Assembly (NCBI GenBank): GCA_003604975.1
Contig: QZIR01000070.1
Span: 1-33,469 of the forward strand
Direction: 5' to 3'
Source of the DNA: Desulforudis sp.
GTDB lineage: Bacteria > Bacillota > Desulfotomaculia > Desulfotomaculales > Desulforudaceae
Length of the DNA stretch: 33,469 nt
Below, piece after piece: positions 1-33,469 of this stretch; the first letter of the stretch is position 1; each line of letters opens with the position of its first letter. A model generated the notes under the pieces. That model did no database searches. It saw only the letters and a program-made list of their open reading frames with translations, and was not told the origin of the DNA. Both the position numbers and the translations under genes were made by a program.

Positions 1-2
1 AG

Positions 3-98
3 GAAGAAAAAACCATTTCTAAACTGGCGGCCGAGCATGGAGTCTATACCATGAAAGGGGGTGCCAATAGCTTAAACATCATCAAAAGTTTGTCTTGA
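3..98 (+). pseudogene. possible IS3-type transposase OrfA remnant (partial)
   Basis: The open frame entering from the left edge reads EEKTISKLAAEHGVYT and then loses similarity before a TGA at 96-98. The first fifteen residues resemble the helix-turn-helix region of IS3-family OrfA proteins, where a phrase of the type KTISxLAxExGV is common. No other part of the element is visible, so this would be a decayed fragment. The match is short and rests on memory of the family. Confidence 0.3.
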
Positions 99-154
99 CA
101 AATGGGGTCCACCTTGTTCAACGATGGGTCATAAAACTAGAAGGGGGGATCGCT

Positions 155-460
155 ATGGTAAGAAAGCCAAGCGAGCAGGAAGAAGAATATTTTGCTCGGT
201 TAGAATTTGAGAAGTTGAAGAAACTCGAAGGGGAAAAACTAAAGGGGCTTACCGAAGGAGAAAAGAAGAGATTAAAAGAGCTCCATTACATGCAGTGCCC
301 AAAATGCGGTATGAAACTTATCGAGATGGACTACAAAAGGCTAAAAGTTGATAAATGCTCAGAATGCGAAGGAATATGGCTTGATGCCGGAGAACTTGAT
401 GCAGTAGCCCAGCTGGAAAAATCCGCTATTGATAAGTTCTTTGGTGTTTTTAAGAAATAG
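155..460 (+). CDS. small zf-TFIIB-type zinc-ribbon protein
   Basis: A 101-residue protein. The N-terminal half is highly charged (many Glu and Lys) and probably helical. The C-terminal half has the pattern CPKCG ... KCSECEGIWLDAGEL, typical of the zf-TFIIB family: two CxxC pairs that should bind one zinc, followed by the family's GxWLDxGEL phrase. The ATG at 155 is chosen because GGGGGG at 143-148 stands at good spacing; an ATG 60 bases upstream in the same frame has no ribosome site. Cellular role is unknown for the family; nucleic-acid or protein binding is inference. It stands alone beside insertion-sequence debris. Confidence 0.8.
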   Translation: MVRKPSEQEEEYFARLEFEKLKKLEGEKLKGLTEGEKKRLKELHYMQCPKCGMKLIEMDYKRLKVDKCSECEGIWLDAGELDAVAQLEKSAIDKFFGVFKK

Positions 461-740
461 TTGATTGTTGTCATTTCCCACCCACAGTGGCAGCATAGCC
501 AGGCCATTTTCCCACTCAGCATGGCGGTAAAAGGGACTTAACGCCGCCAACCAGGGTGGCTTTTTCGTGGATCTGTTCAGGGTTGGAAGCAGAAAAATGG
601 TGGCGGAGCGTCCTGTTAAAGCCTCCGGGGAAAGTGTAGTCGCACCGAAACCCCGAAGGCTTTAACTTGGAACCGGCAAGTAGAACCTTAGGATCCAGTA
701 ATCACACGGATTACAGGGTAATTTTTGATGCAAAATAGTT
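461..740. other. gene-free stretch with one strong hairpin
   Basis: No convincing coding sequence is visible on either strand between the zinc-ribbon gene and the IS1380-like remnant. The only clear structure is the inverted repeat at 615-666, listed separately. The surroundings suggest decayed mobile-element ends. Confidence 0.4.
615..666. repeat. 16-bp near-perfect inverted repeat (hairpin)
   Basis: GTTAAAGCCTCCGGGG at 615-630 pairs with CCCCGAAGGCTTTAAC at 651-666. Fifteen positions are Watson-Crick and one is a G-T wobble, around a 20-base loop. No T-run follows, so it is not a standard terminator. It lies upstream of the IS1380-like remnant and may be the end of a mobile element or a piece of a structured RNA. 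Confidence 0.6.
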
Positions 741-1271
741 GACAAAAGAAGGATGGACATCGCTCAATAGGACCGTTACCGGTTTTGGTGGTTTCTATGC
801 TGGAGGCTTTCAAGAAAGTCATCGGCTTTACGGGTATCGTGCAAAAGTACCTCAAGATGTCTCGGCACCACAACTGTCGTTACACGACCACACAAGTGCT
901 TGATCACGTGATCGACGCGCTTACGGTCGAGCCTTCTCTGATTGGAATACATGAACGCACTCAAAACAGACCCGGGATACCAGAGTCTCAAAGAACTGGA
1001 CAGGGTGCCGGACGAACGGACCGTACGCTACCTCTTGGGCCGGTTTGGCCCGGACAACTTTGAAGCGTTGCGTAGGGCAAACCAGGCCCTCTTGGATGTC
1101 AAGGCCCGGATGGAACCGACCCGCGAAGTGTGGCTGGATTTCAACGATACGGTGGTGACCCTCTTCGGCCACCAGGAAGGGGCCGAGGTTGGCTATAACC
1201 CGCGTTATCGCGGACGCCCGTCCCATAAGATCAAGGTCGCCTTTGTGGCCGGCACCGTTACCGGCACATAA
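741..1271 (+). pseudogene. IS1380-like transposase, frameshifted and truncated
   Basis: Two frames together give the N-terminal half of a DDE transposase. Frame 2 from about 746 to about 935 encodes VIGFTGIVQKYL and RHHNCRYTTTQVLDHVIDAL. Frame 3 continues from about 940 with MEYMNALKTDPGYQSLKEL, then LDFNDTVVTLFGHQEGAEVG and YNPRYRGRPS. The latter phrases match the first catalytic-Asp block and the GYNPxxRGRPS motif of IS1380-family transposases. A frameshift separates the parts. The frame stops at 1269-1271, so the remaining catalytic residues are missing. The first-Asp motif reads DFND rather than the usual DxD form. The copy cannot encode an active transposase. Confidence 0.7.
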
Positions 1272-1578
1272 GACTGGCGGGGAATCAGTGGCTGCAAAAG
1301 ACCATCGGTTTTATCAAGGTGAAGCTCAAGGAGTTCATTGGTGTCAAGGCCTGGATCAACGTAGTGCAGGCCTGAACCGGGCCTGCTCTCTGATAAGCAA
1401 AACAGACTGCATTCTCACTCCCCCGAGAGGGAGCCGGGTTGATATACCGTTTTTGCGGGTAGGCGTTGCCGCTGTTTCCGGTACAATGCTATCCGGCCAG
1501 GGATGCGGTAATATTTAAGAACTAAACTAGTGCTTTATGGATGCTAATAGGGCTGCGAAAGAAATTATCACAAACCCC
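1272..1578. other. gene-free stretch after IS remnant
   Basis: Only short open frames of no recognisable family occur here. One, 1271-1375, reads QWLQKTIGFIKVKLKEFIGV and ends at a TGA; it could be a further shred of the mobile element. No terminal inverted repeat could be assigned. Confidence 0.35.
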
Positions 1579-1607
1579 TTTACAAAATCTGCTGGGGAAG
1601 GTAAGAT
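1579..1607 (+). promoter_or_regulatory. predicted sigma-A promoter of the riboswitch transcript
   Basis: TTTACA at 1579-1584 and TAAGAT at 1602-1607 are separated by 17 bases. Transcription would begin near 1613, exactly at the base of the riboswitch P1 helix, which supports the assignment although both hexamers are imperfect. Confidence 0.45.
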
Positions 1608-1610
1608 AAC

Positions 1611-1746
1611 CGCTGAAGGGGAGTAGCCAGTTTTTCTGAGGGCGTCAGTACGGCCATAAAGGGTCCGCTTTCAGGACGGCAGAATAGTAATAAGGCCGCA
1701 GGCAAGACCTTCACGCCGAAGTTCGTTTTTGGCGTGAAGGTCTTTT
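1611..1746 (+). ncRNA. yybP-ykoY family manganese riboswitch with terminator platform
   Basis: The conserved core GAAGGGGAGTAGCC at 1615-1628 and the 3' element GCAAGACCTTCAC at 1702-1714 match the yybP-ykoY consensus, including the AGGGGAGTAGC and GCAAGACC blocks. TGAAGG at 1614-1619 pairs with CCTTCA at 1708-1713 to form P1. The same CCTTCA lies inside the left arm of the downstream terminator, so P1 and terminator are mutually exclusive. Members of this family bind Mn2+ and switch on Mn2+ exporters. Here ligand should stabilise P1, prevent the terminator and let the downstream P-type ATPase be transcribed. The internal helices were not folded computationally. Confidence 0.85.
1704..1746 (+). 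terminator. riboswitch-controlled intrinsic terminator
   Basis: AAGACCTTCACGCC at 1704-1717 is perfectly complementary to GGCGTGAAGGTCTT at 1731-1744, a 14-bp stem with a 13-base loop, followed by T residues to 1746. It overlaps the 3' strand of aptamer P1, so it is the OFF state of the switch. Confidence 0.88.
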
Positions 1747-1913
1747 ATATTACAGCCCCTTCTGGGCAGCAAAAACCGGCCCGAATAGTGCTTTGTGCTT
1801 TCTTCGGATTTCCGGCCGTTTGCCCCGGGGGCAAAGCATAAAGCATGATTCCATAGAAAATGGCTCAATTTTCGGTTGACGAATACACGAAATGAGAAAG
1901 TGGAGGGTATATT

Positions 1914-4583
1914 ATGCGCTGGCACCAAAAGGAAATAAGTCAAGTTATAGAAGAATTAGGCACGTCCCTGAATGGACTTTCACAAACGGAGGCACAGAAG
2001 CGGCTTGAGGAATACGGACCTAATGAACTACAGGAGAAAGAGAAAAAAAGTCCTTTCATAATGTTCCTTGACCAATTCAAGGATTTCCTGATAATCGTCC
2101 TCATCTGTGCAGCTGTAATAGCAGGCGTTGTCGGCAAGCCTATTGATGCGCTTGCGATTATAGCGATTGTCATTCTAAACGCGATTATCGGTTTTATTCA
2201 GGAATATAAGGCAGAAGAAGCGATGGCGGCCCTTAAAAAAATGGCAGCGCCAAAATCAACAGTCTTGAGAGACGGGGTGCCTTCCAATATTTTAGCTTCA
2301 GAAATTGTTCCCGGAGATATTGTGTTGCTTGAAGCAGGGCAAATAGTACCAGCTGATATGAGACTTGAAACAGTAAATATGAAGGTAGATGAAGCTGCCC
2401 TGACAGGAGAGTCGGTCCCGGTCGAAAAACATATAGCACCCCTCCGTGATAAACATCTACCACTTGGCGACAGGAAAAATGTGGTGTATCAGGGAACCAT
2501 AGTCACCTATGGGAGAGGGGTTGGTGTTGTTGTAGCGACAGGCATGGAGACCGAGATGGGAAAGATTGCCACCATGCTTCAAGAAGAAAAGGACGTAAAA
2601 ACCCCCCTTCAGCAAAGGCTTGCGGCCTTTGGTAAGAGGCTTGCCATTGCAATTCTGGTTATATGTGCCATAGTCTTTACAGCAGGCCTAATGAGGGGTG
2701 AGCCTGTAACTCTTATGCTTTTGACGGCTATAAGTCTTGCGGTTGCCGCTATACCGGAGGCATTGCCTGCAATCGTTACTATAGCCCTTGCCCTCGCTGC
2801 AAAAAAGATGGCAAAGCAGAACGCACTCATAAGAAAACTTCCTGCTGTAGAAACCCTCGGCTCTGTTACATATATATGTTCTGATAAGACAGGCACACTC
2901 ACTTTGAATAAGATGGCGGTTGAAGAGATATGGATGGACGGGAAATTAGAAAAGGGGTCAAGGGTTCAAGGGGTTGAGTGGTCGAATGAAAAAACTCTTG
3001 AACCTTTGAATCCTCGAACCCTTGAATCCTTATTTTTCACTGCCCTTACCTTAAGCAACGATGCACAGGTTGATGCTGACGGCAATCTCATAGGTGACCC
3101 CACAGAAATTGCCCTTTTTAACATTGCAAGGGATAAAGACTTCGACAAGAAAGAACTGGGAGAAAAATTCCCCCGCGTTACAGAAATTCCCTTTGATTCT
3201 GACAGAAAATGCATGACCACTATACATAAGACAGGAGTTAGGAGTCGGGAGTCAGGAGAAAAAGCCGAATTTATATCCTTTACCAAAGGTGCGATTGAGG
3301 TTTTGATTGAACAGGCTGATAATATCCTTGCATCTGAGGGATTAAAAGAGCTGGATAAAAATGAAATTCTCAAAATAAGCGAAGGGATGGCTGCTGATGG
3401 TTTAAGGGTATTAGGCGTTTGCATGAGAAGATGGGATGCTATGCCAGATGATATTTCTCCTGAAAATATAGAAGCAGGTCTTACTATTTTAGGTCTTGTG
3501 GGATTGATGGACCCGCCGAGGGAAGAGGCAAAAGAGGCAGTGGCTTTATGTAAGACAGCAGGTATAAAGCCGGTGATGATTACGGGAGACCATCCCCTTA
3601 CAGCAAGGGCAATAGCAAAGAGACTTGGAATCCTTGATGATGATACAAGGGCAGTAATCACCGGAAGAGAGCTCGAGAAGGTATCACTGGAAGAATTTGA
3701 AGAAAGGGTTGAGCATATAAGGGTTTATGCGAGGGTAGCTCCTGATCAGAAATTAAAGATAGTGAAGGCGCTTCAAGATAAGGGACAATTTGTTGCCATG
3801 ACAGGAGATGGTGTCAATGATGCGCCGGCGATTAAAAGGGCGAATATAGGCATAGCAATGGGTATTACAGGGACAGATGTGTCAAAAGAAGCATCTTCCA
3901 TGATACTTCTCGATGATAATTTTGCAACAATTGTCAGGGCTGCAAAAGAGGGAAGACTTGTCTATGACAATATACTGAAATTTATCAAATACTCCATGAC
4001 CTCAAACGCAGGTACATTATGGGCAATATTCCTTGCCCCATTTTTTGGACTTCCTCTACCTTTACTTCCGCTCCAGATACTGTGGATGAACCTCCTTACA
4101 GACAGCCTTCCAGGTCTTGCCCTTACAGCAGAACCTGCTGAAAGAAATGTGATGAAGAAACCCCCAAGGCATCCTGGTGAGGGGGTGTTTGCTCATGGCA
4201 GAGGTTTTTATATAGTTAAATTCGGACTGGTCATTGGTATAACAGCACTTCTTTTCCAGGCATTTGCTATAAAGGAGGGCATGCCATGGCAGACAATGGT
4301 ATTTACTGCCCTCGTAATCGGTCGGATGGCTGTCGCTATGTCTGTTCGTTCTGATTATGATTCGCTATTTAAAATAGGATTCTTTAGCAATAAGCCCCTT
4401 TTAGGTGCTGTCCTTTTGACCTTTACTCTTCAGATGACTGTCGTATATGTGCCTTTTTTGAATCCAATATTTAAGACTGAGCCTTTGGCTTTGAGCGAGT
4501 TGATGGTTACACTGGCACTATCAGCTGTGGTATTCTTTGTCATGGAAATAGAAAAATTGACAAGGAGGAAGAAGAATGTCTGA
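1914..4583 (+). CDS. P2-type cation-transporting ATPase, probable Mn2+ (or Ca2+) exporter
   Basis: An 889-residue integral-membrane pump that couples ATP hydrolysis to cation export. Visible motifs are the cation-ATPase N domain (about 1-70), actuator TGES at 164-167, PEALP in M4 at 281-285, phosphorylation site DKTGTLT from Asp324, hinge TGDGVNDAP at 630-638 and M6 WMNLLTDSLP around 724-733. Compared with SERCA, site II residues (Glu282, Asn726, Asp730) and Asn698 are present, but the site I Glu of M5 is Thr701. This suggests a single ion site, as in SPCA/PMR1 pumps. The Mn2+ riboswitch upstream points to manganese. SD GGAGGG at 1902-1907 fixes the start. The gene is AT-richer than the core genes, with many ATA and AGA codons, and its N domain carries two repeat-derived inserts, which suggests transfer. 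Ca2+ as substrate is possible. Confidence 0.9.
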   Translation: MRWHQKEISQVIEELGTSLNGLSQTEAQKRLEEYGPNELQEKEKKSPFIMFLDQFKDFLIIVLICAAVIAGVVGKPIDALAIIAIVILNAIIGFIQEYKAEEAMAALKKMAAPKSTVLRDGVPSNILASEIVPGDIVLLEAGQIVPADMRLETVNMKVDEAALTGESVPVEKHIAPLRDKHLPLGDRKNVVYQGTIVTYGRGVGVVVATGMETEMGKIATMLQEEKDVKTPLQQRLAAFGKRLAIAILVICAIVFTAGLMRGEPVTLMLLTAISLAVAAIPEALPAIVTIALALAAKKMAKQNALIRKLPAVETLGSVTYICSDKTGTLTLNKMAVEEIWMDGKLEKGSRVQGVEWSNEKTLEPLNPRTLESLFFTALTLSNDAQVDADGNLIGDPTEIALFNIARDKDFDKKELGEKFPRVTEIPFDSDRKCMTTIHKTGVRSRESGEKAEFISFTKGAIEVLIEQADNILASEGLKELDKNEILKISEGMAADGLRVLGVCMRRWDAMPDDISPENIEAGLTILGLVGLMDPPREEAKEAVALCKTAGIKPVMITGDHPLTARAIAKRLGILDDDTRAVITGRELEKVSLEEFEERVEHIRVYARVAPDQKLKIVKALQDKGQFVAMTGDGVNDAPAIKRANIGIAMGITGTDVSKEASSMILLDDNFATIVRAAKEGRLVYDNILKFIKYSMTSNAGTLWAIFLAPFFGLPLPLLPLQILWMNLLTDSLPGLALTAEPAERNVMKKPPRHPGEGVFAHGRGFYIVKFGLVIGITALLFQAFAIKEGMPWQTMVFTALVIGRMAVAMSVRSDYDSLFKIGFFSNKPLLGAVLLTFTLQMTVVYVPFLNPIFKTEPLALSELMVTLALSAVVFFVMEIEKLTRRKKNV
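2954..3029. repeat. imperfect inverted repeat inside the ATPase coding sequence
   Basis: GGTCAAGGGTTCAAGGGG at 2955-2972 faces CCTTTGAATCCTCGAACC at 3003-3020 and its continuation to 3029, so direct and inverted copies of a GGNTTCAAGGGTTCAAG unit bracket about 20 bases. The segment is translated in frame as roughly residues 347-372 of the pump, in a variable part of the nucleotide-binding domain. It looks like a small palindromic element tolerated within the gene. Confidence 0.6.
3234..3258. repeat. GGAGT(C)-type tandem micro-repeat inside the ATPase gene
   Basis: Three to four tandem copies of a 7-8 base unit (GGAGTTA, GGAGTCG, GGAGTCA, GGAG) are translated in frame as a Ser/Arg/Glu-rich insert of about ten residues (TGVRSRESGE), between the MTTIHK and FISFTKG blocks that are adjacent in most relatives. 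A related array lies between ablB and kamA at 11511-11542. Confidence 0.55.
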
Positions 4584-4751
4584 TATCAGTAGCGTTGCAT
4601 AAAACTTTTGAGGTGATGCCAAGACCCAAGATTTCACTGCATCAAAGGCAGCGCTTTGCAATTATGGTGTATACATACAGTCACCGAATTCCGGCAGGGA
4701 CCAAAAACCAATGTACAGTTTTAGGTAGCCCTCATTTTGGTAATAGCTCTA

Positions 4752-5090
4752 TTATACTAGCGGATCGTAGGTCAGATCATCCAAGTGATCTACCTCGTTG
4801 ACCATCACCTGCCTTAAGGTTTCTTGAAATATTGCTTCATGGTTTATCCTTCGTCGACCTTTGGAACTGGATCCAAACTTCTGGTAAAGCTTGCGGACGA
4901 AAGATGTAAACGAGTCGTAAAGGCGGGTGCTCAACTGCCGCTTGATGCTTAGTAGCGGCCCTTGGAAACTAACTTTGCTTTTCAACAACAGCATCAGACA
5001 ATAGGTGATCAGTGCTATGAATAGCTGGTTTTCCACCGCCCGTTGGCTTAATCCGTAGAAGTGTTTTACACGTAAATGTTGCTTGATCTA
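4752..5090 (-). pseudogene. IS4-family transposase C-terminal remnant
   Basis: Reading right to left, the frame gives IKQHLRVKHFYGLSQRAV, ENQLFIALITYCLMLLLK and, at the end, GRRRINHEAIFQETLRQV and EVDHLDDLTYDPLV. This is the typical C-terminal part of IS4-type transposases, where the K-W-I-K-Q-H phrase carries the region of the last catalytic Glu. The codon before IKQH is TAG at 5088-5090 where relatives have Trp (TGG), so a nonsense change interrupts the frame. Upstream of it the usual catalytic segments are not recognisable. The fragment is therefore inactive. Confidence 0.75.
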
Positions 5091-5281
5091 TCTCTTGCGT
5101 GGCGCTTGTACGGCACTTTTCGCCGCTCGAAGCACATCGAGGTAGTGGCCCTCCTCAGGCGCTCACCATAACCCCGCCGGTTGGACACACCAATGACATT
5201 AATCAGCCTGTTTCGAGTATCTTCGCCTTAAAAAACGGCATTGCCGGTCTGGTATGTGTATTCCATTTATTGTAAAATTAC
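5091..5281. other. degenerate DNA between IS remnant and 3D-domain gene
   Basis: Short minus-strand frames continue the IS4-like remnant; one reads EEGHYLDVLRAAKSAVQAPR and another RNRLINVIGVSNRRGYGERL. They are in different frames and broken by stops, and I do not recognise a family. No promoter for the following gene is clear. Confidence 0.35.
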
Positions 5282-5320
5282 ATGGAAGCATGTGGAAATG
5301 CACAGAAGGCAGGGCGTTGT

Positions 5321-6076
5321 ATGAACCGTTGGCAAACTATAAGGCCTCCCGGCGGGGTTGCCCGGACGAAGGTGCAGCTGATTTCCCCGGGAAAGGCACG
5401 GTGTTGGGAGCCCGGCGGACCCGTGAAAGCCCGTAAACGGGCGCTAAAGCGGATCTCCTCATTCTCTCCGGGCAGATCGCGGCCTGGTCGGGTCTTCATT
5501 TGGCTCAGACAAGCCTTGGTTTTGGGATTAGCGGTGCTTCTGCTGATTGGGGTTAGTGCGGCGTCCGAGACGCTGAATTCGCATGAAGTTACCCAGACGC
5601 CGACGGCCGTGGTATCGATGCCGAACCGCGTCAACCGCCTGTACGAATCCGGTGGAAGGGAGCAGAAGCCGGTTCGCGACGAGGCTCCGGCTGCCGTCGT
5701 GACCGAGGATGTACAGACCGAAAGACCAGAAATCACCCTGACCGCCGCTCGTGGTTCCGGCCAGACGATCCGGATGCTGGCTACCGCCTATACACTGGAA
5801 TGCGGTAACGGAGACGGGGTTACGGCCACCGGGACCACCCCGCGACCGGGAATCATTGCCGTAGATCCCAAGGTCATCCCCCACGGCACCCTGGTCTACA
5901 TTAACGACTTTGGCTATTTTCGGGCGGAAGACACCGGCGGCGTGATCAAGGGCAACCGGATTGACGTATTCATGCATTCCCGGGCCGATGCTCTCAAGTT
6001 TGGTAAGCGCTGGGTGGACGTCAAGATTATCGGGAAGTTTGATGAACCCGGGCTGGTCCAGTATTTTCCCCGCTAA
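5321..6076 (+). CDS. secreted or membrane-anchored 3D-domain protein (YabE/YocH-like C-terminus)
   Basis: The C-terminal 90 residues form a 3D (Asp-Asp-Asp) domain: ATAYTLECGNGDGVTATGTT, then IIAVDPKVIPHGTLVYI, AEDTGG and GNRIDVFMHS. The aspartates in VDP, EDTGG and RIDVF are the family's hallmark. The fold resembles lytic transglycosylases such as MltA and is found in cell-wall proteins of Firmicutes, so peptidoglycan cleavage outside the cell is likely. A basic N-terminus and one hydrophobic segment (LVLGLAVLLLIGV) act as signal or anchor. No LysM or G5 domain is present. The start is uncertain: ATG 5321 is used, but ATG 5282 and GTG 5423 (behind GGGAG) are in frame. Confidence 0.75.
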   Translation: MNRWQTIRPPGGVARTKVQLISPGKARCWEPGGPVKARKRALKRISSFSPGRSRPGRVFIWLRQALVLGLAVLLLIGVSAASETLNSHEVTQTPTAVVSMPNRVNRLYESGGREQKPVRDEAPAAVVTEDVQTERPEITLTAARGSGQTIRMLATAYTLECGNGDGVTATGTTPRPGIIAVDPKVIPHGTLVYINDFGYFRAEDTGGVIKGNRIDVFMHSRADALKFGKRWVDVKIIGKFDEPGLVQYFPR

Positions 6077-6161
6077 GGGCGTCTCTCTTTACTTTTGGAA
6101 AGTCTTGATCATACGGATATCACTCCGGTGCTCATCAAAGACTATGCCTAAGGTGGCATTG

Positions 6162-6608
6162 ATGAACAAAAAGCAGCTAGTCGGCAAACTGCACTGGTTC
6201 TACAGCCTGGAACTCGAACAAGTCGATCTTTATACCGCGCAGGCCAAGCAAATGGAGGACATCTACCTGGCGAAGACACTGGCCCGGATCGCGGTGATTG
6301 AACAACAACATGTAGACAATATGGCGGCGGCGATCCGCCGCTTAGATGCCGAACCCACTCGGCTCGGAGACGTGCTGGCCCCCGTGCTGGGCAAGGCTTC
6401 CGGTGTGATCAGCGGAGTGCTGGGGCCGAAGACGGTGCTGAAGGTGGGCATCACCCTGGAAGAAAAGGCGATGAAAGACTACAAGGATCTGATCCTGCGG
6501 GTCGGGGACGAACACCTCTTTAACACCCTCTGGGACAATCTGATCGACGAGGATTTACATACCGCTTGGTTTGCGAATAAACTTAAAGAACTAGAGGCCA
6601 TCAACTGA
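6162..6608 (+). CDS. ferritin-like diiron-carboxylate protein
   Basis: A 148-residue, mostly helical protein with the ligand pattern of the ferritin/rubrerythrin/COQ7 superfamily: Glu17/Glu19 in helix 1, E47xxH50 (EQQH) in helix 2, Glu100/Glu101 in helix 3 and E130xxH133 (EDLH) in helix 4. This is enough to bind two irons. The central part (residues 70-95) is Gly-rich and hydrophobic, as in COQ7-like proteins that touch membranes. There is no rubredoxin domain. Start ATG 6162 follows AAGGTGG at 6150-6156; an ATG at 6144 lacks a ribosome site. The following gene encodes a small membrane protein. The reaction is unknown; peroxide or oxygen handling in an anaerobe is inference. Confidence 0.72.
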   Translation: MNKKQLVGKLHWFYSLELEQVDLYTAQAKQMEDIYLAKTLARIAVIEQQHVDNMAAAIRRLDAEPTRLGDVLAPVLGKASGVISGVLGPKTVLKVGITLEEKAMKDYKDLILRVGDEHLFNTLWDNLIDEDLHTAWFANKLKELEAIN

Positions 6609-6627
6609 TTGCTGAGGGGTAGCTTAA

Positions 6628-6957
6628 ATGACGATTAGTTTTGACCTGATGGTATCCGACGTACTGGCCCTGGCTTTTGGATTAATTCTTTTTAATACCG
6701 GTACCCTCTTTTGGTTCGGGTACAAGGTCGACTTTCTGTCCCGCCTGCTGGCCGTGGAGGGGGAGGCCGGGGAACGTGCGGCGATTATCATCGGGCGGTG
6801 GCTGGTGGTGATCGGTACAGCCACTTTTCTGATCCCCTTTGCAGCCCGCTTGATCGGTCCGGGTATCTGGTGGCCCTACCTGGCGCTTGTTTTCTGGGGC
6901 GGTGCCCGGATCCTGTTCACTGCCTTCAGGCATTACCGCCTTCGTAATCGAGCCTGA
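6628..6957 (+). CDS. small integral-membrane protein, unknown function
   Basis: A 109-residue protein with about three hydrophobic segments: VLALAFGLILFNTGTLFWFG, then IIIGRWLVVIGTATFLIPFA, and WWPYLALVFWGGARILFTAF. A basic C-terminus (RHYRLRNR) is expected on the cytoplasmic side. GAGGGG at 6613-6618 supports ATG 6628. It lies 19 bases after the ferritin-like gene and 34 bases before tex, so co-transcription is likely. I do not recognise the family. Confidence 0.65.
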   Translation: MTISFDLMVSDVLALAFGLILFNTGTLFWFGYKVDFLSRLLAVEGEAGERAAIIIGRWLVVIGTATFLIPFAARLIGPGIWWPYLALVFWGGARILFTAFRHYRLRNRA

Positions 6958-6991
6958 AGGGACGTCCTTGTTGAGGAGGGAAACATAGCCA

Positions 6992-9160
6992 TTGACGGAG
7001 ATCAAGACCGAACTTCTGGACCGGGTGGCGGAAGCTGCCGCCATCGCCCGGGATCAAGTCGCAAATACTATACGGCTGCTGGATGAAGGGAATACGGTTC
7101 CCTTCATTGCACGTTACCGCAAGGAAGTTACCGGTGAACTGGACGAAGTCCAGATCCGCCGCATCGAGGAACTGGTCTGCTACCACCGTGGGCTAGAGCA
7201 GCGCAAGTCCGATGTCCTCCGCCTGATTGAGGAACAAGGGAAGCTGACCGAAGAGATTCGGACGCGTATCTTGGGTGCATCCCGGCTGACCGAGGTGGAA
7301 GACCTCTACCGGCCCTTCCGGCAAAGGCGGAAAACGCGGGCCGGGATGGCACGGGAAAAGGGCCTGGAACCGCTCGCCACTTACCTCCTCTCGTTTCCCC
7401 GCGCCGGTTCACCCGAAAGCGAAGCCGCATCTTATCTCTCGGAGGCGGTGCCTACCGTGGCGGAAGCCCTGCAGGGGGCTAGGGACATCGTGGCCGAAAC
7501 GGTGGCCGACGATCCGGACGTCCGGGGTTGGGTGCGCGATCACGCCCGTCGCTACGGGTTACTGGTTACGCGGGCCAGGGATCCGGAGGTGGATTCCGTT
7601 TACCGGATGTACTATGACTACCGGGAACCGCTTCGTACGGTCGTTCCCCACCGCGTGCTTGCGGTTAACCGCGGTGAACATGAGGAATTCCTCCGGGTCT
7701 CGGTGGAGGTGGAGCAGGACGCCGTACTGTCTTACCTGCAACGCTGGTTCGGGCGGGAAGGGTCCGTCACCTCCGACCTGGTTCGGGAGGCTGTCGTGGA
7801 CGCCTACCGACGTCTGGTGGCCCCGGCAGTGGAGCGGGACGTACGCCATGAACTGACCGAGAGGGCCGGGGCGCAGGCCGTGGATGTATTCTCCCGCAAC
7901 CTGCGCAGTTTATTGCTGCAGCCTCCGGTGCGTCAGATGGTGGTCCTGGGAGTTGATCCGGCCTATCGTACGGGCTGCAAGTGGGCGGTCGTCGACGACA
8001 CCGGCAAGTTGCAGGAGGTTGGGGTTGTCTATCCCACACCTCCCCAGAACCACACGAGGGAAGCGGAGTCCGTTTTTAAGCGCCTGGTCGATGAGTATCG
8101 GGTACAGGTGATCGCGGTCGGAAACGGTACGGCCTCTCGGGAGACCGAGCAGTTTGTAGCTGATTTCATCGGGGTCCACGGTGGCGGCAGGCTGTCCTAT
8201 ACCATTGTGAGTGAGGCCGGGGCCAGCGTCTACTCGGCCTCCGCGTTGGCGGCGCAGGAGTTTCCAGACCTGGACGTATCCTTGCGCAGTGCTGTCTCCA
8301 TTGCGCGACGACTGCAGGATCCCCTGGCGGAACTTGTCAAGATTGAGCCCCGTGCCATCGGGGTCGGTCAATACCAACACGATGTGCCCCCGAAGCGCCT
8401 GGAGGAGAGCCTCACGGCAGTGGTGGAATCGACGGTCAATTACGTGGGTGTCGACCTGAACACGGCCTCGGCCCCCCTTCTCGGCTACGTGGCCGGGGTT
8501 AACGAGACCCTGGCGAAGAATATAGTCCGGTATCGTGAAAAGACCGGACGGTTTCGGAACCGCCAGCAGTTAAGCGAGGTGTCCCGTTTGGGCCCGAAGA
8601 CCTTTGAACAGTGTGTTGGCTTCATGCGTATCACCGGGGGTGAGAACCCGTTGGATGCTACGCCGATTCACCCGGAATCCTATGCGTTAGCCGATCGGTT
8701 GCTTGGTTTGATTGGGTCCGGGTTCTCGGACGTAGGCCAGCCGGCCCTGCGTGCGAAACTAGCGCGTTTGAGCATCCAGGCGGTGGCCGCCGAACTGGGG
8801 GCCGGTGTACCGACCTTGCGGGACATTGTGGAGAGCCTGGCTCGTCCGGGCCGCGACCCGCGCGATGAATTGCCCCTGCCGTTATTCCGGACAAACGTGT
8901 TGAACATCCAAGACCTCGAACCGGGGATGGAACTGCGGGGCACGGTGCGCAACGTGGTTGACTTCGGCGCCTTTGTGGACATCGGTGTTAAGCAGGACGG
9001 CTTGGTACACATCTCAGAACTGGCAGACGGATACGTGCGACACCCCTTGGACGTACTCTCCGTCGGTGACGTGGTCAGCGTGCGGGTCCTTTCTGCGGAC
9101 GCCAAACGCGGTCGAATCGCGCTTTCGATGCGCGGCTTGCCACCCCAACTCACGGTTTAA
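6992..9160 (+). CDS. tex: Tex-type S1 RNA-binding protein
   Basis: A 722-residue protein with the full Tex architecture: N-terminal helical Tex_N region beginning with the FIARYRKEVTGELDE block near residue 38; a YqgF/RuvC-like domain from about residue 317 (VLGVDPAYRTGCKWAVVD); helix-hairpin-helix repeats around 490-550 (GYVAGVNETLAKNIVRYREK); and a C-terminal S1 domain from about 643 (LEPGMELRGTVRNVVDFGAF). Tex binds RNA and associates with transcription, as Spt6 does in eukaryotes; its exact bacterial role is debated. Start is TTG 6992, with GAGGAGGG at 6973-6980 upstream. Length is normal for the family. Weak similarity between the YqgF domain and true nucleases does not imply activity. 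Confidence 0.95.
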   Translation: MTEIKTELLDRVAEAAAIARDQVANTIRLLDEGNTVPFIARYRKEVTGELDEVQIRRIEELVCYHRGLEQRKSDVLRLIEEQGKLTEEIRTRILGASRLTEVEDLYRPFRQRRKTRAGMAREKGLEPLATYLLSFPRAGSPESEAASYLSEAVPTVAEALQGARDIVAETVADDPDVRGWVRDHARRYGLLVTRARDPEVDSVYRMYYDYREPLRTVVPHRVLAVNRGEHEEFLRVSVEVEQDAVLSYLQRWFGREGSVTSDLVREAVVDAYRRLVAPAVERDVRHELTERAGAQAVDVFSRNLRSLLLQPPVRQMVVLGVDPAYRTGCKWAVVDDTGKLQEVGVVYPTPPQNHTREAESVFKRLVDEYRVQVIAVGNGTASRETEQFVADFIGVHGGGRLSYTIVSEAGASVYSASALAAQEFPDLDVSLRSAVSIARRLQDPLAELVKIEPRAIGVGQYQHDVPPKRLEESLTAVVESTVNYVGVDLNTASAPLLGYVAGVNETLAKNIVRYREKTGRFRNRQQLSEVSRLGPKTFEQCVGFMRITGGENPLDATPIHPESYALADRLLGLIGSGFSDVGQPALRAKLARLSIQAVAAELGAGVPTLRDIVESLARPGRDPRDELPLPLFRTNVLNIQDLEPGMELRGTVRNVVDFGAFVDIGVKQDGLVHISELADGYVRHPLDVLSVGDVVSVRVLSADAKRGRIALSMRGLPPQLTV

Positions 9161-9341
9161 TCGCTCTCCCATTTTCCTCTAAAGGCTTTTAAACCCAGCC
9201 CGACTATACTCAACTCCCTGCACAGAACCGTCACCACTGGCATAAATTACTACATGGTTTGCGCAAGATCACGAAACCGGTCGGATACACCCGGTGGTTT
9301 TGACCTGCTAACCATAACACCTGTCAGGGAGGGAGTATAGA

Positions 9342-9569
9342 TTGGGTAAAGACTCATTAGATCTGAACAGCCTGCTTGGTCTGGTGCAGGGTTTCGTTAA
9401 TCAACCGTACAGTGGCAGTTCGGAAGGCACTCAGTTAATTCCGGACGAAGCACAAATACAGGAATTTTTATCGGGTGCCCTCGGTATTGCCAAGGAACAT
9501 TTAGATCCGGAGCAGCAGGAGGCGGTTGCGAAGTTGTTAGAATCCCTACTTCAACAACCACAGAAATAG
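9342..9569 (+). CDS. small acidic hypothetical protein
   Basis: A 75-residue acidic protein with a TTG start, supported by GGGAGGGAG at about 9328-9336. It begins SLDLNSLLGLVQGFVNQPYS, has a helical middle and ends in a Gln-rich tail (LLESLLQQPQK). The LDLxxLLxxVxxF pattern recurs at the C-terminus of the next gene (LDLQNLLVTVTQFLQELNP), suggesting a shared helix or interaction motif. No signal peptide or membrane segment. I do not recognise a family. Confidence 0.6.
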   Translation: MGKDSLDLNSLLGLVQGFVNQPYSGSSEGTQLIPDEAQIQEFLSGALGIAKEHLDPEQQEAVAKLLESLLQQPQK

Positions 9570-9609
9570 GGTCTTTGGTTCCATAATTTAAGGAAGGAAG
9601 TGAATCGGG

Positions 9610-10170
9610 GTGTCTGTGTATAGTAAGGAAAAGCTGATCGGTAAGCTAAGCGGCGGGACATCCAGGGTAGAGCCACCCAAAAAGGCGCAAAACGGTCATC
9701 TCACCCGCAGCGCAGAAGACGCATCCCCAAAGGATGAGCCGGTCACCGACCACACGTACGGTGGACGCTGTACAGACTCAGAATTAATCGAGGGACTGGA
9801 AAGGTTGATCCAGAAGCTGGATCAACTGGAGAGCCGGCAGGCGACGGACCGAAAACTGATTGACGAAGCCCTGACCAAGGTCGAAAAGCTGGTCGAAGAA
9901 CCGAAGCCCGTTGAAGTACAGCAAGTACAGTTAAAGGATAATTTGAAAAAATGGCTCGGCATTGCCCAGGCTTCCGGGAAGATCCTGGACGTTGGGGCCG
10001 GAACCATGATTGTGATCATCGATGCGGTAGCCGACTCGCTCAAGGATCGCAATTATGCTGGAGCACAGTCGCCGCCGGGTAACCAACTCGATCTTCAGAA
10101 CCTGCTTGTTACCGTTACCCAGTTCCTTCAGGAGCTCAATCCGGATGTCAGAAAGGCGTCGCCGGAGTGA
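9610..10170 (+). CDS. hypothetical protein with coiled coil and C-terminal LDLxxLL motif
   Basis: A 186-residue protein starting at GTG 9610 behind AAGGAAGGAAG. Residues 1-55 are polar and probably disordered. Residues 60-100 form a likely coiled coil (ELIEGLERLIQKLDQLESRQ and following). A short hydrophobic, amphipathic stretch MIVIIDAVADSL follows near residue 130. The C-terminus LDLQNLLVTVTQFLQELNP resembles the N-terminus of the preceding small protein. The two genes lie 40 bases apart, so a shared role is plausible. Function unknown. Confidence 0.6.
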   Translation: MSVYSKEKLIGKLSGGTSRVEPPKKAQNGHLTRSAEDASPKDEPVTDHTYGGRCTDSELIEGLERLIQKLDQLESRQATDRKLIDEALTKVEKLVEEPKPVEVQQVQLKDNLKKWLGIAQASGKILDVGAGTMIVIIDAVADSLKDRNYAGAQSPPGNQLDLQNLLVTVTQFLQELNPDVRKASPE

Positions 10171-10275
10171 ACCCTGATACCGGGGGCCGGACATAATAGT
10201 GCCAAACTCCGGTAACAAAGTTCCAGGTTCAAGCATAACTTGGGGGTAGATACTAACGGAGGGAGGTATTTCCAA

Positions 10276-10446
10276 ATGGAAGAAAAAGTTGATGCTCAGT
10301 CTTTTCCGTTTAATGTTCCCGGGATGATTCTGGGAGCCGTGCTCGCTGCGCTGGGCTTGTTCCTCATTGCTACGGCTTTTGCGCCGTTCGTCAAGTTGGT
10401 GGGCTTCTTCGTCTTCCTGATCGGTGTTATCATTTTTGCCCTGTAG
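10276..10446 (+). CDS. small two-helix membrane protein
   Basis: A 56-residue protein: a polar N-terminus of about 14 residues, then two hydrophobic segments (MILGAVLAALGLFLIATAFA and LVGFFVFLIGVIIFAL) joined by a short loop. ATG 10276 is preferred over an in-frame ATG at 10240 because GGAGGGAGG at 10259-10267 is correctly spaced. A strong terminator follows at 10499-10531. Function unknown. Confidence 0.6.
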   Translation: MEEKVDAQSFPFNVPGMILGAVLAALGLFLIATAFAPFVKLVGFFVFLIGVIIFAL

Positions 10447-10498
10447 GCAAAAACGCCGGCAGCAGTAGAAGTCCCAAGCCAGAGAGTCATAGAATCAC

Positions 10499-10531
10499 AA
10501 GAAATCGCCCGTTACGGGTGATTTCTTTTTT
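10499..10531 (+). terminator. intrinsic terminator
   Basis: AAGAAATCGCCCG at 10499-10511 pairs with CGGGTGATTTCTT at 10515-10527 (13 bp with one G-T pair, loop TTA), followed by T residues through 10531. It ends the plus-strand unit of small genes just before the convergent ablB. Confidence 0.9.
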
Positions 10532-10549
10532 CAAGGCGAGCCTTCTCGG

Positions 10550-11413
10550 TCAAGTAGAGGAACCCACGAATTTGACCCAGACGTGAAGATCTTCGAACCG
10601 CCCCCCGATGTGGGCGTTGTTAATCAGGGTGCCGCGGTAGCGGTATCCGAGCCGGTGAAAGACCAGGTTCACACCGTACTGGCCGGCCCGTGACAGGCTG
10701 TAGAAACAGCGCATCCCCGACTCGTAGCATTCATTCTCGAGGGCATTAATCAGGCAGCTGGCCAACCCCTGGCCCCGGTACCGTGGTAGGGTGGCGCAGT
10801 CCGTCATTTCCGCCCGACCGTAGACCGCCTCAAGCTCCGCCGCCGCCACGCCCGCCAGCCGGTCACCGTCGAGGGCCAGCTGAAAACGGGTCCCGTACTC
10901 CATCGTCCTCAACAGGTAGGCCGGATCGTCCACCGGTACCGGATAACTGGCGAAGACCTCGCTGAATAACGCCGTCATGGCTGGTATGTCTTTGGCTGCG
11001 GCGGGGCGGAAAGTAAAGGCCTGGTCCGGACAATGCCGGGACTCCTGCGGCTTGGCGATGATCTCGCGCAGCATATCGACCTCGTCCACCAGGTGCTCGC
11101 TGGATTCTCGTTCCGGGTCGGGGTAGAGCACCAAGAAGTATCCGGTGTCACCGCTAAAAAAGCCCTCGGCTCGGGCCTCTTCCCTGAAACCGGCGACCTT
11201 CAGCCCGGCGGTATACGATTCTCGGCAGGGAAACACGATCTTTCCGAATCCCCGCTCCAGGGCCTTCTCCCTGATATAGCGGGTAAAGGCTGTGGGGTCG
11301 CTTACCTTACCCTCAAAGACCCACAGCCGTTTGTTGGTCGGATCGACCAGGGCCTGGACTTTGAACAGGGGGTTCTCCTCGCGCAGAACTTCGTCTTCAT
11401 CGGTGAAAAGCAA
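10550..11413 (-). CDS. ablB: beta-lysine N6-acetyltransferase (AblB-like GNAT)
   Basis: A 287-residue protein with a C-terminal GNAT fold. The acetyl-CoA loop is RYRGQGLASCLINALE near residue 213, and FSEVFASYPVPVDDPAYLL near residue 160 is a phrase I associate with AblB. The N-terminal 130 residues are the family-specific region (FGKIVFPCRESYTAGLKVAG). AblB acetylates beta-lysine, made by lysine 2,3-aminomutase, to the osmolyte N-epsilon-acetyl-beta-lysine. The partner kamA is transcribed divergently from 11613. Start is TTG at 11411-11413, 8 bases behind AAGGAG on the minus strand. Length is normal. Confidence 0.88.
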   Translation of the reverse strand: MLFTDEDEVLREENPLFKVQALVDPTNKRLWVFEGKVSDPTAFTRYIREKALERGFGKIVFPCRESYTAGLKVAGFREEARAEGFFSGDTGYFLVLYPDPERESSEHLVDEVDMLREIIAKPQESRHCPDQAFTFRPAAAKDIPAMTALFSEVFASYPVPVDDPAYLLRTMEYGTRFQLALDGDRLAGVAAAELEAVYGRAEMTDCATLPRYRGQGLASCLINALENECYESGMRCFYSLSRAGQYGVNLVFHRLGYRYRGTLINNAHIGGRFEDLHVWVKFVGSST

Positions 11414-11612
11414 AGGATCACTCCTTTCATTTCAGGGGTTTAAATCTCAGAGCTGTAATTTTCCGCCCGGGGCTCTCTAATCGTATTGGCGCAGCCGATA
11501 CTTTCCGCCGGTCCGACTTCTGACTTCCGACCTCTGACTTCTATATGGTATAGCCTGGCACGGCCGGACACAGAATAATCCTCGTGGAGAGAGAGCGGAG
11601 GCTAATCAGCTT
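11414..11612. promoter_or_regulatory. divergent ablB/kamA intergenic region
   Basis: These 199 bases must hold the control elements of both genes. The visible features are the ablB ribosome site near 11421-11427 (minus), the kamA site GGAGG near 11598-11602 (plus), and a tandem micro-repeat at 11511-11542. I could not assign a confident -35/-10 pair. Confidence 0.4.
11511..11542. repeat. tandem (GACTTCTGACTTCC)-type micro-repeat
   Basis: The stretch reads GTCCGACTTCTGACTTCCGA followed by CCTCTGACTTCT: four imperfect copies of a 7-8 base GACTTCC/T unit. Read on the minus strand it is GGAAGTCAGAAGTC-like, similar in style to the GGAGTCGGGAGTCAGGAG array inside the P-type ATPase gene. Confidence 0.65.
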
Positions 11613-12869
11613 ATGACCGGTACCAGAAGCAATTCTCTCTGGCGTAACGTCCCCGAAGAGCAGTGGAATGACTGGCACTGGCAGATGACCCACCGAATTA
11701 CCGGTGTCGATGAACTGCGCAGGGTAATCAATCTCACTCAGGACGAGAACGAGGGCGTGCAGCAATGCCTGGACACCCTTCGGATGGCCATCACCCCGTA
11801 CTACGCCAGCCTGATGGATCCTGATGATCCCGATTGCCCGATACGCAAACAGGGTGTGCCAATGGCGGTAGAACTGCAGATGGGACGCTGGGAAAGCGAG
11901 GATCCTCTTTACGAGGATGTGGACTCACCCATTCCCGGCATTACACACCGCTATCCCGACCGGGTTTTGCTGCTCGTTACCGACCAGTGCTCGATGTACT
12001 GTCGGCACTGCACCCGCCGCCGCCTGGCCGGAAAGACCGACGAGGCCCTGCCTTGGGAACAGATCGAAGGAGCCCTTGCCTACATCCGGCGCACCCCCGC
12101 GGTACGGGACGTGATCCTGTCGGGGGGAGACAGCCTGCTGATCAGCGAGGAAAGGCTGGAGCATATCCTGACCGAACTGCGACGCATTGACCACGTGGAG
12201 ATCATCCGCCTTGGTACCCGTACACCTGTGGCCTTACCAATGCGGATTACACCCGAACTCTGTGCGATGCTCCGCCGGTTCCATCCCTTGTACCTCAACA
12301 CCCACTTTAACCACCCAGCGGAGATAACCGTACAAGCCCGCCAAGCCTGCACGATGCTGGCCGACGCCGGCATTCCGCTGGGTAACCAGACGGTCCTGCT
12401 CCGCGGGGTCAACGATTGCCCGTACATTATCAAGGACCTCGTACACCGCCTGCTCCAGATTCGTGTACGCCCGTACTACCTGTACCAGTGTGATCTCTCT
12501 CCAGGTATTGAACACTTTCGAACTTCAGTGGCCAAGGGGATCGAGATCATTGAACTGCTGCGCGGTCACACCTCGGGACTCGCCGTGCCCACCTTTGTGG
12601 TGGACGCCCCTGGCGGAGGGGGCAAAATCCCGGTGGCCCCCCAGTACCTGATCTCCCAAGCTGAGCACAAGGTCATCTTACGGAACTACGAGGGCGTGAT
12701 CGCCGCCTACAACGAGCCTTTGGCGTCGGACGGGTGTACGGACTGCCGCGACTGCCCGTGCCTGCGCTATCGGGAAAAGGTGGGGTTGGCCAAGCTCTTT
12801 GCGGAGACCAAGATCGCCCTGGTTCCGCAGGGCAACCTGCGTGAAAAACGCCGCCGGTCCTATTGCTGA
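11613..12869 (+). CDS. kamA: lysine 2,3-aminomutase
   Basis: A 418-residue radical-SAM, PLP-dependent enzyme that converts L-lysine to L-beta-lysine. The [4Fe-4S] motif C126xxxC130xxC133 (CSMYCRHC) is intact. The SGGDSLL block follows near residue 170, and the PLP lysine is Lys338 in PGGGGKIPV. Several C-terminal cysteines (CTDCRDCPC) near residue 370 probably help bind a structural zinc, as in the clostridial enzyme. Next to ablB, it should supply beta-lysine for osmolyte synthesis rather than lysine fermentation, since no kamDE or kdd genes are near. Start ATG 11613 follows GGAGG at 11598-11602. It ends 2 bases from the convergent amidohydrolase-like gene. Confidence 0.93.
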
Positions 12870-12871
12870 CA

Positions 12872-13540
12872 TTAACCTAAATCCCGGATGAACGAATGCA
12901 GTCCCTGCATCAGGACGCCGAAATAGACGGGGTTACGCTCGGGGTCGCGCAGGCGCCGGTTAATCTCGAGCTGCACGGCCGGTATCCCCAGTTCCCTGCT
13001 GGCAAAACGGGTCACCGTGGATTGGGCCCCCGCGGTAAAGACACTGTCTACAAATACGGACTGGATCCCCTCACCGCGCAGTGCAGTGATCAGGTCATCC
13101 AGATATTCACTGTGCTCCAACAGGGAATCGCCGCGACACGTACCGAGATCAATGTTAAAGGCCCGCCATTCGGCGGCGCCGTGGATGTCGATGATTAATC
13201 GGATCCGTTCCTTCTTAACCAGTTCGCGTAGTGCGTGCTTGTAAGGGCAGTCGTCATAGAAGTTCGGGTCGAGATCGACCGAGGCGGCGTGCATCGCCCA
13301 GCAACCCGTGGATTCTTGCAGAAGGCGGGCGATGGTTCCGGTGTATTCGTCTTCTTCCTTGGGTTCCGTATTGCCTTTCCGGATATGCTTCACGGCGTGC
13401 GGCGCCGATACCAGGACCGGGATTGAGCCGGACAGGATGGTATACGAAGCACCGGCATCGAGTCCCCGGTAGCCGTTTGGTTTGAAGAACAGTTCCTCGG
13501 TTTTTAGGGCTGCCGCCACATCGATGGCGGGTTGTTCCAT
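12872..13540 (-). CDS. N-formylglutamate amidohydrolase family protein
   Basis: A 222-residue protein of the FGase/HutG-type family of zinc amidohydrolases. The characteristic blocks are VLVSAPHAVKHIRKG (family SxPHxG-like), DLDPNFYDDCPYKHAL, LIIDIHGAAEWR (DxHG metal motif) and the ending AVQLEINRRLR (QxEINR). These suggest an intact metal site, but the substrate cannot be told from sequence and no histidine-degradation gene is near. ATG 13540 is chosen over the longer frame because AAGGAGGT lies 9 bases upstream. It is the third gene of a minus-strand operon, 22 bases after the YbjQ-like gene. Confidence 0.78.
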   Translation of the reverse strand: MEQPAIDVAAALKTEELFFKPNGYRGLDAGASYTILSGSIPVLVSAPHAVKHIRKGNTEPKEEDEYTGTIARLLQESTGCWAMHAASVDLDPNFYDDCPYKHALRELVKKERIRLIIDIHGAAEWRAFNIDLGTCRGDSLLEHSEYLDDLITALRGEGIQSVFVDSVFTAGAQSTVTRFASRELGIPAVQLEINRRLRDPERNPVYFGVLMQGLHSFIRDLG

Positions 13541-13562
13541 CGGGAAACGACCTCCTTCAAAG

Positions 13563-13877
13563 TTACTCAACCACGACCGCGGTTCCGTAAGCCACGATCT
13601 CCGCGGCGGTACTGGCCACCGCAGCCGTTACAAAGCGGACCTCAACGACGGCGTTCGCGCCCAGCTTCTCCGCTTCGGCGACCATCCGGTTGATGGCGTC
13701 GCGGCGCGATGAGGACATCAATTCGGTGTATTCCTTGATTTCACCACCCACGATGTTCTTCAGGCCGGCCAGTACGTCGCGCCCGATATTACGGCTGCGT
13801 ACCGTGTTACCGGCGACGAGCCCCAGGGTCCTAACCACTTTCTTACCGCCGATTTCGGCGGAGGTACTGATGATCAA
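13563..13877 (-). CDS. UPF0145/YbjQ family protein
   Basis: A 104-residue protein matching the YbjQ/UPF0145 family over its full length: LGLVAGNTVRSRNIGRDVLA, LKNIVGGEIKEYTELMSSSR, then EKLGANAVVEVRF. Members form pentameric beta-rich rings in known structures; a biochemical role is not established and the label heavy-metal binding is tentative. Start is TTG at 13875-13877, overlapping the TGA of the upstream gene in TTGA, so translation is probably coupled. Confidence 0.88.
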   Translation of the reverse strand: MIISTSAEIGGKKVVRTLGLVAGNTVRSRNIGRDVLAGLKNIVGGEIKEYTELMSSSRRDAINRMVAEAEKLGANAVVEVRFVTAAVASTAAEIVAYGTAVVVE

Positions 13878-14074
13878 CCCTCATCACCCTCCTTTTTTTT
13901 CTCGATCCACATTGCGATTAGGAGTACCAGGAATCCTATTCCCAGAACACCCAGACCCACACGGATCAGGACCGGGATTTCCGTAAAGGAAAAGAACAGC
14001 CACGCCGCGTAAAGGGCGTATCCACCCAACACCAGTATTCCCGCTGCGATCAGGACATAGGACAGGACCTTCAC
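13874..14074 (-). CDS. small two-helix membrane protein
   Basis: A 66-residue protein with two hydrophobic segments (VLSYVLIAAGILVLGGYALY and VLIRVGLGVLGIGFLVLLIA) and a Lys/Glu-rich tail (EKKKEGDEG). The GTG start at 14074 is chosen because AAGGAGGGG (plus 14082-14090) is 7 bases upstream; an ATG 24 bases further out has no such site. First gene of the minus-strand operon. A TATAAT at 14097-14102 on the minus strand is a possible -10 box, without a clear -35. Function unknown; it may anchor the YbjQ-like protein. Confidence 0.65.
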   Translation of the reverse strand: MKVLSYVLIAAGILVLGGYALYAAWLFFSFTEIPVLIRVGLGVLGIGFLVLLIAMWIEKKKEGDEG

Positions 14075-14193
14075 CAGATATCCCCTCCTTACGGGCATTA
14101 TACCATGAGGTACCGTCTGGAAGACCAGCGTTGCCCGGGGCTATTACAGAATTTATATATGCTTCCCGGCAAGAATAAATGAAGGTTGACAAC

Positions 14194-14221
14194 TTTACAT
14201 TTCCCGTCAACAATGTATATT
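14194..14221 (+). promoter_or_regulatory. predicted sigma-A promoter of the clp operon
   Basis: TTTACA at 14194-14199 and TATATT at 14216-14221 with a 16-base spacer. The predicted start near 14228 falls inside the CtsR box, as expected for a repressed operon. A TTGACA at 14186-14191 is too far from the -10 to pair with it. Confidence 0.6.
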
Positions 14222-14225
14222 ATAT

Positions 14226-14242
14226 AGTCAAGGTAAGTCAAA
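14226..14242 (+). promoter_or_regulatory. CtsR operator
   Basis: AGTCAAGGTAAGTCAAA matches the CtsR heptad direct repeat RGTCAAA-N3-RGTCAAA with one mismatch in the first half. It covers the predicted transcription start of ctsR, so the operon should be autorepressed and released by heat or protein damage. Confidence 0.85.
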
Positions 14243-14262
14243 ATCAGTAATAGGGTGATAAG

Positions 14263-14766
14263 ATGCCGACTATTGCGGACTATATCGCCGAATATATCAG
14301 GGTGCTGTTTGCCGAGAGCGATGATGTCTACATCGAGATCCAGCGTAACGATTTGGCTGCCAAGTTCGGGTGCGCGCCATCCCAGATCAACTATGTTCTG
14401 GCGACCAGGTTCACGACCCAGTCCGGGTTTGTTGTGGAATCCCGGCGGGGCGGAGGCGGGTTTATCCGCATTTTCAAGCTCTCGGCCGAACAGCCAGGGG
14501 ATCTTTTACGGGAGTGCTACCGCCGTATCGGAACCTCGATCAGTGCGGCCGATGTCCGCAGCATCATTGTCCACCTTACGGAGGAGCAAATCCTTAGCGA
14601 GCGGGAGGCCCTTATGATGTACGCGGCCGTGGATGACGCTACGCTAAATCTGGACAGCGCGTGGCGAAATCGCCTGCGTGCGAATATTCTGAAGGCAATG
14701 TTGGCGTCACTTGCTCGCCAGTGTAAACGAAAGGGGGATGCTGATCATGATCTGCGAAAGGTGTAA
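14263..14766 (+). CDS. ctsR: transcriptional repressor CtsR
   Basis: A 167-residue class III heat-shock repressor. The N-terminal winged helix-turn-helix shows QRNDLAAKFGCAPSQINYVL and the wing RRGGGGFIRI, whose glycines act as the thermosensor in studied homologues. The C-terminal part (ILSEREALMMYAAVD) belongs to the dimerisation and McsB/ClpC-sensitive region. It is the first gene of ctsR-mcsA-mcsB-clpC, preceded by its own operator at 14226-14242. ATG 14263 follows AGGGTGATAAG. The last 20 bases overlap mcsA. Confidence 0.95.
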   Translation: MPTIADYIAEYIRVLFAESDDVYIEIQRNDLAAKFGCAPSQINYVLATRFTTQSGFVVESRRGGGGFIRIFKLSAEQPGDLLRECYRRIGTSISAADVRSIIVHLTEEQILSEREALMMYAAVDDATLNLDSAWRNRLRANILKAMLASLARQCKRKGDADHDLRKV

Positions 14767-15274
14767 GCAACGTCCGGCGACGGTACATTATACAGAGATA
14801 ATTAACAACCAGAAGAAACAGATGAATATTTGCGAGGTCTGTGCCAAGGATGAACAGATAGCCTCGTTTAACCTGATGCCCCAGCAGAACCTGCACGATT
14901 TCCTGGCCGGCATCTTCGGACCGGGAAGTGAAGTTGACCAGCTCCAGTGTCCACAGTGCGGGCTCACCGGCCATAAGTTTTCCGCGCACGGGCTCTTGGG
15001 GTGCAGCAATTGCTACCAGGAGTTTGAGGACCGCATCGAGCCGATGATCCGGCGGATACAGGGAACCGGGGTGCATACGGGAAAAGTTCCGGCCCGTTCA
15101 TTGGGCCGTTACCGAGTGATCCGCGAGGTTGAACAGTTGAAGAAGAGTCTGCGGGAGTCTGTAGCCCGGGAGGAGTTTGAGAAGGCCGCCGAGTTACGCG
15201 ACCGGATCCGGGAAACGGAGCAAAAGCTGGCTGGGGAGGAGTATGAAAATGACCATCAAGCAAACGGTGAATAA
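14747..15274 (+). CDS. mcsA: McsA, zinc-binding activator of the McsB arginine kinase
   Basis: A 175-residue protein with four CxxC pairs (CERC at 3-6, CEVC, CPQC, CSNC), forming two zinc sites, and a C-terminal UVR motif (RESVAREEFEKAAELRDRIR) that contacts ClpC or McsB. McsA stimulates McsB, which marks proteins for ClpCP by arginine phosphorylation. ATG 14747 is preferred over ATG 14738 because AAAGGGGG at 14730-14737 needs about 9 bases of spacing. It overlaps ctsR upstream and mcsB downstream, so the operon is translationally tight. Confidence 0.93.
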   Translation: MICERCKQRPATVHYTEIINNQKKQMNICEVCAKDEQIASFNLMPQQNLHDFLAGIFGPGSEVDQLQCPQCGLTGHKFSAHGLLGCSNCYQEFEDRIEPMIRRIQGTGVHTGKVPARSLGRYRVIREVEQLKKSLRESVAREEFEKAAELRDRIRETEQKLAGEEYENDHQANGE

Positions 15275-16331
15275 CCCATACAGCCCCTGGATGGATGACG
15301 ACGCGCCGGAAGCCGATATCGTTATTTCCTCCCGGGTACGGTTGGCCCGGGACATCGCCGGTTACCCCTTTCCACACCTGTTGTCAGGCCAATCGGCCGA
15401 GGATGTCATGGACATCGTCGGTCGTGCCGTGGAAGACGAGGACCTAGTACGGAGACTGGGTAAACTGAAGGTGGTTCGACTATCGCAACTGCCGAGCCTG
15501 GATCGCCAGATCCTGGTTGATAAGCACCTGATCAGCCCCGACCTGTTGAAGGCCGGTGGTGAAGAGGCCAAGGGTGTGGTTATTTCTGAAGACGAGCGTC
15601 TAAGCATAATGATAAATGAGGAGGACCACCTGCGGATCCAGTGCATCCTATCCGGATTGCGCCTGCAGGATGTCTACCTGTTGGCCGATGCCGTGGACGA
15701 TGCCCTGGAAAAGAGGGTTAACTACGCCTTCTCCGATCGCTACGGCTTTCTCACGGCCTGCCTGACCAATATCGGTACGGGGCTCCGGGCCTCGGTGATG
15801 CTGCATCTTCCAGCTCTCGTGGCCAGCGGGGGGATCAGGGATGTGCTTACGGCTGTGTCAAAGCTGGGCCTGACGGTGCGCGGGCTGTATGGCGAGGGTA
15901 CCGAGGCCGCCGGCAACCTGTTTCAGCTCTCGAACCAGATCACATTGGGTCAGAGTGAGGAGGACATCGTTTCCAACCTGGTGTCCATTACCCGCCAGGT
16001 GATTAACCGTGAACGGACGGCGCGACGTTACATATATCAGCAAAAACCGGAAGCGCTGCAGGACAAAGTGTCCCGGGCCTATGGCACGATGCGGCACGCT
16101 TACCTGCTTTCTGCCGGAGAAGCCATGCAGCTCCTGTCAGACGTACGCCTGGGCGTAGATACCGGTTTGGTTAAAGGATTGAGCCACCGGACACTCTCCG
16201 AATTGATGGTTGTGTCCCGCCCCGCCTATCTGGTGAAACTGGGTGGGCGGCTTTCCGCCCAGGAATGTGACATCCTTAGAGCCAGACTGTTTCGTGAGAA
16301 AATGGCTGAAATTAACCAAACAAACGCTTAA
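15249..16331 (+). CDS. mcsB: protein arginine kinase McsB
   Basis: A 360-residue member of the phosphagen-kinase fold. Landmarks are [19 protein letters not shown] near residue 20, [10 protein letters not shown] near 121, and the C-terminal-lobe blocks [19 protein letters not shown] and RTARRYIYQ. McsB phosphorylates arginines on damaged proteins (and on CtsR), targeting them to ClpC. Start ATG 15249 lies 8 bases after GGAGGA; the ATG at 15243 is too close to it. It overlaps mcsA by 26 bases and ends 17 bases before clpC. Length matches the family. Confidence 0.94.
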
Positions 16332-16348
16332 GAGCAGGGGGTTATCGA

Positions 16349-18799
16349 ATGTTCGGGAGGTTTACCAAGAGAGCCCAAAAAGTAATCATGCTGGCCCAAG
16401 AGGAGGCCATCCGTCTGAATTACCCCTACGTGGGCACGGAGCACCTCTTGCTCGGCCTGATCCGTGAGGGTGAGGGTGTAGCGCCCAAGATCCTGGCTGA
16501 ACTAAATATCAATGCGGAGACGGTAAGGGTCGCGATCGAGCAGATGATCGAACCCGGTCAGGGTACCAGCCAGATGGAGGTCACACTGACCCCCCGTGCC
16601 AAGCGGGTGCTGGAACTGGCTGTGGACGAGGCCCGCCGTCTCGGTCACAACTACGTGGGCACGGAGCACCTTTTGCTTGGCCTGATCCGTGAGGGTGAGG
16701 GTGTGGCGGCCCAGATTCTGACCGGTTCCGGCACCGACCTGAATAAGGTTCGGAACCTGATCATCCAGATGCTGGGCGGCCCTGCCCCCCAGGCTGGTGA
16801 ACCGATTCGCGGATCACAGGCGCCGGGGGCGGCCAACACACCAACCCTGGATCAGCACGCCCGCGATCTGACCGCCCTTTCCAAGGACGGTAAACTCGAC
16901 CCCGTCATCGGGAGGGAGAAGGAAATCGAGCGCGTGGTCCAGATTCTCAGTCGACGGACCAAGAACAACCCGGTACTGATCGGCGATCCCGGGGTTGGTA
17001 AAACGGCAATCATCGAGGGGCTGGCCCAGCGCATCAGCGAGGGGAACGTACCCGAGGTCATCGAAAACAAGCGGGTGGTCGCTCTGGATATGCCTTCCTT
17101 GGTTGCCGGCACCAAGTACCGCGGCGAATTCGAGGAACGGCTCAAAAAGGTCTTGGAGGAAATCCGGGGCTCTGGGAACATCATTCTGTTCATCGACGAG
17201 ATGCATACCCTGGTCGGCGCCGGCGCAGCCGAGGGGGCGATCGACGCCGCGAATATTCTGAAGCCGGCCCTGGCCCGCGGTGAGCTACAGACTGTGGGCG
17301 CGACCACATTGGACGAGTACCGGAAGCACGTGGAGCGCGATCCTGCTTTGGAGCGCCGGTTCCAGCCGATCATGGTTGAGGAACCGACTGTTGAGGAGAC
17401 GATTGAGATCTTGCGCGGCCTGCGCGACCGTTATGAGGCCCACCACCGTGTTCGGATCAGTGATGAAGCGCTTGAGGCCGCGGCCAACCTCTCCGACCGC
17501 TACATCGCCGACCGGTTCCTGCCGGATAAGGCCATCGACCTGATCGATGAGGCCGGGTCCCGGGTGCGCCTGAAAGCGTTAACGGCTCCGCCCGACCTGC
17601 GCGAACTGGAACAGAAGGTTGAGGAACTGCAAAAGGAAAAGGACGCGGCAATCGCTGCCCAGGAGTTTGAAAAGGCCGCCCAGATCCGTGACCAGGAGCA
17701 GCAGCTGAGGGCAGCAGTGGACACCAGGCGCGAGACCTGGCGACAGCGTAAAGGCGGCGACGGCCTGGTGGTGGATGAACAGGACATCGCCCACATCGTG
17801 TCCAGCTGGACGGGTGTGCCGGTACAGAAGCTGGCGGAGGAAGAATCCGAACGGCTGCTGCGGATGGAGAGCGTGCTTCACGAGCGGGTAATCGGGCAGG
17901 ATGAAGCCGTGAAGGCGGTCTCCAGGGCGATCCGGCGGGCCCGTGCCGGTTTGAAAGACCCGAGAAGGCCGATTGGTTCCTTTATCTTCCTCGGTCCGAC
18001 CGGGGTTGGTAAGACCGAACTGGCTAAGACCCTGGCCGACGCCCTTTTCGGGGATGAAGAAGCGCTGGTGCGGATTGACATGTCCGAGTATCAGGAACGG
18101 CATACCGTATCCCGCCTGGTCGGTGCCCCCCCCGGGTACGTGGGGTACGATGAGGGCGGCCAGCTAACCGAAGCCGTCCGGCGGCGGCCCTATACCGTGA
18201 TCCTGTTGGATGAGATCGAAAAGGCGCACCCGGAGGTATTCAATACCTTGCTTCAGGTGCTTGATGACGGCCGGCTTACGGACGCCAAGGGTCGGACCGT
18301 TGACTTCCGGAACACGGTGCTGATAATGACCTCCAATGTGGGGGCGAGTACGATCAAAAACGTCGGTCCACTGGGCTTTACCGCGGGTGACGACCGCGAG
18401 GGCGAGTACGAGATAATGAAGGAGCGCATTATGGGAGACCTGCAGCGCACCTTCCGGCCGGAGTTCCTGAACCGGATCGACGAGACGATTGTCTTCCACG
18501 CCTTGAACCCCGAACACATTCGCGAGATCGTGGAACTGATGCTGGAAGACGTCGTGGAACGGATGGATGAAAACGAGATTGATGTCGAATTCACTGATGC
18601 GGTCAAGGATCTATTGGCGGTCAAAGGATACGACGAGAAGTTCGGCGCCCGTCCGCTGCGGCGTACCATCCAGCGCCTGATCGAGGACCGGCTGTCTGAG
18701 GAACTCCTGAAAGGCACCTTTGTGGCAGGGGACCATGTGATTATCGCCGCCAACGACGAAGGGGAGATTACGGTTGCGCCGAAGCAGACCGTATCTTAA
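16349..18799 (+). CDS. clpC: ClpC AAA+ unfoldase
   Basis: An 816-residue Hsp100 ATPase that unfolds substrates for ClpP. Two Clp_N repeats occupy residues 1-145 ([19 protein letters not shown] occurs twice). D1 has Walker A GDPGVGKT at 212-219 and Walker [15 protein letters not shown]-containing middle domain follows ([20 protein letters not shown]). D2 has Walker A GPTGVGKT at 549-556 and Walker [16 protein letters not shown], then the C-terminal D2-small domain. Start ATG 16349 follows AGGGGG. The adaptor-linked operon and the CtsR site show it is part of the class III stress response. No terminator was found after it. Confidence 0.97.
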
Positions 18800-18859
18800 G
18801 CGTGATACAGCGATTCGACAACCTTGTGGAAAAAAATAGACATTTTGCAAAGCGGAAGC

Positions 18860-18888
18860 TTGTGGATAAGTGCTCATAATGATATTAT
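18860..18888 (+). promoter_or_regulatory. predicted promoter of radA
   Basis: TTGTGG at 18860-18865 and TATTAT at 18883-18888, spacer 17. The -35 overlaps a perfect DnaA-box sequence (18861-18869). This gives radA its own transcription apart from the clp operon. Confidence 0.55.
18861..18869 (-). promoter_or_regulatory. DnaA-box-like 9-mer
   Basis: TGTGGATAA on the plus strand is the exact complement of the consensus DnaA box TTATCCACA. A weaker copy (TGTGGAAAA) lies about 37 bases upstream. With only one good copy it is not an origin; regulation of radA by DnaA is a guess. Confidence 0.4.
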
Positions 18889-18924
18889 GATGTATATGGC
18901 TATTTTTAGGGGATGGGGTACATA

Positions 18925-20262
18925 ATGAGGTGTCGCGAGTGTGGCTACTACTCGCCGCGCTGGTTGGGGCGATGTCCGGGTTGCGGCCAGTGGGAGACCT
19001 TCGTGGCCGAGGCGCCGGGCAAGCCGAAGTCCAGAAAAACATCAAACGATAACCCAACCAGTGTGCCCGTGCCCTTAAATACCATCCCGGTGGACGAGGA
19101 GACCCGGTACCCCAGCGGAATTGCCGAGTTGGACCGGGTGCTTGGCGGCGGCTTTGTGCCGGGCTCGGTGGTGCTGGTTGGGGGTGACCCCGGAATTGGC
19201 AAATCCACCCTTCTCCTGCAGTCCGCCCACCAGATTGGCTGTTCCTCGCCGGTGCTTTATGTCTCCGGTGAGGAATCCGGTTTGCAGGTCCGGTTGCGGG
19301 CTGAGCGTCTTGGAACCTTGCACCCGAACCTCTACCTGGCCTCGGAAACCGATATTGAGGTCATTGAGCAGCATATTAAGGTGCTTGGGCCGCGGGTAGT
19401 GATCATTGACTCGATTCAGACGGCCTTCCAATCAGACCTGGCCGCGGTGCCCGGGAGTGTTGGGCAGGTTCGCGAATGCACCCTCCGGCTGACGCGCGTG
19501 GCCAAGACTACCGGTATCCCCATCCTCTTAGTCGGGCATGTGACCAAGGAAGGGGTCCTGGCCGGGCCGCGTACCCTGGAACACATGGTGGACACCGTCC
19601 TGTACCTGGAGGGAGAACGCCACCACTCGTTTCGCGTCCTACGCGGGGTTAAGAACCGGTTTGGCTCAACCAATGAAATTGGGATTTTTGAAATGACGGC
19701 CCAGGGGTTGGTGGAAGTGGCCAACCCGTCCCGTTTGTTCCTCAGTTCGGGTGGCGAACCGGTATCCGGAGCGACCGTGGTGTCCAGCTTGGAGGGTACC
19801 CGCCCGCTTTTCGTGGAGATCCAAGCCTTGGTCTCACCGACCGGCTTCGGCAATCCCCGGAGGATGACCGCAGGCGTAGACTACAACCGCGTGGTACTGA
19901 TGGCCGCAGTGTTGGAAAAACGCGTGGGCTTGGGCCTCTCCAACCAGGATATTTACGTCAATGCCGTGGGTGGCGTTAAGCTTATGGAACCGGCAGTGGA
20001 TCTGGGTATTGCCCTGGCGCTCGCTTCAGGTTTTCGGGATGTCCCCCTGGCGCCGGGCGCCGTCGTCATCGGGGAGGTCGGTCTGACCGGGGAGGTCCGT
20101 CCGGTTCGGGGGATTAACCAGCGCCTGCGCGAAGCGGCGAAACTTGGGTTTAACCGGGCAGTGGTGCCGGAGGCCAACCGAGCGGATTTTGCCGTTGCCG
20201 AGATGGAGATCAACGCGGTGCGAACCGTCGCCCAGGCTTTGGAGCATTTGGCGGATAGATAA
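18925..20262 (+). CDS. radA: DNA repair protein RadA
   Basis: A 445-residue RecA-related branch-migration helicase. The N-terminal zinc finger uses C3, C6, C17 and C20. Walker A GGDPGIGKST is at 86-95, the RadA-specific KNRFG at 243-247, and the C-terminal third is a Lon-protease-like domain (DVPLAPGAVVIGEVGLTGEV). RadA helps process recombination intermediates and extend heteroduplex. ATG 18925 is chosen over ATG 18913, which lies inside the ribosome site (AGGGGATGGGG). disA follows after 15 bases, as in many Firmicutes. Confidence 0.95.
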   Translation: MRCRECGYYSPRWLGRCPGCGQWETFVAEAPGKPKSRKTSNDNPTSVPVPLNTIPVDEETRYPSGIAELDRVLGGGFVPGSVVLVGGDPGIGKSTLLLQSAHQIGCSSPVLYVSGEESGLQVRLRAERLGTLHPNLYLASETDIEVIEQHIKVLGPRVVIIDSIQTAFQSDLAAVPGSVGQVRECTLRLTRVAKTTGIPILLVGHVTKEGVLAGPRTLEHMVDTVLYLEGERHHSFRVLRGVKNRFGSTNEIGIFEMTAQGLVEVANPSRLFLSSGGEPVSGATVVSSLEGTRPLFVEIQALVSPTGFGNPRRMTAGVDYNRVVLMAAVLEKRVGLGLSNQDIYVNAVGGVKLMEPAVDLGIALALASGFRDVPLAPGAVVIGEVGLTGEVRPVRGINQRLREAAKLGFNRAVVPEANRADFAVAEMEINAVRTVAQALEHLADR

Positions 20263-20277
20263 GGAAGGAGTACGGAT

Positions 20278-21354
20278 GTGCGGGACGAAAAAGCTGAAGA
20301 AGAACTACTTAAAATGCTGCGTGCGGTTGCTCCGGGTACTCCTCTACGTGAGGGGTTGGAGCACATCCTTCGCTCTGAAAGCGGGGCCCTGATCCTGATC
20401 GTGGACCGACCTGAGGTCATGGAAATCGCCGAGGGAGGGTTCCGCCTGAATGCCGATTTCTCGCCTGCCAAGCTGTACGAGCTGGCCAAGATGGACGGGG
20501 CGATCATCCTGGACAATGAGATTAAGAAGATCCTGGCCGCTAACACCCAGCTGGTTCCCGACCTGGGCATTCCTTCAAATGAAACGGGTATCCGCCACCG
20601 CACCGCCGAACGTGCGGCCAGGCAGACCAACGCCCTGGTGGTTTCCATATCCGAACGGCGGGGCGTCATCACAATCTACAAGGGCTCGCTGAAATACGTG
20701 CTGCGGGACCTCGAAGTGATCTTCACCAAGGCCAACCAGGCCCTGCAAACGCTGGAGAAGTACCGGGCGGTGCTGGATCGGGTATTGACCAACCTGAGCA
20801 TCACCGAGTTTGAAGATACGGTTACGATGTATGAGGTCTGCAAGGTCATCCAGCGAGTGGAAATGACCAACCGGGTGGTTAGAGAGATAAAGAAATACAT
20901 TGTCGAGTTGGGTAGTGAAGGCCGGCTGATTACCATGCAACTGGAGGAACTGGTCAGCAATGTGGAGTCGGAAGGGCTCCTGGTGATCCAGGACTACTCC
21001 TTGGTGTTGGAGGAGAAATCGGCCCGGCAAATCCTCGGGGTGATCGAGTCGTGGCCCAGCGAGGATCTCCTGGACCTGCCCCTTATCGCGCGTGTGCTGG
21101 GCTACTCTGGCGGCAGCACTATCGTGGAACAGAACGTGTCCTCCCGTGGTTTTCGCATCCTGAGCAAAATCCCGCGGCTGCCCGTACCAGTCATCGAAAA
21201 CCTGGTGCTTTCGTTCGGTAGTCTAAACAAGATCCTCAACGCCACCCTGGAAGAACTGGACGAGGTGGAGGGAATCGGGGAGACCCGGGCCCGTTCCATC
21301 AAAGAGGGGCTTAGCAGATATTGGAATCAACTTTTGCAGGAGCGTTATCGCTAA
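20278..21354 (+). CDS. disA: diadenylate cyclase DisA
   Basis: A 358-residue protein that makes c-di-AMP from two ATP and scans DNA. The DAC domain carries DGA at 73-75 and RHR at 106-108, both intact. A helical spine follows (LEVIFTKANQALQTLEKYRA), and the C-terminal helix-hairpin-helix DNA-binding domain shows LEELDEVEGIGETRARSIKE. It is probably co-transcribed with radA, whose product inhibits DisA in Bacillus. Start is GTG 20278 behind AAGGAAGGAG; an overlapping ATG at 20275 is out of frame. Confidence 0.96.
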   Translation: MRDEKAEEELLKMLRAVAPGTPLREGLEHILRSESGALILIVDRPEVMEIAEGGFRLNADFSPAKLYELAKMDGAIILDNEIKKILAANTQLVPDLGIPSNETGIRHRTAERAARQTNALVVSISERRGVITIYKGSLKYVLRDLEVIFTKANQALQTLEKYRAVLDRVLTNLSITEFEDTVTMYEVCKVIQRVEMTNRVVREIKKYIVELGSEGRLITMQLEELVSNVESEGLLVIQDYSLVLEEKSARQILGVIESWPSEDLLDLPLIARVLGYSGGSTIVEQNVSSRGFRILSKIPRLPVPVIENLVLSFGSLNKILNATLEELDEVEGIGETRARSIKEGLSRYWNQLLQERYR

Positions 21355-21386
21355 ATACTAAGATTAGCTCGCTCATGGCCCCGATT

Positions 21387-21416
21387 TTGACAGGAATAGC
21401 TAGTTTGTGGTACAAT
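21387..21416 (+). promoter_or_regulatory. sigma-A promoter of carD
   Basis: TTGACA at 21387-21392 and TACAAT at 21411-21416, spacer 18, in the 93-base gap between disA and carD. Predicted start about 21423, leaving a 25-base leader with the ribosome site. Confidence 0.75.
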
Positions 21417-21447
21417 TAGCTTGAGAGGGGTATCGGGAGGTGGCGGA

Positions 21448-21924
21448 TTGTTCAAAATTGGAGATAAGGTAGTGTACCCAATGCATGGGGCCGGAGTCAT
21501 TGAAGCGATAGAAGAGAAAGAGATCCTCGGTGAGTTCAAGCAGTATTACGTACTTCGCCTTCCCATCGGAAATATGAAAGTGATGGTACCCACCTCCGGT
21601 GGTAAGGACGTAGGTCTGAGGCAAGTAATCGATGAGGAAGAGGTTAAGAAGGTCTTCGGGCTTCTGAAAGAATCTGTAACCAATATGCCAGGGAACTGGA
21701 ACCGCAGGTACAGGGCCAACCTGGAGAAGATAAAGAGCGGAAACATCTTCGAGGTGGCCGAGGTGGTCCGAAACCTGGCACGAAGGGAAAGAGAAAAGGG
21801 GCTATCCTCAGGGGAGAAGCGGATGCTGGAAAGTGCAAGGCAGATCTTGATTAGCGAGCTGGTGTTAGCCACCGAAATTGAAGAAGACAAGGCCCGCACG
21901 ATGCTTGAAGAAATGTTTGCTTAA
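21448..21924 (+). CDS. carD: CarD family transcriptional regulator
   Basis: A 158-residue protein with an N-terminal CarD/TRCF RNA-polymerase interaction domain (FKIGDKVVYPMHGAGVIEAI ... LPIGNMKVMVPTS) and a helical C-terminal domain that contacts promoter DNA (NWNRRYRANLEKIKSGNIFE). CarD proteins bind the RNAP beta subunit and stabilise open complexes, especially at rRNA promoters. The start is TTG 21448 behind GGGAGGTGG; a longer frame from 21421 would include the ribosome site. It has its own promoter and terminator, so it is likely monocistronic. Confidence 0.93.
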   Translation: MFKIGDKVVYPMHGAGVIEAIEEKEILGEFKQYYVLRLPIGNMKVMVPTSGGKDVGLRQVIDEEEVKKVFGLLKESVTNMPGNWNRRYRANLEKIKSGNIFEVAEVVRNLARREREKGLSSGEKRMLESARQILISELVLATEIEEDKARTMLEEMFA

Positions 21925-21956
21925 AATCTGGCGGAAAAATTCGCCAGATTTTTTAT
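21923..21956 (+). terminator. intrinsic terminator of carD
   Basis: AAAATCTGGCG at 21923-21933 pairs perfectly with CGCCAGATTTT at 21942-21952, followed by a T-rich tail. The left arm starts within the carD stop codon. Confidence 0.92.
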
Positions 21957-21985
21957 TTGAGCCCTAAAACGGTAAAGAGTATAAT
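21957..21985 (+). promoter_or_regulatory. predicted promoter of the PIN/TRAM-ispDF unit
   Basis: TTGAGC at 21957-21962 and TATAAT at 21980-21985, spacer 17, directly after the carD terminator. Confidence 0.7.
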
Positions 21986-22027
21986 AGTCACATCTAACGC
22001 ATCAAGCGGAAAGGAGGTGAAACAGTA

Positions 22028-23131
22028 GTGATACGCAAGGTTGCTTATGGTTTCATTGTCCTGGTCTTTATCGGGGCTGGGATTGCGGCAGGCTTTTTCT
22101 TGGTTGGCAGTGATTACTTCGTCCGGACGGTCAGTCTCGGTCTGGCTGCCCTGTCGGTGGGTCTTGGTCTGGCTCTGGGTGTGGTTGCGGCGCCCCAGAT
22201 CATCAATGTGGCGGTTTCCCTGACCACAAAGACGGTTGATTCACTGCAGAAGATACCCCTCCAGGACCTGCTGATTGCTTCATTTGGACTTATATTGGGT
22301 CTGTTTATTGCCAATCTGATGGGTTCCGTGCTCAACTTTCTTGGTCTGGTCGGCCAGGTCATCTGGATTGCCATCACCATCTTCTTCGGTTATCTGGGCC
22401 TCAGTGTGGCCCTGAAGAAGCGGGAGGAGATCGGCGTTTTCCTGGGTAACATTCCCTGGGTTTCCAAGGAGAAAGGCGGGAAGGGCGAGGCAAAACTCCT
22501 GGATACCTCGGCGATCATCGACGGTCGCATCGCCGACCTGTGTGGAACCGGCTTTTTGGAAGGGACGCTGGTGATTCCGAACTTTGTGCTTGATGAACTC
22601 CAGCACATCGCTGATTCCAACGAAGCTTTGAGACGGAACCGCGGCCGGCGTGGTCTGGATATTCTAAATTACATCCGGCGCAAGGCCGAGGTCAAGGTGC
22701 AGATCTACGAGAATACCAAGGGACTGGAGGATCTGCCTGATGTCGACACCAAGCTGGTGCGGTTGGCCAAGCGCCTCAACGCGAAGATCATCACCAACGA
22801 CTTTAACCTAAACAAGGTTGCCGAGATCCAGGGTGTAAAGGTGCTTAATGTCAATGAACTGGCAAATGCCCTCAAGCCCGTTGTGCTCCCGGGTGAGGAA
22901 ATGGTGGTCCAGGTGATCAGGGACGGTAAGGAGACTGGCCAGGGTGTCGGTTACCTTGATGACGGGACCATGATCGTGGTTGACGGCGGAAAGCGCCACA
23001 TCGGCCAGACCGTGAAGGTTATTGTGACCAGTGTACTTCAGACGACGGCCGGCCGGATGATTTTCGCCAAGCTCAAGACCAGCAAGCGAGAAGACTACCG
23101 GGATGTTGAAGAGGTGAACGCCGTTGGCTGA
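22028..23131 (+). CDS. membrane-anchored PIN/TRAM domain protein (YacL type)
   Basis: A 367-residue protein with four N-terminal transmembrane helices (residues about 5-130, for example [20 protein letters not shown] and [20 protein letters not shown]). A PIN nuclease-like domain starts at [12 protein letters not shown] (Asp159) and contains [12 protein letters not shown] and [10 protein letters not shown], and a C-terminal TRAM domain lies around 290-350. The PIN acidic residues are kept, so ribonuclease activity is possible but not proven for the family. GTG 22028 follows a near-perfect AAGGAGGTGA. The neighbour ispDF overlaps its end by 8 bases. The YacL position between carD-like genes and ispD is conserved in Firmicutes. 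Confidence 0.92.
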
Positions 23132-24293
23132 GGTTTTCGGCGTGATTGTCGCGGCCGGGCGGAGCAGCCGGATGGGCCAAGGCCCGCGGAAACAGTTTCG
23201 GCTGCTCGCCGGCCGTCCCATTTTAGCACACACACTTGATGTCTTTGAACAATCGGCTCTGGTTCAGGGCCTTGTTCTTGTGGTGCCGCCCGGGGAGGAA
23301 TCCCGGTGTCGAGAGGAAATCGTTGAAGGCTTCGGATACCGCAAGATCCTGTCCGTGGTTCCCGGCGGGGAAGTACGTCAGGACTCGGTTCTGGCCGGTC
23401 TTTCGGCTCTGCCGCCCTGCGGGGTGGTGCTGATCCACGATGCTGTAAGGCCCTTCATCACGGAAAAGCTCTTGAGCAACCTCATCGGTACGGCCCGCGA
23501 GGTCGGCGCAGCGGCCCCGGCCGTCATGCCTAAGGATACCGTACGGGAAGCCGGAGAAGGGGGCCTGGCCGGGCGAACACTTATACGAGAGGGCCTGCGC
23601 CTAATTCAGACCCCCCAGGCCTTTAACTATGGCCTGATCCTCCGCGCGCACCATGCGGCTCGGGAAGCAGGGTTTACGGGCACGGACGATACCTCGTTAG
23701 TGGAGTATCTCGGACACCGGGTGGCTTTTGTCGAGGGGGACTACCGTAATTTTAAACTGACCACTCCGGAAGATTTTCTGTTTGCTCAGGCTTTGATAGG
23801 AGGACTTGTCTTGCGTACCGGAATCGGCTACGACGTCCACCGCCTGACGCCCGACCGGAAACTGATTCTGGGCGGTGTGGAGATTCCCTATGAGCGGGGC
23901 CTTTTGGGCCACTCCGACGCCGACGTGTTGATCCATGCGATCATGGATGCCCTGCTGGGTGCGGCGGGGCTCGGGGACATCGGCCAGCACTTTCCGGACA
24001 CCGATCCGACTTATGAAGGTGTCTCCAGCCTGGACCTGCTGTCCAGAGTTGGGTCACTGCTTCACGCTCTTTCCTTCCAGATCGCGAACATTGACGCGGT
24101 AATTATTGCCCAGGCCCCACGCCTGGCGCCGTACATTCCCCAGATGCGGGATAACCTCACGCGCACACTGGGTCTCACGCCGGACCTTGTGAACATCAAG
24201 GCCACCACCACGGAAGGCCTTGGGTTTGCCGGCACGGGTGAGGGTATTGCCGCCCAGGCCGTGGCGACGCTCCAAGTTGTTGCCCGTTCATAA
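23124..24293 (+). CDS. ispDF: bifunctional IspD/IspF, MEP-pathway fusion enzyme
   Basis: A 389-residue fusion. Residues 1-228 are IspD (2-C-methyl-D-erythritol 4-phosphate cytidylyltransferase): [20 protein letters not shown] at the N-terminus, then [10 protein letters not shown] and TDDTSLVE. Residues 230-389 are IspF (MECDP synthase): [38 protein letters not shown], and [10 protein letters not shown]. They catalyse the third and fifth steps of the MEP route to isoprenoids. The junction is [14 protein letters not shown], and the DNA there keeps AGGAGG (23798-23803) 7 bases before an in-frame TTG (23811), so separate IspF may also be made. Start is TTG 23124, overlapping the previous gene. 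IspE is not nearby. A sequencing indel creating the fusion cannot be excluded. Confidence 0.93.
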
Positions 24294-24305
24294 CATGTGT
24301 ATAAT
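24277..24305 (+). promoter_or_regulatory. predicted promoter of cysE-cysS
   Basis: TTGTTG at 24277-24282, inside the end of ispDF, and TATAAT at 24300-24305, spacer 17. The leader of about 115 bases holds a hairpin at 24317-24356 (outer TGGCC/GGCCA, inner CGCC-TTT-GGCG) but no T-box motif. Confidence 0.6.
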
Positions 24306-24428
24306 TATCTAATGTATAGTGGCCTGGTCATTAAACCGCCTTTGGCGTGGCCATATCGTGTAACTAGAGATTGATTCGTTACGTATGTTGTAGCATGTTG
24401 TTTGTTATTTGGGGGAGAGTGTTGGGCC

Positions 24429-25070
24429 TTGTTTAAGACCCTGCGTAGAGACATTCAGGCCGTGTTTGAACGTGACCCGGCGGCGAAAAACCTGCTCGAG
24501 GTGCTGCTCTGTTACCCGGGCCTGCATGCCTTGATAATGCACCGGATTGCCCACGTTATTTACCGCAGGCGGCTCTTTACCCTGGCCCGCCTGATTTCCC
24601 ATTTCTCCCGTTTCATCACCGGAATTGAAATCCATCCCGGGGCGAGAATCGGTGAGGGGTTCTTCATCGACCATGGGACCGGCGTGGTCATCGGGGAGAC
24701 TACCGAGATCGGTAACAACGTCACGCTCTACCAGGGGGTTACGCTCGGAGGGACCGGCAAGGAAAAAGGGAAACGCCACCCGACGATCGGGGACAACGTA
24801 GTCGTCAGTGCCGGGGCCAAGATCCTCGGCTCCTTTGAGGTTGGCGAAGACTCTAAGATCGGGGCCGGTTCCGTCGTATTGAAACCTGTGCCGCCCAACT
24901 GTACCGTGGTGGGCGTGCCGGGTCGCATCGTGCGTCGCGACGGAATGAAGGTCGACAGTATGGACTTGAGACACGACCAGATGCCCGACCCGGTTGCCGA
25001 GGCCCTGGCCGTCCTGCAGGAGAAAATTGAGGCCTTGGAGAAGACTATTGCTGAGAACGAGCGAAGCTAG
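24429..25070 (+). CDS. cysE: serine O-acetyltransferase
   Basis: A 213-residue enzyme making O-acetylserine from serine and acetyl-CoA, the first step of cysteine synthesis. The N-terminal helical domain is short ([20 protein letters not shown]). A left-handed beta-helix of hexapeptide repeats follows ([40 protein letters not shown]), with the catalytic His in DHGTG. The C-terminal tail ([16 protein letters not shown]) is coiled-coil-like. TTG 24429 is used, 11 bases after GGGGGAG; a TTG at 24402 is in frame but precedes that site. It lies 14 bases before cysS. Confidence 0.93.
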
Positions 25071-25084
25071 GGGAGGTTCCGTCA

Positions 25085-26524
25085 TTGGACCTGTACAATA
25101 CCCTGACCAGGCGCAAAGAGAAGTTTGTTCCGGGCGAGCCCGGGCGGGTGAAAATGTATGCCTGCGGACCGACCGCTTATAATTTCATTCACCTGGGAAA
25201 CGCGCGGGCATTGGTGGTTTTTGACACCATCCGCCGCTATTTCATCTACAAGGGTTACCGGGTGACCTTTGTCCAGAACTTCACCGATGTTGACGACAAG
25301 ATCATTAACCGGGCCCGTGAGGAGAACATGGACCCGATTGGCCTGGCCGCAAAATACGTCAACGAATATTTCACCGATGCCGACGCCCTGAACGTGATGC
25401 GGGCTGATGTACACCCGAAGGTCTCGGAGCACCTGCCGGAGATTAAGGAGATGATCGGCCGGTTGGTCGAGCGCGGATTCGCTTACACCACTCCCGAAGG
25501 TGACGTATATTTCTCGGTGCGGGATTTTCCCGGTTACGGCAAGCTGTCCGGGCGAACCCCCGACGATATGCTTGCGGGGGCCCGGGTGGAAATCGACCAG
25601 CGTAAGCGTGATACGCTGGACTTTGCCCTGTGGAAGTCGGCCAAGCCTGGTGAGCCGGCGTGGGGCAGCCCCTGGGGTCCGGGCAGACCGGGCTGGCACA
25701 TCGAGTGCTCGGCGATGTCCTTAAAGTACCTGGGTGAGAACTTTGACATTCACGGCGGTGGCGCCGACCTGATCTTCCCCCACCACGAAAACGAGATCGC
25801 CCAGTCCGAGGGGGCAACCGGTCAACCCTTTGCGCGCTACTGGATCCATAACGGCTTTATCACTATCCGCGAGGAGAAGATGTCCAAGTCCATCGGTAAC
25901 ATCTCCCTGGTACGCGACCTGGTCAAGGCCTTTGGGCCAGCCGTGCTGCGGTCCTTTCTGCTGTCCACCCACTACCGTAGCCAATTGGATTTCGACCCCG
26001 GAAAGATGGACGCTGCGGTTAAAGGGGTCAATCGCCTGAAGACCAGCCTGAACCTGCTCGAAGAGGCCCTCGGCCGTGCCGTGGACAGTACCGAAAACGG
26101 CGCGGATTTCGAAAAGAACCTCGAAGAGCTGCGGGAACGCTTTGAGACGGCTATGGACGACGATTTCAACAGCGCCCTGGCTCAGGCCGTACTCTTCGAC
26201 CTGGCCAGCGAGATCAACAGCTACCTCCACCGTACCCCGCAGCCCGAAGGAGACTCCCTGTTAAAGGCCCGGACACTCTTCGCGGCTTTCAACGGTGTGC
26301 TCGGGATTTTCAAGGAGGAAAACGGGCGGATTGTTCTGGAAGAGGAGGCCGGTTCGGACGACCTTGTCGCCCAGCTGCTCGACCTGATCATCGGGGTCAG
26401 GCAGGAGGCCCGGAAGAAGAAGGATTTCGCCACTTCGGATCGGATTCGGGACGAACTGAAGGCGATCGGCATCATCATCGAGGATACGCCCCAAGGTGTC
26501 CGCTGGAAACGGGGTCAGACTTAA
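25085..26524 (+). CDS. cysS: cysteinyl-tRNA synthetase
   Basis: A 479-residue class I synthetase. The HIGH-type motif is HLGN at 36-39 after Cys27; KMSKS is at 265-269. Zinc ligands include Cys27, the Cys of WHIECSAMS and His/Glu in FPHHENEIAQ. The C-terminal DALR-type helical domain ends EDTPQGVRWKR, where the family usually stops. The last three codons (Gly-Gln-Thr) and the TAA come from the repeat element that begins at 26512. Start is TTG 25085 behind GGGGAGG. Pairing with cysE couples cysteine synthesis to its use. The mini-RNase III gene (mrnC) often found next in Firmicutes is absent. Confidence 0.96.
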   Translation: MDLYNTLTRRKEKFVPGEPGRVKMYACGPTAYNFIHLGNARALVVFDTIRRYFIYKGYRVTFVQNFTDVDDKIINRAREENMDPIGLAAKYVNEYFTDADALNVMRADVHPKVSEHLPEIKEMIGRLVERGFAYTTPEGDVYFSVRDFPGYGKLSGRTPDDMLAGARVEIDQRKRDTLDFALWKSAKPGEPAWGSPWGPGRPGWHIECSAMSLKYLGENFDIHGGGADLIFPHHENEIAQSEGATGQPFARYWIHNGFITIREEKMSKSIGNISLVRDLVKAFGPAVLRSFLLSTHYRSQLDFDPGKMDAAVKGVNRLKTSLNLLEEALGRAVDSTENGADFEKNLEELRERFETAMDDDFNSALAQAVLFDLASEINSYLHRTPQPEGDSLLKARTLFAAFNGVLGIFKEENGRIVLEEEAGSDDLVAQLLDLIIGVRQEARKKKDFATSDRIRDELKAIGIIIEDTPQGVRWKRGQT

Positions 26525-26606
26525 ATAATTAAGTTTTAGAGAATTGTAGGGTTAGACTTAGGGGATTAGGATCTAGGCAATAAATTTAATTTTTTAAGTC
26601 TGACCC
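26512..26606. repeat. hairpin element, copy 1, with GGGTCAGACTTAA ends
   Basis: GGGTCAGACTTAAATAATTA at 26512-26531 and TTAATTTTTTAAGTCTGACC, ending at 26605-26606, are imperfect inverted repeats of about 26 bases around a 43-base centre. The centre holds a degenerate inner copy (GGGTTAGACTTAG at 26549-26561). The left end lies inside cysS and supplies its stop codon; the right end stops just before the thyX ribosome site. Confidence 0.8.
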
Positions 26607-26624
26607 TCTAAAGGAACGATTTTG

Positions 26625-27368
26625 ATGGGACAGAAAACTCTGAAGGTGACACTGCTCCAGCACACCGCCGAACCGGAGCGCCTGGCGGCCCTCGCCGGCA
26701 AACGGTGTTACTCAGGTCTCGATAACGAAAATCTGGTGCGTGACGGACGGGAAAAAGACCCGGCCAAGTTCATCAGTAAGGTAGTTGGCATGGGTCACGT
26801 CACGATCATTGAACACGCTTCCTTTACTTTTGCAGTGGAGGGGGTTAGCCGCAGCCTGCTGGCGCAGATCACCCGCCACCGTCTGGCCAGTTTCAGTGTC
26901 CAGTCCCAACGCTATGTGGGGGAAACCGCGTCCGGGAACTCCGACGGCGTATTCGACTACATTGTCCCGTCCTCCATCGCTAGGCTCGGGCCCGACAGGG
27001 TTGCCGAGTTCGCCCGCCAGATGGCTCAGATCCAGGAATGGTATGACGGCTGGGTACAGGATTTCGGGGGCGGGAGAGATGCCTTCGAGGACGCGCGCTT
27101 CGTGCTGCCCAACGCCGCCGAAACCAAGTTCCTCCTCACCATGAACGCCCGTGAACTCCTGCACTTGTTCACCCTACGCTGCTGCGTACGGGCTCAGTGG
27201 GAGATCCAGGCGCTCGCTGACGGGATGCTGTCCCTGGTGAGAGAGGTCGCTCCCACGATCTTTGCCAAGGCCGGTCCGGCCTGCCTGCGCGGCCCCTGCC
27301 CCGAGGGTGACCTGAACTGCGGGAAGATGAAAGAGGTACGGGAGAAGTACCGGCATTCTGCCGAATAG
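26625..27368 (+). CDS. thyX: flavin-dependent thymidylate synthase ThyX
   Basis: A 247-residue FAD enzyme making dTMP from dUMP with methylene-tetrahydrofolate. The signature RHRLASFSVQSQR at residues 84-96 is intact (RHRxxSxxxxSxR), and VTIIEHASFTFAVEGVSR and LLHLFTLRCCVRAQWEIQ belong to the conserved fold. ATG 26625 follows AAAGGAAC at 26610-26617; a TTG immediately before it is less likely. The C-terminus has a cluster of cysteines (CLRGPCPEGDLNCGK), found in some homologues. The gene is bracketed by two copies of the hairpin element. Confidence 0.95.
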   Translation: MGQKTLKVTLLQHTAEPERLAALAGKRCYSGLDNENLVRDGREKDPAKFISKVVGMGHVTIIEHASFTFAVEGVSRSLLAQITRHRLASFSVQSQRYVGETASGNSDGVFDYIVPSSIARLGPDRVAEFARQMAQIQEWYDGWVQDFGGGRDAFEDARFVLPNAAETKFLLTMNARELLHLFTLRCCVRAQWEIQALADGMLSLVREVAPTIFAKAGPACLRGPCPEGDLNCGKMKEVREKYRHSAE

Positions 27369-27387
27369 AAAGAGCGTACCGCCAAAG

Positions 27388-27449
27388 GGGTCAGACTTAA
27401 AAAATTAAGTTTTTCAATTTTCTAAAACTTAATTTTTTAAGTCTGACCC
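27388..27449. repeat. hairpin element, copy 2, perfect 26-bp inverted repeat
   Basis: The 26 bases from 27388, starting GGGTCAGACTTAAAAAATTA, are exactly complementary to 27424-27449, with a 10-base loop TCAATTTTCT. It shares its ends with copy 1 upstream of thyX. No T-run follows, so it is not a typical terminator, although it could stop or stabilise the thyX transcript. Confidence 0.88.
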
Positions 27450-27540
27450 TCCTAGATCACGAACGTACCTCACTCCTTGCGGGCGGCCCGGCGATTCAAG
27501 ATGCTTCTGATCATGATCCGCGAGCAGTAGGGGATCGTAC

Positions 27541-28110
27541 GTGTTTGGCAAGACCAGACGGTTGAAAGCAGGCACTGCCGTCACCGCCGCCTTCGAGGCA
27601 GGGGGACTGACGGTGCCTTGTGTAGTCCGGGCGCACGCCCGGGCCAGGCGGATCACCTGCCGGATTGATATGCATCCGGAACTCCGCCTCCGGGTCACGG
27701 TCCCGGTGGGCGCCGACCTGCGCGCCGTGGCGAATTTCCTGCGGGAAAAGGAAGCCTGGGTGGCCGGGCGGCTGGAGCGCCACGCGGAAGTCTCCAGGCG
27801 TGTGTACCCCAGCTCGTGGAAGGGGCCGAGATGCCGTCCCTTTGGTGAAAGCTTCCTCCTGCAGATACGTGTTCAGGAAGGCTCCCGGCCTGCCGTTGCG
27901 CGGCAGGGTCGCAGCTTGGTGGCCTGTGTGTCACCGGGGCAAGAAGGACACCTGCACTCGCTGGTGGAAGGCTGGTACCTGGAACAGGCCCGGCGGTACT
28001 TCAGCCTCCGGGTGGAACGCCTGGCCAGGCCGCGGGGCCTTTCTTACGACCGTATTTTCATCTGGAACGGTCGCAGAGGTCCCACCGCCGTGACCACCGT
28101 CCATAAATGA
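27541..28110 (+). pseudogene. YgjP/DUF45-like metallopeptidase, apparently lacking its catalytic end
   Basis: A 189-residue frame from GTG 27541 (AGTAGGGG upstream). The first 165 residues fit the N-terminal part of YgjP/DUF45 (SprT-like) proteins: RRITCRIDMHPELRLRVTVP, then VANFLREKEAWVAGRLERHA and SLVEGWYLEQARRYFSLRVE. After the YDRIFIWN region the usual RWGSCS and HExxH zinc-protease motifs should follow. Instead the frame turns to GRRGPTAVTTVHK and stops, and no continuation was seen in other frames. It is therefore a likely truncated pseudogene, or a stand-alone non-catalytic derivative. Confidence 0.6.
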
Positions 28111-28259
28111 TCCTTACTGAAGAACCACATGGCCGATACCACCTTCGGCTTAGTCCCCATATGTACCGTTTTCCTGCTACTGGTAGGCCAGGCCATGGCA
28201 CAGATCGATTCTTGGTTCACCCGGCGATCCGGGTTAGAATAGGAACAGCGAATTTCCGA

Positions 28260-29012
28260 ATGAAACGGGTGATCGGTCTGGAAGAAGTCATTTTCGGACG
28301 GAACGCGGTACGGGAGGCCTTGCGGGCCGGCACGCCGCTGAACAAGGTGATCCTGGCGCGCGGCATGGCGCCGCAGGTCCGCCAGGAAGTGTTGGTGTTG
28401 GCCCGCCAGCAGGGAATCCCGGTCCAGGATGCGGACCGGGCCCGGCTGGACGCCCTGGCGCCGGGGGCGGCGCATCAGGGGCTCCTGGCGGTGACGGCGG
28501 GACAAGCCTATGCGGACGTGGAAGAACTCTTGCCTGCCGGGAGAACTCCCCTGATCCTAGTCCTCAATGAGATCCAGGACCCCCACAACCTGGGGGCCAT
28601 TTTGCGCACCGGCGAGGCGGCAGGCTGCACCGGCGCCGTCATCCCTGCCAGGCGCGCCGCCGGAATCACCCCGACGGTGGTGAAGGCTTCCGCCGGGGCC
28701 GTGAACTACTTTCCCGTGGCCCGGGTGAACAACATCGCCCGTACTCTCCGTTACTTCAAGGAACAGGGCCTGTGGGTGGCGGGCGCCGATCCCGCCGGTG
28801 ACCAGTTGTACTGGGATACGGACTTGAAGGGTCCGTTGGCCCTGGTTATCGGCGGGGAGGACGCGGGGCTGGGCAAGGTGGTCCGCGAGGAGTGTGACTA
28901 CCTGGTACGTCTGCCCATGGCTGGCCGGGTGGGCTCGCTCAACGCTTCGGTGGCGGCGGCGCTTCTGATCTACGAGGTTTTGCGCCAGAGGAGGCCGGCG
29001 GACCGCCCATGA
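28260..29012 (+). CDS. rlmB: 23S rRNA (guanosine-2'-O)-methyltransferase RlmB (TrmH family)
   Basis: A 250-residue SPOUT methyltransferase. The substrate-binding domain begins VIFGRNAVREALRAGTPLNK. The trefoil-knot motifs are NEIQDPHNLGAILRTGEAAG, ALVIGGEDAGL and PMAGRVGSLNASVAAALLIY. RlmB methylates a conserved guanosine in 23S rRNA using S-adenosylmethionine; other TrmH members modify tRNA, so the target is inferred from position and length. ATG 28260 starts the conserved domain; the ribosome site (AGGAA at 28241-28245) is weak and distant. A longer in-frame extension to 28107 has no family match. It overlaps the NYN gene by ATGA. Confidence 0.9.
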   Translation: MKRVIGLEEVIFGRNAVREALRAGTPLNKVILARGMAPQVRQEVLVLARQQGIPVQDADRARLDALAPGAAHQGLLAVTAGQAYADVEELLPAGRTPLILVLNEIQDPHNLGAILRTGEAAGCTGAVIPARRAAGITPTVVKASAGAVNYFPVARVNNIARTLRYFKEQGLWVAGADPAGDQLYWDTDLKGPLALVIGGEDAGLGKVVREECDYLVRLPMAGRVGSLNASVAAALLIYEVLRQRRPADRP

Positions 29013-29515
29013 AAGAATGCCTGCTGATTGACGGCTATAACGTGATCTTCAATATCCCCGAGTTCGATACCCTGGACCTGGCTCACGCCCGGGGGCGGTT
29101 GGCGGACATCCTGGCCAATTATGCCGGACTAACCGACCACCGGGTGATCCTGGTTTTCGATGCACACCGGGTGGCTGGCGGAGTGGGCGGGAAGGAGTGG
29201 GTGAACCAGGTGGAGGTCATTTACACTGCGGAGGGTGAAACAGCCGACAATGTTATCGAGCGCCTGGTCGGCAAACTGGTCGGCAACTGCACCGTACATG
29301 TGGTGACCGCGGACTGGACCGAGCAGCGTATGATTTGGGGGCAGGGGGCTTACCGGATGCACCCCAGGGAATTCTGGGCCAGGGTTAGCGCCCTGAGGCA
29401 GGACAACAAAACCTACCGAAAAGACCGTCCGGCCGACGAGTACCTGGAGAATCGGCTCGGCGCAGGTACCCGTAAAGCTCTCGAAGCCTGGCGAAACAAA
29501 AAACTTTGTGAATAG
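29009..29515 (+). CDS. NYN-domain ribonuclease, YacP/Rae1 type
   Basis: A 168-residue protein with the PIN-like NYN fold: LLIDGYNVIFNIPEF (catalytic Asp8), VILVFDAHRVAGG, ETADNVIERLV and VHVVTADWTEQ. In Bacillus the homologue Rae1/YacP cleaves mRNA in the ribosome A site. It starts in the ATGA overlap with rlmB, so the two are translated together. The order rlmB-yacP-sigH is conserved in Firmicutes. A basic C-terminal tail (TRKALEAWRNKKLCE) is typical. Confidence 0.93.
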   Translation: MKECLLIDGYNVIFNIPEFDTLDLAHARGRLADILANYAGLTDHRVILVFDAHRVAGGVGGKEWVNQVEVIYTAEGETADNVIERLVGKLVGNCTVHVVTADWTEQRMIWGQGAYRMHPREFWARVSALRQDNKTYRKDRPADEYLENRLGAGTRKALEAWRNKKLCE

Positions 29516-29532
29516 TCACACCTTTTAATGGC

Positions 29533-29561
29533 TTGACTCCCCAAGAGGTGGCCAGTATAAT
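29533..29561 (+). promoter_or_regulatory. sigma-A promoter of sigH
   Basis: TTGACT at 29533-29538 and TATAAT at 29556-29561, spacer 17, in the 94-base gap before sigH. It is one of the best promoter matches in the window. Confidence 0.85.
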
Positions 29562-29609
29562 TATCCTTGTAAAGTAACCGGCATTATTCCCACACTTGGA
29601 GGCGATGAT

Positions 29610-30257
29610 TTGAGCCTCAATACCCCGCTCGAAGTTGCCCCCAGCTACCAGGCCTTGCACGACGAAGAAGTTGTCGAGTATGCGCGTAAAGGTGACAGTG
29701 AAGCCCTGGAGTACCTGATTAACAAATACAGACATTTTGTGCGGGCCAAGGCGCGGGCTTATTTTCTTATTGGCGCCGACCGTGAGGATATCATCCAGGA
29801 AGGCATGATCGGCCTTTACAAGGCGATCCGCGACTTTAGGATGGATAAACTGTCTTCCTTCCGGGCCTTTGCCGAGCTTTGCATTACGCGGCAGATCATT
29901 ACCGCGATCAAGACCGCTACCAGGCAAAAACATATTCCGCTGAATTCCTACGTTTCACTGAATAAGCCGATTTATGACGAGGACTCGGACAGGACCCTTC
30001 TGGACATCATTTCCGGATCGAAGATCACCGACCCGGAAGAACTGGTGATCAGTCGGGAAGAATTCGATGATATTGAGGAGAAAATTGGCGAACTACTCAG
30101 TTCGTTAGAGTGGAAGGTACTGATGTCCTACCTGGACGGGAAGTCCTACCAGGAAATAGCCGAGGACCTGGACCGCCACGTCAAATCGATTGATAACGCG
30201 TTGCAGCGAGTGAAGCGTAAGCTGGAAAAGTACTTGGAGCGCCGGGAAGTCTGCTAA
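29610..30257 (+). CDS. sigH: RNA polymerase sigma-H factor
   Basis: A 215-residue sigma-70 family factor of the SigH/Spo0H group. Region 2 shows EALEYLINKYRHFVRAKARA, DREDIIQEGMIGLYKAIRDF and FRAFAELCITRQIITAIKTA. Region 4 has a helix-turn-helix at SYQEIAEDLDRHVKSIDNAL. SigH drives early sporulation or competence and stationary-phase genes in Firmicutes, so the organism may be spore-forming, which this window does not prove. Start TTG 29610 follows GGAGGCGATGAT. A terminator follows at 30296. Confidence 0.95.
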   Translation: MSLNTPLEVAPSYQALHDEEVVEYARKGDSEALEYLINKYRHFVRAKARAYFLIGADREDIIQEGMIGLYKAIRDFRMDKLSSFRAFAELCITRQIITAIKTATRQKHIPLNSYVSLNKPIYDEDSDRTLLDIISGSKITDPEELVISREEFDDIEEKIGELLSSLEWKVLMSYLDGKSYQEIAEDLDRHVKSIDNALQRVKRKLEKYLERREVC

Positions 30258-30295
30258 TTAACTAAAGGACAGGCCTTGATATCACGATCCGAGAG

Positions 30296-30327
30296 CCCCG
30301 GGTTGAAAAACAGCCTGGGGTTTGTTT
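30296..30327 (+). terminator. intrinsic terminator of sigH
   Basis: CCCCGGGTTG at 30296-30305 pairs with CAGCCTGGGG at 30311-30320 (10 bp with two G-T pairs, loop AAAAA), then TTTGTTT. It separates sigH from the convergent FkbM gene. Confidence 0.75.
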
Positions 30328-31120
30328 AGTGTCGGGACTGCATCACCACAAACGGGTTTGAGCCTTCGGCCAGCAGTTGGTCTAGGTCTGCCTGAACCAG
30401 GTTCCCCTGGGATGACAACGTGAAGAATACCCGTTGGTAGGACCGATTCAGCTCCAGCAGGAGATCACATAACGGACGCCAGTCGTCCTGCAGCATCGTC
30501 TTGTTCAACTCAAATACCACGGTGGTCACGGCATTTCGTTCGATCATCTCCCGCATCCCGAGAAAAGCACGGTATTCCCCACCCTCAATATCCATTTTAA
30601 GCAGGTCAATGTGACCCACCTGACCGAGATGGATGTCCAGGGGCGCCGCCTCTACCTCAATTTCCTGGATCTCATCAACGTAATGCTTGGCGTATTCGGC
30701 ATCGTGTCGATGTATCGAGGTATTACCCATGAACCGTCTGGTCATATATAAGGGAATCCTTGCGCTTGAGGAATAAGCGGCCTTCCGGTACACAGTGATC
30801 CGGTCGTGAAGATAGTTGAGGGACAGGTTATCCATCAGAAAGGAATGTAACTCCGGATTGGGCTCATAGGCCAGTACCCGCCCGCTTGGACCGACCAGCA
30901 AACCGAGGAGAACTGTGAAATACCCCAGATTAGCGCCCACGTCGATAACCGTCGAGCCCGGTCTGACACCGTTAACCAGGAAGGTGGTCAGGGGAAACTC
31001 AAAGAGCCCGTTCAGGATTAGCTCCGGCGCCAAGCTCAGATCGTCCGACGGTACGATGAGTCTCCCGCCCCAACGCGGTACCACTAGCATTCTTCGGTTT
31101 CCGATGTATACGCCGTGCAA
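30326..31120 (-). CDS. FkbM family methyltransferase
   Basis: A 264-residue SAM-dependent methyltransferase. The binding motif is VIDVGANLGYFTVLLGLLVG with YEPNPELHSFLMDNL following, then IDLLKMDIEGGEYRAFLGM, the FkbM-typical KxDIEGxE phrase. FkbM enzymes O-methylate sugars or polyketides; the substrate here is unknown. Start is TTG at 31118-31120 behind GAGGTG on the minus strand. It stands alone on the minus strand in a plus-strand core region, so it may be a lineage-specific insertion between sigH and the tRNA-tuf cluster. Confidence 0.88.
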   Translation of the reverse strand: MHGVYIGNRRMLVVPRWGGRLIVPSDDLSLAPELILNGLFEFPLTTFLVNGVRPGSTVIDVGANLGYFTVLLGLLVGPSGRVLAYEPNPELHSFLMDNLSLNYLHDRITVYRKAAYSSSARIPLYMTRRFMGNTSIHRHDAEYAKHYVDEIQEIEVEAAPLDIHLGQVGHIDLLKMDIEGGEYRAFLGMREMIERNAVTTVVFELNKTMLQDDWRPLCDLLLELNRSYQRVFFTLSSQGNLVQADLDQLLAEGSNPFVVMQSRH

Positions 31121-31287
31121 TTAAGAACACCTCGTATGATATGATTGGATCTCTCCCTTCCGTCTAGCCTATGCAAGAGATCCCTGATCGTGTCCGGGAC
31201 TGCCGCCCCGAACGAAAAGGATGATCATCAGATTTACGGGGGGCGTATATACTGTTTTCATGGAAACTTATGACGGAGGTTTCGTAA

Positions 31288-32595
31288 ATGCCTAAACTTG
31301 AGGTTGAAATCAGCGGTATAGATCGTCGGGCCCTACGGGGAAAGGTAGCGGTAGTCACCGGCGCCGGGCGGGGACTGGGGCGTGAGATCGCCCTGGCCCT
31401 GGCCTGGCTGGGCGCCGATATCGTGGTGGCCGAGATAGAAGACACCGGGACCGAAACGGCAAAGCAGGTTGAAGCGCTGGGCCGGCGGGCCCTGTTTGTA
31501 CCCACCGACGTTGGTGAGGAAAGTAGCATTTACAGGCTTGCGGTAAAGAGCATCAAGGCCTTTGGCGGCGTGGACATCCTGGTGAATAATGCAGCTCTGG
31601 CTCCGGTGGTGAGCGTGGACGACACCGACACGGCCCTATGGGACCGGGTTCTGGCGGTCAACCTGCGCGGTCCCTTCCTGCTGGTGAAGGCCCTTTTCCC
31701 CGACCGACAGAAAGCCAAAGACAGGGTGGTGATCAACATCCTTTCCGGGGTGGCCACGAACGCCTCCGGCCTGGAACAGATGGCTGCCTACAGCGTGTCC
31801 AAGGCCGGCCTGGCCTCCTTTACGGTCGCCCTGGCTCCGGAAATGGAAAAGAAGGGTGTAAACGTGTGCGGGCTCTGGGTAGGGATGACCGACACCCCGG
31901 GCGGGCGGGATGCGTTTCGAAAGCTGTCCGCTGTCTTGGGCTTGTCCTATAACAACTTTCTGGCCCAACTGACCCCGCCCGGTCATGTGGCGGCCGCCGT
32001 GGCTTACCTTGTGGTCAACGTCCGTGATTACCACGGAACGACCGCTGAAGACCGCGAGATTCTGGCGCGACTCGGGTTAGTCAACGGGCCGGTATTTCAG
32101 TCCCGTGCCGGGGAAGAAGAACCGGTTGAGGTGAAAATGACGGAGCCGGCGGACCTGTCGACCATTGCCGGCGAGGCCGAGGCGGTCTTTCGAGAACTAT
32201 CGACCGTGGTGGACCGGATGGAGGAAGGCTTTAACCGCCTGCCGATGTTCATCCGCCCGATCGCGGTCAGCGCCCTGCGTAAACAGACGGGTCTCAATCT
32301 GCGCGAGTGGAGGAACTGGACGTCCGAACTCTTGGCCGGCGCCGGGGAACTGTCACGGACGGGGCGGGACGGTGATACCGGCCTGATCCCCGGATCGGCG
32401 CGCCGTCTGGTTGCCTCTGAAGACTGGGAAGGGGCGCTTCTCGGTTTAGCCGGCTACCTGAAAGGGATTCCCGAACAGGTCGCCCGGTTTACCAAGGACC
32501 AGGAAGGGCTGCGTCAACTGGCGGAAGTGGCTCATCAGCAGGAGCAGGCTGTGTTGCGTGCCCGCCGCCTGATGCAGTCCATCGCCTCACTGTGA
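31288..32595 (+). CDS. short-chain dehydrogenase/reductase with C-terminal extension
   Basis: A 435-residue protein. Residues 15-255 are a classical SDR with Rossmann glycine motif TGAGRGLG at 24-31, NNAA at 100-103, catalytic Ser153 (ILSG), Tyr168 and Lys172 (YSVSK). NAD(P)-dependent oxidoreductase activity is likely, substrate unknown. Residues about 265-435 form an all-helical extension not found in ordinary SDRs of about 250 residues. One part, MEEGFNRLPMFIRPIAVSAL, has a helix-Pro-Phe-hydrophobic-Arg pattern that vaguely recalls PCP_red-type modules; the end is probably coiled coil (HQQEQAVLRARRLMQ). ATG 31288 follows GACGGAGG. It appears monocistronic. Confidence 0.85.
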   Translation: MPKLEVEISGIDRRALRGKVAVVTGAGRGLGREIALALAWLGADIVVAEIEDTGTETAKQVEALGRRALFVPTDVGEESSIYRLAVKSIKAFGGVDILVNNAALAPVVSVDDTDTALWDRVLAVNLRGPFLLVKALFPDRQKAKDRVVINILSGVATNASGLEQMAAYSVSKAGLASFTVALAPEMEKKGVNVCGLWVGMTDTPGGRDAFRKLSAVLGLSYNNFLAQLTPPGHVAAAVAYLVVNVRDYHGTTAEDREILARLGLVNGPVFQSRAGEEEPVEVKMTEPADLSTIAGEAEAVFRELSTVVDRMEEGFNRLPMFIRPIAVSALRKQTGLNLREWRNWTSELLAGAGELSRTGRDGDTGLIPGSARRLVASEDWEGALLGLAGYLKGIPEQVARFTKDQEGLRQLAEVAHQQEQAVLRARRLMQSIASL

Positions 32596-32618
32596 GAACA
32601 ACCCAACCGACTACGGAG

Positions 32619-32673
32619 GGGTCTGGGTTTGCCGCCCAGCGACTTGCGGAGCAAGGGGGTAAATCCCAGACCC
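32619..32673. repeat. nested inverted repeat (cruciform-type element)
   Basis: GGGTCTGGG at 32619-32627 pairs with CCCAGACCC at 32665-32673, and the centre holds a smaller hairpin CTTGC-GGA-GCAAG at 32643-32655. No T-run follows the outer stem. The architecture resembles REP-type elements and the GGGTC ends recall those flanking thyX. Confidence 0.75.
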
Positions 32674-32743
32674 GTCTCAAGAACACGACCTTTATTAGCC
32701 TGCTGATTCTGCGGTAAAGATACGTCTTAGTGCTTACCGTCTG

Positions 32744-32772
32744 TTGACTACCGGGTGGTTTTTTGCTACCAT
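32744..32772 (+). promoter_or_regulatory. predicted promoter of the first tRNA gene
   Basis: TTGACT at 32744-32749 and TACCAT at 32767-32772, spacer 17, about 40 bases before tRNA-Thr. Confidence 0.6.
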
Positions 32773-32810
32773 TAGTGTTGCTTAGAGCGTAGTGTTTCAG
32801 GTTTAGACGT

Positions 32811-32886
32811 GCCGACGTAGCTCAATTGGCAGAGCAGCTGATTTGTAATCAGCAGGTTGCGGGTTCGAGTCCCATCGTCGGCTCCA
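32811..32886 (+). tRNA. tRNA-Thr (anticodon TGT)
   Basis: A 76-base cloverleaf with acceptor GCCGACG/CGTCGGC, anticodon stem CTGAT/ATCAG around TTTGTAA, T-loop TTCGAGT and encoded CCA. The anticodon TGT reads ACN threonine codons. Confidence 0.95.
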
Positions 32887-32918
32887 CTATAAGATAAAAT
32901 CTGCCATCAATATAGTTC

Positions 32919-32948
32919 TTGCTTTCGAGTATCCAAGTGTGATACAAT
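32919..32948 (+). promoter_or_regulatory. predicted promoter of the tRNA-fMet gene group
   Basis: TTGCTT at 32919-32924 and TACAAT at 32943-32948, spacer 18, 15 bases before the initiator tRNA. Confidence 0.55.
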
Positions 32949-32963
32949 ACTCCTGTTGACTAA

Positions 32964-33039
<76 letters not shown>

Positions 33040-33055
33040 ATATGAACTTTCCCAG

Positions 33056-33131
33056 GCCCATATAGCTCAGTCGGCAGAGCGTATCCTTGGTAAGGATAAG
33101 GTCGGCGGTTCGATCCCGCCTATGGGCTCCA
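33056..33131 (+). tRNA. tRNA-Thr (anticodon GGT)
   Basis: A 76-base cloverleaf with acceptor GCCCATA/TATGGGC, anticodon stem TATCC/GGATA around TTGGTAA, T-loop TTCGATC and encoded CCA. Anticodon GGT reads ACC and ACU. Confidence 0.95.
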
Positions 33132-33139
33132 TTATATGC

Positions 33140-33215
33140 GGCGGTGTAGCTCAGATGGTAGAGCAAGCGGTTCATACCCGCTGCGTCGGGGGTTCAAGTC
33201 CCTCCACCGCTACCA
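33140..33215 (+). tRNA. elongator tRNA-Met (anticodon CAT)
   Basis: A 76-base cloverleaf with acceptor GGCGGTG/CACCGCT (G-T end pair), anticodon stem AGCGG/CCGCT around TTCATAC, and encoded CCA after discriminator A. It lacks the initiator's C1-A72 and GGG stem. A lysidine-modified tRNA-Ile2 would also have CAT, but the body looks like elongator Met. Confidence 0.88.
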
Positions 33216-33225
33216 TGGCAACCAG

Positions 33226-33248
33226 ACCGGTCAAGTGACCGGTTTTTT
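33226..33248 (+). terminator. intrinsic terminator of the tRNA cluster
   Basis: ACCGGTCA at 33226-33233 pairs with TGACCGGT at 33236-33243, followed by TTTTTT. It ends the tRNA transcript before tuf. Confidence 0.85.
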
Positions 33249-33372
33249 GTGTTCCCGCCATTTTTTATACAGCCAGCAGGAAAATACCCGACTCGTCGCG
33301 AATAAACACCTTGGTTTTCTGGAAAAAGTAAATTATAGCCAATTTATGGGCGCTAAGGAGGACTTTTGATCC

Positions 33373-33469
33373 ATGGCCAAGCAGAAATTTGTGCGTACCA
33401 AACCCCACGTGAACATCGGGACGATCGGACACGTGGACCACGGCAAGACCACGCTCACCGCGGCAATCA
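33373..33469 (+). CDS. tuf: elongation factor Tu (5' end, cut by window edge)
   Basis: The frame from ATG 33373 gives [20 protein letters not shown], then [11 protein letters not shown]. It contains the GHVDHGKT P-loop of EF-Tu, which delivers aminoacyl-tRNA to the ribosome. AAGGAGGACT lies about 9 bases upstream. Only the first 32 codons are inside the window. A tRNA cluster directly before tuf is a common arrangement in Firmicutes. Confidence 0.95.

Follow-up and report, generated by a model that had tools for sequence, protein, structure and literature searches.

The two hairpin-forming inverted repeats on either side of thyX in the analysed window (the whole stretch of Desulforudis sp. 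DNA under study, 33,469 nucleotides of contig QZIR01000070.1) are best explained as non-autonomous copies, each a doublet of transposon ends, of a TIRtron, an IS200/IS605-like element (probability about 0.88). The mobile family is real, while the direction of its insertions to stop codons is interesting but unproven.

Hairpin elements around thyX and the end of cysS

As an earlier note on this DNA had described, paired inverted-repeat hairpins with GGGTCAGACTTAA ends flank thyX. Copy 1 (26512-26606, 95 bp, no strand assigned) lies between cysS and thyX and comprises a left end unit (26512-26538), an inner, older end (26549-26560) and a right end (26582-26606); its 25-nt arms (26512-26536 and 26582-26606) are 92% complementary. 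Copy 2 (27388-27449, likewise unstranded) is a 62-bp doublet after thyX and is indeed a perfect inverted repeat, with arms of 26 bp and a loop of 10 nt. It begins 19 bp past the thyX stop, and so is not flush with it, and its right flank, read inward, is GATCTAGGA. The left ends of the two copies are 93% identical over 30 nt and the right ends 96% identical over 27 nt. Predicted RNA folds reach -37.1 kcal/mol for copy 1 and -36.7 kcal/mol for copy 2, with z scores of -6.0 and -9.9, respectively, against dinucleotide shuffles. The gene between them, thyX (26622-27368, plus strand), encodes an FAD-dependent thymidylate synthase; its listed start is the TTG at 26622, but the ATG at 26625 is the more likely one. 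Downstream lies a 23S rRNA methyltransferase gene (28107-29012, plus strand), which we take to be rlmB-like and whose place after thyX is conserved in synteny. Between these two genes the window holds a YgjP-like metallopeptidase gene (27541-28110); for this interval the congener Desulforudis sp. J_13 (G001) has nothing comparable at the same position.

The cysS gene (25085-26524, plus strand) ends in GVRWKRGQT followed by its stop, and the final three codons (Gly-Gln-Thr) together with the TAA fall inside copy 1, so that the element does supply the end of the gene, as had been proposed. These residues lie outside the matched CysS_C domain (residues 438-474). The earlier note had suggested a comparison with relatives, and in the congener cysS keeps its own stop intact (TGG AAA AGA AAT TAA) and the element starts on the next base, whereas in this genome the frame (TGG AAA CGG GGT CAG ACT TAA) runs into the element, which provides the stop. 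Copy 1 is probably composite, because a third, inner end-like sequence, GGGTTAGACTTA, lies within it at 26549. Its outer 27-nt unit (26512-26538) agrees with the units of copy 2 at 25 or 26 of 27 positions. The inner sequence is at best a candidate for the ancestral element of the congener: it scores 54, against 33 for the whole of copy 1, but copy 2, from another site, reaches 58. It is plausible that an older element sat flush with the cysS stop and that a second end later entered the last codons; alternatively, a few bases may have been deleted at the boundary.

The arrangement of two copies around a single gene also invites the reading that they form a composite transposon, and the note had suggested that the pair moved thyX as a unit or replaced the usual cysS neighbour mrnC. 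Gene order contradicts both proposals. In the 27 thyX loci used of 30 fetched (L120-L122 were left out), this genome and its congener included, cysS is the upstream neighbour of thyX in every one, mrnC lies between them in 13 and is absent from 14, and rlmB follows thyX in 26. Relatives G002-G008, which lack mrnC, do not contain the repeat pattern at any place in their genomes, the repeats being restricted to this genus among 100 genomes. The congener has the copy before thyX; copy 2 is absent from the corresponding interval, with thyX at the same place, although the thyX-rlmB interval differs there altogether and offers no clean empty site for copy 2. These elements may mediate rearrangements, since a wecG-like gene that lies between two of them on contig C64 is located, in the congener, on the opposite side of the transposase. 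Nevertheless, mobilization of thyX or replacement of mrnC by the repeat pair is rejected by synteny and appears exceedingly improbable.

A transposon family of two Desulforudis genomes

The repeats are not a product of chance, since the 13-mer GGGTCAGACTTAA occurs 17 times in the genome (3.14 Mb, 75 contigs) and its reversed control once. A 21-position end pattern gives 26 matches at up to three mismatches, against 3 for the control; at up to two mismatches the 21-nt end gives 24 matches in this genome and 20 in the congener. The further copies that the earlier note had proposed to look for are thus present, and the outcome that it named as a refutation, a lack of other copies together with relatives whose cysS ends in the same way although they have no element, was not encountered. 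In a sample of 100 genomes, consisting of this one and 99 relatives with G001 as the single congener, the family is found in these two only. The other 98 relatives have 0-1 matches; the single two-mismatch match in each of 8 is taken as background because 13 of the 98 match the reversed control. A scan of 84,980 species representatives, which may omit records very near the window's own genome, returned 13 stretches, 12 from Desulforudis sp. isolate J_13 and 1 from Marinomonas polaris; the NCBI taxonomy places Desulforudis in Desulforudaceae, Bacillota. No viral contig matched the end sequence, and carriage of the repeats by phage was rejected.

The two congeners differ in which sites are filled. 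Alleles that are empty or nearly so were identified for the element on contig C17 of the congener (against contig C4 of this genome and G002) and for the leu site of this genome on contig C38 (against G002, G003 and G005); at the leu site the congener has another GGGTCA-containing sequence instead. The empty allele matched to C17 contains GAGGGTCAA at that place, so that loss rather than absence is possible there. At C34, C48, C58a, C60, C63 and C2 the alignments were too divergent to place a boundary. Both genomes are drafts, G001 being a MAG; the comparison has a single congener, and one or more elements are situated at a contig end. Taken with the number of copies and a cognate transposase, the filled and empty sites support the view, already put forward in the earlier note, of a small mobile family resembling REPs and MITEs.

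This genome has six Y1_Tnp matches, among which the C64 gene encodes a RAYT-type (IS200/IS605-like) transposase of the kind that had been sought, with the right end of the family no more than 10 bp from its stop. Among the 100 genomes it is closest to the gene of G001:C119 (81% identity; next best 49%). The full element in the congener (14526-15545) is a unit of 1,020 bp, opening with GGGTCAGACTTAAAAAGTTAA and closing with the exact reverse complement of that sequence, which gives exact inverted ends of 21 nt. It encodes a 312-aa Y1/HUH transposase with a DnaA-like domain, and the stop codon of the transposase gene lies inside the right end of the element. PF01797 (Y1_Tnp) scores above its cut-off in both cognate proteins, whereas PF08299 (Bac_DnaA_C) reaches 35.0 bits in the copy of this genome (cut-off 31.5) and 31.4 bits, just under, in that of the congener. 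The translations contain PNHIHL and YIHLNP, which we take to be the putative HUH and Tyr motifs. The REP-associated tyrosine transposase model of NCBIfam (REP_Tyr_transpos, NF047646; cut-off 80 bits) scores below its cut-off, at 70.1 bits in the congener and 66.5 in the truncated protein of this genome; two further transposases tested also fell short of 80 bits, at 75.2 and 74.8. A sequence search for relatives of solved structure found none at 0.001.

The C64 gene is 5'-truncated; it lacks its N-terminus and left end, and only the right end remains beside it. Because the matching transposase is incomplete in this way, the family may now be inactive in this genome. Two internally deleted derivatives on the same contig (C64:1583-1819 and C64:2549-2820) each consist of a left end, a 3' transposase remnant and a right end. 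The family thus has the same termini in all its forms, from the full element through the derivatives with internal deletions to doublets and single ends. The wecG-like gene is found to the left of the transposase element in the congener (L172, G001:C119). Here (L060, G000:C64 1-2985) it is found to the right of a VapC-like gene and between two elements, and the first 41 nt of C64 match sequence lying beyond the wecG-like gene in the congener. Unless C64 is misassembled, this layout is an element-associated rearrangement.

Two more tyrosine transposases are encoded in this genome, at about 2615-3655 of L070 (G000:C6) and about 3480-4440 of L071 (G000:C51). They have inverted ends of their own, beginning GGGGTCAGGCCC and GGTGCCAGGCACTTAACTTATT, respectively, so that the TIRtron-like families of this genome number at least three. 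At L179 there are also sequences similar to three types of TIR (GGGTCAAACTTAA, GGGGTCAGGCT and AAGTTAAGTGCCTGGCACC) within about 160 bp of one another (G000:C5:65769-65925), beside a gene that is presumably purH; this is a possible local insertion hot spot.

Hairpins such as these could instead be host regulatory structures, i.e., intrinsic terminators or mRNA-stabilizing folds at the ends of operons that are kept by selection and do not move. Their strong folding (z scores of -4.8 to -12.1 in all six copies tested) and their location at gene ends would suit such a role, but the same ends bound a transposase gene, and some sites are filled in one congener only. Moreover, a terminator scan of 26400-27600 placed no site at either copy and one elsewhere, with a mean of 1.6 in shuffles, and terminator identity was rejected on this result. 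At the Rfam gathering level the window matches four tRNAs, and L060, L062 and L063 match nothing, whereby a known RNA family was also rejected for the hairpins. Purely regulatory hairpins are thus very unlikely, while a secondary, exapted function as terminators is possible.

Insertion flanks and gene ends

Given a mobile TIRtron family, a HUH/tyrosine transposase acting on single strands would recognize the inverted ends GGGTCAGACTTAAAAA(G/C)TTAA, and could excise and insert the folded pair of ends as single-stranded DNA. Insertion would prefer a purine-rich flank containing TAA or TAG. Surviving insertions would then often be flush with stop codons, because TAA and TAG are tolerable mainly at the stop codon of a gene. 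Later decay of an end, or the insertion of a second one, would allow the repeat to supply the stop, as with the Gly-Gln-Thr-stop of cysS, and the hairpin would then become part of the 3' end of cysS and of the cysS-thyX intercistronic mRNA.

The flanks were compared for 45 ends from both genomes, or 38 after removal of 7 orthologous duplicates; a 14-nt end at C41, the inner end at 26549 and two three-mismatch matches were omitted from these and the site counts. The base before GGG is A in 27 of the 38 ends, G in 10, T in 1 and C in none. TAA or TAG lies in the last 6 nt of the flank at 18 of the 38 ends, against a background of 6.1%. Where the triplet is not a stop codon, a classification made by hand, it is still present at 11 of 29 ends. 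Other purine words are enriched less strongly (AAG/GAA, 10/29; GGA/AGG, 11/29). In TIRtrons with other end sequences, TAA or TAG is found in 15 of 35 flanks against a background of 13.1%; these come from 18 loci drawn from a set of 32 transposase loci; L070 is the one belonging to this genome, and for L162 two left ends are counted.

Insertion at gene ends, another of the earlier proposals, is borne out. At 15 of 22 independent sites a gene stop lies between -30 bp (inside) and +7 bp (outside) of an end, compared with 23.5% expected of randomly drawn positions that avoid gene bodies (P ~1e-5), and counted by ends the figure is 16 of 32 (P ~1e-3); this interval was chosen after the data had been seen, and the genes are plain ORF calls. 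At 7 of the 22 sites a stop codon lies 0-2 bp outside an end. The element supplies GQT-stop to cysS, to a gene at C12:71376 and to the VapC-like gene, a profile match below its cut-off. It supplies GSDLKT-stop or GSNLKN-stop to the wecG-like gene, named by profile match, to two genes that we take to be an RND-transporter-like and an rnhB-like gene and, in G001, to one presumed to be MFS-transporter-like. A third frame of element-supplied last codons occurs at C1:151654.

Flush direct repeats of 2-12 bp are absent from all 14 two-ended copies (both genomes, orthologous pairs included). Flush target duplications are expected of most DDE transposons, so their absence fits transposition of a single strand in the IS200/IS605-like manner. 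The element at C1:94732-94795 has a CTTGG on both sides, directly adjoining it on the right but 1 nt away on the left; this non-flush repeat may be due to chance.

How the elements come to lie at gene ends is a separate question from their mobility. One explanation retains the mobile element and attributes this location to purifying selection alone, with insertion nearly random in sequence. It would agree with REPs elsewhere, which according to the 2013 survey of palindromic repeats usually lie close to the 3' ends of ORFs, those of the GTAG type often supplying TAG stops (PMC3733652), and with the enrichment of purine words besides TAA and TAG. However, the 15 of 22 sites remain in excess over a null already limited to tolerated places, and TAA/TAG is enriched where it is not a stop codon and also in TIRtrons with other ends. 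Selection as the sole cause is accordingly a possible reading, held tentatively. Purifying selection and a general purine preference could together explain part of the flank pattern. The stronger proposal, that the TIRYT transposase directs insertion to stop-codon-like TAA/TAG, that the element lands after or in place of the stop and that it carries replacement stops in two frames (GQT-stop and GSDLKT-stop), would make this a transposon adapted to harmless insertion at gene ends; this we consider rather unlikely.

Relation to TIRtrons and REPINs

The same survey named TIRtrons and their transposases (TIRYTs), gave the motif GGGGWSAS for some TIRs and described TIR copies as moderately abundant, and often dimeric, in some genomes (PMC3733652). 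A phylogenomic study of 2018 detected no REP-like sequences next to the genes of TnpA-Y1 subclass 2.1, part of whose members have a DnaA-like C-terminal domain, and states that this subclass probably corresponds to TIRYTs (PMC6006769). REPINs were defined in 2011 (PMC3116915), and the cleavage by TnpA-REP has been treated elsewhere (PMC8266576). Like TIRtrons as described there, the present family has a Y1/HUH transposase with a DnaA-like C-terminal helix-turn-helix, terminal inverted repeats with a GGGGWSAS-like start, and moderately repeated, often dimeric TIR copies. In the congener element the gene is flanked by terminal inverted repeats and not by GTAG REPs, and ends with GGGTCAG satisfy GGGWSAS. 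Unlike the TIRtrons described there, it has ends that read (A/G)GGGTCAGACTTAAAAA(G/C)TTAA, with A mostly in place of the fourth G (27 of 38 ends; G in 10, T in 1), it was found in one genus only, it occurs as complete and internally deleted elements as well as doublets and single ends, and several of its sites are flush with stop codons.

The family resembles REPINs and RAYTs as described in 2011 (PMC3116915) in having inverted end doublets that fold as a hairpin, are non-autonomous and are tied to one tyrosine transposase. It differs from them in that its ends have no fixed GTAG/GGAG tag, the tetranucleotide of REPINs/RAYTs sensu stricto, the flanks being variable (TAGGA, TAA, CAAG, TTGGA and others), in that it has a dozen and a half sites and is not a large family, and in that the transposase gene of the congener seems to belong to an element bearing both ends. 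Like the GTAG REPs of the survey, the copies lie next to the 3' ends of ORFs and can provide stop codons; the TAG of those REPs is in the REP end, whereas here a TAA lies inside the end in two frames, or the stop of the host gene is flush (PMC3733652). Of the 32 transposase loci, 28 belong to relatives outside the genus and 2 each to the congener and this genome; an exact inverted repeat of 12 nt or longer surrounds the gene in 23, and in 16 of these it carries the GGGWSAS motif. This exact-match rule missed L070, which has imperfect ends, and the random windows of the control can overlap a true flank, so that only their means (0-10.8 nt) are informative. Among the papers listed in a literature search on TIRYTs, TIRtrons and the end sequences, the survey of 2013 and the study of 2018 were the relevant ones. 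In a literature search on the genus together with transposases and inverted repeats, no paper naming Desulforudis was among the 15 of 2,393 matches listed. The repeats are thus a new family of a known kind, the TIRtron, in Desulforudis relatives.

The two congeners are 96-100% identical over about 1.3 kb, coding and non-coding, between L062 (G000:C12:57061-58361) and L140 (G001:C58), while other compared regions are about 73-89% identical. The near-identical stretch from C12:57061 onward possibly reflects recent transfer, gene conversion or bin contamination, and some shared sites may therefore reflect recent exchange or effects of assembly and binning, not descent.

With the tempting story of thyX mobility removed as wrong, what is left is a clean case from Bacillota in which one TIR-type tyrosine-transposase family is seen as a full element, deletion derivatives, doublets and single ends. 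The flanks containing TAA or TAG suggest a testable rule for where such elements go, and this rule bears on how they write the last codons of host genes, such as cysS and the wecG-like, rnhB-like, RND-like and MFS-like genes.
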